This document shows, one piece after another, positions 1 through 46,420 of a DNA stretch of 46,420 nucleotides. The translations under genes and the position numbers were made by a program. The notes under the pieces were generated by a model. The model was not told the DNA's origin and did no database searches. It saw only the letters and a list, made by a program, of their open reading frames with translations. The stretch lies in the NCBI GenBank assembly GCA_002783405.1, contig PFGG01000010.1, forward strand, positions 1 through 46,420, in the 5' to 3' direction. Origin of the DNA: a bacterium (Candidatus Blackallbacteria) CG13_big_fil_rev_8_21_14_2_50_49_14 (GTDB lineage Bacteria; Cyanobacteriota; Sericytochromatia; UBA7694). The first letter of the stretch is position 1; every line of letters begins with the position of its first letter.

Positions 1-524
1 CCTCAGGGACTTTCCCCCGCCGAACGCGTTTCAGAACAAACCTTTCAGCTTCTTCCAAACTTGGCCCTCCTGCCGATTCTCACGGCTTCAGGGCATTGCG
101 CCTTCTGCGGATCCGTTGCGCTGACCGAAGTCAGGCCCGTTTCCCTCTCGTCCTTGGCCCCTTCAGGGTTTTGCACGCTACCGAGATCGGTTGCCGTTAC
201 CGGCGCCTGCCGCTCTTGCCTTTTACTTGAAACGCTTGCGCATCTCAACCGAGACTTCAGCGGGTTTTTCCCTCTGTTTCGTGTGCCGTGCCTTGCGGCC
301 CGACTTTACCCTCTTGGGTGTTCGCCCTTCAGGGTTTTCTTCCTGCCCGGAGACTGCCACTGCTTCCAGTGGGTTCCCTGCTTTCCGTTTCGACGGCACT
401 CAGGTTTTGCTCCCCGGTCAGGCTGGCTTCTCTCAACTTGCGTTGAACGCCGCCCCTCTTGGGTTTCTCTCCGGGGGTTGCACCCGGAACCTTTGTTACG
501 CTTCTTCGCTTCACCGAAGTTCGT
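1..524 (-). ncRNA. Large structured RNA, copy 1 (3' part beyond window)
   Basis: GC-rich non-coding region read on the minus strand from a near-consensus promoter (531-560). It aligns colinearly with the plus-strand element at 40713-41354. Shared landmarks are a 5' segment beginning GAAGAAGC (500-507), a hairpin with loop GAAG in RNA sense (357-372), a CCG-GTAA-CGG GNRA hairpin (189-207), a UUCG hairpin (121-134) and a hairpin module with a GAA/AGG internal loop (64-94). Each paired element differs in sequence from its partner copy but keeps pairing. Related CCCTGAA...AAGAGGG-type modules lie at 309-334, 377-404 and 143-168. Frames that happen to be open here have low-complexity, unrecognisable products, so I treat them as non-coding. 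By comparison with copy 2, roughly 200 nt of the 3' domain should lie left of position 1. Function unknown. Confidence 0.75.
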
Positions 525-530
525 ATACTC

Positions 531-560
531 AAGATACTAAGAAAAGGTTATGAATGTCAA
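531..560 (-). promoter_or_regulatory. Sigma70-type promoter of RNA copy 1
   Basis: On the minus strand, a perfect -35 TTGACA (complement of 555-560) is followed after 18 bp by TATCTT (complement of 531-536). This predicts a start near 524, just before the first conserved hairpin (CTTCG/CGAAG) of the RNA. The rest of the spacer up to the divergent gene at 743 (about 561-725) is AT-rich, and I see no gene in it. Confidence 0.7.
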
Positions 561-730
561 GAATAGTTTATGATTTTTTTAAAATAATTTTAATTTTTAT
601 CAATTTAAACGTGATCAGTCGCACGTAAAATTGTGGGTATGCTTGATCATTTCAGACTCAACAAGCACTAGATATCCACACGCATATAAGTTTTTTCGCA
701 TGATGCCAAGTCGAAGTTTCTCTATTTTGT

Positions 731-736
731 TAAACT
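731..736 (+). promoter_or_regulatory. -10-like hexamer, probable leaderless start
   Basis: TAAACT sits 6 nt before the ATG at 743 and there is no Shine-Dalgarno sequence. Transcription would start at or next to the start codon. The hexamer matches the consensus at only four positions, so this is tentative. Confidence 0.35.
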
Positions 737-742
737 GCTGAT

Positions 743-1528
743 ATGTCTGAATTTCACTTTTTACTCCCCCCAAACTCCCAAATCAACAACCATTGGCAGC
801 CCCTGCTCTCCGAACTCATTCAAGCGGCAATTGACTATTTTGGAGAACAGCTTCTAGCAGTCTATCTGCTCGGCAGTATCGGGCGCGGTCAGGAACAGAT
901 CGGCAGCTCCGATTTGGATTTAGAATGGGTGCTCGACCACAAAGCCACAGAATCTGAACAGCTCTGGGCAAAAGAACTTTCTGAACAAGTCCTCTCAAAC
1001 TGGCCGGATTTGCTTAAAATCGACCTGGACTTGCTTGCCCTTGAAACTTTGCAAGCGCCAGAGTCAAAGCGTCTGAGATTTATTTTTGCAAGTGATGGCA
1101 TCCAACTTTGGGGGCAGAAGATTTTAAGCGAGAGCGAAACCTGGCAAGCCGGCCCAGAATTGGCTTGGCTACTGAACAGCCACTTTCGTTGGGCACGAAG
1201 CACTGTCCTCGAAAGCCTGCACAATCCAACCCTTGAAGAACAAAAAAATCCCCGTCATGTCGCGGAATGTCAGCATTGGATTTCAAAACAGGCTTTGAGA
1301 TTGGGGCTGGGCTTGGCCATGTGTAAGCATCCCGTCTATACCCGAACTGTGGCAGAAATGCCGTCTCTGATTGGCAGCATTTTGCCAGAACTCTCTGATC
1401 TAATGCAAAATGTTTATGCAAGTTACCAAAGCCCAACAAATGATCTTGATTTAGCTCTCTCCTTTATGGGTAGCCTGGCTCCCCTCTACCAGAGGGCTGA
1501 GGCGCAATGGCCCAAGCCATCAGAATAA
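743..1528 (+). CDS. Nucleotidyltransferase-domain protein (MNT/aminoglycoside adenylyltransferase-like)
   Basis: The 261-residue protein has the polymerase-beta-type nucleotidyltransferase signature near residues 42-60: LLGSIGRGQEQIGSSDLDLE, that is GS-x(n)-SDxD with the two metal-binding aspartates. A third acidic strand, KIDLDLL, follows near residue 94. The C-terminal half is predicted helical, as in proteins that transfer AMP to small molecules or to toxin partners. No HEPN partner gene is adjacent, so a MntA/HepT toxin pair is not supported. No signal peptide is visible. It is transcribed away from the large RNA gene and appears leaderless. The substrate cannot be inferred; the fold assignment is secure and the specific activity is not. 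Confidence 0.7.
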   Translation: MSEFHFLLPPNSQINNHWQPLLSELIQAAIDYFGEQLLAVYLLGSIGRGQEQIGSSDLDLEWVLDHKATESEQLWAKELSEQVLSNWPDLLKIDLDLLALETLQAPESKRLRFIFASDGIQLWGQKILSESETWQAGPELAWLLNSHFRWARSTVLESLHNPTLEEQKNPRHVAECQHWISKQALRLGLGLAMCKHPVYTRTVAEMPSLIGSILPELSDLMQNVYASYQSPTNDLDLALSFMGSLAPLYQRAEAQWPKPSE

Positions 1529-1571
1529 ATGCATGAAAAAGCACACCTGCATGTGCAGATCCAAGAGAGAT

Positions 1572-2147
1572 TCAGGATTGATACCAATTGAGGGGGAAAT
1601 GGGTTTCAGACATCGGTTTTTTTAATAAATGACAATAGGCCTCTTCTTGTTCAGCAAAATAAGAACAGCTCAAGCACAGGCCTTCAGCTTGGATCAAATC
1701 TTCCAATTGAAGTTGATGAATAAATTCCAAGAGCGCGCGTAAGAATTGAACCTGGTGTCCATTGGGAATCTGCCCCAAACTCTGCAAAACCTTATCTGAA
1801 AAACTTTCAAGCTTTTGCGCACAACTTTTGCCAAAATCTGTTAAACAAAGATATTTTTGACGCTGATCCTTGGGATTGCTCACTTTGTATATAATCTTGT
1901 GTTGGGTCAGGCTCTGCAAAGAAATAGACAGGGTAGATTTTGAAAGTGATAGTTCTTTGGCCAGATCCGTCAAAGTCAACGGGTCAAGACTTCTTGCGAT
2001 TTTTTGAACAATTCTACGCTGTAAGGGACTGAGTACCAGCTCTTCGAGCAGCAGAGGTGAATGAAAAAAACTCTGAATTCTTTCAAGGGCAGAAAAAATG
2101 GCGCTTTCGAGGCTTGGCGTTTTCTTTTCAAGATCTGCTTGCGCCAT
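1572..2147 (-). CDS. MarR-family transcriptional regulator with C-terminal Cys motif
   Basis: The 191-residue protein has a winged helix-turn-helix at about residues 38-105, including LTDLAKELSLSKSTLSISLQ (recognition region) and the wing NPKDQRQKYLCLTDFGKS. After the dimerisation helices it ends in a cysteine/histidine-rich tail, CLSCSYFAEQEEAYCHLL, which could bind metal or sense redox state. It starts 21 nt downstream of the truncated hemoglobin gene and is probably cotranscribed with it. The likely operator is the 37-bp inverted repeat at 2539-2575 in front of the hemoglobin gene, giving autoregulation. The effector (oxygen, nitric oxide or an oxidant) is inference from the neighbour and the cysteines. 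Confidence 0.8.
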   Translation of the reverse strand: MAQADLEKKTPSLESAIFSALERIQSFFHSPLLLEELVLSPLQRRIVQKIARSLDPLTLTDLAKELSLSKSTLSISLQSLTQHKIIYKVSNPKDQRQKYLCLTDFGKSCAQKLESFSDKVLQSLGQIPNGHQVQFLRALLEFIHQLQLEDLIQAEGLCLSCSYFAEQEEAYCHLLKKPMSETHFPLNWYQS

Positions 2148-2168
2148 TTTTTCAAAACCCCATCTGCC

Positions 2169-2525
2169 TTAAAGATTTAAAACTTCACCCTTTAGAGAAG
2201 CCACTTGACCCATAATAGCAGAAAGATCGTCGGCAGCTACGCCTCCCCCCTGCAAGGTGGCCTGCAAATGCTCAGCAACCGCCATAAAATGTCCTTCATT
2301 TAAAGACAAATGAGCATGTGCTTTGCGCATATCTGCCCCTTTATATGTTTTGGGGCCGCCTAATACTTCTGAAATAAAGGCCGTCTGATGCTTGCGTTGA
2401 CGTTCCATATCCGTATTCTTAAACAAATCCTTCAGACGATCATCAGCCAGGATTCTTTCATAAAATTGATCCACCAAAGCACGGACAGTGGGTTCTCCGC
2501 CATATTTTTCGTAAAGTGTCGTCAT
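2169..2525 (-). CDS. Group I truncated hemoglobin
   Basis: The 118-residue product matches the 2-on-2 globin family in length and motifs. These are the N-terminal TLYEKYGGEPTVRALVDQFYERILAD, the B/CD region KDLFKNTDMERQRKHQTAFISEVLGG, and the F-helix histidine in KAHAHLSLNEGHF. Such proteins bind O2/NO and often detoxify nitric oxide. The AAGGGA Shine-Dalgarno lies about 8 nt before the ATG. The MarR gene follows in the same direction after 21 nt, and the inverted repeat upstream suggests inducible control by that regulator. Confidence 0.92.
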   Translation of the reverse strand: MTTLYEKYGGEPTVRALVDQFYERILADDRLKDLFKNTDMERQRKHQTAFISEVLGGPKTYKGADMRKAHAHLSLNEGHFMAVAEHLQATLQGGGVAADDLSAIMGQVASLKGEVLNL

Positions 2526-2538
2526 TTTGCATCCCTTT

Positions 2539-2575
2539 TTAGTTTGTGGTGCTAATTATTTGCACTACTAACTAA
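2539..2575. promoter_or_regulatory. Inverted repeat, probable MarR operator
   Basis: Two 14-bp arms (2539-2552 and 2562-2575) match at 12 of 14 positions around a 9-bp AT spacer. They lie 14-50 bp upstream of the hemoglobin start codon, where a repressor would block transcription. This size and symmetry suit a MarR dimer, or two. Confidence 0.6.
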
Positions 2576-2772
2576 AATATTCAATTTCAACACAAATGTC
2601 AATCTCCAAATTTGCTCCCAGGTTTATAGATTGGATCTAACTCGCGAAAAGAAAGAGATTCATTGCCACAAAGCCGATCCAAAGACGGTAAAGGCAATCC
2701 TTGCAGTCATAAACTGAGAAATAGGCAGACATGATAAAATGCAGTATCACATTTACCAAAGAGGTGTCGGGC

Positions 2773-3696
2773 ATGAGTGAAAATGGTGGCGGCAAAACCT
2801 TCGACCAGTTGAGCTGGGACGAACTGATGGAATTTGAAGCTAAACTCAGCCAACCGCTCAGTTTGAGCGAAGCAGAAATCAAGCGCTTTAACTATCGCAC
2901 CATTCTTTATAAAATGGATCAACAAAACTATGTGATTCCCTTGATTGCCGAAGATCCCAATTCTGGGCAAGCCTTTCTCAGTTCTATTCTCAATGAAATG
3001 GCTGCCGATGAGTATCTGATTATTGGCAAAGAACGCTACGAGATCAGCAAAAAAGGCCGGGCTGAACTTGAAACCATGGCCGAACAATACCACTCTCTGG
3101 TAGAGCATTATGATATCTTTGCCCATGTGGATATCGACAATTCCTGCTTTTTAGAGCCCGGCGATAATCCAAAAGAACAGATCATGATTGATGGGCAGTC
3201 CTATGATCGTTTTATCGATCTGCGTGTGGCGATTATGCGCTTTAAGGGCATTGCACCCTTTGACATGGTTTTTCTCAATTTACTGCGCGAAGGCCGGATC
3301 GGTGCCAAAGAAAACTGGGAGTTTGACCTGGCCCTGGGCAAAGTTCTCTATGCCGAGGTTGAAGAGATCATCAACTCTGCTTATACCGTTAAAGATTTGA
3401 CCGACCTAGGCAAAACCAATGAGAATGGAGAAATTCCTGGTTCAGATATTCTCAAAGACGTGATTGTAGCGGGCAATCAGATCAACCAGGAACGCAAACT
3501 GGCCCAGGAAGCGCCCCGTCGCAATGATGCACCTGAAGTCGCTCAGAACCAGAATACTATTCAGGTCACCCATTATAGCGAACCTGAAATCTTTGTAGAC
3601 TATGTCTATGAACCCGTCAGCTATTACTCCTTCTACTATGATCCCTTTTATGTGGAACCTTGCTGGGGCTATTACCACGAACCCTGGTACTGGTAA
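2773..3696 (+). CDS. Hypothetical protein with Tyr/Trp-rich C-terminus
   Basis: The start is placed at ATG 2773 because AGAGGTG lies about 8 nt upstream; an upstream in-frame ATG at 2731 lacks a ribosome site. The protein (about 307 residues) is acidic with no signal peptide. Its N-terminal 200 residues look helical, with short segments such as SWDELMEFEAKLSQPLSLSEAEIK and a possible winged-helix-like stretch (YLIIGKERYEISKKGRAELE). The last 50 residues are dominated by aromatic residues (VDYVYEPVSYYSFYYDPFY, then PCWGYYHEPWYW). I do not recognise the family. It abuts the convergent Clp-like gene with no spacer. Confidence 0.6.
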   Translation: MSENGGGKTFDQLSWDELMEFEAKLSQPLSLSEAEIKRFNYRTILYKMDQQNYVIPLIAEDPNSGQAFLSSILNEMAADEYLIIGKERYEISKKGRAELETMAEQYHSLVEHYDIFAHVDIDNSCFLEPGDNPKEQIMIDGQSYDRFIDLRVAIMRFKGIAPFDMVFLNLLREGRIGAKENWEFDLALGKVLYAEVEEIINSAYTVKDLTDLGKTNENGEIPGSDILKDVIVAGNQINQERKLAQEAPRRNDAPEVAQNQNTIQVTHYSEPEIFVDYVYEPVSYYSFYYDPFYVEPCWGYYHEPWYW

Positions 3697-5133
3697 TTAA
3701 GTCTGCTCCCAGGGGCTGTCGAGATTGAGCACAATATCCTGCCCACTCACGACAGGCCCTTCGGGATTGATATGCAGTTTCTGTTCCTGCAAAAAGACTT
3801 CCATCTCGAGGATTTCCTGCTTGATTTGCTCAAAGGCTTTGCGCACCGCCGGGCTTTGCTCGACCTCTGGTGCAATCAAGGCCCTTTGTTCAATCAATTG
3901 GCGCATGCGCCGCTCACCTTTGCGGGTTTCTTGCAGGGCCATGGTCTGTCGCCAGATTTTTCGCGCACAGGAAAGATCCAAAAGGGTAATCGCCGCTTCG
4001 GGCAAATATTGTCGGCGAGAAGAATCCTGCGCCAGACGAACGGCCATCTGAATCGCATCAGGGGTCAGGCTAACGCGGTGATGGGTTTCCAGCCGCGATT
4101 TCCAATGGCTCAGCACCCGTTGACAAAACTCCTTGGGAGGTTCCGGCACCTCGAGAATCTGAAAGAGATGTTGGATCGGCGTATTGGCCTCCAATTGAGC
4201 CAATTGTGCTGGCGTGGTGGTGGCAATACAGGTCGTATGGGGCTCTTCCAGCAAGGTCAGCAGGTGCTGGGTAATCACAAATTCCATTTCTTTTTTATTG
4301 GCCAAAAAGAGCTGGTGAATATTTTCTATCACCAGGATAATATCTCCCGACTGGCGCACTTCACCAATCAGCGATTGGGTCAATTCATAGAGTTTTTCAT
4401 CCGTAGCAGCTTCGGCAATCATCTTATCGACCTGCAGGCAAATCACCCGGCAATGGGCAAAGGCATAAAAGATCCGTGAATCGAGAATATGCTGGTTGAG
4501 GGCATGAATCAAAGCGGTTTTACCCACTCCATGTTCTCCCACCAGCAGCACATTGTGCTTGCGGTTCATGCCCAGAAACTGAATCAGGCGTTCGACCATC
4601 GGCTGCCACTCCACCACCATGGGCAGAGCACCGGCTTCCAGCTGGCGGGTCAGATCCTGACTGTAGCGATCCAGACTGGCTGTGCGAATGGCCAAATTTC
4701 GCTTCTGATAGCGCAGACGCAGCACATTCCAGCGCAAATGGGCAAGATGCAGGCCCCCTTTTTCAAGTGCATGCAGGCTTTTGCCTTCACTCAATTGCAC
4801 CAGGCCCAAAAGGATATGATCGGGATCGACTTGGGCTTCGCCGAGCAGACTGGCTTCTTCTTCAGCCAGTTCAAAAATCGTGCGCACATCTTCAGAGAAA
4901 TGTATTTCCATGCCTGGACTTTTGCGAGAGCCAGGTTCGGTTTGCAAATATGTTCTCACGGCTTGAAAATCGACCTGCTTGGAATTCAGCAGTTCCACAG
5001 CAATATTTTCAGGGTCGCGTAAAATACCCAAAAGTACATGCTCAGGAGTCACCAGGGAATTATAAGAACGGCGGGCTTCTTCCTGGGCATACATCACGGT
5101 TTTCAGGGCCTGGGGTGAAAAGTGCTCAAGCAT
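3697..5133 (-). CDS. ClpC-like protein: Clp N-domain plus one degenerate AAA+ module
   Basis: The 478-residue protein starts with a double Clp N-terminal domain (residues about 1-145; TPEHVLLGILRD and DPDHILLGLVQL are the two repeats). One AAA+ domain follows (about 170-370) with Walker A GEHGVGKT, as in ClpC D1. ClpC/ClpB normally have two rings and 800 or more residues; here the second ring and the ClpP-binding loop are absent. The Walker B core reads LVIENIH instead of LFIDEIH, so the catalytic glutamate is Asn. The D1 arginine-finger region (ERRF in ClpC) reads QHLF. It may bind nucleotide without normal hydrolysis and act as an adaptor or pseudo-unfoldase. It overlaps the queC stop by 8 bp, so the two are cotranscribed. 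Confidence 0.8.
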   Translation of the reverse strand: MLEHFSPQALKTVMYAQEEARRSYNSLVTPEHVLLGILRDPENIAVELLNSKQVDFQAVRTYLQTEPGSRKSPGMEIHFSEDVRTIFELAEEEASLLGEAQVDPDHILLGLVQLSEGKSLHALEKGGLHLAHLRWNVLRLRYQKRNLAIRTASLDRYSQDLTRQLEAGALPMVVEWQPMVERLIQFLGMNRKHNVLLVGEHGVGKTALIHALNQHILDSRIFYAFAHCRVICLQVDKMIAEAATDEKLYELTQSLIGEVRQSGDIILVIENIHQLFLANKKEMEFVITQHLLTLLEEPHTTCIATTTPAQLAQLEANTPIQHLFQILEVPEPPKEFCQRVLSHWKSRLETHHRVSLTPDAIQMAVRLAQDSSRRQYLPEAAITLLDLSCARKIWRQTMALQETRKGERRMRQLIEQRALIAPEVEQSPAVRKAFEQIKQEILEMEVFLQEQKLHINPEGPVVSGQDIVLNLDSPWEQT

Positions 5134-5836
5134 GGGGCTGCTCCCTAAATTGATCTTGTATCAGAGCCAATTGATCATTGGCTGCGGCTGCACGCCACAA
5201 ACGGCTGCACGACTCACAACGGCCACAGTGTAGGGGGCCTTCGCGGTAACAGGACCAGATCAGATCCAACGGAACCTGCAGGCGCAGAGCGGCTTGAAAA
5301 ATTTCGATTTTGTTCAAATGCCCCACTTCGCTGCGCACCTCGGGTTGGCTTTGGGTTGAAAAAGCCAAAGCATGGGTAATGGCCTGACTGAATTGGGGAG
5401 TATTATCCGGAAAGGTCGCTGCTTCTTCTGCGTTAAAACCCGTCAGAATCACCGTATCACCGCCACTGTCGGCAAAACTGCCGGCGATATTGATTAAAAG
5501 CCCGTTGCGATTGGGCACCCAGACCTTCTGGGCTGAGTTTAAGGTCACACCGGCAATCGAATCCAGTTCAGAAAGTGCGACGTCTGGAATCTCCGTATCG
5601 GAATCACTGGAAAGTGCGGTCTGCGTAATCGCTCCCAACCAAGGTAGCTCGATAATCTGCAAGGGTATCTGATAATGTGCTGCCAGGGCCTGAGCGCGCT
5701 CTCGCTCCATGCCTGCAGCCCGTTGGCCATAATCAAAGCAAAGCGCCAACCTGACCTTTTGACCTCGTTCTAGCGCCAAGGCCAGCCCCACGGTTGAATC
5801 CAACCCTGCAGATAATAAGACAATTGCTGTAGACAC
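5126..5836 (-). CDS. queC: 7-cyano-7-deazaguanine synthase QueC
   Basis: QueC makes preQ0 from 7-carboxy-7-deazaguanine with ATP and ammonia, in queuosine/deazaguanine synthesis. The PP-loop motif SAGLDST is at the N-terminus, VPNRNGLLINIAGSFAD is in the middle, and the zinc site (SCYREGPLHCGRCESC) is near the end. The start is GTG 5836, because AAGGAG lies 7 nt upstream. No other queuosine genes (queD, queE, queF, tgt) are in the window. Its 3' end overlaps the Clp-like gene. A dyad that could hide the ribosome site lies at 5849-5872. Confidence 0.92.
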   Translation of the reverse strand: MSTAIVLLSAGLDSTVGLALALERGQKVRLALCFDYGQRAAGMERERAQALAAHYQIPLQIIELPWLGAITQTALSSDSDTEIPDVALSELDSIAGVTLNSAQKVWVPNRNGLLINIAGSFADSGGDTVILTGFNAEEAATFPDNTPQFSQAITHALAFSTQSQPEVRSEVGHLNKIEIFQAALRLQVPLDLIWSCYREGPLHCGRCESCSRLWRAAAANDQLALIQDQFREQPHA

Positions 5837-5848
5837 CCCAAAGCTCCT

Positions 5849-5872
5849 TGTAAAGATTGGTATCACTTTACA
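5849..5872. promoter_or_regulatory. Inverted repeat over the queC ribosome site
   Basis: TGTAAAG (5849-5855) and CTTTACA (5866-5872) form a perfect 7-bp dyad with a 10-nt spacer, touching the queC Shine-Dalgarno (5844-5849). It could be an operator or an RNA hairpin limiting ribosome access. I see no preQ1 riboswitch consensus. The remaining spacer up to 6049 holds nothing else I recognise. Confidence 0.4.
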
Positions 5873-6049
5873 GCTTTTACAGGGGGTTCAGCAATTCTTT
5901 TCAAGAATCAGCGAGAATACAACCGTTGACCAACACAGCAAAGAAGGCTTAAAAGTACACTTGGGGAGAAGACCGGAATCGTTTTTCTATGAAGAATACG
6001 CACGGAGCGGATATCTACCTGCCTGGCCGAGCGCTCTTAAGCAAATACA

Positions 6050-6988
6050 CTAATAATGACCGGTCACCATATCCAGGGTTGTATAATCCCGATGGTTATA
6101 CCGGCTTTTGACCGCACCAATGCCAGAACCAATCGTCACCACGGTTCCGACCACAGCACCTGCCACAGCCCCGCCCACGACCACCGTACGCATGCTGCTC
6201 TTGATACTCTGGCCAATGGTGGAGCCCAAGGCTTTGGCCTTGCCAACCACTCCTGTTGCAGCCTGAGCAGCAACCTCTGCCCCCTTTTCAACCACCGTTT
6301 CAGCCGCTTTTTCAGCCGTTTTTTCAGAAACGGTTTTAATCCCGTTTTCGAGTACGGTTTTGCCAATAAACATGGCTGTCAGCGTGGTTGCCATTTCGCC
6401 AATGCCTTTGACAATCCCGGTCTGCCCTGCATCTTTCAGGGTGTTGATCGTGCTTTTCCAAGGGGCTTTGACCCCTTCCCAAGTGGTATTGGTCTCATTG
6501 TTGATATGCACCACTGTGACTTTTTTATCACCCAAACGGCCGACATAATTAACTTTGATGCGATCCAGATTCAGTGCGCCGCCCTGTTCAGGTGAGCCAT
6601 AGGCCACATACAGATTGTCTTGTTCATCTTTGAAATAGATTTCATCAATAAAATTCTGATCGGTAATCGATTTGGCCTTGGCCAAGTCAAAATCCTTAGA
6701 AACCTTGTGAATATCCGTGAGTTCATTGCCGCCAATATACGCAACAGGATTGGAAGTATTGGAGGTAAACCCTTCTGAGAGCACTTGCGTCACTGCAGGA
6801 ATGACATCCGGTTCAAATTTACTCGCAGCCAATTGATCCATCAGAAAACGGGCTTCGCTTTTATCCAGTTTCTGATCCTTCAGCGCCAGCTCTTTCCACT
6901 GCTGAAACTGGGTCTGATCAATTTTACGATCTGTCAATTGGCTGAGCGTGTTCTGCAAAGCCTGGATAGGGCCAATCGCATCTGTCAT
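6050..6988 (-). CDS. Hypothetical protein with C-terminal glycine-zipper membrane segment
   Basis: A 312-residue protein with a good AAGGAG ribosome site 8 nt before the ATG. The N-terminal 100 residues are soluble and helical. Residues around 100-175 contain short strands (EIYFKDEQDNLYVAYGSP, KKVTVVHINNETNTTWEG). An Ala/Glu/Lys-rich amphipathic helix (KTAEKAAETVVEKGAEVAAQ) then precedes a long Gly/Ala/Val stretch (VVVGGAVAGAVVGTVVTIGS) typical of glycine-zipper membrane or pore-forming helices. No signal peptide. I do not recognise the family. Both flanks are intergenic, so it is probably monocistronic. Confidence 0.6.
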   Translation of the reverse strand: MTDAIGPIQALQNTLSQLTDRKIDQTQFQQWKELALKDQKLDKSEARFLMDQLAASKFEPDVIPAVTQVLSEGFTSNTSNPVAYIGGNELTDIHKVSKDFDLAKAKSITDQNFIDEIYFKDEQDNLYVAYGSPEQGGALNLDRIKVNYVGRLGDKKVTVVHINNETNTTWEGVKAPWKSTINTLKDAGQTGIVKGIGEMATTLTAMFIGKTVLENGIKTVSEKTAEKAAETVVEKGAEVAAQAATGVVGKAKALGSTIGQSIKSSMRTVVVGGAVAGAVVGTVVTIGSGIGAVKSRYNHRDYTTLDMVTGHY

Positions 6989-7100
6989 GGGGCACTCTCC
7001 TTCATCTCTCCTGTATAGTCACTATCCCCCAAGACAAGGCTGGCCTTGTCTAACTTGAAGAAAACTTAAACTAAACTTGAAACAAAATTGAAAATATTCA

Positions 7101-7126
7101 TAAAAAAAGAAGGCCGAAGCCTTCTT
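7101..7126 (-). terminator. Rho-independent terminator of the MglA operon
   Basis: On the minus strand, AAGAAGGC-TTCG-GCCTTCTT (8-bp stem, UUCG loop) runs directly into a T tract, 24 nt after the end of the GTPase gene. Confidence 0.85.
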
Positions 7127-7149
7127 AAATGATCGTTTAGGAACAATGC

Positions 7150-7728
7150 CTAGCTTAAGCCATTCAAAACAGCTTTTGAAATCGCCTTCAAGGTTGCAAA
7201 AACACCTTGACCACTGAAAGCAACGGCTTCGAAATAGGGAACGCCTTCAGGATTCATGGCACGTTCAAGTTCTTCAATCGCCATGGCATCGGGTAAGTCA
7301 CGCTTATTGTATTGAATGACCCAGGGTATTTTGCCCAAGACCATGCCATAGGAAGCGAGGTTCTCAATCATGTTCTGTTTACTATCCACATTTTCCTGAA
7401 GCTTTGAGCGGGAAGAGTCTGCCACAAAGACCAAACCATCAGCCCCATTCAAAACCAGACGACGGCTGGCATTGTATTCAACCTGTCCTGGAACGGTATA
7501 CAGACTGAATTTGGTTTTAAAACCTTGAACACTGCCCAAATCAAGCGGCAAAAAGTCAAAGAACAGGGTACGTTCATTTGCAGTATTCAGAGATACCATC
7601 TCACCACGAATAGTCGGGCTCAATTGTTTGTGCAAATATTCGAGGTTGGTGGTTTTCCCCCCCATCCCCGTACCATAAAATACGAGTTTACAGTGGATTT
7701 CGCGACTTGCGTAGTTTATTAGCGCCAT
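7150..7728 (-). CDS. mglA: MglA-type small Ras-like GTPase
   Basis: The 192-residue protein has the P-loop GTGMGGKTTN (residues about 19-28), the switch/G3 region LYTVPGQVEYNASRR (the MglA variant, where the usual DxxGQ Asp is Val-Pro-Gly-Gln), NKRD (G4) and the SGQGV region (G5). MglA GTPases set the polarity of motility machinery and other polar assemblies and are switched by roadblock (MglB) proteins. The preceding gene encodes a roadblock protein and overlaps this one by 10 bp, giving a translationally coupled GTPase/GAP pair. A terminator follows. Whether it controls type IV pili here is inference; no pilus assembly operon is in the window. Confidence 0.9.
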   Translation of the reverse strand: MALINYASREIHCKLVFYGTGMGGKTTNLEYLHKQLSPTIRGEMVSLNTANERTLFFDFLPLDLGSVQGFKTKFSLYTVPGQVEYNASRRLVLNGADGLVFVADSSRSKLQENVDSKQNMIENLASYGMVLGKIPWVIQYNKRDLPDAMAIEELERAMNPEGVPYFEAVAFSGQGVFATLKAISKAVLNGLS

Positions 7729-8159
7729 GGTCCCTGCCCTACCTGGGATTGACCCATATTCTTGATCTCTTCACTGATACGTTTTGTCATTTGCTGCGTT
7801 TTGAGTTTGATCATCCCCAAAGTGGTCCGCTCATCAAAAATGACGGTGATTAAGTCTTGAGAGTCAAGCAGAGAGATAAACAAATTCAGACGATCTCCCT
7901 GTTGAAACATCGTTTTAAACTCGGGTTCACCGAGTAAACGTGCAATTTCACGGGTAGATGAAAATGCACCGACAACCAGCGCAGAGAGGGCCATCACGTG
8001 AGGAGATTCCTCACCCACCATCGCAAGGTGCTGTCCACTCTTCTCTACCAGAAGAATGGAGCGGGCATTGGCTTCGGAGAATAACTCCTGCAGCAACGCA
8101 GTTATTTTGGTAATTCCCTCAGGGGTAATTACCATGCTACTGAGTTGAGGGTTTAGCAT
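7719..8159 (-). CDS. Roadblock/LC7-domain protein (MglB-like)
   Basis: 146 residues, matching the roadblock fold: helix ITALLQELFSEANARSILLVEKSGQHLAMVG, then SALVVGAFSSTREIARLLG, then strands with NLFISLLDSQDLITVIFDERTTLGMIKLK. MglB-type proteins act as GTPase-activating partners of MglA, usually as dimers. The gene overlaps mglA by 10 bp and follows the DUF4388 gene after 15 nt. A second in-frame ATG lies at codon 9; I keep the first start because neither has a strong ribosome site. Confidence 0.85.
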   Translation of the reverse strand: MLNPQLSSMVITPEGITKITALLQELFSEANARSILLVEKSGQHLAMVGEESPHVMALSALVVGAFSSTREIARLLGEPEFKTMFQQGDRLNLFISLLDSQDLITVIFDERTTLGMIKLKTQQMTKRISEEIKNMGQSQVGQGPWR

Positions 8160-8174
8160 ACTAATATTTCAACC

Positions 8175-9074
8175 TTAAACTTCTATTTTAAGTTCATCTA
8201 CCCAATGTTGAATCGGTGCAGAAAACCGCTTTTCAACTTTTTGCATGACCTGTTGAATAAAGGTCACCCCGTATATAGGAGCAATCAGATCAATCATCAG
8301 TTGCAAATAGCCACTGAATACTTGTTTCTGCTCTTCAAATGTGAATGTGCGGATTTTGTCACCCACAATTCTACCACTTTGTAGTTCGATATTCCAGTTT
8401 TTTTCTTCAACAAATTTTTGAAGACGCCCTGCAATTTCCTCCTTCAACTTTAAGCCACTGATGGATTCAAACTCACTGAACAAGATATTTGCAGTTTCGA
8501 GAAAAAACTGCTGAAGTTCGACACGTTCTTCCCCAATCAGCTGAACCCGCTGAAGTTTTTCAAGCTCTACAAGGGTTTCAGCCAAAACAGAAAGATCCAA
8601 AGATGATGTTTCGGCCAACTGTGAAAGTTTAAGCGCACTGTGGCCTGTGAGTAACTTAAGAATTTCTACCTGTTCAGAACTTAAGTCATCCAGCAAAGGA
8701 GGCTCCTGCTGAAGTTGAATGACCGTATTGACTGAAAGTAAAGGGTAAATCCGCGTGAGTTTGCGCCAATTTTCAAGATGGGCAATGCCATTTTGAATCA
8801 AAGCATCCAATTCACTGCTGATGGTTTGTTCGGGCATCTCTTCAGTTTCAACAAACTCAAATTCAGCAGCCGGGTCATAGGTCATCAGATTAAATACGGC
8901 TTTCTCACCCTGTAAGCCTTCGCTTACTGCGTGATGTAACTGCCCTTGACGGACATAGATTCTACTTTGTATGGCTTTAAAGGTAATCAATAGATAGCCT
9001 GTTTTTTGACCATGCACAACGATACGGAGGACGTCAGGCAGGCTAAAATCAGCAAAGCGACCGCTAAACTTCAT
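8175..9074 (-). CDS. DUF4388 (PatA N-terminal-like) protein
   Basis: Residues 1-100 fit the DUF4388 pattern: FSGRFADFSLPDVLRIVVHGQKTGYLLI, then RIYVRQGQLHHAVSEGLQGEKAVFNLMTYD and a FEFVE strand. Such domains are found with roadblock proteins and MglA in cyanobacteria, myxobacteria and Deinococcus, where they take part in GTPase-linked polarity and motility signalling. Residues 130-190 look like a winged helix (EQVEILKLLTGHSALKLSQLAE). The C-terminal 100 residues are helical and unassigned. It overlaps the upstream methyltransferase-like gene by 4 bp (ATGA), so they are cotranslated. Confidence 0.8.
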   Translation of the reverse strand: MKFSGRFADFSLPDVLRIVVHGQKTGYLLITFKAIQSRIYVRQGQLHHAVSEGLQGEKAVFNLMTYDPAAEFEFVETEEMPEQTISSELDALIQNGIAHLENWRKLTRIYPLLSVNTVIQLQQEPPLLDDLSSEQVEILKLLTGHSALKLSQLAETSSLDLSVLAETLVELEKLQRVQLIGEERVELQQFFLETANILFSEFESISGLKLKEEIAGRLQKFVEEKNWNIELQSGRIVGDKIRTFTFEEQKQVFSGYLQLMIDLIAPIYGVTFIQQVMQKVEKRFSAPIQHWVDELKIEV

Positions 9075-10057
9075 TCCACCACCGCTACCAGAACAGATTC
9101 ATTCTGAGCATAGGATTCACCCGCAGCCGGATAGGGAATTTCAAAAGCTCCCTTTTTCCAAATCGTGCGCTTTTGTTGAACCAATTCTTCAATCTGCTCA
9201 AGAGAAACCCCCATGGCATCATTGTGCCCAACCATCCAAAGGCGAATATGCTGGCATTTATCCAGGAATTGTGACAAAGCCTGTAAATAGCTGTCGGGGT
9301 CGTGAAAGGGCTGCCCCAATTTGGCCTGTTCTGAAGGGGGCAAGATGCCCTCTAAATTAATCTGCGGGGTTCGCCGGGTCCAACATTCAGCCAATTCGGT
9401 TTTGCGATTGGTATTGCGCAGCCCATTCATGCCTGGTGGGTAGATCCAGATCAGGCTGTCTTGGGGTAAATCAGGCACCAACTCATAGGCATCCATGCAA
9501 TAGGAGACATTCGGCATTTGGTTGTCACAGACAAAATGATTGACCTGCTGAACATAATGCTTCAGAACCTCCTGTGCGGGCAGAGGTTTGGGCTGTAAAT
9601 AACTTTGATTATAATTCAGCCAATAGTTCATGGTGAGATAGACTGCATGGTAGGCCAAAGCCTTTAAATTGGCATTTTCACTGAATTCAGGGTAGGTATT
9701 GATATTCTGCCACCAAGCCCCCAACCAGGAGGCTTCATCCTTGGTGAAATAGTGATCTCCCCAAGCTTGAAACAGGGCATGTACAGAAGAATCCGTGGGC
9801 GCAATCATGGCCTGGTAATGTTCCGGGGTTAAAAAATCTGAACTGTTTTCAATCGATGCGCGGTTGCGCCAATAATGTGTCTGAAGAACATCACAGGCAA
9901 AAACTTGAAAGCCTCTGCGCTTAAAGAAAAGGGAAGCACGTCCTGCACCGGCAAAAGGGTCACAAAAAAGCGTAAATTCTATCTGGGCATCGGTCAATTC
10001 CTGCCAAAGCCAACCTCCAAGTGCACACTTGGAACTGTCAAGAGCGCTCATCATCAT
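9071..10057 (-). CDS. DNA-methyltransferase-like protein with altered catalytic motif
   Basis: The 328-residue protein carries an AdoMet motif I-like FCDPFAGAGRASLFFKRRGFQVFACD (about residues 31-56), as in D12-class adenine methyltransferases. The expected catalytic (D/N)PPY is replaced by IYPPG (SLIWIYPPGMNG, near residue 205), so base methylation is doubtful. The C-terminus has a strand (IRLWMVGHNDAMG) where the last methyltransferase strand would be. No restriction partner is present. Instead it leads, with a 4-bp overlap, into the DUF4388, roadblock and MglA genes. The ribosome site is AGGAAGGGA. Confidence 0.6.
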   Translation of the reverse strand: MMMSALDSSKCALGGWLWQELTDAQIEFTLFCDPFAGAGRASLFFKRRGFQVFACDVLQTHYWRNRASIENSSDFLTPEHYQAMIAPTDSSVHALFQAWGDHYFTKDEASWLGAWWQNINTYPEFSENANLKALAYHAVYLTMNYWLNYNQSYLQPKPLPAQEVLKHYVQQVNHFVCDNQMPNVSYCMDAYELVPDLPQDSLIWIYPPGMNGLRNTNRKTELAECWTRRTPQINLEGILPPSEQAKLGQPFHDPDSYLQALSQFLDKCQHIRLWMVGHNDAMGVSLEQIEELVQQKRTIWKKGAFEIPYPAAGESYAQNESVLVAVVE

Positions 10058-10102
10058 TGCAATGGATCCCTTCCTGTCACGTGTAAATAAGATACCATAA
10101 AT

Positions 10103-11095
10103 TTATTGTTTTCGCTGAACGGAGAAAGCAGCCAATTCTTCAAGCGCCTGTCGGGCCGGACTTTCCGGCAATAATGCCAATGCTGAAACAGCTTCATCGA
10201 CATATTCTTGGGCCAGTTTATGACAGGAATCAAGGGCCTTACTTTCAACCACGATTTCAATAGCTCTTTGTAAATCTTCGTCATCAACAAAACGGGTATC
10301 GATCAAGCGCTGAAGCTCTTCAGCATGTTCAGATTCCTGCAAGGCAAACCACGTGGGCAAGGTAATCTGACCCTGTGCCAGATCATTAAAAACTGATTTT
10401 CCGGTTTCCCGCTCGCTCACCGTAAAATCAAGAATATCGTCCATAATCTGAAAAGCCAATCCGACTTGATGACCATACTGATACAGCGCCTTCTGAATCG
10501 CTTCATCAGCCCCGTTGATAATGCCTGCTCCCTGACAGCCAACGGCCATCAACAGAGCCGTCTTACTTGAAATCTGTTCAAGATATTCAGCTAAAGATAT
10601 TGTACTTTTGAAGCGTCTTTGAAACTGTGACAATTCTCCGTTACACATATCCATCACCATTTGCGAGAAAATGGTATTGAGTTCAACACTGGCAATAATC
10701 GAAACATAATAACAAGATCGGGCCAGGAGAAAATCTCCGGCTAAAACCGAGGTGCGATTGCCCCATTGTTGGTTTACAGTGGGCAAGCCACGGCGCAGAT
10801 TGGAAGCATCGATAATATCGTCGTGAATCAGGGTGGCTGTGTGCAAAATTTCAAGCGCCATCGCCAAGAGATAATGGGGGCGCTCCAATTCAACCTCTTG
10901 ATTTAAGGTGGCCTTGGCACAAAGCAAAGCCATGACCGGGCGCAAACGCTTACCACCCGCTTTCATCAAATGTGTGGCTGCTGCGATGAGCGTGGGATCA
11001 TAGACTTGAAGTTCACTGATCATGATCGATTCAAGACTGTTGAGATCTTTCTCAAGCAGTTTGAAAAAACTGTGTTGCTGTATGGCTGATTTCAT
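10103..11095 (-). CDS. Long-chain all-trans polyprenyl diphosphate synthase
   Basis: This enzyme elongates farnesyl/geranyl diphosphate with isopentenyl diphosphate to make the quinone or carrier side chain. Both aspartate-rich motifs are present (HDDIID and DDILDF), with GGKRLRP for IPP binding. The fifth residue before the first motif is Ala, as in long-chain enzymes. The start is taken at ATG 11095, giving 330 residues, typical of the IspB/SdsA group. A longer frame exists, but the -10 TACAAT (11106-11111) would lie inside it. The leader is then only a few nucleotides. Product length cannot be read from sequence. Confidence 0.9.
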   Translation of the reverse strand: MKSAIQQHSFFKLLEKDLNSLESIMISELQVYDPTLIAAATHLMKAGGKRLRPVMALLCAKATLNQEVELERPHYLLAMALEILHTATLIHDDIIDASNLRRGLPTVNQQWGNRTSVLAGDFLLARSCYYVSIIASVELNTIFSQMVMDMCNGELSQFQRRFKSTISLAEYLEQISSKTALLMAVGCQGAGIINGADEAIQKALYQYGHQVGLAFQIMDDILDFTVSERETGKSVFNDLAQGQITLPTWFALQESEHAEELQRLIDTRFVDDEDLQRAIEIVVESKALDSCHKLAQEYVDEAVSALALLPESPARQALEELAAFSVQRKQ

Positions 11096-11105
11096 AACAC
11101 TGGGT

Positions 11106-11111
11106 ATTGTA
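11106..11111 (-). promoter_or_regulatory. -10 element of the polyprenyl synthase gene
   Basis: TACAAT on the minus strand, 10 nt before ATG 11095. No Shine-Dalgarno lies between, so the leader is very short. Confidence 0.45.
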
Positions 11112-11147
11112 TCATGAGTAAAGCTTAAGAACGCATGGGATTTAGCA

Positions 11148-11759
11148 ATGGAACGTCTGACAGGTTCAAACAAAATTTACTGGATTCATCTTTTACTCCT
11201 CACCTCTCTTCTCGGCGCGTGTGTCGTCAACCCCACCGCAACAACTCCTGATGCCACAAATCTGAAATTGCCGGATTTTGAAGACCTTCTACCAGATGGC
11301 CCCACCACGATCAACGCCCCCGTAGCCAACCCTTTGGATACCCCTCAGACAGGTAAATTCGCTGCAACACTGACAAGTTTGGGAGTCAGACTCAGCACCA
11401 CAGAACTCAATACCCTCAAACGGCTGATTCAGATCAAACCCACAGGCAAATGGTCACGCACCCGCACACAAAACGCGGCTCAAACCCTGAGCGCTAATTT
11501 TAAACGCTTTGGTTCTCTGTTTCAGCCCCCCCCCAATAATGAAGAAGACTACCAACAACGCGCCGTCAGTTTTGCAGAGAAAGAAAATATCCCCTATTTT
11601 CTCGACCTGCAATATTATCTCGATTCAAACCAGTTTCTGGTGATTCGCTGGGATTCAAAAACAGGGGAATTTGTTGGAATTCAACCGGACGGCACCCTGA
11701 TCAATTACCTTGTAAGTTTTGCGGTCAAGTCTCCCCGTTATGTGGAGATTGATCTTTAG
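11148..11759 (+). CDS. Hypothetical lipoprotein
   Basis: The 203-residue protein has an N-terminal hydrophobic segment ending in the lipobox LLGAC (Cys about 25). This predicts export and lipid anchoring, with a mature protein starting in a Thr/Pro-rich linker. The rest is soluble with no family I recognise; WSRTRTQNAAQTLSANFKRF is helical and QFLVIRWDSKTGEFVGIQ looks like paired strands. Its 3' end overlaps the convergent membrane-protein gene by 35 bp. No clear ribosome site. Confidence 0.7.
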   Translation: MERLTGSNKIYWIHLLLLTSLLGACVVNPTATTPDATNLKLPDFEDLLPDGPTTINAPVANPLDTPQTGKFAATLTSLGVRLSTTELNTLKRLIQIKPTGKWSRTRTQNAAQTLSANFKRFGSLFQPPPNNEEDYQQRAVSFAEKENIPYFLDLQYYLDSNQFLVIRWDSKTGEFVGIQPDGTLINYLVSFAVKSPRYVEIDL

Positions 11760-12069
11760 CCTTTGGCGGCTGAAAGCGTTTGTTCAAAATTACGGGCGTG
11801 ATCCGCATCAATAAGCGCATATTCAAAATCACAAAACTGAAAAACAGAATCGCTTTCAGCGCAGCTGAAGCTGGAGCCACCAAAATCAGCCAAACGGGAA
11901 AGCCCACCCCTACCAAACAGGGCAAACTGAAAACCACCAGCAGTGGCAGATAAAAACCAGCCCCCCATTGTCCCCCATAGCGGGTTTGGACCAAAAATGA
12001 AAGATAAAAATTCACCAAAAGCGCAACAATCAAGGCAGCGGCGAGGGGAATGATCTGGGCTGAATGCAT
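11725..12069 (-). CDS. Small membrane protein of unknown function
   Basis: About 114 residues from ATG 12069 (a longer frame opens only with TTG). Three hydrophobic helices are visible: IIPLAAALIVALLVNFYLSF, then FYLPLLVVFSLPCLVGVGFP and AALKAILFFSFVILNMRLLM. A charged C-terminal tail (FQPPKAKDQSPHNGET) follows. No family recognised. It lies just downstream of the tRNA-Pro gene on the same strand. Confidence 0.55.
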   Translation of the reverse strand: MHSAQIIPLAAALIVALLVNFYLSFLVQTRYGGQWGAGFYLPLLVVFSLPCLVGVGFPVWLILVAPASAALKAILFFSFVILNMRLLMRITPVILNKRFQPPKAKDQSPHNGET

Positions 12070-12123
12070 GAACAAAGCTTTACATGAATAGATTGAAAGA
12101 TACAGGCACAAAAAAATAAAAAG

Positions 12124-12197
12124 TCGGAGCGACTGGATTCGAACCAGCGACCTGATGGTCCCGAACCATCCGCGCTACCAAACTGCGCTACGCCCCG
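12124..12197 (-). tRNA. tRNA-Pro (anticodon CGG)
   Basis: A complete cloverleaf on the minus strand. The acceptor stem CGGGGCG pairs with CGCTCCG plus discriminator A. The anticodon stem GATGG/CCATC has loop TTCGGGA (anticodon CGG), and the T arm has GGTTCGAATCC. CCA is not encoded. The transcript runs into a T-rich tract (12108-12120). Confidence 0.95.
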
Positions 12198-12241
12198 AAT
12201 GATTCGTATTATAACATCGGCCGGCAATGAATGGTAGCACT

Positions 12242-13093
12242 TCAAAGCACCGTTTCAGCCTGCTTTAAGATGAATGCCTCCAGTGATTCGGTACAGTGCG
12301 AAGGAATAATCTGCGTCTCAGGAGAAATTTCGTGAAAGGCTCTGATCTTGATTAAATCCTGTTTGTACTGCACGCGATCATTCATAATCGCCATGGCGAC
12401 AGGATGCGGCAAGTGAATATTTTGCCAGCCCTCTTTTAGCCAACAGGCATCGGCAATCAGAAAACAGCGCTGTTCAGATTCCAGTTTCAGCAAAACGCCC
12501 ATCTGCCCTGCAAAATGGCCTTCCAAAGGAATCAATAAAATGCTCTGATCGCCAAACAGGTCATAGGTATACGCGAAGGGTTCAACAGCGGCAACGCGCA
12601 AGGGGCTGTTTTCACGATCAATCAAAAGCGCACGCTTTTCAAAATCATCGGGCAATAGACCTGGCAAAAATCCCATACGTGTGGCTGACAAGCCACGCAA
12701 GGCTCTTACCTTTTCGTATCCAGATTTCAAACAGACCAGACGGGCCTTGGGAAAATCGCGCAACCCGGTCACATGGTCGCCATGAAAATGTGAAATCAAA
12801 ATAGTGTTGATTTGCTCGGGCGAGATCCCCCGGCTTTCCAATTGCGCCTTCGCGGTTTCTTCAGGCTTTAAAAAGACGGGCGTTAACTGGGCATAAAGCT
12901 TGGCAGGATAGGTACGCGTTTCCTCAAAAAAGCGAGTACTGTAGCCTGTATCAAAGAGCAGATAGCCTTGCTGGGGATGCTCAATCAAAGCAAACATAGA
13001 GGGAAATTGGCAGGTTTCTGAGGAAGCCCCTCGCAAAACCATATTTTTGCGATGGGTACAATATCCCCCCTTCAAAAGGCTCAGTTTTAACAT
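12242..13093 (-). CDS. Metallo-beta-lactamase-fold hydrolase (lactonase-like)
   Basis: The 283-residue protein has the metal motif HFHGDHVTGL (about residues 107-116), a second ligand histidine in LEGHFAGQMG, the bridging aspartate in LIADACW, and a late histidine in IPSHCTE. This arrangement resembles N-acyl-homoserine lactonases and related hydrolases. No signal peptide. It begins 3 nt after the rhodanese stop, so they form one operon. The HFHGDH motif differs from HTHxDH of persulfide dioxygenases, so a sulfide-oxidation role is not supported by sequence. Confidence 0.8.
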   Translation of the reverse strand: MLKLSLLKGGYCTHRKNMVLRGASSETCQFPSMFALIEHPQQGYLLFDTGYSTRFFEETRTYPAKLYAQLTPVFLKPEETAKAQLESRGISPEQINTILISHFHGDHVTGLRDFPKARLVCLKSGYEKVRALRGLSATRMGFLPGLLPDDFEKRALLIDRENSPLRVAAVEPFAYTYDLFGDQSILLIPLEGHFAGQMGVLLKLESEQRCFLIADACWLKEGWQNIHLPHPVAMAIMNDRVQYKQDLIKIRAFHEISPETQIIPSHCTESLEAFILKQAETVL

Positions 13094-13096
13094 GGT

Positions 13097-13423
13097 CTAA
13101 TAGCGCGGAACGGAAGGATCAATTTCAAGTGACCAGGCTTCAATGCCCCCGGTTAAATTCTTCACCTGTTTGAAACCTTCCTGTTTAAAATACTCTGCAG
13201 CTCCCCGGCTGCGTCCCCCCAAGTGACAGGAGAAAATGATCAGTTGCTCTTTGTCCCAATCCTTTAAAATTTCATCTGCCAAGGCTTCTGTCAAATGGCG
13301 ACTGCCTGGGATCTGGCAAATTTCACGTTCAAACTCTTCGCGCACATCGATTAAAGGGGGGGGCTGATCGGATCTGAGTAATGCTGCGACCTCTTGTACA
13401 GAGATTTCAATTTCATCTTCCAC
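13097..13423 (-). CDS. Single-domain rhodanese
   Basis: 108 residues with the rhodanese signatures PPLIDVREEFEREICQIPGS, the active-site loop CHLGGRSRGAA (catalytic Cys) and NLTGGIEAW, ending DPSVPRY. It transfers sulfane sulfur or senses persulfide. The GTG start is chosen because AGGAG lies 7 nt upstream. The metallo-hydrolase follows after 3 nt. Its start region is divergent from the 2-oxoglutarate oxygenase gene. Confidence 0.9.
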   Translation of the reverse strand: MEDEIEISVQEVAALLRSDQPPPLIDVREEFEREICQIPGSRHLTEALADEILKDWDKEQLIIFSCHLGGRSRGAAEYFKQEGFKQVKNLTGGIEAWSLEIDPSVPRY

Positions 13424-13483
13424 GGCCTGACTCCTGCAAAGAATTGCTTTTTTCAGTTTAGCATCTGCGAAACCTATTCACGT

Positions 13484-13489
13484 TATAAT
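13484..13489 (+). promoter_or_regulatory. -10 TATAAT, leaderless start
   Basis: A perfect TATAAT ends 6 nt before ATG 13496 with no Shine-Dalgarno, so the transcript probably starts at the ATG. No clear -35 box. Confidence 0.6.
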
Positions 13490-13495
13490 TCTGGT

Positions 13496-14164
13496 ATGCA
13501 ATGGCTGAAGAAATTTCTGAACCCCTCCCAAGAAAATCATTTTTTTTCATTGGAAAAAGAGTGCTTTCGTGCTGAGTATCTGCAAAGTTTGGCCCAAAAC
13601 TTACTTGAAACGCCCTATCTGGCAGACAATGTTTTAAACCAACGTTTTGCCACCACACAAGGGTTTTCCATCATTTTCAGGCCCCAGCATCTGCCCAAAG
13701 TACTTCTAGAATTCCCCTTGCTTGAAACCTATCTCGCCCACATCATGCGGCCAGAATATAACCTCTATTATTTAAATGCCCTGTCTTTGCGAGAAAATTC
13801 GCTCGTAGAACGGCATATCGACCACAGTATCCGTGGGTATGGCATCGATTTACCCTATCCCAAACAGGTCAGTGTGCTCTATGTGGTCATTCCAAAGATG
13901 GAAGGAGGAGACCTGCAACTCTATGATCCCCAGGAAAACCCTTTGGCCTTGATTACACCACAAACCGGTCTAAAAGTGAATTTCAGAGGAGATCTCAAAC
14001 ATACCATTCTGCCCGTAAAACGCCTCGCTGAAAGCCATCAACCACGCCTCAGTCTGGTCTGCGAACAGTATCATTTAAGCCCTCAGGATTTAGAACGGGT
14101 TCCAGAATTCACCCTCAAATCCACTGTCGATTTTAAAACTTTTTTAGACAGCGAAGTCTCCTGA
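13496..14164 (+). CDS. 2-oxoglutarate/Fe(II) dioxygenase-like protein
   Basis: The start is placed at ATG 13496, since the TATAAT box lies immediately upstream and a longer frame would run through the promoter. The protein has about 222 residues. The double-stranded beta-helix signature is visible: HID (in VERHIDHSIRGYG), EGGDLQLYDP, the distal histidine in GDLKHTILPV, and the 2OG-binding Arg in QPRLSLVCEQY. The substrate is unknown. Prolyl-hydroxylase-like or small-molecule oxygenases share this layout. Confidence 0.75.
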   Translation: MQWLKKFLNPSQENHFFSLEKECFRAEYLQSLAQNLLETPYLADNVLNQRFATTQGFSIIFRPQHLPKVLLEFPLLETYLAHIMRPEYNLYYLNALSLRENSLVERHIDHSIRGYGIDLPYPKQVSVLYVVIPKMEGGDLQLYDPQENPLALITPQTGLKVNFRGDLKHTILPVKRLAESHQPRLSLVCEQYHLSPQDLERVPEFTLKSTVDFKTFLDSEVS

Positions 14165-14176
14165 TTCTGAGCTTAT

Positions 14177-14199
14177 TTCAAACACGTTTTTTGTTTGAA
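14177..14199. terminator. Possible hairpin terminator between 2OG oxygenase and msrB
   Basis: TTCAAACA (14177-14184) pairs with TGTTTGAA (14192-14199) around a T-rich loop, 13 nt after the oxygenase stop. There is no long T tract after it, so termination is tentative. Confidence 0.4.
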
Positions 14200-14201
14200 G
14201 C

Positions 14202-14231
14202 TTGAAATGCGCGTCTTAGAAGCACTAGAAT
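14202..14231 (+). promoter_or_regulatory. Promoter of msrB
   Basis: TTGAAA (14202-14207), an 18-bp spacer, then TAGAAT (14226-14231). The start codon at 14265 has an AGGAG ribosome site. Confidence 0.65.
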
Positions 14232-14264
14232 TTAAATTATCCGCCCCTGCAACAGGAGTTCTCG

Positions 14265-14774
14265 ATGTTAAAAAAATTTATATGCTGTTTTTTCAGCCTG
14301 GGTCTGTGCTTTGGCTTAAGTGCCTGCAAACCCTCAGAAGCCCGCAACCAACAAGAATCGGCAAAATTTCCTGTTCAGAAAACCAATGCGGAATGGAAAA
14401 AAATACTTTCGCCTGAAGCCTACCATGTATTGCGCGAACAGGGTACAGAGCGGGCCTTTACAAGCCCCCTGCACTCAAAAAAAGACCCTGGAATTTACTA
14501 TTGCCGCGCATGCAAACAACCTCTGTTCAGTTCTCAAGACAAATTCAACTCCGGCACAGGCTGGCCCAGTTTTACCCGCCCCTTGAAAAAAGAGCAGATC
14601 GGCACCTCTCTGGATCACAGTCTGTTTGGTTCAGAACGTACTGAAGTTCACTGTTCCCGCTGTGGAGGGCATTTGGGCCATGTCTTTGCTGATGGACCGG
14701 CCCCCACAGGCTTGCGATATTGCATGAATGGGGTTGCACTTGAATTTAAAGCGGGTCATCCTGTCTCTCCCTGA
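14265..14774 (+). CDS. msrB: Lipoprotein peptide-methionine (R)-S-oxide reductase
   Basis: MsrB repairs methionine-R-sulfoxide in proteins. The 169-residue product has a signal peptide with lipobox LSAC (Cys about 21), so it acts outside the cytoplasm on the membrane. The MsrB domain follows with zinc ligands YYCRACKQPLF and CSRCGGHLGH, the substrate motif SGTGWPSF, and the catalytic cysteine in RYCMNGVAL. Its ribosome site is AGGAG 7 nt upstream. An extracytoplasmic MsrB fits oxidative stress protection of the envelope. Confidence 0.93.
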   Translation: MLKKFICCFFSLGLCFGLSACKPSEARNQQESAKFPVQKTNAEWKKILSPEAYHVLREQGTERAFTSPLHSKKDPGIYYCRACKQPLFSSQDKFNSGTGWPSFTRPLKKEQIGTSLDHSLFGSERTEVHCSRCGGHLGHVFADGPAPTGLRYCMNGVALEFKAGHPVSP

Positions 14775-14799
14775 TCGAAAAACCCAAGTCTAGATAGAA

Positions 14800-14821
14800 C
14801 TTTGACGGTTCTTTGACAGTT
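14800..14821. promoter_or_regulatory. Tandem 11-bp direct repeat upstream of the desaturase
   Basis: CTTTGACGGTT (14800-14810) is followed directly by CTTTGACAGTT (14811-14821), one mismatch. Head-to-tail 11-bp repeats are the usual form of OmpR/PhoB-family binding sites. The second repeat also contains TTGACA, a perfect -35. A regulatory site for the desaturase is likely; the regulator is unknown. Confidence 0.45.
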
Positions 14822-14911
14822 TTCGCCATGCCGTGACGATTGAGCCGTTCCTCCTTTCTACAATGACATCAGAACACGATGTTTATGATGTTTAAGAATA
14901 AGGAAAACCCT

Positions 14912-15832
14912 ATGGCTCAAGAGACAATGCGCCGCCCTCAGGCTCTGCCTGAATTTAAACCCACCCCCCTGAACCCCGGTCAATCCAGATTTGAAGTCAG
15001 CAGTTGGACCTTTTTCGCTCTGATGCATTTGGCTTGTTTTGGGGCTCTGTTCACGGGAGTCAGCCCGATCGCCTTGGGGGTCATGGCAGCCCTCTATTTT
15101 GTGCGCATGTTTGCGATTACCGCCTTTTATCACCGCTATTTCTCGCATCGCAGTTTTAAAACTTCGCGCCTTGTCCAATTTTTATTTGGCCTTTTAGGCG
15201 CAAGCGCTGCGCAACAGGGCCCACTCTGGTGGGCAGAAAAACACCGGCACCACCACTATTATTCTGATCAACCCGAAGACATACATTCCCCATTGCAAAG
15301 TGGTTTTTGGATGAGCCATATTGGTTGGATCCCCTTAAAATCAAGTGTTGGCACCAATTACAGTAAAATCCCTGATTTGGCCAAATTCCCTGAATTGGTA
15401 TGGTTGAATGAAAACCATATCCTGGCTCCAGTTGCCCTGGGTCTCTTGACTTTTTTATTGGGAGAAGGACTTGCCCATTTTGCCCCCGCCTTAGGCACCC
15501 ATGGGTTTCAAATGCTGGTTTGGGGATTTTTTATTTCAACCGTGATTCTCTACCACGGGACCTTTACGATCAATTCACTTTGCCATGTCTGGGGTTCCCG
15601 CCGCTATGCCACTGGTGACGGCAGCCGGAACAATTTCTGGCTGGCACTGCTCACCCTGGGTGAAGGCTGGCACAATAACCACCATTACTACGCCACCTCT
15701 ACACGGCAAGGATTTTATTGGTGGGAATTGGATATCTCCTATTATCTGCTGCGACTTTTGGGACTCTTTAAGCTCGTCTGGGGCTTCAAGAAAATTCCTG
15801 AACACCTCAAAAATCGCCATTTAAAAGCATAA
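14912..15832 (+). CDS. Membrane fatty acyl (delta-9 type) desaturase
   Basis: The 306-residue integral membrane di-iron enzyme has the three histidine boxes HRYFSH, EKHRHHH and EGWHNNHH, and four or more hydrophobic segments. This is the layout of acyl-CoA/acyl-lipid delta-9 desaturases of the cyanobacterial DesC and stearoyl-CoA desaturase group. The start is ATG 14912, preceded by AAGGAA 7 nt upstream, rather than the upstream ATG at 14879. A strong terminator follows. The repeat at 14800-14821 suggests regulated expression, perhaps by temperature or phosphate, but nothing in the sequence says which. Confidence 0.92.
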   Translation: MAQETMRRPQALPEFKPTPLNPGQSRFEVSSWTFFALMHLACFGALFTGVSPIALGVMAALYFVRMFAITAFYHRYFSHRSFKTSRLVQFLFGLLGASAAQQGPLWWAEKHRHHHYYSDQPEDIHSPLQSGFWMSHIGWIPLKSSVGTNYSKIPDLAKFPELVWLNENHILAPVALGLLTFLLGEGLAHFAPALGTHGFQMLVWGFFISTVILYHGTFTINSLCHVWGSRRYATGDGSRNNFWLALLTLGEGWHNNHHYYATSTRQGFYWWELDISYYLLRLLGLFKLVWGFKKIPEHLKNRHLKA

Positions 15833-15858
15833 GCCCCTCAGCATACGCAAACACCTTG

Positions 15859-15885
15859 GCCGGACAGGATTGTCCGGCTTTTTTT
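15859..15885 (+). terminator. Rho-independent terminator of the desaturase gene
   Basis: GCCGGACA-GGAT-TGTCCGGC followed by seven T residues. Confidence 0.92.
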
Positions 15886-15897
15886 CGAATTTAAAAT

Positions 15898-17592
15898 TTA
15901 GCGCAGGAAAAAGCCATTGGAATTGATCCAGTCGGCATAAAGGGTAAAGGCCAGGGGTGCGGTAATTCTCAAGAGAAAAGTAGGGCCTGCTGGTTGCGGA
16001 TAAACGGGAAAAGCCATGTCCACGCCTAAAATCGAGCCTGTCGGCGTAATCGCATTGATGCCGATTCCCAAACTGAACTGCATCAGACGGGGATTTAGGC
16101 TGTCTCGCCAATAGGCACCCTCATCCATAAACAGATTCGCATCAAAGGCCCAGCCTTCAAGATAAGTCCCCAGTTCTTTCTGACCTGTGAATTTTTCAAA
16201 CAGGGCATCCAGTTGCAGAAGCGTAGGCCGGTAAAACAAATGAAATTCCTGGGCCGTACGCACACTGTGTTTTTCTGTAATTGAATATTCCCGTGCGCCA
16301 CGCACCAGCCAATTCCCCGTATTGAGAAAGCCCCTGTAAAAAGGCACGTTCTGCCCAAAAGTCGAGCCCAGCGCATTGCGAAATAAAAACGTTCCCTGCC
16401 AATTATCTTCCATCCAGGGCGACCAAAAAGAAAAGCCAGATGCCGTTCCCTGAAGATAGCGTACATCGCCCAAACTCCCTGCCAATTGAAAACGTAAAAA
16501 ATTTCCATTGCGGGGAATAATAAAATCGTCGACATCGCTGAAAATCAGGTTCATAGAGGGCAAATACAGAAGATCACTTTGCCGCCCACTTTGGCTGAGG
16601 GGGGGATTGGGGGCCTGATTATCCGGCCCATTAAAAAAAGTATCCTGAAGAATACTTAAATTTGCGACCCCTCTTAAATAGCGATGGGATTCGGGATCAG
16701 ACCAAATCGGAAAACCCGAATAGAAATCGCCTCCAAAGCTCTGAATCCAGGTCAGTTGGTTGGGGTCTGAGCCCAATCCCCGGTAGATATAATCCACTTT
16801 ATTGTATTGATTAAAACCTGCGGTGACACCGGGCCAGGGCAAATCATTCGAGGAAGCCCCCACCACATATTCCCAGTCCTGAACCAGATTGGAGCTTGAG
16901 CTGAGCAGGGGAATATTGTTCCGTTTGACCATCACCCGAAAAACAGAGCCTTCGAGCAGGTAATTGTCTGTAATCACCCCGGCGGTCAGGGCCGTACCGA
17001 CAATATTATTGATCGCGATATTCCCCGTCGGAATAATCGCAGAAGACGTGAGAATTTCAACTTCCAGACCAATTTTGCCAGCCCCCGTTGAGCTAAAATG
17101 CAGCGCCAGAGGCAGAAATTGGTTGTGTTCCAACCAATGCAAATCCTGCAAAATCGCTTGATAATCAAAGGGGCTTCCTTCTTCTGCTGGGTATAAATTA
17201 TGTCTTACCAACCAGCGCTGAAGTGGGGTGCCCCCCTTAATCGTCATGCGCTCAAGCATGATCGGATCATTAAAATGTTCCTGAATCGAAATTTGAGGCT
17301 GTTTAGAAAAAAGGTTTTGAACCTGAATCTGCACATTGGGATTGCCTCTCTGCAGATACAAATCCTGCAAAAAGCTGCTCAATTGCGCCTCAGCCCCCGG
17401 CAATTCTTCAGCCGTGGAGAGCCATTCTAAAATCCGTTGTTCCAAATAGGCTGAGGGGATTTGCTCAGGAGTATCGATAAACCTCAGTACGGGCGTCTGA
17501 AAACGTTCAGCAGCAAGCCCCGTAGGAGCATGAGCCCATGTTCCCAGTAAAATACCAAGACTGAAACAAAGCTTTTTGAAATGCTTAGGCAT
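15898..17592 (-). CDS. Omp85-family outer-membrane barrel protein
   Basis: About 564 residues from ATG 17592, overlapping the smpB stop by 8 bp. A signal peptide (FKKLCFSLGILLGTWAHAPTGLAA) is followed by a periplasmic part with a POTRA-like segment (about 115-185, LERMTIKGGTPLQRWLVRHNLY onward) and a beta-rich C-terminal two thirds. The sequence NWLVRGAREYSITEKHSVRTAQEFH resembles the loop-6 VRGY/F signature of Omp85 proteins, and GSILGVDMAFPVYP fits their last strands. It could be a BamA/TamA/ShlB-like assembly or secretion protein. Only about one POTRA is evident, so it is not the essential BamA. Confidence 0.65.
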   Translation of the reverse strand: MPKHFKKLCFSLGILLGTWAHAPTGLAAERFQTPVLRFIDTPEQIPSAYLEQRILEWLSTAEELPGAEAQLSSFLQDLYLQRGNPNVQIQVQNLFSKQPQISIQEHFNDPIMLERMTIKGGTPLQRWLVRHNLYPAEEGSPFDYQAILQDLHWLEHNQFLPLALHFSSTGAGKIGLEVEILTSSAIIPTGNIAINNIVGTALTAGVITDNYLLEGSVFRVMVKRNNIPLLSSSSNLVQDWEYVVGASSNDLPWPGVTAGFNQYNKVDYIYRGLGSDPNQLTWIQSFGGDFYSGFPIWSDPESHRYLRGVANLSILQDTFFNGPDNQAPNPPLSQSGRQSDLLYLPSMNLIFSDVDDFIIPRNGNFLRFQLAGSLGDVRYLQGTASGFSFWSPWMEDNWQGTFLFRNALGSTFGQNVPFYRGFLNTGNWLVRGAREYSITEKHSVRTAQEFHLFYRPTLLQLDALFEKFTGQKELGTYLEGWAFDANLFMDEGAYWRDSLNPRLMQFSLGIGINAITPTGSILGVDMAFPVYPQPAGPTFLLRITAPLAFTLYADWINSNGFFLR

Positions 17593-18055
17593 CACGCCGA
17601 ACTGCGCGTTCAATCTGGCGTTTAATATCCCGTTCCTGCAGGGCATGGCGTTTATCAAAGAGTTTTTTTCCGCGCGCCAAGCCCAGTTCAACCTTCAGCC
17701 AATTGCGGTTCCAGTAGAGTTTTGTCACCACCAAGGTCAAACCTTTTTCTTGAATTTTACCAATCAGCCTGCGAATTTCTCGCTTATGTAATAGCAATTT
17801 GCGTGGACGGACGGGATCGTGGTTCATGATATTGCCATGGGTATAGGGGCTGATATGCATCCGATAGACCCAAATTTCCCCGGATTCCACTTGGGCATAG
17901 TTGTCCCGCAGGTTGACCTGGCCTCCACGAATGGATTTAACCTCAGTACCTGTCAACGAAATACCACATTCAAAGGTTTCAAGAATTTCATAATCGTGAT
18001 AGGCTTTGCGATTAACGCTTACCACCCGATCTGGTGCTTTGTTTTTATTTGCCAT
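17585..18055 (-). CDS. smpB: SsrA (tmRNA)-binding protein SmpB
   Basis: SmpB delivers tmRNA to stalled ribosomes. The core motifs are NRKAYHDYEI, the signature CGISLTGTEVKSIRGGQVNLRDNYA, HISPYTHGN, DPVRPRKLLLHKREI and the basic C-terminal tail (GLARGKKLFDKRHALQERD onward). The start is placed at ATG 18055 (156 residues), which matches usual SmpB length. An upstream ATG at 18091 would add 12 residues and has a TAGAAT box just ahead, so it cannot be excluded. The tmRNA gene itself is not in the window. Confidence 0.95.
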   Translation of the reverse strand: MANKNKAPDRVVSVNRKAYHDYEILETFECGISLTGTEVKSIRGGQVNLRDNYAQVESGEIWVYRMHISPYTHGNIMNHDPVRPRKLLLHKREIRRLIGKIQEKGLTLVVTKLYWNRNWLKVELGLARGKKLFDKRHALQERDIKRQIERAVRRDA

Positions 18056-18327
18056 TTTTTGCCATTTAAAGTCGTGGGACTGTTTGCCCATTTATTTCCA
18101 GGTCATTCTAACATATTCCATCTGGCCGGTTCAGAATCAGGTAAAGCCTGAGAAAAGGATGAATTTTTCCCAAGGAACGGTTTGCACAGCAGATTTAACC
18201 CTTCAGATTCTCGAACGGATCTCCAATATTACGTTTAAAACACTGAGAATTTTGGGAAAAAACAGGAAGTTCCTAAAGACAAACCTTTTGAAAAAAGGTA
18301 CAATAATTATTAAGTCTAGATTATGGA

Positions 18328-18333
18328 TATATT
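18328..18333 (+). promoter_or_regulatory. -10 TATATT, leaderless start
   Basis: TATATT ends 6 nt before ATG 18340, and no Shine-Dalgarno is present. Confidence 0.45.
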
Positions 18334-18339
18334 AAGCTA

Positions 18340-19338
18340 ATGGAACCAACCTTGGTCCTTAAAACCCAAAGTTTCGCACTTCGCCTCTACAGCCTCTTGC
18401 GCGATCTGGATCCCTCTCGCTGGGGAAGCGTTCGCAAAAAAAATATTACCCACCAAATCATTGAACTTGAAGCCGAAGTGCACCGACTCTACGATCAAAT
18501 GCAGAGCGTCCTGCTGACGCTCGAAGAGCAGGAAATCAAAGAAGCTCCCCTGACTGCGCTTCAGGAAACCCTCAAACCTGTGGGCAGCCTCTTGACCCAA
18601 CTGAAAGATGTACACCAAGTAGAGCATCTTTCCTATGTCAATCTGTATACCCTGAGCAAACGACTTCAAAAAGCTTATCAGCGTCTTTCTGTGATGATGG
18701 AAGCTTGTCAGACTCCCATTCCCCATCTACGCCCTACCAATCTTACCCGTTCAGTTTTTCATGCGGCGAATGCAGTCTCGATCTTATTTATGATCGCCCT
18801 TGTTCCCAGCTTTGATTGGATGTTCTGGATCGCTCTGGCGTTTCTGGTTTTCTGCATCTTCACAGAAAGTCTCAAAAGAATTCATCCCAGCTTAAAAGCC
18901 CAGGTCATGCGCATTTTTGCACCGATTGCACACCCCCATGAATATGATAAAGTCAATTCTGCCACTTGGTATGGGGTCGCCCTGCTGCTGCTTTCTATGA
19001 TGCCTTTGCCCTTGGGCATTGTCGCCGTCGCAGTGCTGGGTTTTGGAGATCCCGCAGCAGGTTTAATCGGCCGTAAATATGGCAAAATTCCGATGCCAGG
19101 AAACCGCACCCTCGAAGGCAGCATGACCTTCTTTTTGGTAGGTACTTTGGCTGCAAGTATCAGTCTGACCCTGATGCACCCCCTGCCTTTATACGTGAAC
19201 CTGATCGTTTCGGCCGCTGCGGCCTTGACGGGTGCACTCGGTGAATTTCTGGGCAAATACCCCGATGATAATTTAAGTATTCCCCTGACCTCAGCAGGCG
19301 GAGCGGCCTTGGCTCTCAGCGTCCTGGGAATCTTCTAA
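18340..19338 (+). CDS. VTE5/dolichol-kinase-family CTP-dependent lipid kinase-like membrane protein
   Basis: 332 residues. The N-terminal 110 are soluble and helical (coiled-coil-like, ELEAEVHRLYDQMQSVLLTL). Several transmembrane helices follow. The family signature is GFGDPAAGLIGRKYGKIPMPGNRTLEGSMTFF (residues about 228-259), then a late acidic motif KYPDDNLSIPLTSA. This matches the dolichol kinase / phytol kinase / CTP-dependent diacylglycerol kinase group, related to phosphatidate cytidylyltransferases. A phytol or polyprenol salvage role is plausible. The soluble N-terminal extension is unusual for the family. Confidence 0.75.
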   Translation: MEPTLVLKTQSFALRLYSLLRDLDPSRWGSVRKKNITHQIIELEAEVHRLYDQMQSVLLTLEEQEIKEAPLTALQETLKPVGSLLTQLKDVHQVEHLSYVNLYTLSKRLQKAYQRLSVMMEACQTPIPHLRPTNLTRSVFHAANAVSILFMIALVPSFDWMFWIALAFLVFCIFTESLKRIHPSLKAQVMRIFAPIAHPHEYDKVNSATWYGVALLLLSMMPLPLGIVAVAVLGFGDPAAGLIGRKYGKIPMPGNRTLEGSMTFFLVGTLAASISLTLMHPLPLYVNLIVSAAAALTGALGEFLGKYPDDNLSIPLTSAGGAALALSVLGIF

Positions 19339-19468
19339 ACGAAAACTTATCAGGCTCCCAGGTAGTTTTAAGCGCAGAGCTGTGCTATATTTTCTCAATC
19401 AAGACGCAAGAACGCTCTGAAGCAGATTGCTTCTGACACGACGCAGTAACCCTGATGGAGGCAACCAG

Positions 19469-21079
19469 ATGAAACTCAAAAAAATAGGACTCTCAACGCT
19501 CCTCTTTGGCTTTAGCTTATCTGCCAGCGCAGCCATTTTAGAATTTGAGAATACGCTTGAAATACCTTCCTCACAACAGGATTCCCGTGTCAAATCCCAA
19601 ATCAGCCTGCTCAAAAGTGAAGGCAAGCTCTTGGATTCTGCGATTCATGCGATTGAAAACATGCCTGTTTTACGCACCCATTATCTGAATCGGTTTGAAT
19701 TGGAAGGTCTGGTGCTTAAAGTTTCAAAACGAAGAGAAAAAAAGCTTGGGACTCAAGCTTCAGGCCCCCAAAAACGGGTTCAAGCCCTGGAATTAAATAC
19801 CGATCAAATTCTGCTCTATTTCAAAAATTCAGATCTTGAAGAGCAACTGCTCGAAAGCTATGCACTGCTCAGAATGCAGGAAAATGCTATTTTGAAAAGC
19901 TTGGAAACGGCAAAGCTCACCCCCAATGAGCAGGAAATCAAGCTCAATGAGCTGAAAAAATGGACCCTGTTTGAACAAGGGCTGAAAACCTTTGAACAAA
20001 AAAATTGGAAAGACGCCTTTGCTTTTTTTAACCAGGTACTCAAACTGGATCCGAAACTCGCAGAGGCCTTGAATATGCGCGGCAGAACGCGAATCTCCCT
20101 TAACGATTTTAAAGGCGCACTCAAGGATTTCACTGCAGCCACCCAATTTAAATCACAGTATGCCTCTGCTTATTTTAACAAGGCCGTCGTTTTCAGCTGG
20201 CTCAAACAGAACAAACAGGCTTTAGAGGCCTTGAATCAGGCCATCGCTTATAATCAGGACAATGCACTGTACTACAATAACCGGGGCGCTTTACACAATA
20301 CCCTGGGCCAGTTCGCAGATGCCGAACTGGATTTTTCACGGGCTGTCAGCTTGAGAACCCAGGAAGCCCAATTTTATCGCAATCGCGCCAAAACATGGGA
20401 ATATATGCGCAACCTCGACAAGGCACAGCTTGACTATACCAATGCCGTTAACCTTGCACCCTACGAGCCCAGCTATCTGGTCGAACGAGGAAAGGTCAGA
20501 GCCCAGCAGAAAAACCTCAAGGGCGCATTGCATGATTTTACCAAAGCCCTCTTTCTCGAACCTGACTATGTCGAAGCCCTCTACAATCGGGGGCAGGTCT
20601 ATACGGATATGAATCTCCGACATCTGGCAGTTTCAGACTTTACCCGTGCGATTGAACTTGAGCCCGAATCACCGTTTTTCGAACATCGTGGGATTGTGCA
20701 CCGCATCAGTCTGGATCAACAAAAAAAAGCTGCAGATTATACGGTTTTGATTCAACGCCATCCCAAGGTTTTTCAATATTACTTTGAACGTGGAGAAGCT
20801 TACCTCTACAGCCGTCAAGCCGCCAAAGCCCTGGCGGATTTTGAAACCGGTATGCGTTTGGCGCAAAATGAAAAAAAATTAGCGTCTGAACACTATTTCT
20901 ACCGTGGCTTGGCGTATCGGGAATTAAAACGATGCGATGCAGCCACGAAAGACTTTAAAAAAGCTTGTGATATGGGGTTGTCTGAAGCCTGCGACCATAC
21001 TTGTGGTAAACAACCTGATGCAACGGCCATGCCAGCCCAACCCAAAGCGTCTGAACCCCAGAGCGAAGGCTTGGAATAG
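19469..21079 (+). CDS. Secreted tetratricopeptide-repeat protein
   Basis: The start is ATG 19469 (536 residues), preceded by GGAGG 7 nt upstream. A cleavable signal peptide (MKLKKIGLSTLLFGFSLSAS, then A) leads into a helical N-terminal 150 residues. From about residue 165 there is an array of at least eight TPR units with typical AEALNMRGRTRISLNDFKGA and ALYNRGQVYTDMNLRHLAVS patterns. The C-terminal part has a Cys-containing Sel1-like turn (CDAATKDFKKACDMGLSEAC). It is a periplasmic or outer-membrane scaffold; the partner is unknown. Confidence 0.85.
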   Translation: MKLKKIGLSTLLFGFSLSASAAILEFENTLEIPSSQQDSRVKSQISLLKSEGKLLDSAIHAIENMPVLRTHYLNRFELEGLVLKVSKRREKKLGTQASGPQKRVQALELNTDQILLYFKNSDLEEQLLESYALLRMQENAILKSLETAKLTPNEQEIKLNELKKWTLFEQGLKTFEQKNWKDAFAFFNQVLKLDPKLAEALNMRGRTRISLNDFKGALKDFTAATQFKSQYASAYFNKAVVFSWLKQNKQALEALNQAIAYNQDNALYYNNRGALHNTLGQFADAELDFSRAVSLRTQEAQFYRNRAKTWEYMRNLDKAQLDYTNAVNLAPYEPSYLVERGKVRAQQKNLKGALHDFTKALFLEPDYVEALYNRGQVYTDMNLRHLAVSDFTRAIELEPESPFFEHRGIVHRISLDQQKKAADYTVLIQRHPKVFQYYFERGEAYLYSRQAAKALADFETGMRLAQNEKKLASEHYFYRGLAYRELKRCDAATKDFKKACDMGLSEACDHTCGKQPDATAMPAQPKASEPQSEGLE

Positions 21080-21081
21080 CC

Positions 21082-21945
21082 CTAAAGTCTGGCTATCAGG
21101 CTGTCTGGCTCAGGTAAATCCCCTTCAAGAATGCCCACCCTTTTCAGGCTGTCGAGCACTTCCTGAAGCATCGAGACTGAAATTTGAGCTTCTGTTGCCC
21201 AAAAGACGCTTTCAAACCATTCTTGGGTTTGAACAGGATCCAGTCCATAGCGTTGGCTGGCATAGGCCACAGATTTTTCAGGCGCAGCCATAAACTTTTG
21301 GGTTTGTGTATAGAGAACGTCCAAGAGCGCTCTCAGGTTCTGTGAAGCAGAGGCGATCAGTTCTTCGCGCGCAGCGATTACAAAGGATGGCCAAGGGGTT
21401 GGAAATTCACCCAATCGTTTTAAATGCCCTGAAGCAATCCGGGGAGCGGTGGTGTATTTCTCCCAGAGAAAAGCACTGGCACTGCCATCACAAACTGCTT
21501 TTTCAAGCGGGTCAATGCCCCCTGCCACAAAAAACTCCAAAGCTTCACGCGGGTGCCACCCCTGCTCAAGCGCAAAGAGCATGGCCATCAAATGTGAACC
21601 ACTGCCAAAGCGGCTGATGGCAAAGGTCTTACCATGCAACTCGGAAAGCGATTTCAGGGGCGAATGGGCTGCCACATGAATGCCCCAAACCAGAGGAGAG
21701 GGAACATAGGCCCCGATCAGCCGGGTGCCGCCATGCCGAAGCATATCACTGAGGATTCCTTCGGTCAGAACCACTGCCAAATCCAGCTCGCCAGCGCGCA
21801 GATCATTGCACATCGCGCCCGTACCTGTGGGATACAAGATAAATTCCACTTGCAGACCCGCCCGCGCAAAAGCACCTTCCTCAATGGCCTGATGCCAAGG
21901 AGAGTTAAAATGTTCAGGCACGCCGCCTACTCGCAAAATCGCCGT
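21082..21945 (-). CDS. NMT1/SsuA-like substrate-binding protein without signal peptide
   Basis: About 287 residues from ATG 21945 (GAGG 6 nt upstream). The fold matches periplasmic binding proteins of the NMT1/THI5/SsuA type: ILRVGGVPEHFNSPWHQAIEEGAFARAGL, then GTGAMCNDLRAGELDLAVVLTEG and SELHGKTFAISRFGSGSHLM. These bind thiamine precursors, sulfonates or nitrate-like ligands. No signal peptide or lipobox is visible and no ABC permease or ATPase is adjacent. It may act in the cytoplasm, for example as an enzyme of the MqnA/MqnD-like or THI5-like type. Confidence 0.7.
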   Translation of the reverse strand, partial: TAILRVGGVPEHFNSPWHQAIEEGAFARAGLQVEFILYPTGTGAMCNDLRAGELDLAVVLTEGILSDMLRHGGTRLIGAYVPSPLVWGIHVAAHSPLKSLSELHGKTFAISRFGSGSHLMAMLFALEQGWHPREALEFFVAGGIDPLEKAVCDGSASAFLWEKYTTAPRIASGHLKRLGEFPTPWPSFVIAAREELIASASQNLRALLDVLYTQTQKFMAAPEKSVAYASQRYGLDPVQTQEWFESVFWATEAQISVSMLQEVLDSLKRVGILEGDLPEPDSLIARL

Positions 21946-22027
21946 CATGATGAGCCTCATACAAAGTAAAATTCAGGTTAAGTTTTATTATAGCTCCTCA
22001 CTGAAAAAACTTGACCCCTGACGGCAA

Positions 22028-22045
22028 TAAAATTTGTAAATTTTA
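22028..22045. promoter_or_regulatory. Palindrome between the substrate-binding and MFS genes
   Basis: An 18-bp sequence, TAAAATTT-GT-AAATTTTA, perfect except for its 2-bp centre. It lies about 40 bp upstream of the MFS -10 box in a divergent promoter region. It is AT-rich, so chance symmetry is possible. Confidence 0.3.
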
Positions 22046-22085
22046 CACTTATGCTTTCTCCTCCTGAAAAAGTCTTTCGCTAAGG

Positions 22086-22091
22086 TATACT
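22086..22091 (+). promoter_or_regulatory. -10 TATACT, leaderless start of the MFS gene
   Basis: TATACT ends 7 nt before ATG 22099, with no Shine-Dalgarno. Confidence 0.5.
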
Positions 22092-22098
22092 GCTCGAC

Positions 22099-23493
22099 AT
22101 GCAAAACGCGTCTATATCCTACCCTCCTGTCAGCCGCTGGGCCTTGGGCAGTTTGCTCACCCTCCTCTTTCTGGCAGCCATCGATACCACCATTCTCTCT
22201 ACAGCGATGCCCCGTGTCATCGCCAAACTGGGAGGCGCAGATCTCTACCACTGGGTATTTGCAGCCTTTATGGTGGCCTCTACTGTCGCCACTCCTTTTT
22301 ACGGTAAATTCGCAGATCTCTTGGGTATTCGCCGATGTATGCTGGTCGCAGCCAGTCTTTTTCTTGTGGGTTCGGCTCTCTGTGGCGCCTCGCAAACCAT
22401 GCCCCAATTGATCGGCTCCCGCGCACTTCAGGGCCTGGGGGCTTCTGGCCTGATGGGGCTGACCATGATTGCCTTTGGGGTGCTATTCCCCCCCGAACAG
22501 AGAGGCGCAAAGCAAAGTCTGGTCAGCATCGTCTGGGGTTTATCAAGTTTGGTGGGCCCGCTTCTGGGTGGGCTCTTGGTCAGTGTCATGAGTTGGCACT
22601 GGATTTTTTGGCTCAACCTTCCCTTGGGCTTGGTGACCCTCTTGGTTTTTTCGCTCAGCTTTCCACAACAGCGTCTCTTAAGCGGGAAAAAGCCCTTTGA
22701 TGGGTCAGGGGCAGCGCTGTTATTTTTGGGGTTGAGTTTACTGATGTTTTGTCTGGCTGCGGGCCAGCTCCAATTGTGGCCCCTGGGCTTATTGGCGGTG
22801 GTTTGCCTCTTGATTTTCTCACGGCGGCAAACCACCCAACCTGATCCCCTGATTCCCCCTCATTTTTTTAAAAGCAAATTGATCAATACCAGTTTGGGCC
22901 TGGCCATGGTTACCAATATCGCCATGTTTACCGCCCTGACCTATGTGCCCCTGTTTATACAGGAAGTGATGAAAGCATCACCAACCGCAGCAGGCATGGT
23001 GCTTACGCCCATGATGCTGGCCTGGCCCTTGGCCAGTGCAGGTGCTGGCTTAAGGGTCAATCGCATGGGATTCAGACGCCTGGTCATGCTGGGGGCGATT
23101 TTGATGTTGGTGGGTTTGAGCTGCTGGGCCTGGTTGGATCTGGCCCAGCAACCGCTGTGGTTGATCGCCATTTGTTCAGCTTTTATAGGCTGTGGCATGG
23201 GCATGATAACCTCTATGCTGGTGATCGCAGTGCAGGTAGCCGTTCACCAGGGAGAAATTGGCACGGTGTCTTCAGTCTTGAATCTCAGCCGCAATATTGG
23301 CTCATCGGGTGGGGTCAGTAGCTTGGGAGCGTTACAGGCCTTGCTGGTTCACTCCATGGGCATGGGGGGCTCCCTCAAGGTCGTGTTCATTTTACTCTGG
23401 GGCATGGGAGTGATCAGTCTCATTCTCGCCAGCCTGATTCCAGCCAAAACCCCCACTGAAGTGGCTGAAGAAAGACAAACCCTTGAGACTTAA
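22099..23493 (+). CDS. MFS drug efflux transporter, DHA2 (EmrB/QacA) type
   Basis: A 464-residue polytopic membrane protein with about 13-14 hydrophobic segments. The first segment carries the DHA2 signature AAIDTTILSTAMPRV. Motif A-like GKFADLLGIRR follows the second, and SRALQGLGASGLM matches motif B. These proton-driven antiporters export drugs and lipophilic compounds. The gene is divergent from the substrate-binding gene and appears leaderless. Its 3' end overlaps convergent dusB by 4 bp. The substrate cannot be inferred. Confidence 0.88.
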   Translation: MQNASISYPPVSRWALGSLLTLLFLAAIDTTILSTAMPRVIAKLGGADLYHWVFAAFMVASTVATPFYGKFADLLGIRRCMLVAASLFLVGSALCGASQTMPQLIGSRALQGLGASGLMGLTMIAFGVLFPPEQRGAKQSLVSIVWGLSSLVGPLLGGLLVSVMSWHWIFWLNLPLGLVTLLVFSLSFPQQRLLSGKKPFDGSGAALLFLGLSLLMFCLAAGQLQLWPLGLLAVVCLLIFSRRQTTQPDPLIPPHFFKSKLINTSLGLAMVTNIAMFTALTYVPLFIQEVMKASPTAAGMVLTPMMLAWPLASAGAGLRVNRMGFRRLVMLGAILMLVGLSCWAWLDLAQQPLWLIAICSAFIGCGMGMITSMLVIAVQVAVHQGEIGTVSSVLNLSRNIGSSGGVSSLGALQALLVHSMGMGGSLKVVFILLWGMGVISLILASLIPAKTPTEVAEERQTLET

Positions 23494-24500
23494 ACGCTGA
23501 GCACCTCAGCCGCAGCAGGCATAGCTTCACTCTTGCGAAAATCAGCAATAAAGACCCGAATCGCCGAGGCAATCTGATCGTAGGATTTTAATTCACGCAA
23601 ATGGGCCTTGAGGTATTTGACATTGCGCACGCCATGAAAATAATTGCCATAGTGTTTGCCCATTTCAATAATGCCCCTGCGCTCCCCCTTGTAAAGAATC
23701 GAAAGGGCAAGGTGTTCGAGCAAAACCTCAACCCGCTCATCCAATTCAGGCAGCGCTAAGCTTTCACCCGTTTGCAAAAAATGCTTGGTCTGCTTAAAAA
23801 TCCAAGGATTGCCGTAGCTGCCCCGTCCAATCATCACAGCATCCACGCCTGCTACCTGCAGCATCTTTTGCGCATCCTGAGGGCTAACCACATCGCCATT
23901 GCCAATCACGGGTATTTTCACGGCTTTTTTGGCCTCTCCGATCAGCTCCCAATTGGCCTGACCTTTGAATTTCTGCGTACGGGTACGGCCATGAACGGTT
24001 AAAGCCTGAATGCCACAAGATTCAAGCATTTTGGCAATTTCTACAATCGTAATCTCGCTATCGCACCAACCCAAACGGGTTTTGGCCGTCACAGGAATAT
24101 TAACGGCATTGACCACGGCACGGGTAATTTCTTCCATCAATTCAGGCGTTTTTAAAAGACCGGAACCTGCGCCACTGCCCGCCACATGCTTGGAAGGGCA
24201 ACCAAAATTGATATCGAGAATATCTGGGCCCGCAGCTTCGGCAATTTTTGCGGCTTGGACCATACTGGCCACACGGTTGCCATAAATCTGAATGCCAATC
24301 GGACGCTCTTCATCCAGAATTTTGAGTTTTCCCACAGCCTCGCGAATATCCCGAATCAAGCCCTCAGAGCTTACAAATTCGGTATAGACCATATCCGCCC
24401 CCTGACGCTTGCACACCAAACGAAAGGCCAAATCGGTGACATCTTCCATCGGAGCAAGAACCACGGGAGTCTGCTCAAAGTTCAGGGGGCCAATACGCAC
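23490..24500 (-). CDS. dusB: tRNA-dihydrouridine synthase (DusB type)
   Basis: An FMN enzyme reducing uridines in the tRNA D-loop. About 336 residues with VVLAPMEDVTDLAFR, the catalytic cysteine in DINFGCPSKHVAGSGAGSGLL, KTRLGW, the histidine in LTVHGRTRTQKFKGQANW, and the phosphate-binding GNGDVVSPQDA and MIGRGSYGNPWIF. The start is GTG 24500, since GAGGTG lies 6 nt upstream and MRIGPL matches family N-termini; an in-frame GTG three codons earlier has no such site. Confidence 0.92.
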   Translation of the reverse strand: MRIGPLNFEQTPVVLAPMEDVTDLAFRLVCKRQGADMVYTEFVSSEGLIRDIREAVGKLKILDEERPIGIQIYGNRVASMVQAAKIAEAAGPDILDINFGCPSKHVAGSGAGSGLLKTPELMEEITRAVVNAVNIPVTAKTRLGWCDSEITIVEIAKMLESCGIQALTVHGRTRTQKFKGQANWELIGEAKKAVKIPVIGNGDVVSPQDAQKMLQVAGVDAVMIGRGSYGNPWIFKQTKHFLQTGESLALPELDERVEVLLEHLALSILYKGERRGIIEMGKHYGNYFHGVRNVKYLKAHLRELKSYDQIASAIRVFIADFRKSEAMPAAAEVLSV

Positions 24501-24687
24501 GTAAATCACCTCAAAGCTATGGATTGGGAAGGAAAAAACTCGCTATAAGAATTATGTTCCGGAAAGGCACCCCACGACAAGAATTTCTAAATAAAGATTA
24601 AAGATTAAATAAACTTAAGTAAAACCCTGACAAGTTCAGACTTTTTATCCGGATAGAATATTTAACCACCGCGTAGAGGGTATTACC

Positions 24688-25893
24688 ATGTTTCAACTTC
24701 GTTCAGTTTTCGCTTTGAGTCTTGCAGCCATCACCGTCGGCTGTGCCTCAGCATTACCCGGCCCTGCCTTACAGGCTATGGCCCCCACAGCCCTTTACCG
24801 GCAATCTGCAAACACCGATCCTGCGACTCAAGCCCAAGCCTTCAGTGTACATTTTGTAAAAGCCTATCGTGGCCCGATTGTTGAAAATGAACCGGTTACC
24901 CGCAATGACCCCAATGGCCCTGCTGCCGCTTTGTTGCGCCTAATTCAGGCGGCTCGCGTCAGTTTAGATGGCGCATTTTATGATATTTCTGACGAAACGA
25001 TTGTCAATGCTTTGATTCAAGCCAAACAAAGAGGAGTTCAGGTTCGAATTGTCACCGATACAGACAATATGACCGAGCGTGATTCCGGTCCCCAGGGGCC
25101 GCTCCGGGGTGTGATTCAAAAACTGCAAAAAGCGGGGATTCCCGTCCTCGATGACAAACGCTCGGGAATTATGCACCATAAATTTTTAGTACAGGACAAT
25201 CAAAATGTCTGGATGGGTTCAACCAATCTGACTCCCACCAGTCTCTATCTTCACAATAACAATGCAATGGTCTTGCGCATCCCACAAATCGCAGCCAATT
25301 ACAGCTATGAATTTAAACGGATGTTTGAACAGGGAAATTTTGGCCCCAAACCTGAGCGCCAATTGCCCTTTCCTGTCGTACAGGTTGGCAATTCTACCAT
25401 CCGCACATTTTTCTCTCCCCGCGGTGGAGGCCAGGAAGCGGTGCTTGAAACCCTGCAAAGAGCCCGCAAGGATATTTCTTTTATGACCTTTTCATTCACC
25501 GATCAAAGTATCGCCAATATCATGGTGCAAAAACGCCAGGCGGGTCTTCGGGTTGAAGGTGTCTTCGATCAATGTCTGGGTTATGGCAAGTATTCTCAGT
25601 ACCATACGCTACGCGCCAACCAAATCTACAGCCGCATGGATGGCAACCAGGCCCTCTTGCATCACAAAGTGCTGATCAGTGACGATACCGTGGTCACGGG
25701 TTCCTATAACTTTTCTGCCAATGCCGATAAGAGCAACAATGAAAACATGCTGATTATCCAAAACAGTTATGTCAGCTCTATGTACCGTCAGGAATACGCC
25801 CGGATTATGCAGGCTGCAAAAACCAACAATCCCCCCCCCGGTGATTGCCCAGGTCAGGACAAACCTGCTCCAACCAATCCCCCCCAACCCTAA
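24688..25893 (+). CDS. Phospholipase D-family lipoprotein (two HKD motifs)
   Basis: 401 residues. The signal peptide ends in a lipobox-like TVGC (Cys about 19). Two PLD domains carry HKD motifs: HHKFLVQDNQNVWMGSTNLT (residues about 163-182) and HHKVLISDDTVVTGSYNFSA (about 327-346). Family members hydrolyse or transfer phosphodiesters in lipids or DNA. The lipid anchor places it outside the cytoplasm, so a phospholipase/cardiolipin-type or Nuc-like nuclease role is possible. The C-terminus is Pro-rich. AGAGGGT lies upstream, with a TAGAAT -10 at 24654-24659. A terminator follows. Confidence 0.88.
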   Translation: MFQLRSVFALSLAAITVGCASALPGPALQAMAPTALYRQSANTDPATQAQAFSVHFVKAYRGPIVENEPVTRNDPNGPAAALLRLIQAARVSLDGAFYDISDETIVNALIQAKQRGVQVRIVTDTDNMTERDSGPQGPLRGVIQKLQKAGIPVLDDKRSGIMHHKFLVQDNQNVWMGSTNLTPTSLYLHNNNAMVLRIPQIAANYSYEFKRMFEQGNFGPKPERQLPFPVVQVGNSTIRTFFSPRGGGQEAVLETLQRARKDISFMTFSFTDQSIANIMVQKRQAGLRVEGVFDQCLGYGKYSQYHTLRANQIYSRMDGNQALLHHKVLISDDTVVTGSYNFSANADKSNNENMLIIQNSYVSSMYRQEYARIMQAAKTNNPPPGDCPGQDKPAPTNPPQP

Positions 25894-25905
25894 TTTCAAA
25901 AATCA

Positions 25906-25947
25906 GCAGGGCTCAGTGAAAATTCACTGGGCCCTTCTGCGCTTTTT
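25906..25947 (+). terminator. Terminator after the phospholipase D gene
   Basis: A long, slightly imperfect stem: GCAGGGC...CAGTGAA (25906-25920) pairs with TTCACTG...GCCCTTCTGC (25923-25940). A T5 tract follows at 25943-25947. Confidence 0.8.
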
Positions 25948-25996
25948 GGATTTTAAGGGGTACAATGAAGTAATTTCAGAGATTAAGAGGGTAGAC

Positions 25997-27988
25997 ATGA
26001 GTCCAACACAGCCATCCAAACAGGGACAAGCCGGATTCAGAATCGGCGAATTACTGGTAAGAGAAGGGTATCTGACCATGGATGCCTTGAACAAAGTTTT
26101 GGCTCTTCAGAAGCAGCAAAAAGAAGCCCTAAGTGGCGAATACAAACCCTTTGGCCAGATTTGTCTTGAACTGAATCTAATCACCCGTGAAGAACTTCAG
26201 CGCTTTCTTAAGAAATACAATAAACGAATCTATTTGGGCGAATTATTGGTCAATATGGGCCTGATTACCCCCAAACACGTCGATTTAATTCTCCATCAAC
26301 AGAAACAAAATGGAAAACGTTTTGGAGAATTGCTGGTCGAACAGAAAATCATCACCGAATCACAACTGACAGATGCACTTTCGATTCAACTCGATGTGCC
26401 TAAAATTATTCCCTCGCTGCAATTGATGGATCGCAGTCTGATGGAAGGCATGTCAGAGACCTTCGTGCGTTCCAACCAATTTTTACCCATGCACAAAGAA
26501 GGCGATCAACTGACTGTCGTCATGGGTGATCCTGGCAATCTTGAATTGCTCAAAGAACTCGAACACCAACTTCAACTCCGAATAGCGCCTGCAATTGCAC
26601 CGGCATCAGAGATTTCCCGTACTATCAATGAATATTTTCACTCGGCAACTTCGATCGACAAAAAAATGGATCCCCATTTGGAGCAGGTCAAGCTGGAAGG
26701 CATTCAACCTGAAAAAGGCCAGGCGGCAGATCCCCAAGACAATTCTGCAGCGATTGCCAATTTTCTGATTTCAAATGCCATGAAAGACCGCGCCTCAGAC
26801 ATTCACGTCGAACCCCAGGAAAAATATATTCGCATTCGCTACCGTATTGATGGCGTTTTACATCACAAAACCGACTTGCCCAGCAATTTAGGCCCAGCCT
26901 TGGTCTCTCGCCTGAAAAAAGTCTGTCGTCTCAATCCCGATGATGTGCGCACTTTTCAAGAGGGCCGGGTCGTGGGAGATATTGCTGGCAGTAAAATTGA
27001 GCTGCGGGTTTCCACCTATCCCAGCATCTGGGGTGAAAACGTGGTTGTTCAGTTGCAGGATAAAGAAAGTGCCATGCAGGATTTGCTCCTGAATATGGAT
27101 CGCACAGGATTTTCCCCCCTCTACCTGCAACGCGCCCAAAAAATTCTCAATCAGCCTGGAGGAATTGTCATGATGACAGGCCCCTCCAATACCGGAAAAA
27201 CCACCACCCTTTATGCCTCTATCAATTACCTGAACCAACAGAACCGCTCAATCATTACAGCAGAAGACCCGATTGAACGCCCTGTACCTGGAACCATTCA
27301 AGGGGCTTACAATCCTGAGTCGGGGATCAGTTATGCAGATATGATAATCTCCATGCTCAAACAGGATCCCGATATCCTGGTGGTGGGTGAAATCAAAGAC
27401 AAGACCACAATGGGGGCTGTTGTAGAGGCCGCACTTTCAGGCTCAAAGGTTTTGACCACCTATCCTGCCTTCGACGCGACAGGTGCACTTTTGCGTCTGA
27501 TGAACCTGGGGCTCGAAGACTACCTGATTGCCTCCAGCAATATCACGGTCATGAACCAACGCCTGGTGCGCAAACTGTGTGACAGCTGTAAAACCACCTA
27601 TACTCCGAAAAAAGACATCTTCAATATGCTTGGGCTGGTTGATGTTGATCCCAATTCCTATGAATTCTATCGCCCAGTGGGTTGCCCTGAGTGCAATCAA
27701 CATGGTTACAAGGGTCAAACGGCAATCCATGAGGTGCTTCAAATCAACGAAGCCATTCGTGAAGCCCTGATTGACCGCAAACCTGCGGCCACCATTCGCG
27801 GCATTGCCCGCACCGAAGCCAAACTGGTGTCCATGGCAGAAGACGGTTTATTCAAAGCAATTGAAGGAGTCACTTCTGTTGAAGAAGTGCAGCGCGTGGC
27901 CTTTGTAAACGAATACGACTCTCAAACGCCCTGGGAAGCCGAAGAAATTTATCAGATCTGTTCCGGCCTGGAGCCCGAATACCTCTGA
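25997..27988 (+). CDS. PilB/GspE-like secretion ATPase with diverged catalytic boxes
   Basis: 663 residues from ATG 25997 (AGAGGG upstream, TACAAT -10 before it). The N-terminal part has MshEN-type repeats (FRIGELLVREGYLTMDALNKVL; IYLGELLVNMGLITPKHVDL; RFGELLVEQKIITESQLTDAL), the kind that bind cyclic di-GMP in MshE/PilB. The ATPase has Walker A GPSNTGKTT, Walker B DPDILVVGEIKD and a CxxC...CxxC zinc site (CDSC, CPEC). The canonical His box STLHTNDA reads TTYPAFDA, and the usual RS-LRQDPD arginines are partly lost (MIISMLKQDPD). It may have weak or altered ATPase activity. No other pilus genes are adjacent. Confidence 0.85.
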   Translation: MSPTQPSKQGQAGFRIGELLVREGYLTMDALNKVLALQKQQKEALSGEYKPFGQICLELNLITREELQRFLKKYNKRIYLGELLVNMGLITPKHVDLILHQQKQNGKRFGELLVEQKIITESQLTDALSIQLDVPKIIPSLQLMDRSLMEGMSETFVRSNQFLPMHKEGDQLTVVMGDPGNLELLKELEHQLQLRIAPAIAPASEISRTINEYFHSATSIDKKMDPHLEQVKLEGIQPEKGQAADPQDNSAAIANFLISNAMKDRASDIHVEPQEKYIRIRYRIDGVLHHKTDLPSNLGPALVSRLKKVCRLNPDDVRTFQEGRVVGDIAGSKIELRVSTYPSIWGENVVVQLQDKESAMQDLLLNMDRTGFSPLYLQRAQKILNQPGGIVMMTGPSNTGKTTTLYASINYLNQQNRSIITAEDPIERPVPGTIQGAYNPESGISYADMIISMLKQDPDILVVGEIKDKTTMGAVVEAALSGSKVLTTYPAFDATGALLRLMNLGLEDYLIASSNITVMNQRLVRKLCDSCKTTYTPKKDIFNMLGLVDVDPNSYEFYRPVGCPECNQHGYKGQTAIHEVLQINEAIREALIDRKPAATIRGIARTEAKLVSMAEDGLFKAIEGVTSVEEVQRVAFVNEYDSQTPWEAEEIYQICSGLEPEYL

Positions 27989-29052
27989 TGTTTCGCTCTC
28001 TGATCGGGTTGGGGCTGTTTTTGTTTTTGACAGCCCCTACCTGGGCCAATGACAGCAGCGTCAGTTTTGTGGCCGGAGAACCTCGACTACAATCCGAAGC
28101 CCAAGTCGAAATGCGTTCAGAAGATTTGGTCTTCAGTTACCGCCCAGAACAAACCCTGCCTGCAGGCTCACTCTGTCCAAGCTGGATTGAGCCGATTCAG
28201 GGGCTTTGCCATTTGCCCGCCCACTGGGTCGCCGAACTGCGCTACCGTTTTCGCAATCTGGGCCCGGCCCGCAAGTTATTAATTGGCCTGCCCTTTGATA
28301 TGCCCTTTGAACCTCCCGAGTGTGAAGCGTATTCAGATATCAATGGCCCCAATGCCTGCCAACCGATTCAAAACTTTGGCACCTGGCGAGAGGGGCAAAG
28401 AGTACCGGTTGAAGTACGTCCAACCCAACGGGAGGGTGAAATTCCCTTTAACCGGGTCTATCTCTCTCCGATTGAATTTGCAGCGGGTCAGGAACTTGAA
28501 CTGCGCCATCAATACCTGACCTATCTGCGTACAGGCATCGGGGGCAGCCGCTTCAGTTATCTGCTCAGAACAGGCAGCAACTGGGCAGGCCCGATTGGCA
28601 AGGTCAAGATAGCCTTTCAATTGCCCCCCGATACCGGCCCCTGCGCCTTGAGCAATCTGCCCTTTCAGCGCCAGGGCGATTGGTTAAAGATAGATCTTCA
28701 GAATTGGAAGCCCGACCGTGATTTGCAGATCTCTTTTGCAAGCCGCGAGCGCAGTTTGATGGGAACCGATATCCCCCTTTGGGGTGACAGTGCCGAAGAA
28801 GTCTGTGCAAGTGCTGAAAAACTTAGAGATTCAGAAAAAAAGGCCTTGGCCCAAGCCGTAAGGCGGCTTTATGGGGATCCTCAATTGATCGCCCAAGCCC
28901 CCCATGGCTCCGCCTGGGAGTTTTGCCAAAATGCCGAGTACCTCTCGCCTTACCGTGAACAGGGAATCGTTTTGCCCTTTCTGGCCAGCCCCTTTTACCC
29001 ACAAAATTTACCCCCCCAGCTTCTGGGTTGTTTAAAAAAATTAGAAAGCTAG
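27988..29052 (+). CDS. Secreted DUF4424-like protein
   Basis: 354 residues with a signal peptide (MFRSLIGLGLFLFLTAPTWA). The mature start NDSSVSFVAGEPRLQSEAQ, then VEMRSEDLVFSY and WVAELRYRFRNLGPARKLLIGLPFD, resembles the DUF4424 pattern: NDS..., EDL, Y-FRN and a proline-rich FP motif. The C-terminal 90 residues, with ALAQAVRRLYGDPQLI and EYLSPYREQG, look like a YARHG-type region, but that is a weak match. The ATG overlaps the stop of the ATPase gene by 1 bp, so expression is coupled. Function unknown. Confidence 0.65.
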   Translation: MFRSLIGLGLFLFLTAPTWANDSSVSFVAGEPRLQSEAQVEMRSEDLVFSYRPEQTLPAGSLCPSWIEPIQGLCHLPAHWVAELRYRFRNLGPARKLLIGLPFDMPFEPPECEAYSDINGPNACQPIQNFGTWREGQRVPVEVRPTQREGEIPFNRVYLSPIEFAAGQELELRHQYLTYLRTGIGGSRFSYLLRTGSNWAGPIGKVKIAFQLPPDTGPCALSNLPFQRQGDWLKIDLQNWKPDRDLQISFASRERSLMGTDIPLWGDSAEEVCASAEKLRDSEKKALAQAVRRLYGDPQLIAQAPHGSAWEFCQNAEYLSPYREQGIVLPFLASPFYPQNLPPQLLGCLKKLES

Positions 29053-29056
29053 TACC

Positions 29057-30181
29057 ATGACCGCCCCCATATCTGTCTATCAAAAAGAAAAAATCGATTT
29101 TCCGCATTCGGCCCGTTCCTCGGAAGTCTGGATTGGCTCAGATCTTCTTTCTTCCTTGCCTGAACAGCTTGAAGCCAAATCTTCAGATCCCCATGTCTTT
29201 CTGATCGCCGATCAAGCCCTGCGCACCCAGGGAGAAGCTTTACTTGCAACCTTTGAATCCAAGCACTGGCGCACAGGCGTGCTTTGGGTCGAGGTCAGCG
29301 AAGCCTTCAAAGACCTGGGTGCGATTTTGAATGTTTATTCAGAAATGCTAAAAAACAGTACCCACCGCCGTTCCTGGGTTTTGGCTCTGGGAGGAGGAGT
29401 GATCGGCGATGCTGCAGGCTTTGTCGCCGCCACCTATATGCGTGGTTTGCGTTGGGTCAGCCTGCCATCCACCCTCTTGGCACAGGTTGACAGCGGCATG
29501 GGTGGCAAAACAGGGGTCAATCACCCCCAAGGCAAAAACCTAATCGGCGCTTTTCATCAACCCGAAAAGGTAATCTGCGACTTAAGTCTCTTGCACAGCC
29601 TGCCCCTGCGGGACAGAGTTTCTGGGCTGGGAGAAATGCTGAAATATGGCTTGATCTACGACGCCCATTTTTTTGAGCAGCTCAGCCGACAAAGTCAAGC
29701 CATTTTAGAACTGGAAGCTGAATGCATGGGCAAAGCGATTCAGCGCTGTATCCAATTTAAACTCCAAGCCGTGGCAAGTGATGAATATGATCTGAGCGGA
29801 GAGCGTGAAATTCTCAATTTTGGACACACCTTGGGTCATGCGCTGGAATCACTGACAGACTACCACTATTATCGCCACGGAGAAGCTGTGATTTTGGGAA
29901 TGTGGGCTGCGCTTGAAATTTCGCACGCCAGTGGCTATCTTGAAACGGAATCCGCCAAAGAAATTCAAGCCAAGCTCCAAGCTTTGCCGCTCCCCAAAAT
30001 CCCCGCTGAAATACATGTTGAAGCGCTACTGGATAAACTGCGCTTCGACAAAAAAACAGAAGGGCATACACTGCGTTTGATTCTCTTAGAAGCTCCCGGA
30101 CAACCCCTGATCGTACGCAATACCCCCCATGAAATTCTGGTTGAAAGTTGCCAAGCCCTGTTAAAACAGTTTCAGGCTTGA
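29057..30181 (+). CDS. aroB: 3-dehydroquinate synthase
   Basis: The second step of the shikimate pathway (DAHP to 3-dehydroquinate; NAD and Zn dependent). The 374-residue product has LALGGGVIGDAAGFVAATYMRG, the substrate-binding STLLAQVDSGMGGKTGVNH, GLGEMLKYGLI, and zinc-ligand histidines in NFGHTLGHALE and YRHGEAV. It starts 4 nt after the DUF4424-like gene, so it is in the same transcription unit. Its end overlaps the convergent YkgJ gene by 10 bp. Confidence 0.95.
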   Translation: MTAPISVYQKEKIDFPHSARSSEVWIGSDLLSSLPEQLEAKSSDPHVFLIADQALRTQGEALLATFESKHWRTGVLWVEVSEAFKDLGAILNVYSEMLKNSTHRRSWVLALGGGVIGDAAGFVAATYMRGLRWVSLPSTLLAQVDSGMGGKTGVNHPQGKNLIGAFHQPEKVICDLSLLHSLPLRDRVSGLGEMLKYGLIYDAHFFEQLSRQSQAILELEAECMGKAIQRCIQFKLQAVASDEYDLSGEREILNFGHTLGHALESLTDYHYYRHGEAVILGMWAALEISHASGYLETESAKEIQAKLQALPLPKIPAEIHVEALLDKLRFDKKTEGHTLRLILLEAPGQPLIVRNTPHEILVESCQALLKQFQA

Positions 30182-30921
30182 TTCTGCTTCAATTCCTGTA
30201 ATAGATGGGTCACCAAGAGCTTTCGCTTTGAGGGCTCGCCATCGATCTGATCCAAAATCTGCATCAAGCGATCTGCAAGCGGAAAAAAGGCATAAAACAA
30301 GCTTTGATGCGGATCCATCAAAGCAGTCTGAATGCGCTTCTGTTCCTCATGGCAACTCAAGGGCAAAGGTTTTTTGCGCATCAGAAGGGCCTGCATGGCT
30401 TGGGGCAAAGGCCGTTCTCCGGGCAGACGGTGGCTGAAAAAATAGCCCTGGGCCCGACAGGCAAAGGGGCGCCAGGCATAAATAGCACACTTGCCATCCA
30501 ATAAAAGTGGGCATTTAAAGGCGGCATAGGCCTGCCGGGGGTGACGGGGCCATCCGGCAGAGTCAAATAATTGAGGGGAAATGCTCTCTAAGGCAGTTTC
30601 AATGCGTTTTTTTTGGGTTTCAGGCAGCTCTGCCAGGGCTGCCTGCACCAACTCCCATTCTACAGAGGTAACTTCTGGCAAGGCAAAACTTTCACAGCAA
30701 CGGCTACAGCCTTGAGCACAGCCAATTTGAGGAATCAAGGCCTGTAACCGTTCGGTCAGTAAATCCACGCCCAGTAAAAACTGCTCAAGGATCAGATTGT
30801 CTTTCAGTTCTTCTGCCAAAAAATTGATCTCTGCAACCCAGGCTTTTTGTGCTGGACTCAACTCCGAATAAAAGGCCTGAAGTTCGGCATTCTCAAACGC
30901 AAGTTCTTCAGGTTTTTGCAT
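30172..30921 (-). CDS. YkgJ-family Cys-cluster protein
   Basis: About 249 residues from ATG 30921. The cysteine cluster is present: GCAQGCSRCCES (about residues 67-78), then FKCPLLLDGKCAIYAWRPFACRAQG. These four to six cysteines form the CxxxCxxC...CP-C-IY--RP--CR pattern of the YkgJ (UPF0153) family, thought to bind zinc or an Fe-S cluster. The C-terminus (DRLMQILDQIDGEPSKRKLL) is similar to the sequence that follows the amber stop of the next gene upstream, so the two are likely ancient duplicates. Confidence 0.85.
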   Translation of the reverse strand: MQKPEELAFENAELQAFYSELSPAQKAWVAEINFLAEELKDNLILEQFLLGVDLLTERLQALIPQIGCAQGCSRCCESFALPEVTSVEWELVQAALAELPETQKKRIETALESISPQLFDSAGWPRHPRQAYAAFKCPLLLDGKCAIYAWRPFACRAQGYFFSHRLPGERPLPQAMQALLMRKKPLPLSCHEEQKRIQTALMDPHQSLFYAFFPLADRLMQILDQIDGEPSKRKLLVTHLLQELKQNQA

Positions 30922-31030
30922 GGCGCAGATACCTCTCAAGATAGACCAGAAGCGTCTGAGGCGCTTGGGGATCTATTTTTTCTAAAGCCTGAAACAGGCT
31001 TTCACGCGCAGGCAAATGGATGGGTTCTTC

Positions 31031-31498
31031 CTACGCCATGGGCAGCATTTCTTCCCAGCGCTCTTTTTCCATATCACAGGTATAGAAGTCCTGAACAGAG
31101 TCTGAAGGCGTGCTTTCTTTCAAGCGGGTATTGCCATAGGTGCGGCAAGTCAGGGGCCGCAGGGCATAAATTTCACATCGATTCTCCGCTAAAAAGGGAC
31201 AGGGCGCGACAAAAAGGGCTTCGCGAAGGGTGGGTTTTTCCTGTGCTTTCAGGCGTGAGCGCAAATACTGCTGCAAGGCTTGAAAACGCTCCTTCACAGC
31301 CTGTTTTAAAACGCTATCCCGATCCAGTTGAGCTTGAATTTGAAGCCATTCCACGGGATAGGTAATCGGACTGCCATGAAATTTACAACAATCCGCGCAT
31401 CCTGCATGGCAATTCATATCAGGGTAACGGGCCTGGGTTTCAGCCTGCAATACATCAGCCTGCTCCCACAGCGCCTCAAGCGAGTCAAAGGATGGCAT
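31031..31498 (-). CDS. YkgJ-family Cys-cluster protein, amber stop before the conserved tail
   Basis: 155 residues from ATG 31498 (the frame above it opens only with TTG). It carries the same Cys pattern as its neighbour: NCHAGCADCCKFHG, then APCPFLAENRCEIYALRPLTCRTYG. The frame ends with TAG at 31033-31031. It then stays open for 40 more codons to TGA (30910-30908) and encodes a helix, ESLFQALEKIDPQAPQTLLV, that resembles the paralog's C-terminus. Without the TAG the gene would overlap the next start by about 14 nt, a normal coupling distance. Either a recent nonsense mutation, a sequence error, or readthrough. Confidence 0.75.
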   Translation of the reverse strand: MPSFDSLEALWEQADVLQAETQARYPDMNCHAGCADCCKFHGSPITYPVEWLQIQAQLDRDSVLKQAVKERFQALQQYLRSRLKAQEKPTLREALFVAPCPFLAENRCEIYALRPLTCRTYGNTRLKESTPSDSVQDFYTCDMEKERWEEMLPMA

Positions 31499-31502
31499 GG
31501 GA

Positions 31503-32957
31503 TCAGTGCTTTTCAAGGGCTTGCGCAAAACAATAGTCAAGCGCTTCAAGTACCCAGGCAGACCAGATTTCTGGCATTCCCAATTCCAACAGGGGCCCCA
31601 ATTGCTGACGTGTTTCTAGGGGCAAAAGAGAAAGGGCTTGCTGTGTTTCCTGCTGCATTTTTTGAATCAATTCAGCCGTTCCAGGCGGGATCAAGCCCTC
31701 AGGATTTGCTTCTGAAGTTTGACGTACCAGGTCTAAATACGCTGAGAAAGACATGTTCTTGGCCTCTGGATGGGCCTTAAGGTATTGCTGAAAATCAGGG
31801 CGGATACGGGAGTCAACAAAGCTTTGGGCTTGCTCAGGTGAAATTTGATACCAGGCGTGCTGATGAATCAAGGCCCTGGCAGCCGCACGAATTTTTTTAC
31901 GACTTAGCTCTGGCTGGGCCAAACGTTGAGTCAGAGTGTCTGTCGCCGAAAGTTCACGCCCCAACTCCAGTAAAAATAAAGGATAAAACATCGATTGAAG
32001 TGCATCCAGAGGCATATTCGTAATCGGCAAAGACTCAAACTTGGGAACCAATTTTTGAAAGGGCTGGTTCTCCTGAAGTGCCTCATAGCGTATCCGTTTG
32101 ATTTCGCGGGGCCCCTCACGGTTGGGATCTGGCCAAATATCAGAAACCAAAAGACCCGTTAGCGTATCAATTTCGACCCGGTGTTTTTCAGGATAGGTCA
32201 AATTCAGCACCCCGGCATTTTCATCTACACTCAGCGCAGTTTTCAGGGTATCCGGGTCCAACCAGGAGGAGCGCAGTTGGCCCTTTTGAGTCGTGATGGC
32301 CAAACTCAGGTTTAAATCCTGGGCATTGAGCCCCATCGCCAATAACGCAGCACCTGCTTCGAGCTTAAATTCAGAGGCTTTGTTCTGAGTGGGGAGCAGG
32401 GTTGCAATCATCAAAGCAGACCCGAGCGGATTGTCCAAACGTGACATCATTTCGCGAAAAGAGACTTTAAAACGTCGGCTGTCCTCTTGGCTGAGTATTA
32501 GAAGTTGAATGCCTGAATCTTCACTTCTGATTTCAGAATAATCCAAAACCAGCCATTTATCCTGAGCGTCAGGCAGTTGAAGCCAAGCCAGAATATAGTG
32601 GCGCTCTTTATTATATATCAGCCGGATATCCATACGTTGTTCAGGCGAAACCGCATGATAATCTGCTTGAAAAGAGGGAAGAGCATCCAGTTTCTCTGTG
32701 AGCTGAACAAAACGTGACTCTGCCGCTTGCATCGGCAACACAGCCGCCCGCACAGGCAGATTTGCCTGCAAACAGGTAAAACTCAAGCTTGCCAGAAAAA
32801 TCCGCCGAAAAAGGAAGCCTCGAAAGGAATGAACACGGGGAAAAATTTTCTGAAGATTGGAAAAGAGGCTGTTATAATGAGTCAAAATCTGTATTTCCTG
32901 GAAGGTTTTATCATCATGCCAGCCCAATTTTACCATATCAAGAATCTTCGCAAACAC
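31503..32957 (-). CDS. Hypothetical exported protein
   Basis: The frame encodes up to 484 residues, but the start is unclear. The ATGs at 32957 and 32936 lie inside the divergent DUF3352 gene and lack ribosome sites. A signal-peptide-like stretch ([20 protein letters not shown], then RAA) begins only at about residue 50, so the true start may be an unusual codon near 32810-32780. The mature part is mixed alpha/beta, beginning [37 protein letters not shown], loosely like LolA/LppX-type lipid-binding sheets. The C-terminal half is helical. No family assigned. It ends 4 nt before the YkgJ gene, suggesting an operon. Confidence 0.6.
32873..32878 (+). promoter_or_regulatory. -10 TATAAT of the DUF3352 gene
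   Basis: A perfect TATAAT 37 nt before ATG 32916, with GGAAGG as the ribosome site between. It lies within the overlapping divergent frame of the neighbouring gene. Confidence 0.55.
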
Positions 32958-35147
32958 GCCCTGATCGCCCTGAGCGCGGCCAGCCTGATGATGGGCTTTT
33001 CAGGTAAAGCCCAAGCCAACCTCGAAACCGTCAGCAAAGCCTTGCCCCCAACGGCACTCGGAGCCATGGCCCTGGATCTCAACCCCAAAGCTTGGGATTT
33101 CTATCTGAAACAAAAAGGGCTCAATAAAATGCTCATGGGAGAGGTCATCCATGAGCTGACAGATGGCTTTAAAACAGATATGGAAATCAATTTCCAGGAT
33201 TTAATGGGTGGACATGTCCTGCTCGCCCTCTACCCCAATGCAAAGAGCTCAGAGGATCCATATTTCCTGGTCAGCATGGATCCCCCCAATTCAGCAGCGA
33301 TCCAAAAATCCTTGGAAGCCCTCAAAAGCCACACCAAAATCCACAGAGAAACCTACCAGGGAACTGAAATTTATTACGCCTTTAAAGAGTCTGCAGAAAA
33401 CGAAGCCACTGAAATCGATTTTGTATTGGCCTACCGTAACCAAACCTTGCTTTTGGGCAGTGATTTTGCGCTCATGAAACAGGCTTTGGATCTTAAAACC
33501 GCTGATCAAGGACTGCTCAAAAATACGGGTTATCAAAACGTTTTTCAAAGGCTTGGCAAGGAGCCTTTGATTCTTTGGGCAGATCTTCAAGCCATCAAAG
33601 CCAGCCTTCCCTCCAAACAGGATTTGGCATCTTTTGCACAGGATCTGGGGCCCTTGCTGATGTTCCGCAAAGACTGGAGCCTGACTTCCAGTTTGGGAAT
33701 GGGCTTGCATTTCGATGCCCAAGGCTTGAAAACGCTGAATATTTCTGACTTGCAGACAAGTGGTCTTAAAAGCGCTGATCAGGCCTATATCAACCAAGTG
33801 AAGAATCCAAAGAACCTTGTCTCAATGGATGCTCTGCTCGGTCTGCTGCCCCCGCAACCGCTTGTCACCTGGATGATCAATACCCTGAGCTTGAACTTTG
33901 ATGATCCTGATGCCCCCATGAATAAAATTTCAGGGGATCCTGAATTGCTCAAAATTCAACGCAAAGCGCTTCAGGAGTTTATGCAGGAAACCGGTTTGGA
34001 TCTAAAAAAAGATATTCTGGCCCACAGCGATGGCCGTGTCGCCATGAGTGTTTTTTATTTGGATCGGTTCCCAGATTATCAAAGTGCCCCCGTGTTTGTA
34101 ACCTTGCTCGGAAGCCCCAATGGGCCTCAATTTTTAGCCCATCTTCAAGACAAGATGAAAATTCAGAGCCCCGCTGGGGCAAACACTGGGGCACAGGATT
34201 TTATGCTTGAAAAACAAGCCTTTGAAACCTACCGTGGGGTGCCTTTCTATACTTTAGGCGGTAACTTTCATCTCGATGAAGCCATGGAAAAAGAAATGAA
34301 GATCAAAATCTGTTTTGCCGCCCTGGATCAGGTCTTGCTGATCGGCAGCAACCCCGCAGGTCTTCGCGCCATTGTGGATTATTCCCTGGGCTTGCGCAGC
34401 CCCATGAACCAAGATTCAGAATTTAAACGCGTGCGGGGCCTGATGAACAACCAGAATGAAACCCAGCTTTTTTATGCAGACCTCACGCGTTGGGCCCGTT
34501 TGGCAGACCATTTTTTACATGAAGAAAAAGACTATCAATTGTTTAAACCCCTGCTCAAGAGTTTAAAAGCCTTGGCCAGTGACAGCCAATTTACGCTAAC
34601 AGGCGGGTTCGGACATTTTTTAGTAGATGCCGACCTGCAAGCTGTGAATTTTTCAGAATTGCTAGAGTCTATCCAAGCGGAGAAAACTGAAGACGCTGAC
34701 AAACTCGACAAAGAAATGCCAGACCTTGAGGATACCCCAACCCCCATTTCAAGCCCTGACGCCACACCCAAACCTGAGGTTAAACCTACGCCCAAACCTG
34801 AGGTCAAGCCCACGCCCAAACCTGAGGTCAAACCTACGCCCAAACCTGAGGTCAAGCCCACACCCAAACCTGAGGTCAAGCCCACACCCAAACCTGAGGT
34901 CAAGCCCACGCCCAAGCCTGAGGTTAAACCTACGCCCAAACCTGAGGTCAAGCCCACACCCAAACCTGAGGTCAAACCTACGCCCAAGCCTGAGGTCAAG
35001 CCCACACCCAAGCCTGAGGTTAAACCTACGCCCAAGCCTGAGGTTAAACCTACGCCCAAGCCTGAGGTTAAACCTACGCCCACTCCTACACCAGACGATG
35101 ATGAAGACATAGATCTTTCAGATCTTGATCTTGAGCTTGAAGAATAG
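32916..35147 (+). CDS. DUF3352-like secreted protein with PEVKP repeat tail
   Basis: About 743 residues. The start is ATG 32916, chosen for GGAAGG upstream, the TATAAT box and the signal peptide that follows ([20 protein letters not shown], then AQA). The 600-residue body fits DUF3352 proteins known from cyanobacteria: [49 protein letters not shown], and repeated half-domains of strand-helix type. A tail of 13 octapeptides (KPEVKPTP) follows, and then an acidic end ([17 protein letters not shown]). The tail could span the periplasm or peptidoglycan. Function unknown. Confidence 0.75.
34770..35081 (+). repeat. 13 tandem 24-bp repeats encoding KPEVKPTP
   Basis: The 24-bp units are in frame and differ only at synonymous third positions. 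Two recurring unit types (AAACCTACG versus AAGCCCACA/ACG in the last three codons) are interspersed, a sign of unit shuffling by slippage or recombination. The protein length is probably variable between strains. Confidence 0.95.
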
Positions 35148-35177
35148 CAAAAAACGTTTCTGATTGAATTGAGCTTA

Positions 35178-35207
35178 CCTCTCCCGAAGTAATATCTTCG
35201 GGAGAGG
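35178..35207 (+). terminator. Hairpin after the DUF3352 gene
   Basis: Perfect 12-bp arms, CCTCTCCCGAAG (35178-35189) and CTTCGGGAGAGG (35196-35207), with loop TAATAT. No strong T tract follows, so it may also be a stabilising or bidirectional element. The AT-rich stretch 35208-35414 holds no gene I can see. Confidence 0.65.
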
Positions 35208-35414
35208 CGTTCTAAACACCCCCCTTATTTTAGACTTATACCGTCTATTTTTCTAAAAAACATAAACAAAATTCATAAAAAAATCAGCTAAAACCTATCA
35301 GCCAATGCTTTAAATTGGGCTTAAATTCATGATTCATCAACAGGTTTTTCAAATTCAGTGCGATAATAAAATTATTCAAACTATACCTGTGGCCTTGAGA
35401 AAGAGAACCAACGC

Positions 35415-36632
35415 ATGACAAATGTGAAAATGAATCCCGATGCCCAACTGCCTCCCCTTCCCAGTCAGCGTTTGAATCCTCAGGCCAAACCCGCAAATAC
35501 GCAAGCAGCTTCTCAACCTGGCCTGAGCAGCGATGCACTACAAATCAGTGCCACCAAAAGCAGTACCCACCCAGCTCAACTCAGCTTTATTCAAGAAAGC
35601 AGCCAAACTACACCTATTCAAAGATTTCAAGGTTCCAAAGAAGAATATTTTAATTTTCTTGATCACGATCCAGAATTGCGTAAAAAAGCCAAAACTGATG
35701 CCGTGGGAGCCTTGCTTGATCTGATGGCACGTAAAGATTTACCTGCTGATCTTGAAAAAGCCTATACCCGACAAGCCGGTTCGACAGGAGGGGGGCGCAT
35801 CCTTCTGGTTTTAGACTATACCCGCGGCACCCCCTCTTCAGAAACCTCGTGGCAAGCCCTGAAACAAGGCCCCATGCACTATCTTTCAAGTAAAATCATC
35901 ACACCGATGTTGACCCATTTTCGTGAAGTGGATGGCGGTTCGCTTTTTCCGGGAGATGCCACCATGACCCCTGCCTTCCGTGACAGCACGCTTTGGGGCC
36001 CCAAAACCAATCAGGTAGGCCATATGCTTTGTGCCCTTGAAACAGGCGTACGCATGGGCAAGCTTTCAAAAAGCAGTATTGAAAGCAAGAGCTTTGATCT
36101 TGCCATCAAAGCAGCCACCAAAATTGCAGGTTTTGAGCATATTCAAGGCAATGCCCTGGATTTTTCACGCGCAGGGGTCATCGGCCACGAAATGAAAGGG
36201 GACGGCGATGGCGGCGGATTTTTGAGTCAAATGAAGGCCTATGATCAACTGGTCGCCAATGGAGACCCCGATAAAATCCGAACGCATTGGGATCTGGCCG
36301 TCGCGGCAGTTCACAAAAATGATCATGCCGCTGCCTATCAGCATATCTATGCGATTTCAAAAGCGATTGAAGCCCCCACTACCCCTGAAGAAGTCGCTCA
36401 AAACCTTGCAAATAAACATCCCCGCTTCGCCCCCCCCCATCAACCGCGCGAAGGCAATAGCAGCCAGGACATTGCTCTGAGTGTCTACGGATTTGCTCTT
36501 GGCTATCAGGCCATGACCCAGGGTTTAAACTCACCCGCGTCAGCCCGCAGCTTGTTTGAATCTATTCTGCGCGAAAATGGCTCACAAGCCCAAGCTATCA
36601 ATCAAGCGGCTGGAATCCAGGCTCGAAAATAG
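35415..36632 (+). CDS. Hypothetical protein
   Basis: 405 residues. The first 70 are low-complexity (Pro/Gln/Ser-rich) with no signal peptide. The rest is a compact domain with GSTGGGRILLVLDYTRGTPSS, FREVDGGSLFPGDATMTPAFRDSTLWGPKTNQVGHMLCALETGV, and a late GEMKGDGDGG-like segment (VIGHEMKGDGDGGGFLSQM) whose His, Glu and Asp could bind metal. I do not recognise the family. The conserved-looking central block suggests an enzyme. Its 3' end overlaps the convergent dioxygenase gene by 35 bp. Confidence 0.6.
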   Translation: MTNVKMNPDAQLPPLPSQRLNPQAKPANTQAASQPGLSSDALQISATKSSTHPAQLSFIQESSQTTPIQRFQGSKEEYFNFLDHDPELRKKAKTDAVGALLDLMARKDLPADLEKAYTRQAGSTGGGRILLVLDYTRGTPSSETSWQALKQGPMHYLSSKIITPMLTHFREVDGGSLFPGDATMTPAFRDSTLWGPKTNQVGHMLCALETGVRMGKLSKSSIESKSFDLAIKAATKIAGFEHIQGNALDFSRAGVIGHEMKGDGDGGGFLSQMKAYDQLVANGDPDKIRTHWDLAVAAVHKNDHAAAYQHIYAISKAIEAPTTPEEVAQNLANKHPRFAPPHQPREGNSSQDIALSVYGFALGYQAMTQGLNSPASARSLFESILRENGSQAQAINQAAGIQARK

Positions 36633-37425
36633 AAAGCCTTTCCGTTGAATCTGAACTTGTCCAAAATTCCCAAGCCCTTTCAAACCACTGGGGTTGTGAG
36701 AGTGCTCTCAGTTCTGCCTGCGTTGGCAAATTAGCTGGGTCGAGAAAAGATTTGAGCAGAGCATGGGGCTTCCCCACACAGATATCCAAGGCTTTTCTGG
36801 CTGAATTGCCTGCGTAATGCCTTCTGTGGATCATTTGTCCGTCAAAGACCAACAAATCACCTGGAGCCAGTTGAATCAATTCCGAATCCGGCAGCATTTC
36901 AAAATGGCGATGCCCAGAAGTCTCAAATCTGACCCGAGATTCCCGTTCAGTATCCCAACGGGCATGGCTGCCGGGAATCAGTTCAATTCCTGCTTCAGGC
37001 AATAGGGGTATTCTCAAATGCAAACTCAACAACTGACTTTGCTCTTGCGACTGTTCAAAATCAGAAATAGAACTGAACTGCAGATCACGGTGCCAATAGG
37101 GGCGCTGAGCGATATCCTCAGGGTTAAAAAAAAGCTGGGTATTGTGAAAATACAAGTCTTTGCCAAAACAACTGTCCAAAGTCTCAACCAAAGCAGGAGA
37201 AATCAGATGCTCGAAAAAATTCACTCTGGCTTCCGTGCTTGAAAAATAGGCGGAATGGCTCAAAGAGTGCATATTGACCCCTTTAAAATCTGGTGGGAGT
37301 GTGCTTTGCCATTGCTTTAGAATGGGTTCAATCAAAGCCGCCAGGACCTTGACTTCTGCAGCCGAGTAAAAGGCAGGCACAACAAAATAACCCCTTTCAA
37401 AAAATGCCTGAGAACAACGATTCAC
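36598..37425 (-). CDS. Phytanoyl-CoA dioxygenase (PhyH)-family protein
   Basis: 275 residues from GTG 37425 (AGGAGG 10 nt upstream). The Fe(II)/2OG enzyme signature is complete: HRD in YWHRDLQF (about residues 112-114), the distal histidine in GQMIHRRHYAG and the 2OG-binding Arg in NSARKALDICVG, with GIELIPGSHARWD between. PhyH-like enzymes hydroxylate acyl-CoA or carrier-bound and natural-product substrates. It is divergent from the acyl-AMP ligase operon with about 110 bp between, so it may act on the same acyl product; that is inference. Confidence 0.82.
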   Translation of the reverse strand: MNRCSQAFFERGYFVVPAFYSAAEVKVLAALIEPILKQWQSTLPPDFKGVNMHSLSHSAYFSSTEARVNFFEHLISPALVETLDSCFGKDLYFHNTQLFFNPEDIAQRPYWHRDLQFSSISDFEQSQEQSQLLSLHLRIPLLPEAGIELIPGSHARWDTERESRVRFETSGHRHFEMLPDSELIQLAPGDLLVFDGQMIHRRHYAGNSARKALDICVGKPHALLKSFLDPANLPTQAELRALSQPQWFERAWEFWTSSDSTERLSIFEPGFQPLD

Positions 37426-37536
37426 AAGCCACCCACCTCCTTTTTAGCTGAATACCTAGCATACCAAATCTGCTGCCGATATTCTGCTCTGAACAGACCT
37501 GAGCTAGAATAGATTATTAAACCCCAAAGGAATCCC

Positions 37537-39219
37537 ATGTCACGACTGACAGAAACCTGTCTTCGCCTTGAAAATCAAAAAAGACCTCAGCTTTTCACGC
37601 ATTGGCATGAACAGGAAAATCGCTGCGAGCGTATTTCAGGGGCAGCCTTTTTCGAACAGGTCAATCGCATGGCCAGCGCCTTGCAAAAAAAATATCCCGC
37701 CCAAAGCCGTATTCTGCTCCTGTTCGAACCCGGATTGGGCTTCCCCTTGGCCTTTTGGGCCTGCTTAAAAGCAGGCATGGTAGCGGTTCCAACCTACCCG
37801 CCAGCAGATCCCAGAACCCGTCAGCGTTTCCTTGAGATCGCGAAAGATGCACAAGCCTCGGCGGTTTTGACCAGCGAAAAAATACTGAAAAAATTCCAAT
37901 GGATTCGCTATTTACTCAGTTCGCTGCGACGCATGAAATGGCACGCCCTGGAAGAACTCTGCCAGGAAGCAATCATTGAACTGGCCCCGGCAAAAGAAAC
38001 CGATCTTGCCCTGCTACAATATACTTCGGGTTCTACTGCCAGCCCCAGAGGCGTCATGCTCAGTCATGCCAATGTCTATGCCAATGCCAGTGCCTTGGCT
38101 GCCCCATGGAAGCTGATGCCCGCAATCCAAGAACATTTCGTCAGTTGGTTGCCCTTGTACCATGATATGGGACTGATGTGTGGCGTGATTTTTCCACTCT
38201 ATACCGGTGCTGCCAGTACGCTTTTTTCACCGCTCTATTTTCTTCAAAAACCGAGAAGATGGCTCCAGGTTTTAAGCGAAACCCAAGGAACCATCTCAGC
38301 AGCACCCAATTTTGCCTATGAACTCTGTCTCAAAAAAATCACACCCGATCAGCTCGAGGGTTTGGATTTAAGCAACTGGCGCGTGACCCTCAATGGCGCA
38401 GAAGCCATCCAGGCTGAAACACTGCAAGCCTTCAGTGAACGCTTCTCAACAGTGGGCTTCAAAAGCAATTGTTTTTACAATGCCTACGGCCTTGCCGAAA
38501 CCACCGTTTTCGTGGCCGGTGGCAAGCCGCTGAGTGAGCCGAGAATCCACAGGTTTTCGAGCCAGGCGCTGAGTCAAAACAGAATTGTGCCAGACCCCGA
38601 GGGCCGTGCCTTGGTTGGATTGGGACAGGTCTGGGAAGATACCCAGCTTCAAATTGTCAACCCTGACAGTTTAACGACCTGCGCTGAAAATGAAATTGGG
38701 GAAATTTGGCTTCAGGGCAGCAGTGTCGGCATGGGCTACTGGCACAAAACAGAGCAGACAGAAGCAACCTTCTCAGCGCAACTGGCCGATCACCCTGAGC
38801 AGGGTAAATGGCTGCGCACAGGGGATCTGGGCTTTGTTTATCAAGGGGATCTGTTTATCACAGGGCGTATCAAGGAACTCATTATTCTTCAAGGTCAAAA
38901 CCACTCCCCGCCTTTAATTGAAAAGGCCGTTCAAACTGCCTCTGATGCCTTTCGCAAGGGCTGTGGCGCGGCCTTTTCAACCGGAGAAGCACCCGAACGA
39001 TTGATCTTGGTACAGGAGATCAAGAAAGACTGTTCGCTTAGCCACGCGGAGCTTGAAAAAATTGCAAAAAAAGCCCTGGCCGAAAGTGAAGGACTTCGCT
39101 TGGATATTCTCTATCCAATTGAAGCGGGCAGCCTGCCCAAAACTTCCAGCGGAAAAATTCAGCGCAACCAGGTAAAACAGCTCTATTTGAAAGGAAAACT
39201 CAAAGCATGGAAGAAGTAA
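37537..39219 (+). CDS. Fatty acyl-AMP ligase (FAAL)
   Basis: FAALs activate fatty acids as acyl-adenylates and load them on carrier proteins rather than CoA. The 560-residue product has the adenylation motifs LLQYTSGSTASPRGVMLSHAN and the FAAL hallmark SWLPLYHDMGLMCGVIFPLY. Also present are NAYGLAETTVFVAGG, GKWLRTGDLGF, TGRIKELIIL and a terminal SGKIQRNQ lysine. The ribosome site is AAAGGAA, with a TAGAAT -10 at 37505-37510. It overlaps the acyl carrier protein gene by 13 bp, so that protein is the obvious acceptor. Confidence 0.92.
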   Translation: MSRLTETCLRLENQKRPQLFTHWHEQENRCERISGAAFFEQVNRMASALQKKYPAQSRILLLFEPGLGFPLAFWACLKAGMVAVPTYPPADPRTRQRFLEIAKDAQASAVLTSEKILKKFQWIRYLLSSLRRMKWHALEELCQEAIIELAPAKETDLALLQYTSGSTASPRGVMLSHANVYANASALAAPWKLMPAIQEHFVSWLPLYHDMGLMCGVIFPLYTGAASTLFSPLYFLQKPRRWLQVLSETQGTISAAPNFAYELCLKKITPDQLEGLDLSNWRVTLNGAEAIQAETLQAFSERFSTVGFKSNCFYNAYGLAETTVFVAGGKPLSEPRIHRFSSQALSQNRIVPDPEGRALVGLGQVWEDTQLQIVNPDSLTTCAENEIGEIWLQGSSVGMGYWHKTEQTEATFSAQLADHPEQGKWLRTGDLGFVYQGDLFITGRIKELIILQGQNHSPPLIEKAVQTASDAFRKGCGAAFSTGEAPERLILVQEIKKDCSLSHAELEKIAKKALAESEGLRLDILYPIEAGSLPKTSSGKIQRNQVKQLYLKGKLKAWKK

Positions 39220-39470
39220 AACCCCGCCGTTCAGAGGTAGAATCCTGGCTGATGAATCAAATCGCATTGTCAACCGAAAAACCTGTAGACACCCTCGATC
39301 CCGATCTGCCTTTCGCCTCACTGGGTCTAGACTCAACCACAGCGGTCGCAATGAGCGGGGATCTTGAGGATCAATTTGGTTTCGAATTAGACCCCACCTT
39401 GATCTTTGAATTTCCAAGTGTCACCCGATTACTTAATCACCTGGAGGCAGAAGGTGTCCTCGCTGTTTGA
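39207..39470 (+). CDS. Acyl carrier protein
   Basis: 87 residues with the phosphopantetheine serine in SLGLDSTTAVAM (Ser about residue 45), flanked by the helices of the PKS/NRPS-type carrier fold and ending FPSVTRLLNHLEAEG. It overlaps the FAAL gene by 13 bp and the monooxygenase gene by 17 bp, so all three are translated together. It is the probable acyl carrier for FAAL and the platform on which the monooxygenase acts. Confidence 0.92.
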   Translation: MEEVKPRRSEVESWLMNQIALSTEKPVDTLDPDLPFASLGLDSTTAVAMSGDLEDQFGFELDPTLIFEFPSVTRLLNHLEAEGVLAV

Positions 39471-40680
39471 ACTGCTCAGACTTTTCAAAGCCAAACAGAT
39501 TGAAATCAGTTTGCGCAATGGGGAATTGCATCTCAAGGCTCCCAAGGGCGCACTTTCGCCAGAATTACAGAATCAGATCAAAGCCCAGAAACAAGCTCTG
39601 ATCGATCATTTAAAAGCTGAAAAGCTTGATTTCAGCCTGTTTTTTTTCGGCAAAGCCGAAGATACGCAACCCCAAGGCGCCTATGAGCTGCTCTTTCGCG
39701 CAGCACAATTTGCTGAAAAGCATGGTTTTTGTGGAATCTGGACCCCTGAACGCCATTTTGACAGTTTAGGTGCTTTTTTTCCCAGCCCTGCGGTTCTCGC
39801 TGCCGCTTTGGCACGTGAAACAAAACACATGGCCTTAAGAGCTGGAAGTGTTGTTTTGCCCCTTCAAGACCCGATTCGCGTCGTGGAAGAATGGTCGGTG
39901 GTCGATCATCTCAGTTCAGGCCGGGTGGAGCTTTCTTTTGCCACAGGCTGGCACAGCAACGATTTTGCCTTGGCACCCGAAAATTACAGAGACCGACATC
40001 AAATTCTCTATAATCGCTTGCAAGAGGTACACAAACTCTGGCGAGGCGAAAGCATTCCCCGCCAAGAGGGCAGTGGCAGCCAGATTCAAGTTCAAACTTA
40101 CCCCAGACCCCTACAGCCAGATTTGCCAGTCTGGTTGACCGCCATTGGCAATCCCGATTCCTATCGCAGAATTGGGGCATCTGGCTCCCATTTGCTCACC
40201 TGTCTGCTGGATCAGGAGGTTGAAGAATTGGCCGAAAAGCTGATTCTTTACCGCCAGGCCCTTTCTGAAAATGGATTTGATCCGCAAAAGTATAAGGTGG
40301 GTGTCTTTTTACATACCTTCCTGGGTCATGAGCTTGAACAAACCCGCAGAGAAGTCGAAGCCCCCTTCAAATCCTATCTCAAATCTACGCTGCATTTATT
40401 GGGAAAATTAAGTCACAGCGCGGGCCTCAATATAGATCCCTCGCATTTTGATGCCGAAGAAGAAGCTGCTCTTTTGGATTTTGCTTTTGAACGCTATTTT
40501 TCAAGAAGGGCCTTGATGGGAACTCCCGAAAGCGTCCAGCCGCTACTGGCACAGCTCAAAGCTGCAGGTGTCAATGAAATTGCCTGCTTAATGGATTTTG
40601 GCCCCACCCCAGCTCAGATCATGCGCAGTTTGGAGTTGATCAGCCCGATGATTTCAGAAGGAATTCATCAGAGGGCTTGA
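39454..40680 (+). CDS. LLM-class flavin monooxygenase with TubC-type docking domain
   Basis: 408 residues from GTG 39454, where GGAGG lies 6 nt upstream; upstream ATG frames would intrude further into the ACP gene. The N-terminal 50 residues (LFELLRLFKAKQIEISLRNG, then ELHLKAPKGALSPELQNQIK) match the TubC N-terminal docking domain seen on NRPS/PKS subunits. The rest is a luciferase-like monooxygenase: KLDFSLFFFGKAE, GFCGIWTPERHFDSLGAFFPSPAVLAA, GSVVLPLQDPIRVVEEWSVVDHLSSGRVELSFATGWH. It resembles the MupA/Atu3635 group linked to polyketide and peptide synthesis. It probably oxidises the carrier-bound acyl chain. Confidence 0.88.
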   Translation: MSSLFELLRLFKAKQIEISLRNGELHLKAPKGALSPELQNQIKAQKQALIDHLKAEKLDFSLFFFGKAEDTQPQGAYELLFRAAQFAEKHGFCGIWTPERHFDSLGAFFPSPAVLAAALARETKHMALRAGSVVLPLQDPIRVVEEWSVVDHLSSGRVELSFATGWHSNDFALAPENYRDRHQILYNRLQEVHKLWRGESIPRQEGSGSQIQVQTYPRPLQPDLPVWLTAIGNPDSYRRIGASGSHLLTCLLDQEVEELAEKLILYRQALSENGFDPQKYKVGVFLHTFLGHELEQTRREVEAPFKSYLKSTLHLLGKLSHSAGLNIDPSHFDAEEEAALLDFAFERYFSRRALMGTPESVQPLLAQLKAAGVNEIACLMDFGPTPAQIMRSLELISPMISEGIHQRA

Positions 40681-40706
40681 AACCGCCCTTCATAAAATGC
40701 AATAAT
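40677..40706 (+). promoter_or_regulatory. Promoter of RNA copy 2
   Basis: TTGAAA (40677-40682, overlapping the monooxygenase stop), an 18-bp spacer, and AATAAT (40701-40706). The predicted start is near 40713. Confidence 0.6.
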
Positions 40707-40712
40707 CAGATC

Positions 40713-41354
40713 AGCTGAGTACTTCTGCCTGCCAGGAAGAAGCACGACAGAGGCCCTGGTGAAAACCCAGGCCAGAAAGCTCATGAGGGTTTGTCTTAAT
40801 GACCCATCTCTAAAGTGGTCAAAACCTTGAAGTTGTCAAAACAGCAAGAGGGTCCTTTCCTGGAAGCAGGAAACACACTTTAAAGAAGGAAAACCCTGGA
40901 GAGCCAAAATACCAAAAAGGGAAGGCTGATTCAGCCTCGCTGTGCTTGAGGAAAAAGCCTTGAAGTCGTCAAAACGGCAAGAGGGCAAGGTGCCGGAAAC
41001 GGTAACCAATTCAAGCATGGAGTAAACCCTTAAAGGGAAAATTACAAAAGGGGAACTGGTATTGGCTGCGCCAATACGAAGGACTCTTACAGGGTGCAAA
41101 GCTCTGAAGTCGTCAAAACGGCAAGAGAGCCAAGCTGCTGATGGGTTGAAAGGTCTGTTGGCAGAAGACTGTAAGAGGGGAACCCCCTAAAGTGAACAAA
41201 AACCTTGAAGAAGGATCGCATGCGATAGCCTCTCCGGGCTGAAACCGTCAAGGGCGAAGCCAAACGCCGAAGATGGAGGCCACTCCTGAAATGGGTGGCG
41301 ATCGGAGCAGGTAAAAACTTCAGGAAGGTGGCGTGAAAATAAACTGGCAGGTAG
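40713..41354 (+). ncRNA. Large structured RNA, copy 2 (complete)
   Basis: A 640-nt region without a credible ORF. Its two ends pair: 40724-40735 with 41343-41354 gives 12 bp including one G-U. Inside are three hairpin modules of one design (40824-40853, 40957-40986, 41101-41130): outer stem, 3x3 GAA/AAG internal loop, inner 5-bp stem, CAAA loop. The inner pair C-G in the second module is T-A in the first. Further hairpins are 40856-40873 (GAAG loop), 40989-41007 (CCG-GAAA-CGG) and 41059-41077 (8-bp stem). All have counterparts in copy 1 with compensatory changes. The 3' domain (41200-41340) has more short stems. No terminator is visible before the Nudix gene. Not recognisable as RNase P, tmRNA, 6S or SRP RNA. 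Confidence 0.8.
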
Positions 41355-41416
41355 ACAGTGTTCCGCGTTGGGGCGGATTTAGAATGAAACTGCTTAAACA
41401 CTCAGGAGTCAGTGAT

Positions 41417-41986
41417 ATGCCCCCCATTCAATACTGTTCGCATTGTGCTGCCCCTGTTCAGCGCAGGATTCCGCAGGGTGATAACCGCGAACGCATCGTC
41501 TGCACAGCCTGTACCACGGTTCATTACCAAAACCCCCAGATTGTCGTCGGATGTGTTGCCTTCGCTGAAGAAGGTTATTTGCTCTGTCAGCGCGCCATTG
41601 AACCCCGTTCTGGCTTTTGGACCATTCCGGGGGGGTATTTGGAACTGAATGAATCCACGGAAGAAGGAGCCTTGCGTGAAGCCCATGAAGAAGCGGGTGC
41701 AAAACTGAATATTCTCTCACTATTGGCGGTTTACAGTCTTACGCATATTTCACAAGTACAGATACTCTATCTCGCCAAGATGCAAACCCTTAATCTATGC
41801 GCCGGAGAAGAGAGTTTGCAGGTAAAAATTTTTCCTTGGCAAAAAATCCCCTGGGATTCCTTGGCCTTTCCAAGCAACTATTGGGCATTGCACCATGCCC
41901 AAGCCATGCGAAAAAACCCAGCATTAACACCCGATCTGCGCTCTGGGAATAGCCTCCTGCCCCCAGGCTCAGCGTTGGATTACTGA
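41417..41986 (+). CDS. Nudix hydrolase with N-terminal zinc ribbon
   Basis: 189 residues from ATG 41417 (AGGAG about 9 nt upstream); an upstream frame would intrude into the structured RNA. The N-terminus is a zinc ribbon (YCSHCAAPVQ, then IVCTACTTVHYQNP). A Nudix domain follows with the complete box GGYLELNESTEEGALREAHEEAG (residues about 74-96). This architecture is found in NUDX23/FAD- and ADP-ribose-type pyrophosphatases. Transcription may read through from the RNA gene. The SDR gene begins on its stop codon (1-bp overlap). Confidence 0.9.
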   Translation: MPPIQYCSHCAAPVQRRIPQGDNRERIVCTACTTVHYQNPQIVVGCVAFAEEGYLLCQRAIEPRSGFWTIPGGYLELNESTEEGALREAHEEAGAKLNILSLLAVYSLTHISQVQILYLAKMQTLNLCAGEESLQVKIFPWQKIPWDSLAFPSNYWALHHAQAMRKNPALTPDLRSGNSLLPPGSALDY

Positions 41987-43407
41987 TGAAGCGCCCCAAG
42001 GTTGCAGTCACTGGAGCCAGTGGCTATATTGGTTCACAACTGATAGCAAGACTCCTGCCGGAATACGATATTATCGCCCTCAGCCGCTCACCGATCCAGG
42101 AAGAGCCTGGTTTGGAGTGGCGATACTGCGATCTTTTTTCACTCATACAGGCAGAAGACGGCTTAAAAGGCGCAGATTTCGCGTTCTACCTCGTACATTC
42201 CATGCTGCCTTCAGCTCACCTGACGCAAGGTCATTTCTCAGATATGGATTTAATTCTTGCGGATAATTTCGCCAGGGCCTGTGCCAGTCACGGGGTACAG
42301 CAGATAATCTATTTGGGAGGGATTATTCCGCCAGGGGCTGAGCTTTCAGAACATTTACGCAGCCGTCTCGAAGTCGAAGAATGCCTTTCTGGCCGTCAGA
42401 TTCCTTTAACCTCAATACGCGCCTCGATCATAGTAGGTGCAAGAGGCTCCTCGTTTCAAATTCTTGAAAAAATGGTGAAACGTTTGCCCGTGATTCTCTG
42501 TCCCCCTTGGACCCTCTCACAAACCCAACCAATAGCCCTTCAGGACATGATCGAACTTTTAGCAGCTTGCTTGGGAAGACCCGCCTGTTTTCATCAAAAA
42601 TTTGATGTGGGCGGGCCCGATATCATGAGTTATATGTCGCTTATTCAAACCACCGCTGAAGTGATGGGGCTGAAGCGCTTGATCCTGCAAGTGCCCTGGA
42701 TGAGCATGCGTCTTTCACGTTGGTGGTTAAGTGAAATCACTCGCTCTCCGCACGAATTGGTAAACCCCTTGGTAGAGAGTTTAAAACACCCCATGGTGGC
42801 ACAGGATCTGCGCTTACAGGAACAATTGGGTATCAAGGGATTGCCGTTTAGAGAGGCAGTTCAAAAAGCTTTAATTGCACAGAAACAAACCCCTTATAAA
42901 CCCCTTAAAACTCACTCACGCTTTACCCAAAGCTTGCAGTTTCAAGATGAAATTTACCCCAAAGATTTAAAAGTGGTGCGTTCTGTTCAACGCCTGCCTT
43001 TGCCACAGGGTCGAAATGCATTGTGGATGGCGGAAAAATACACCATCTGGTTGCCACGCTTTTTAAGATTGCTGGTCCAGGTCAATGTCGATGAAAACAG
43101 AATCTGTTCTTTTTGTATGCGGGGCCTGCGTCAGCCTCTTTTGGTGCTGAAGTTTTCGCCAGAACGAAGCAGTTTGAATCGCCCCCTCTTTTATATTACG
43201 GGCGGCATCTTGGTCTCAAAACGCAAGGGGCTGATGCGGGGGCGTTTAGAATTCAGAGAGGTTTTAAAAGGCAAAACCATCATTGCCGCGATTCATGATT
43301 TCAGCCCCAGTCTGCCTTGGTTTATCTATAACTGGACCCAGGCACTGGTTCATTTATGGGTCATGGAAGGGTTTCGCCGCTATTTAGATTCACTGGACGT
43401 GCTTTAA
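41986..43407 (+). CDS. SDR/NmrA-type NAD(P)-binding protein with DUF2867-like domain
   Basis: 473 residues. The N-terminal Rossmann fold has VAVTGASGYIGSQLIARLL, FYLVHSM, IIYLGGIIPPG and a short helix-rich extension, as in atypical SDRs of the NmrA/complex I NDUFA9 group. The C-terminal 150 residues (from about 330, with RSVQRLPLPQGRNALWMAEKY and YITGGILVSKRKGLMRGRLEF) fit the DUF2867 domain often fused there. Substrate unknown. It is coupled to the Nudix gene and overlaps the convergent antiporter gene by 18 bp. Confidence 0.82.
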   Translation: MKRPKVAVTGASGYIGSQLIARLLPEYDIIALSRSPIQEEPGLEWRYCDLFSLIQAEDGLKGADFAFYLVHSMLPSAHLTQGHFSDMDLILADNFARACASHGVQQIIYLGGIIPPGAELSEHLRSRLEVEECLSGRQIPLTSIRASIIVGARGSSFQILEKMVKRLPVILCPPWTLSQTQPIALQDMIELLAACLGRPACFHQKFDVGGPDIMSYMSLIQTTAEVMGLKRLILQVPWMSMRLSRWWLSEITRSPHELVNPLVESLKHPMVAQDLRLQEQLGIKGLPFREAVQKALIAQKQTPYKPLKTHSRFTQSLQFQDEIYPKDLKVVRSVQRLPLPQGRNALWMAEKYTIWLPRFLRLLVQVNVDENRICSFCMRGLRQPLLVLKFSPERSSLNRPLFYITGGILVSKRKGLMRGRLEFREVLKGKTIIAAIHDFSPSLPWFIYNWTQALVHLWVMEGFRRYLDSLDVL

Positions 43408-45087
43408 GGGGGATGGCGCACTCGTCAGATGGGCATCCATCAGAACATAAATTAAAGTGGCTGCGGCTTCGCGGAGATTGATCGTTTTGATGCCCAGATT
43501 CTCAAAAACTTCCCGCCCTTTGACATCATTGATCACTGAAAGCATATGCACTTCAGGCTTCATTTTCTTTACAATCTGGCAAACCCTTAAATTGAGCCAA
43601 TCATCTTCAGAGGTCGTGATCAAGGTTGTAATATTCTGCACATTGTTGAGTTTTTCGCGGTAAATTTTTTCATCACGGGCATCCGCAGAAATCAGATAAA
43701 CCCCTTCATTTTCCAAATGTCTGAGCGATTCAATTCGCTTGGGATCGTTCTCAATCAGAATAATTCCGTCTTTTTGACTGTCTTTGAGTTGATCAATCAG
43801 TTTTTTACCTATCAAGCCTCCTCCGACGATCAAAACGCTGGAGGGCGCAATATCCAGAAGTGAAGCCATATATCTTGCTCCTGACCCTTCAATAATCACA
43901 GTAATCAAGACTGTCATAAACACCATACCACGAATAATGCCACTGCCTGGAATGCCATAGGCATCCAATTCCAGGGCAAAGAAAGTTGCTGCAGAAGCAG
44001 CTACAATCCCGCGTGGCCCCAGCCAGGCAATAAATACCCGTTCGCGCCAATTGATACGTTCAAATGCCGTCGACAAAAAGACACCCATGGGCCGAATCAC
44101 CAACATCAGAATCAAGACGCAAATTGCGCCCTTTAAACCAATTCGCCACAGCAGATTCAAGTCCAAACTGGCTGAGAGCAACAAAAATACAACCGTAATG
44201 GAAAGCAGCGTCAAATCCCCTTTAAACTCTTTGATCGAGCTTTTATGGGGAAATTCAGTATTGCCAATGATCATGCCGGCCACAGCAACTGCTGCAATCC
44301 CGCTTTCATGTGAAACCAGTTCGCCCAGCATATAGGCAGAAACCGTAATCGTCAAAACGAGCAAACGTGTAACTTCACCCCGCAGAGGGCTGAATATCTG
44401 AACAATTTTTTTGGCAAGCCAGGCACAGGCTGCGCCACACAGCGCTCCCAAAACCAAACTCAACAAAACATTCCTGAAGATGGGAATCAGACTGTCACCC
44501 TGTCCGGGAGAGGCACCTGAAATGACATAGTTAAAAATGGAGATCGCTGCAATCACGCCAACGGCATCTACCAATACCGCTTCGGTTTCCAGAATGGTTT
44601 TTACTTTCTGACTGACATGAATTCTTCTCAGAATGGGCGCAATCACTGTAGGCCCTGTGACAGAAACCAAGCCCGCATAGAGCAGGGAAATTCGCCATTC
44701 AATACCGATCAAATGATGCGTCACCCAGGCCATGCCCACAATCGTGATCAAAACATTGGCTGTAATTAATCCAATGACACTGATCAAATTATGGCGCAAA
44801 TGTCTGAAATCAATCATCAGGCCCCCTTCAAAAACCACGATTGCAACGGCAATCGCAATAATCGCGCGGGTACCTACAGGACTGTAGACATCGGGATTGA
44901 TCAGGTTCAAACCTTGCTTACCAAGCGCACTGCCGAAAATCAGCAGAAAAATAATCGCAGGAAGCGAGGTCTTATCTGAAAGAATTTGCGCGAACAACCC
45001 CACCAAAAAGATTAAGGCCGTGGTTAAGACCAGGACCAAAGCAGGATAATGCGCAAGATAATTTGAAAGCTGTGTTAAATCATTCAT
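43390..45087 (-). CDS. CPA-family cation/proton antiporter with TrkA-N domain
   Basis: 565 residues. About 12 transmembrane segments occupy residues 15-405, with the CPA1 signatures FEGGLMIDF, VSVTGPTVIAPILRR, ETEAVLVDAVGVIAA and WLGPRGIVAASAATFFA. A cytoplasmic Rossmann TrkA-N/RCK domain (VLIVGGGLIGKKLIDQL to the end) follows, able to bind NAD(H) and gate transport. The overall plan resembles NhaP/KefC-like Na+(K+)/H+ antiporters. The promoter is at 45111-45139. It controls cytoplasmic pH and cation levels; the ion is not determinable. Confidence 0.9.
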   Translation of the reverse strand: MNDLTQLSNYLAHYPALVLVLTTALIFLVGLFAQILSDKTSLPAIIFLLIFGSALGKQGLNLINPDVYSPVGTRAIIAIAVAIVVFEGGLMIDFRHLRHNLISVIGLITANVLITIVGMAWVTHHLIGIEWRISLLYAGLVSVTGPTVIAPILRRIHVSQKVKTILETEAVLVDAVGVIAAISIFNYVISGASPGQGDSLIPIFRNVLLSLVLGALCGAACAWLAKKIVQIFSPLRGEVTRLLVLTITVSAYMLGELVSHESGIAAVAVAGMIIGNTEFPHKSSIKEFKGDLTLLSITVVFLLLSASLDLNLLWRIGLKGAICVLILMLVIRPMGVFLSTAFERINWRERVFIAWLGPRGIVAASAATFFALELDAYGIPGSGIIRGMVFMTVLITVIIEGSGARYMASLLDIAPSSVLIVGGGLIGKKLIDQLKDSQKDGIILIENDPKRIESLRHLENEGVYLISADARDEKIYREKLNNVQNITTLITTSEDDWLNLRVCQIVKKMKPEVHMLSVINDVKGREVFENLGIKTINLREAAATLIYVLMDAHLTSAPSPLKHVQ

Positions 45088-45110
45088 TCCATCATCAATC
45101 TCCAGCCCCT

Positions 45111-45139
45111 ATCATACCCTTGAACCAAATCTGTCGCAA
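45111..45139 (-). promoter_or_regulatory. Promoter of the antiporter gene
   Basis: On the minus strand, TTGCGA (complement of 45134-45139), a 17-bp spacer, then TATGAT (complement of 45111-45116), about 24 nt before the start codon. Confidence 0.5.
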
Positions 45140-45170
45140 ATTGCTTAGCATCAACAAAACCGTCAAAGAA

Positions 45171-45244
45171 CTGACATCCTCCCCGCCCTAAATGACGGGG
45201 GTTCCTGATTCACCGAGCAAACTTACTTAAGTCTGTTTCCAGAT
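45171..45244 (-). ncRNA. Right end of the IS200/IS605-type element; TnpB omega RNA (reRNA) scaffold
   Basis: On the minus strand, just after the tnpB stop, a hairpin CCCCGTC-ATTTA-GGGCGGGG (45181-45200) is followed by AGGATGTCAG. This is the familiar 3' end of IS605-family elements (GGGCGGGGAGGATGTCA). In TnpB systems this end forms the scaffold of the guide RNA, and the bases left of about 45170 supply the guide. Exact ends are uncertain. Confidence 0.75.
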
Positions 45245-46411
45245 TCAAGCAGCGGTTTGTCTCTCTTCAGGCGTTTCGACATCTCTAGGATGTCCGGTTC
45301 CTGTATGCCCCACAGTACCGATTAAACCTAATCCTTTGCTGAGTATATTACGTGCAGCATTGTGGTCACGGTCTAACTCTAAACCGCATGTATCACAGTG
45401 ATGCACCCGTTCACTCAGGCTTTTGGCAACCCTCTCCCCACAGCCACTACAATCTTGGCTGGTATGATGGGGTGAGACAATGACAAAACCCTTGGAAAAT
45501 ACATGGCTAAAATACTCTAACCATCGCTTAATTTGATGCCAGCTTGCATCTGAGATAGCCTTTGCTAGATTGTGGTTTTTCAGCATGTTTTTCACCTGAA
45601 GATTTTCAATGACTACCAAGTCGTGAGACTGGTATAGCGCCCTCGCTGCTTTAATAGCAAAGTCCTTGCGCTGTCTTTGTACTTTCAGATGTTTTTTAGC
45701 CAAGCGTTTAATTTGTTTTTTACGATTGGATGAGCCTTTCTGCTTCTTGGATACTCTACGCTGTGCGCATTTCAGAGCTTTTTCTGCCCGTTTCAGGGTT
45801 CTGGGGTTTTCAAGGGTATTGCCATTGCTGTCTGTCCAAAGATGGCTGATGCCCATATCCAGCCCCACAATCGAGCCTGTGCTGGTCAAATGCTCTTTGC
45901 GCTCAATATCCAGACAGAATTGGGCATAGTATCCATCTGCCCTACGCACAAGACGCACCCGTTTAATCTTGTCTTGAAATTGATTCAGACATTGTTTCCC
46001 AATGAGCTTGAGAGTGCCTATGCCACACTTGTCTGAAAAATAGATGCGTTTGCAACCATCTACCAGTTTCCAACCAGATTGTTTGTATTCAACAGAACGG
46101 TTGTCCTTTTGAAACTTAGGATACCCTTTTTTACCGGGAATCTTTTTCTTGCAGTTTTCAAAAAACTTAGAAATAGCACTCCAAGCCCTTTCTGTGGCTT
46201 GCTGTCGGGCTGTTGAGTTTAGTTTATCTGAGAATTCAAACTCTTTAGGGAGTGAAGCAGCCAGTTTGTAGAGGTCATTCTTACCAGAGCCTCGATTATC
46301 CTTCCAATACCGTACGGCTTTGTTTCTAATGAACTGCACCACACGAATGGCTTCATCTATCGCTTGATACTGATATGGCTTGCCTTTGAGTTTAAATTCA
46401 TACACTAACAT
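45245..46411 (-). CDS. tnpB: TnpB RNA-guided nuclease of an IS200/IS605-family element
   Basis: 388 residues, full length. The helix-turn-helix N-terminus (LVYEFKLKGKPYQYQAIDEA) is followed by the RuvC-like core with the catalytic aspartate in VGLDMGISHLW, glutamate in DLVVIENLQVKNM and aspartate in LELDRDHNAARNI. A zinc finger is present (CSGCG, CDTCG). All catalytic residues are present, so it should be active. No tnpA is found, and the left end lies beyond the window. It probably makes an omega RNA from its 3' end. Confidence 0.95.
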   Translation of the reverse strand: MLVYEFKLKGKPYQYQAIDEAIRVVQFIRNKAVRYWKDNRGSGKNDLYKLAASLPKEFEFSDKLNSTARQQATERAWSAISKFFENCKKKIPGKKGYPKFQKDNRSVEYKQSGWKLVDGCKRIYFSDKCGIGTLKLIGKQCLNQFQDKIKRVRLVRRADGYYAQFCLDIERKEHLTSTGSIVGLDMGISHLWTDSNGNTLENPRTLKRAEKALKCAQRRVSKKQKGSSNRKKQIKRLAKKHLKVQRQRKDFAIKAARALYQSHDLVVIENLQVKNMLKNHNLAKAISDASWHQIKRWLEYFSHVFSKGFVIVSPHHTSQDCSGCGERVAKSLSERVHHCDTCGLELDRDHNAARNILSKGLGLIGTVGHTGTGHPRDVETPEERQTAA

Positions 46412-46420
46412 AAGGGTATT

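Follow-up and report, generated by a model that had tools for sequence, protein, structure and literature searches.

Homologous structured domains in tandem within one RNA occur in tandem riboswitches (e.g., glycine), which are cis leaders of related genes and contain two small aptamers. Only a handful of large ornate RNAs are known from bacteria, three of which were lately found to form RNA-only assemblies. ROOL is described as abundant and as an RNA-only octameric cage, and GOLLD as an RNA-only 14-mer cage (PMC12286853). OLE is a stand-alone structured RNA of about 600 nt that forms an RNP with Oap proteins (PMC9723947).

The window, i.e., the whole stretch of 46,420 nucleotides that we analyzed, contains two copies of a large RNA, W1 on the plus and W2 on the minus strand. 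The original prediction had read them as diverged copies of one ornate RNA. All refutation tests that ran came out in favor of this RNA interpretation, which is hence supported; an internal triplication, a multi-copy family and a restriction to one lineage had been absent from it. We are all but certain that the two copies belong to a family of large structured noncoding RNAs in which homologous units are arranged in tandem. The RNA fulfills the criteria for a large ornate noncoding RNA, i.e., more than 500 nt, an elaborate covarying structure, no ORF and a stand-alone gene, the transcription of which is inferred. W1 had been proposed to end at 41354, but its closing helix carries it on to about 41364. 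For W2, a span of 524-1 had been given; the start holds, whereas position 1 is no true end, as W2 stops there only because the contig does. In the following feature lines, the models R1 and R2 were trained only on unit 1 and only on unit 2, respectively, and their E-values are rough because calibration was shortened. For the window-free profile, only copies from outside the window were used.

40677..40706, plus strand: sigma70-like promoter upstream of W1 (TTGAAA, 18 nt, TG-AATAAT), matching the NUDIX-gene promoter at the empty site in genome G001
40713..41365, plus strand: W1, complete copy (window-free profile E 9.4e-80; fold z = -7.1)
40716..40736, plus strand: 5′ strand of helix P1, 19 bp with 41343-41364, duplex -28.8 kcal/mol
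40753..40773, plus strand: hairpin P3 of W1, GCCCTGG-loop-CCAGGC, alignment columns 49-53/78-82 with compensatory changes
about 40777-40790, plus strand: 5′ part of the closing arm of W1 unit 1, upstream of unit 1 proper
40802..40926, plus strand: W1 repeat unit 1, three-way junction (R1 91 bits, part of the R1 training set; R2 53 bits, E 1.5e-12)
40935..41060, plus strand: W1 repeat unit 2 (R1 64 bits, E 4.6e-16)
41079..41216, plus strand: W1 repeat unit 3 (R1 30.8 bits, E 1.5e-6; R2 29.7 bits, E 4e-6)
41224..41352, plus strand: W1 probable repeat unit 4, weak (R1 E 0.02, R2 E 0.015), in register
41343..41364, plus strand: 3′ strand of W1 helix P1, partner of 40716..40736
531..560, minus strand: sigma70-like W2 promoter (TTGACA, 18 nt, TATCTT per scan), conserved upstream of subfamily-A relatives
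1..524, minus strand: W2, 3′ part lost at the contig end (window-free profile E 2e-124)
302..427, minus strand: W2 repeat unit 1 (R1 122 bits, training set; R2 31 bits, E 1.8e-6)
136..286, minus strand: W2 repeat unit 2 (R2 140 bits, training set; R1 31 bits, E 1.3e-6)
1..116, minus strand: W2 repeat unit 3, cut short at the contig end (R1 22.9 bits, E 2.6e-4)

Genome searches and covariance models yielded at least 25 copies in five genomes, W1 and W2 among them, all from one family of Candidatus Sericytochromatia. This class of the Cyanobacteriota/Melainabacteria group comprises non-photosynthetic relatives of cyanobacteria. The source genome G000 has six copies (W1, W2, C70, C65 twice and C44), compared with ten in G001, seven in G004 and one each in G002 and G003. 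Additional family fragments lie at contig ends and, as many contigs terminate within a copy, true copy numbers are probably higher. The RNA measures roughly 650-800 nt, the gene family as a whole covering about 640-930 nt, and identity between W1 and W2 is 60% across the positions that align. The window-free profile recovered both of them, and their similarity is therefore independent of the window.

No match was found in the 13 other genomes of class Sericytochromatia, and a covariance-model search of a further 381 genomes from the phylum gave none with E ≤ 0.001. When we scanned 84,980 GTDB species with a sequence pattern, matches in the Candidatus Sericytochromatia MAGs MAG_89, SP350_1.003 and T60_A2020_004 were genuine copies, and beyond the Sericytochromatia copies none stood up. 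Matches in Streptomyces, Pseudomonas, Bacillota, Desulfobacterales and Acidobacteria were rejected as chance by the covariance model. The pattern would match about 70% of known copies, so distant relatives could be missed. Neither a DNA search of phage and plasmid collections nor pattern scans of viral contigs gave a copy. No relevant paper on structured RNAs in Sericytochromatia or Melainabacteria was found, and the RNA family is previously undescribed.

W1 had a predicted folding energy of -245.5 kcal/mol, and none of its dinucleotide shuffles was equally stable. The RNAalifold consensus of 23 copies contains 134 pairs, 99 of which have at least one compensatory change on both sides. Ranking of 232,903 column pairs by APC-corrected covariation placed 19 consensus helix pairs among the top 20, and 15 of these 20 were also present in the single-sequence minimum-energy fold of W1. 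Pairs predicted from W1 were canonical in 72% of cells of the other 22 copies, compared with 38-50% when the partner was slid by 1-3 columns. Helix P1 joins the 5′ and 3′ ends with 16-22 bp in all 21 copies having both ends; its mean energy was -26.9 kcal/mol for matched strands and -18.1 kcal/mol for strands mixed between copies. The P1 sequence of W1 is unrelated to that of the other copies, yet 19 pairs form. The shape of the RNA is clearly conserved by evolution. Homologues in the genome and its relatives, covarying far above controls, were what the original prediction had asked to be looked for.

Full-length R1 matches in W1 start at 40802, 40935, 41079 and, weakly, 41224, i.e., with spacings of 133, 144 and 145 nt, and this unit series recurs in most other copies, in order and on one strand. 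The best R1 match outside the RNA elements reached only E 0.2. R2 recovered unit 1 from virtually all copies (E 4e-14 to 8e-5) and, from the majority, unit 3 as well; one R2 match outside the elements (window 9891-9993, E 0.024) scored about like the unit-4 matches. When 58 unit matches were aligned together, 92% of cells were paired and covariation was 0.60, compared with 0.18 when shuffled and at most 0.13 when slid, where the alignment had been fitted to the model structure and hence leans towards it. From the reciprocal recovery by R1 and R2 and the joint covariation we conclude that units 1-3 are homologous. Unit 4, the helices of which covary (columns 876-886/1117-1127), is a probable but weakly supported homologue. 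As judged by sequence comparison, the RNA is internally repetitive, which is new relative to the original prediction, and its three, probably four, units of ~130-145 nt arose via tandem duplication.

Each unit is a three-way junction of hairpin A, hairpin B and a closing arm. A 3x3 internal loop, 5′-U[GRA]R / Y[ARG]A-3′, lies both in hairpin A and in the closing arm and recurs about eight times per RNA. It closes units 1-4; units 2 and 3 also have it in their hairpin A, where units 1 and 4 carry variants of it. The loop of hairpin B is GNRA in units 2 and 3 and GAAG in unit 1. Onto this architecture we could map all five hairpin comparisons with which W1 and W2 had been proposed to be homologous, and the two sides of each fall into shared columns when the 23 copies are aligned. 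Hairpin B of unit 1 accounts for TTTCCTG/CAGGAAA versus CCACTG/CAGTGG with the GAAG loop kept, the GNRA loop of unit-2 hairpin B for GAAA versus GTAA, and P3 for CCTGG/CCAGG versus CCGGG/CCCGG. The remaining two are in unit 3, i.e., GTATTGGC/GCCAATAC versus CTGAC-TTCG-GTCAG in its variable arm and 41101-41130 versus 94-64 in its hairpin A. Columns 638/861 of the alignment form a non-canonical internal-loop pair in which A.A and G.G switch in concert; this covariation suggests a specific, putatively isosteric contact in the recurrent loop.

On the function of the RNA we can only speculate. That it works in trans as a modular scaffold or particle seems to us an even call, in the absence of transcript, protein partner or 3D data. 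This inference rests on analogy with OLE, ROOL and GOLLD and on ruling out a coding role, the known families of ribozymes and cis-regulation as a general role. P1 closes the ends around a hairpin and the chain of three, probably four, homologous units, and the GRA/ARG loop together with GNRA and A-rich segments may pack the units against each other, a packing that is inferred. Alternatively, the repeated loop might bind one protein several times. The outcome would be a particle with pseudo-symmetry, made of RNA alone or as an RNP, whose role would resemble that of OLE, ROOL or GOLLD, and the 6-10 divergent paralogues per genome could provide dosage or mixed assemblies. Only tentatively do we propose a new architecture in which one transcript would form a pseudo-symmetric particle from four three-way-junction units with a GRA/ARG tertiary module and co-assembling paralogues. 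If true, this would be the RNA analogue of a tandem-repeat protein.

A selfish RNA gene or non-autonomous mobile element, the transcript of which must fold for copying or moving, is unlikely but deserves consideration. W1 separates the start codon of a NUDIX gene from its promoter, and the three genes concerned lie side by side in G001, spaced by about 80 nt with a matching NUDIX promoter and no RNA. W1 was hence either gained in G000 or lost in G001. Such a site, occupied in one genome and empty in the other, would suit an element duplicating for its own sake, as would up to ten copies per genome, the recent, nearly identical copies in G001 (C29, C31 and two in C53), the many contigs ending inside copies and the internal-deletion relics in G001. 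What was duplicated, however, includes about 60 nt of upstream DNA with the TTGACATTCATAACC promoter, shared by the subfamily-A copies, which reverse-transcribed RNA would not carry. Moreover, we noticed no ORF or terminal inverted repeats (target duplications were outside the analysis), and several loci are held at the same place between genera. Conserved loci are C65b and g1C8 (both flanks), C70 and g1C56, and, across genera, g2C122 and g4C637 at a HIT gene with 72% identity. Finally, old diverged copies with 55-62% identity, W1 included, all retain compensatory pairing.

The relics with large internal deletions are found at L069:5829-5701, L061:6888-6703 and L062:8109-8165, and some retain the promoter and a terminator-like end. 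Toxin-antitoxin-like genes (HepT-like, PIN) are interspersed with copies and a relic at G001:C29 (L061). A separate element of ~45-50 nt, GTTGGYGACGYAAGGARCCTTACRAATGARGAYAGC, occupies different hairpin loops of the RNA; its sites are G001:C31:10894, C53:2519 and C40:65718, G004:C226:2878, G000:C35:318611 (L161) and G003:C252:4701 (L163). It is also present, apparently in frame, inside a transposase-like ORF (GEG-[TSVVSDARNLTNEDSIDE]-WKVRQHG) and in a second ORF (SVVGELTSLTNEDSS). Its presence in protein genes too led us to reject this conserved insert as an RNA domain and to favor a small mobile element instead. Like Rickettsia palindromic elements, it is tiny, apparently mobile and found in RNA and protein genes.

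Quite unlikely is a cis-acting leader, e.g., a tandem aptamer array controlling the next gene. The next ORF is on the same strand in 15 of 22 copies, and tandem homologous domains resemble tandem riboswitches; yet it is on the opposite strand in the other seven, and the downstream genes are unrelated (transpeptidase, SnoaL, GNAT, Band 7, BNR, AAA, NUDIX, HIT). On these grounds a general cis-regulatory riboswitch role was rejected. No neighbor gene common to the copies was seen, where Oap genes were not specifically queried. Sequence predictions give most copies their own promoter and, at the end, P1 followed by a terminator-like T-run, just past which the subfamily-A homology stops; this ending speaks against a leader. 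A clear T-run after P1 is missing in a few copies, i.e., W1, g2C122 and g1C8. W1, which lies ahead of the NUDIX start codon, and g2C122, which like g4C637 precedes the HIT hydrolase gene, run towards a same-strand gene and could hence be leaders. Good promoters had been predicted for both window copies; W2 indeed has its own of the TTGACATTCATAACC type, common to its relatives, whereas for W1 the site is the counterpart of the downstream NUDIX gene's promoter.

The possible-leader copies (window:41417; L076:2248, L078:6554) precede NUDIX or HIT genes, both nucleotide-cleaning hydrolases, and this downstream theme is probably a coincidence. On the other side of W1, at window:39207-40680, an ORF with TubC_N docking and luciferase-like monooxygenase parts follows an ORF resembling an acyl carrier protein, and the ORFs just before W1 are possibly the end of a natural-product cluster.

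A ribozyme or intron-like RNA, be it a group I/II intron that has degenerated and lacks an ORF or a catalytic class not yet known, would also be in keeping with how large the RNA is, with its elaborate fold, its many copies and its A-rich internal loops, which are strongly conserved. We consider this very unlikely, as Rfam intron and ribozyme models gave no match even at permissive thresholds, including no catalytic core or domain V match to group I or group II introns at gathering or permissive scores, and as the copies are intergenic, with own promoters and with ends closed by P1 ahead of the T-runs. In accordance with the original prediction, which knew of no matching family, Rfam 15 gave no gathering-score match of the window RNAs and ten other loci to any family, including ROOL, GOLLD, OLE, HEARO, raiA, RNase P, tmRNA, 6S and SRP; at a permissive threshold (E up to 5) only chance snoRNA and lncRNA fragments appeared. 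Without a matching Rfam family, the RNA is therefore filed under a descriptive kind only.

The absence of ORFs had been claimed as well, and this stands for the sense strand (no ORF of at least 80 aa in W1 or W2), but not for the antisense strand, where ORFs reach 179 aa in W2 and 254 aa in relatives. Conserved antisense protein genes in place of the RNA, to which these ORFs overlapping several copies might point, are already refuted by the indels between copies, 61 of 74 of which have lengths not divisible by three and break the frame. In addition, the ORFs are not colinear, base-pair covariation dominates and the T-poor sense strand alone removes antisense stop codons.

A multi-copy, one-lineage family with duplicated units shows how giant RNAs can grow. 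It is a natural modular system from which a single unit can be separated for study, and the same fold with independent sequence makes structure determination and design rules directly testable. Like ROOL, the RNA is about 650 nt long and noncoding, with an ornate multi-helix fold and unknown function; unlike ROOL, which is tied to phage or prophage and to another phylum, it is chromosomal, multi-copy and built of tandem homologous units. The RNA does not have the ROOL- or GOLLD-like phage or prophage setting near tRNA islands, as judged by the phage, plasmid and viral collections, which gave no copy, and by the window, whose single tRNA is at 12123-12197. With GOLLD it shares the very large ornate bacterial type and variable peripheral arms, but no tRNA array was seen adjoining the copies, there is no Rfam match, and GOLLD is not known to contain repeated internal units. 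OLE, found in Gram-positive extremophiles and anaerobes, is likewise a stand-alone large structured RNA, from which the Sericytochromatia RNA differs by the lack of an Rfam match and of a common neighbor gene. In contrast to tandem riboswitches, its neighbors are unrelated or on the opposite strand, and it assembles three to four large units behind one end-closing helix.
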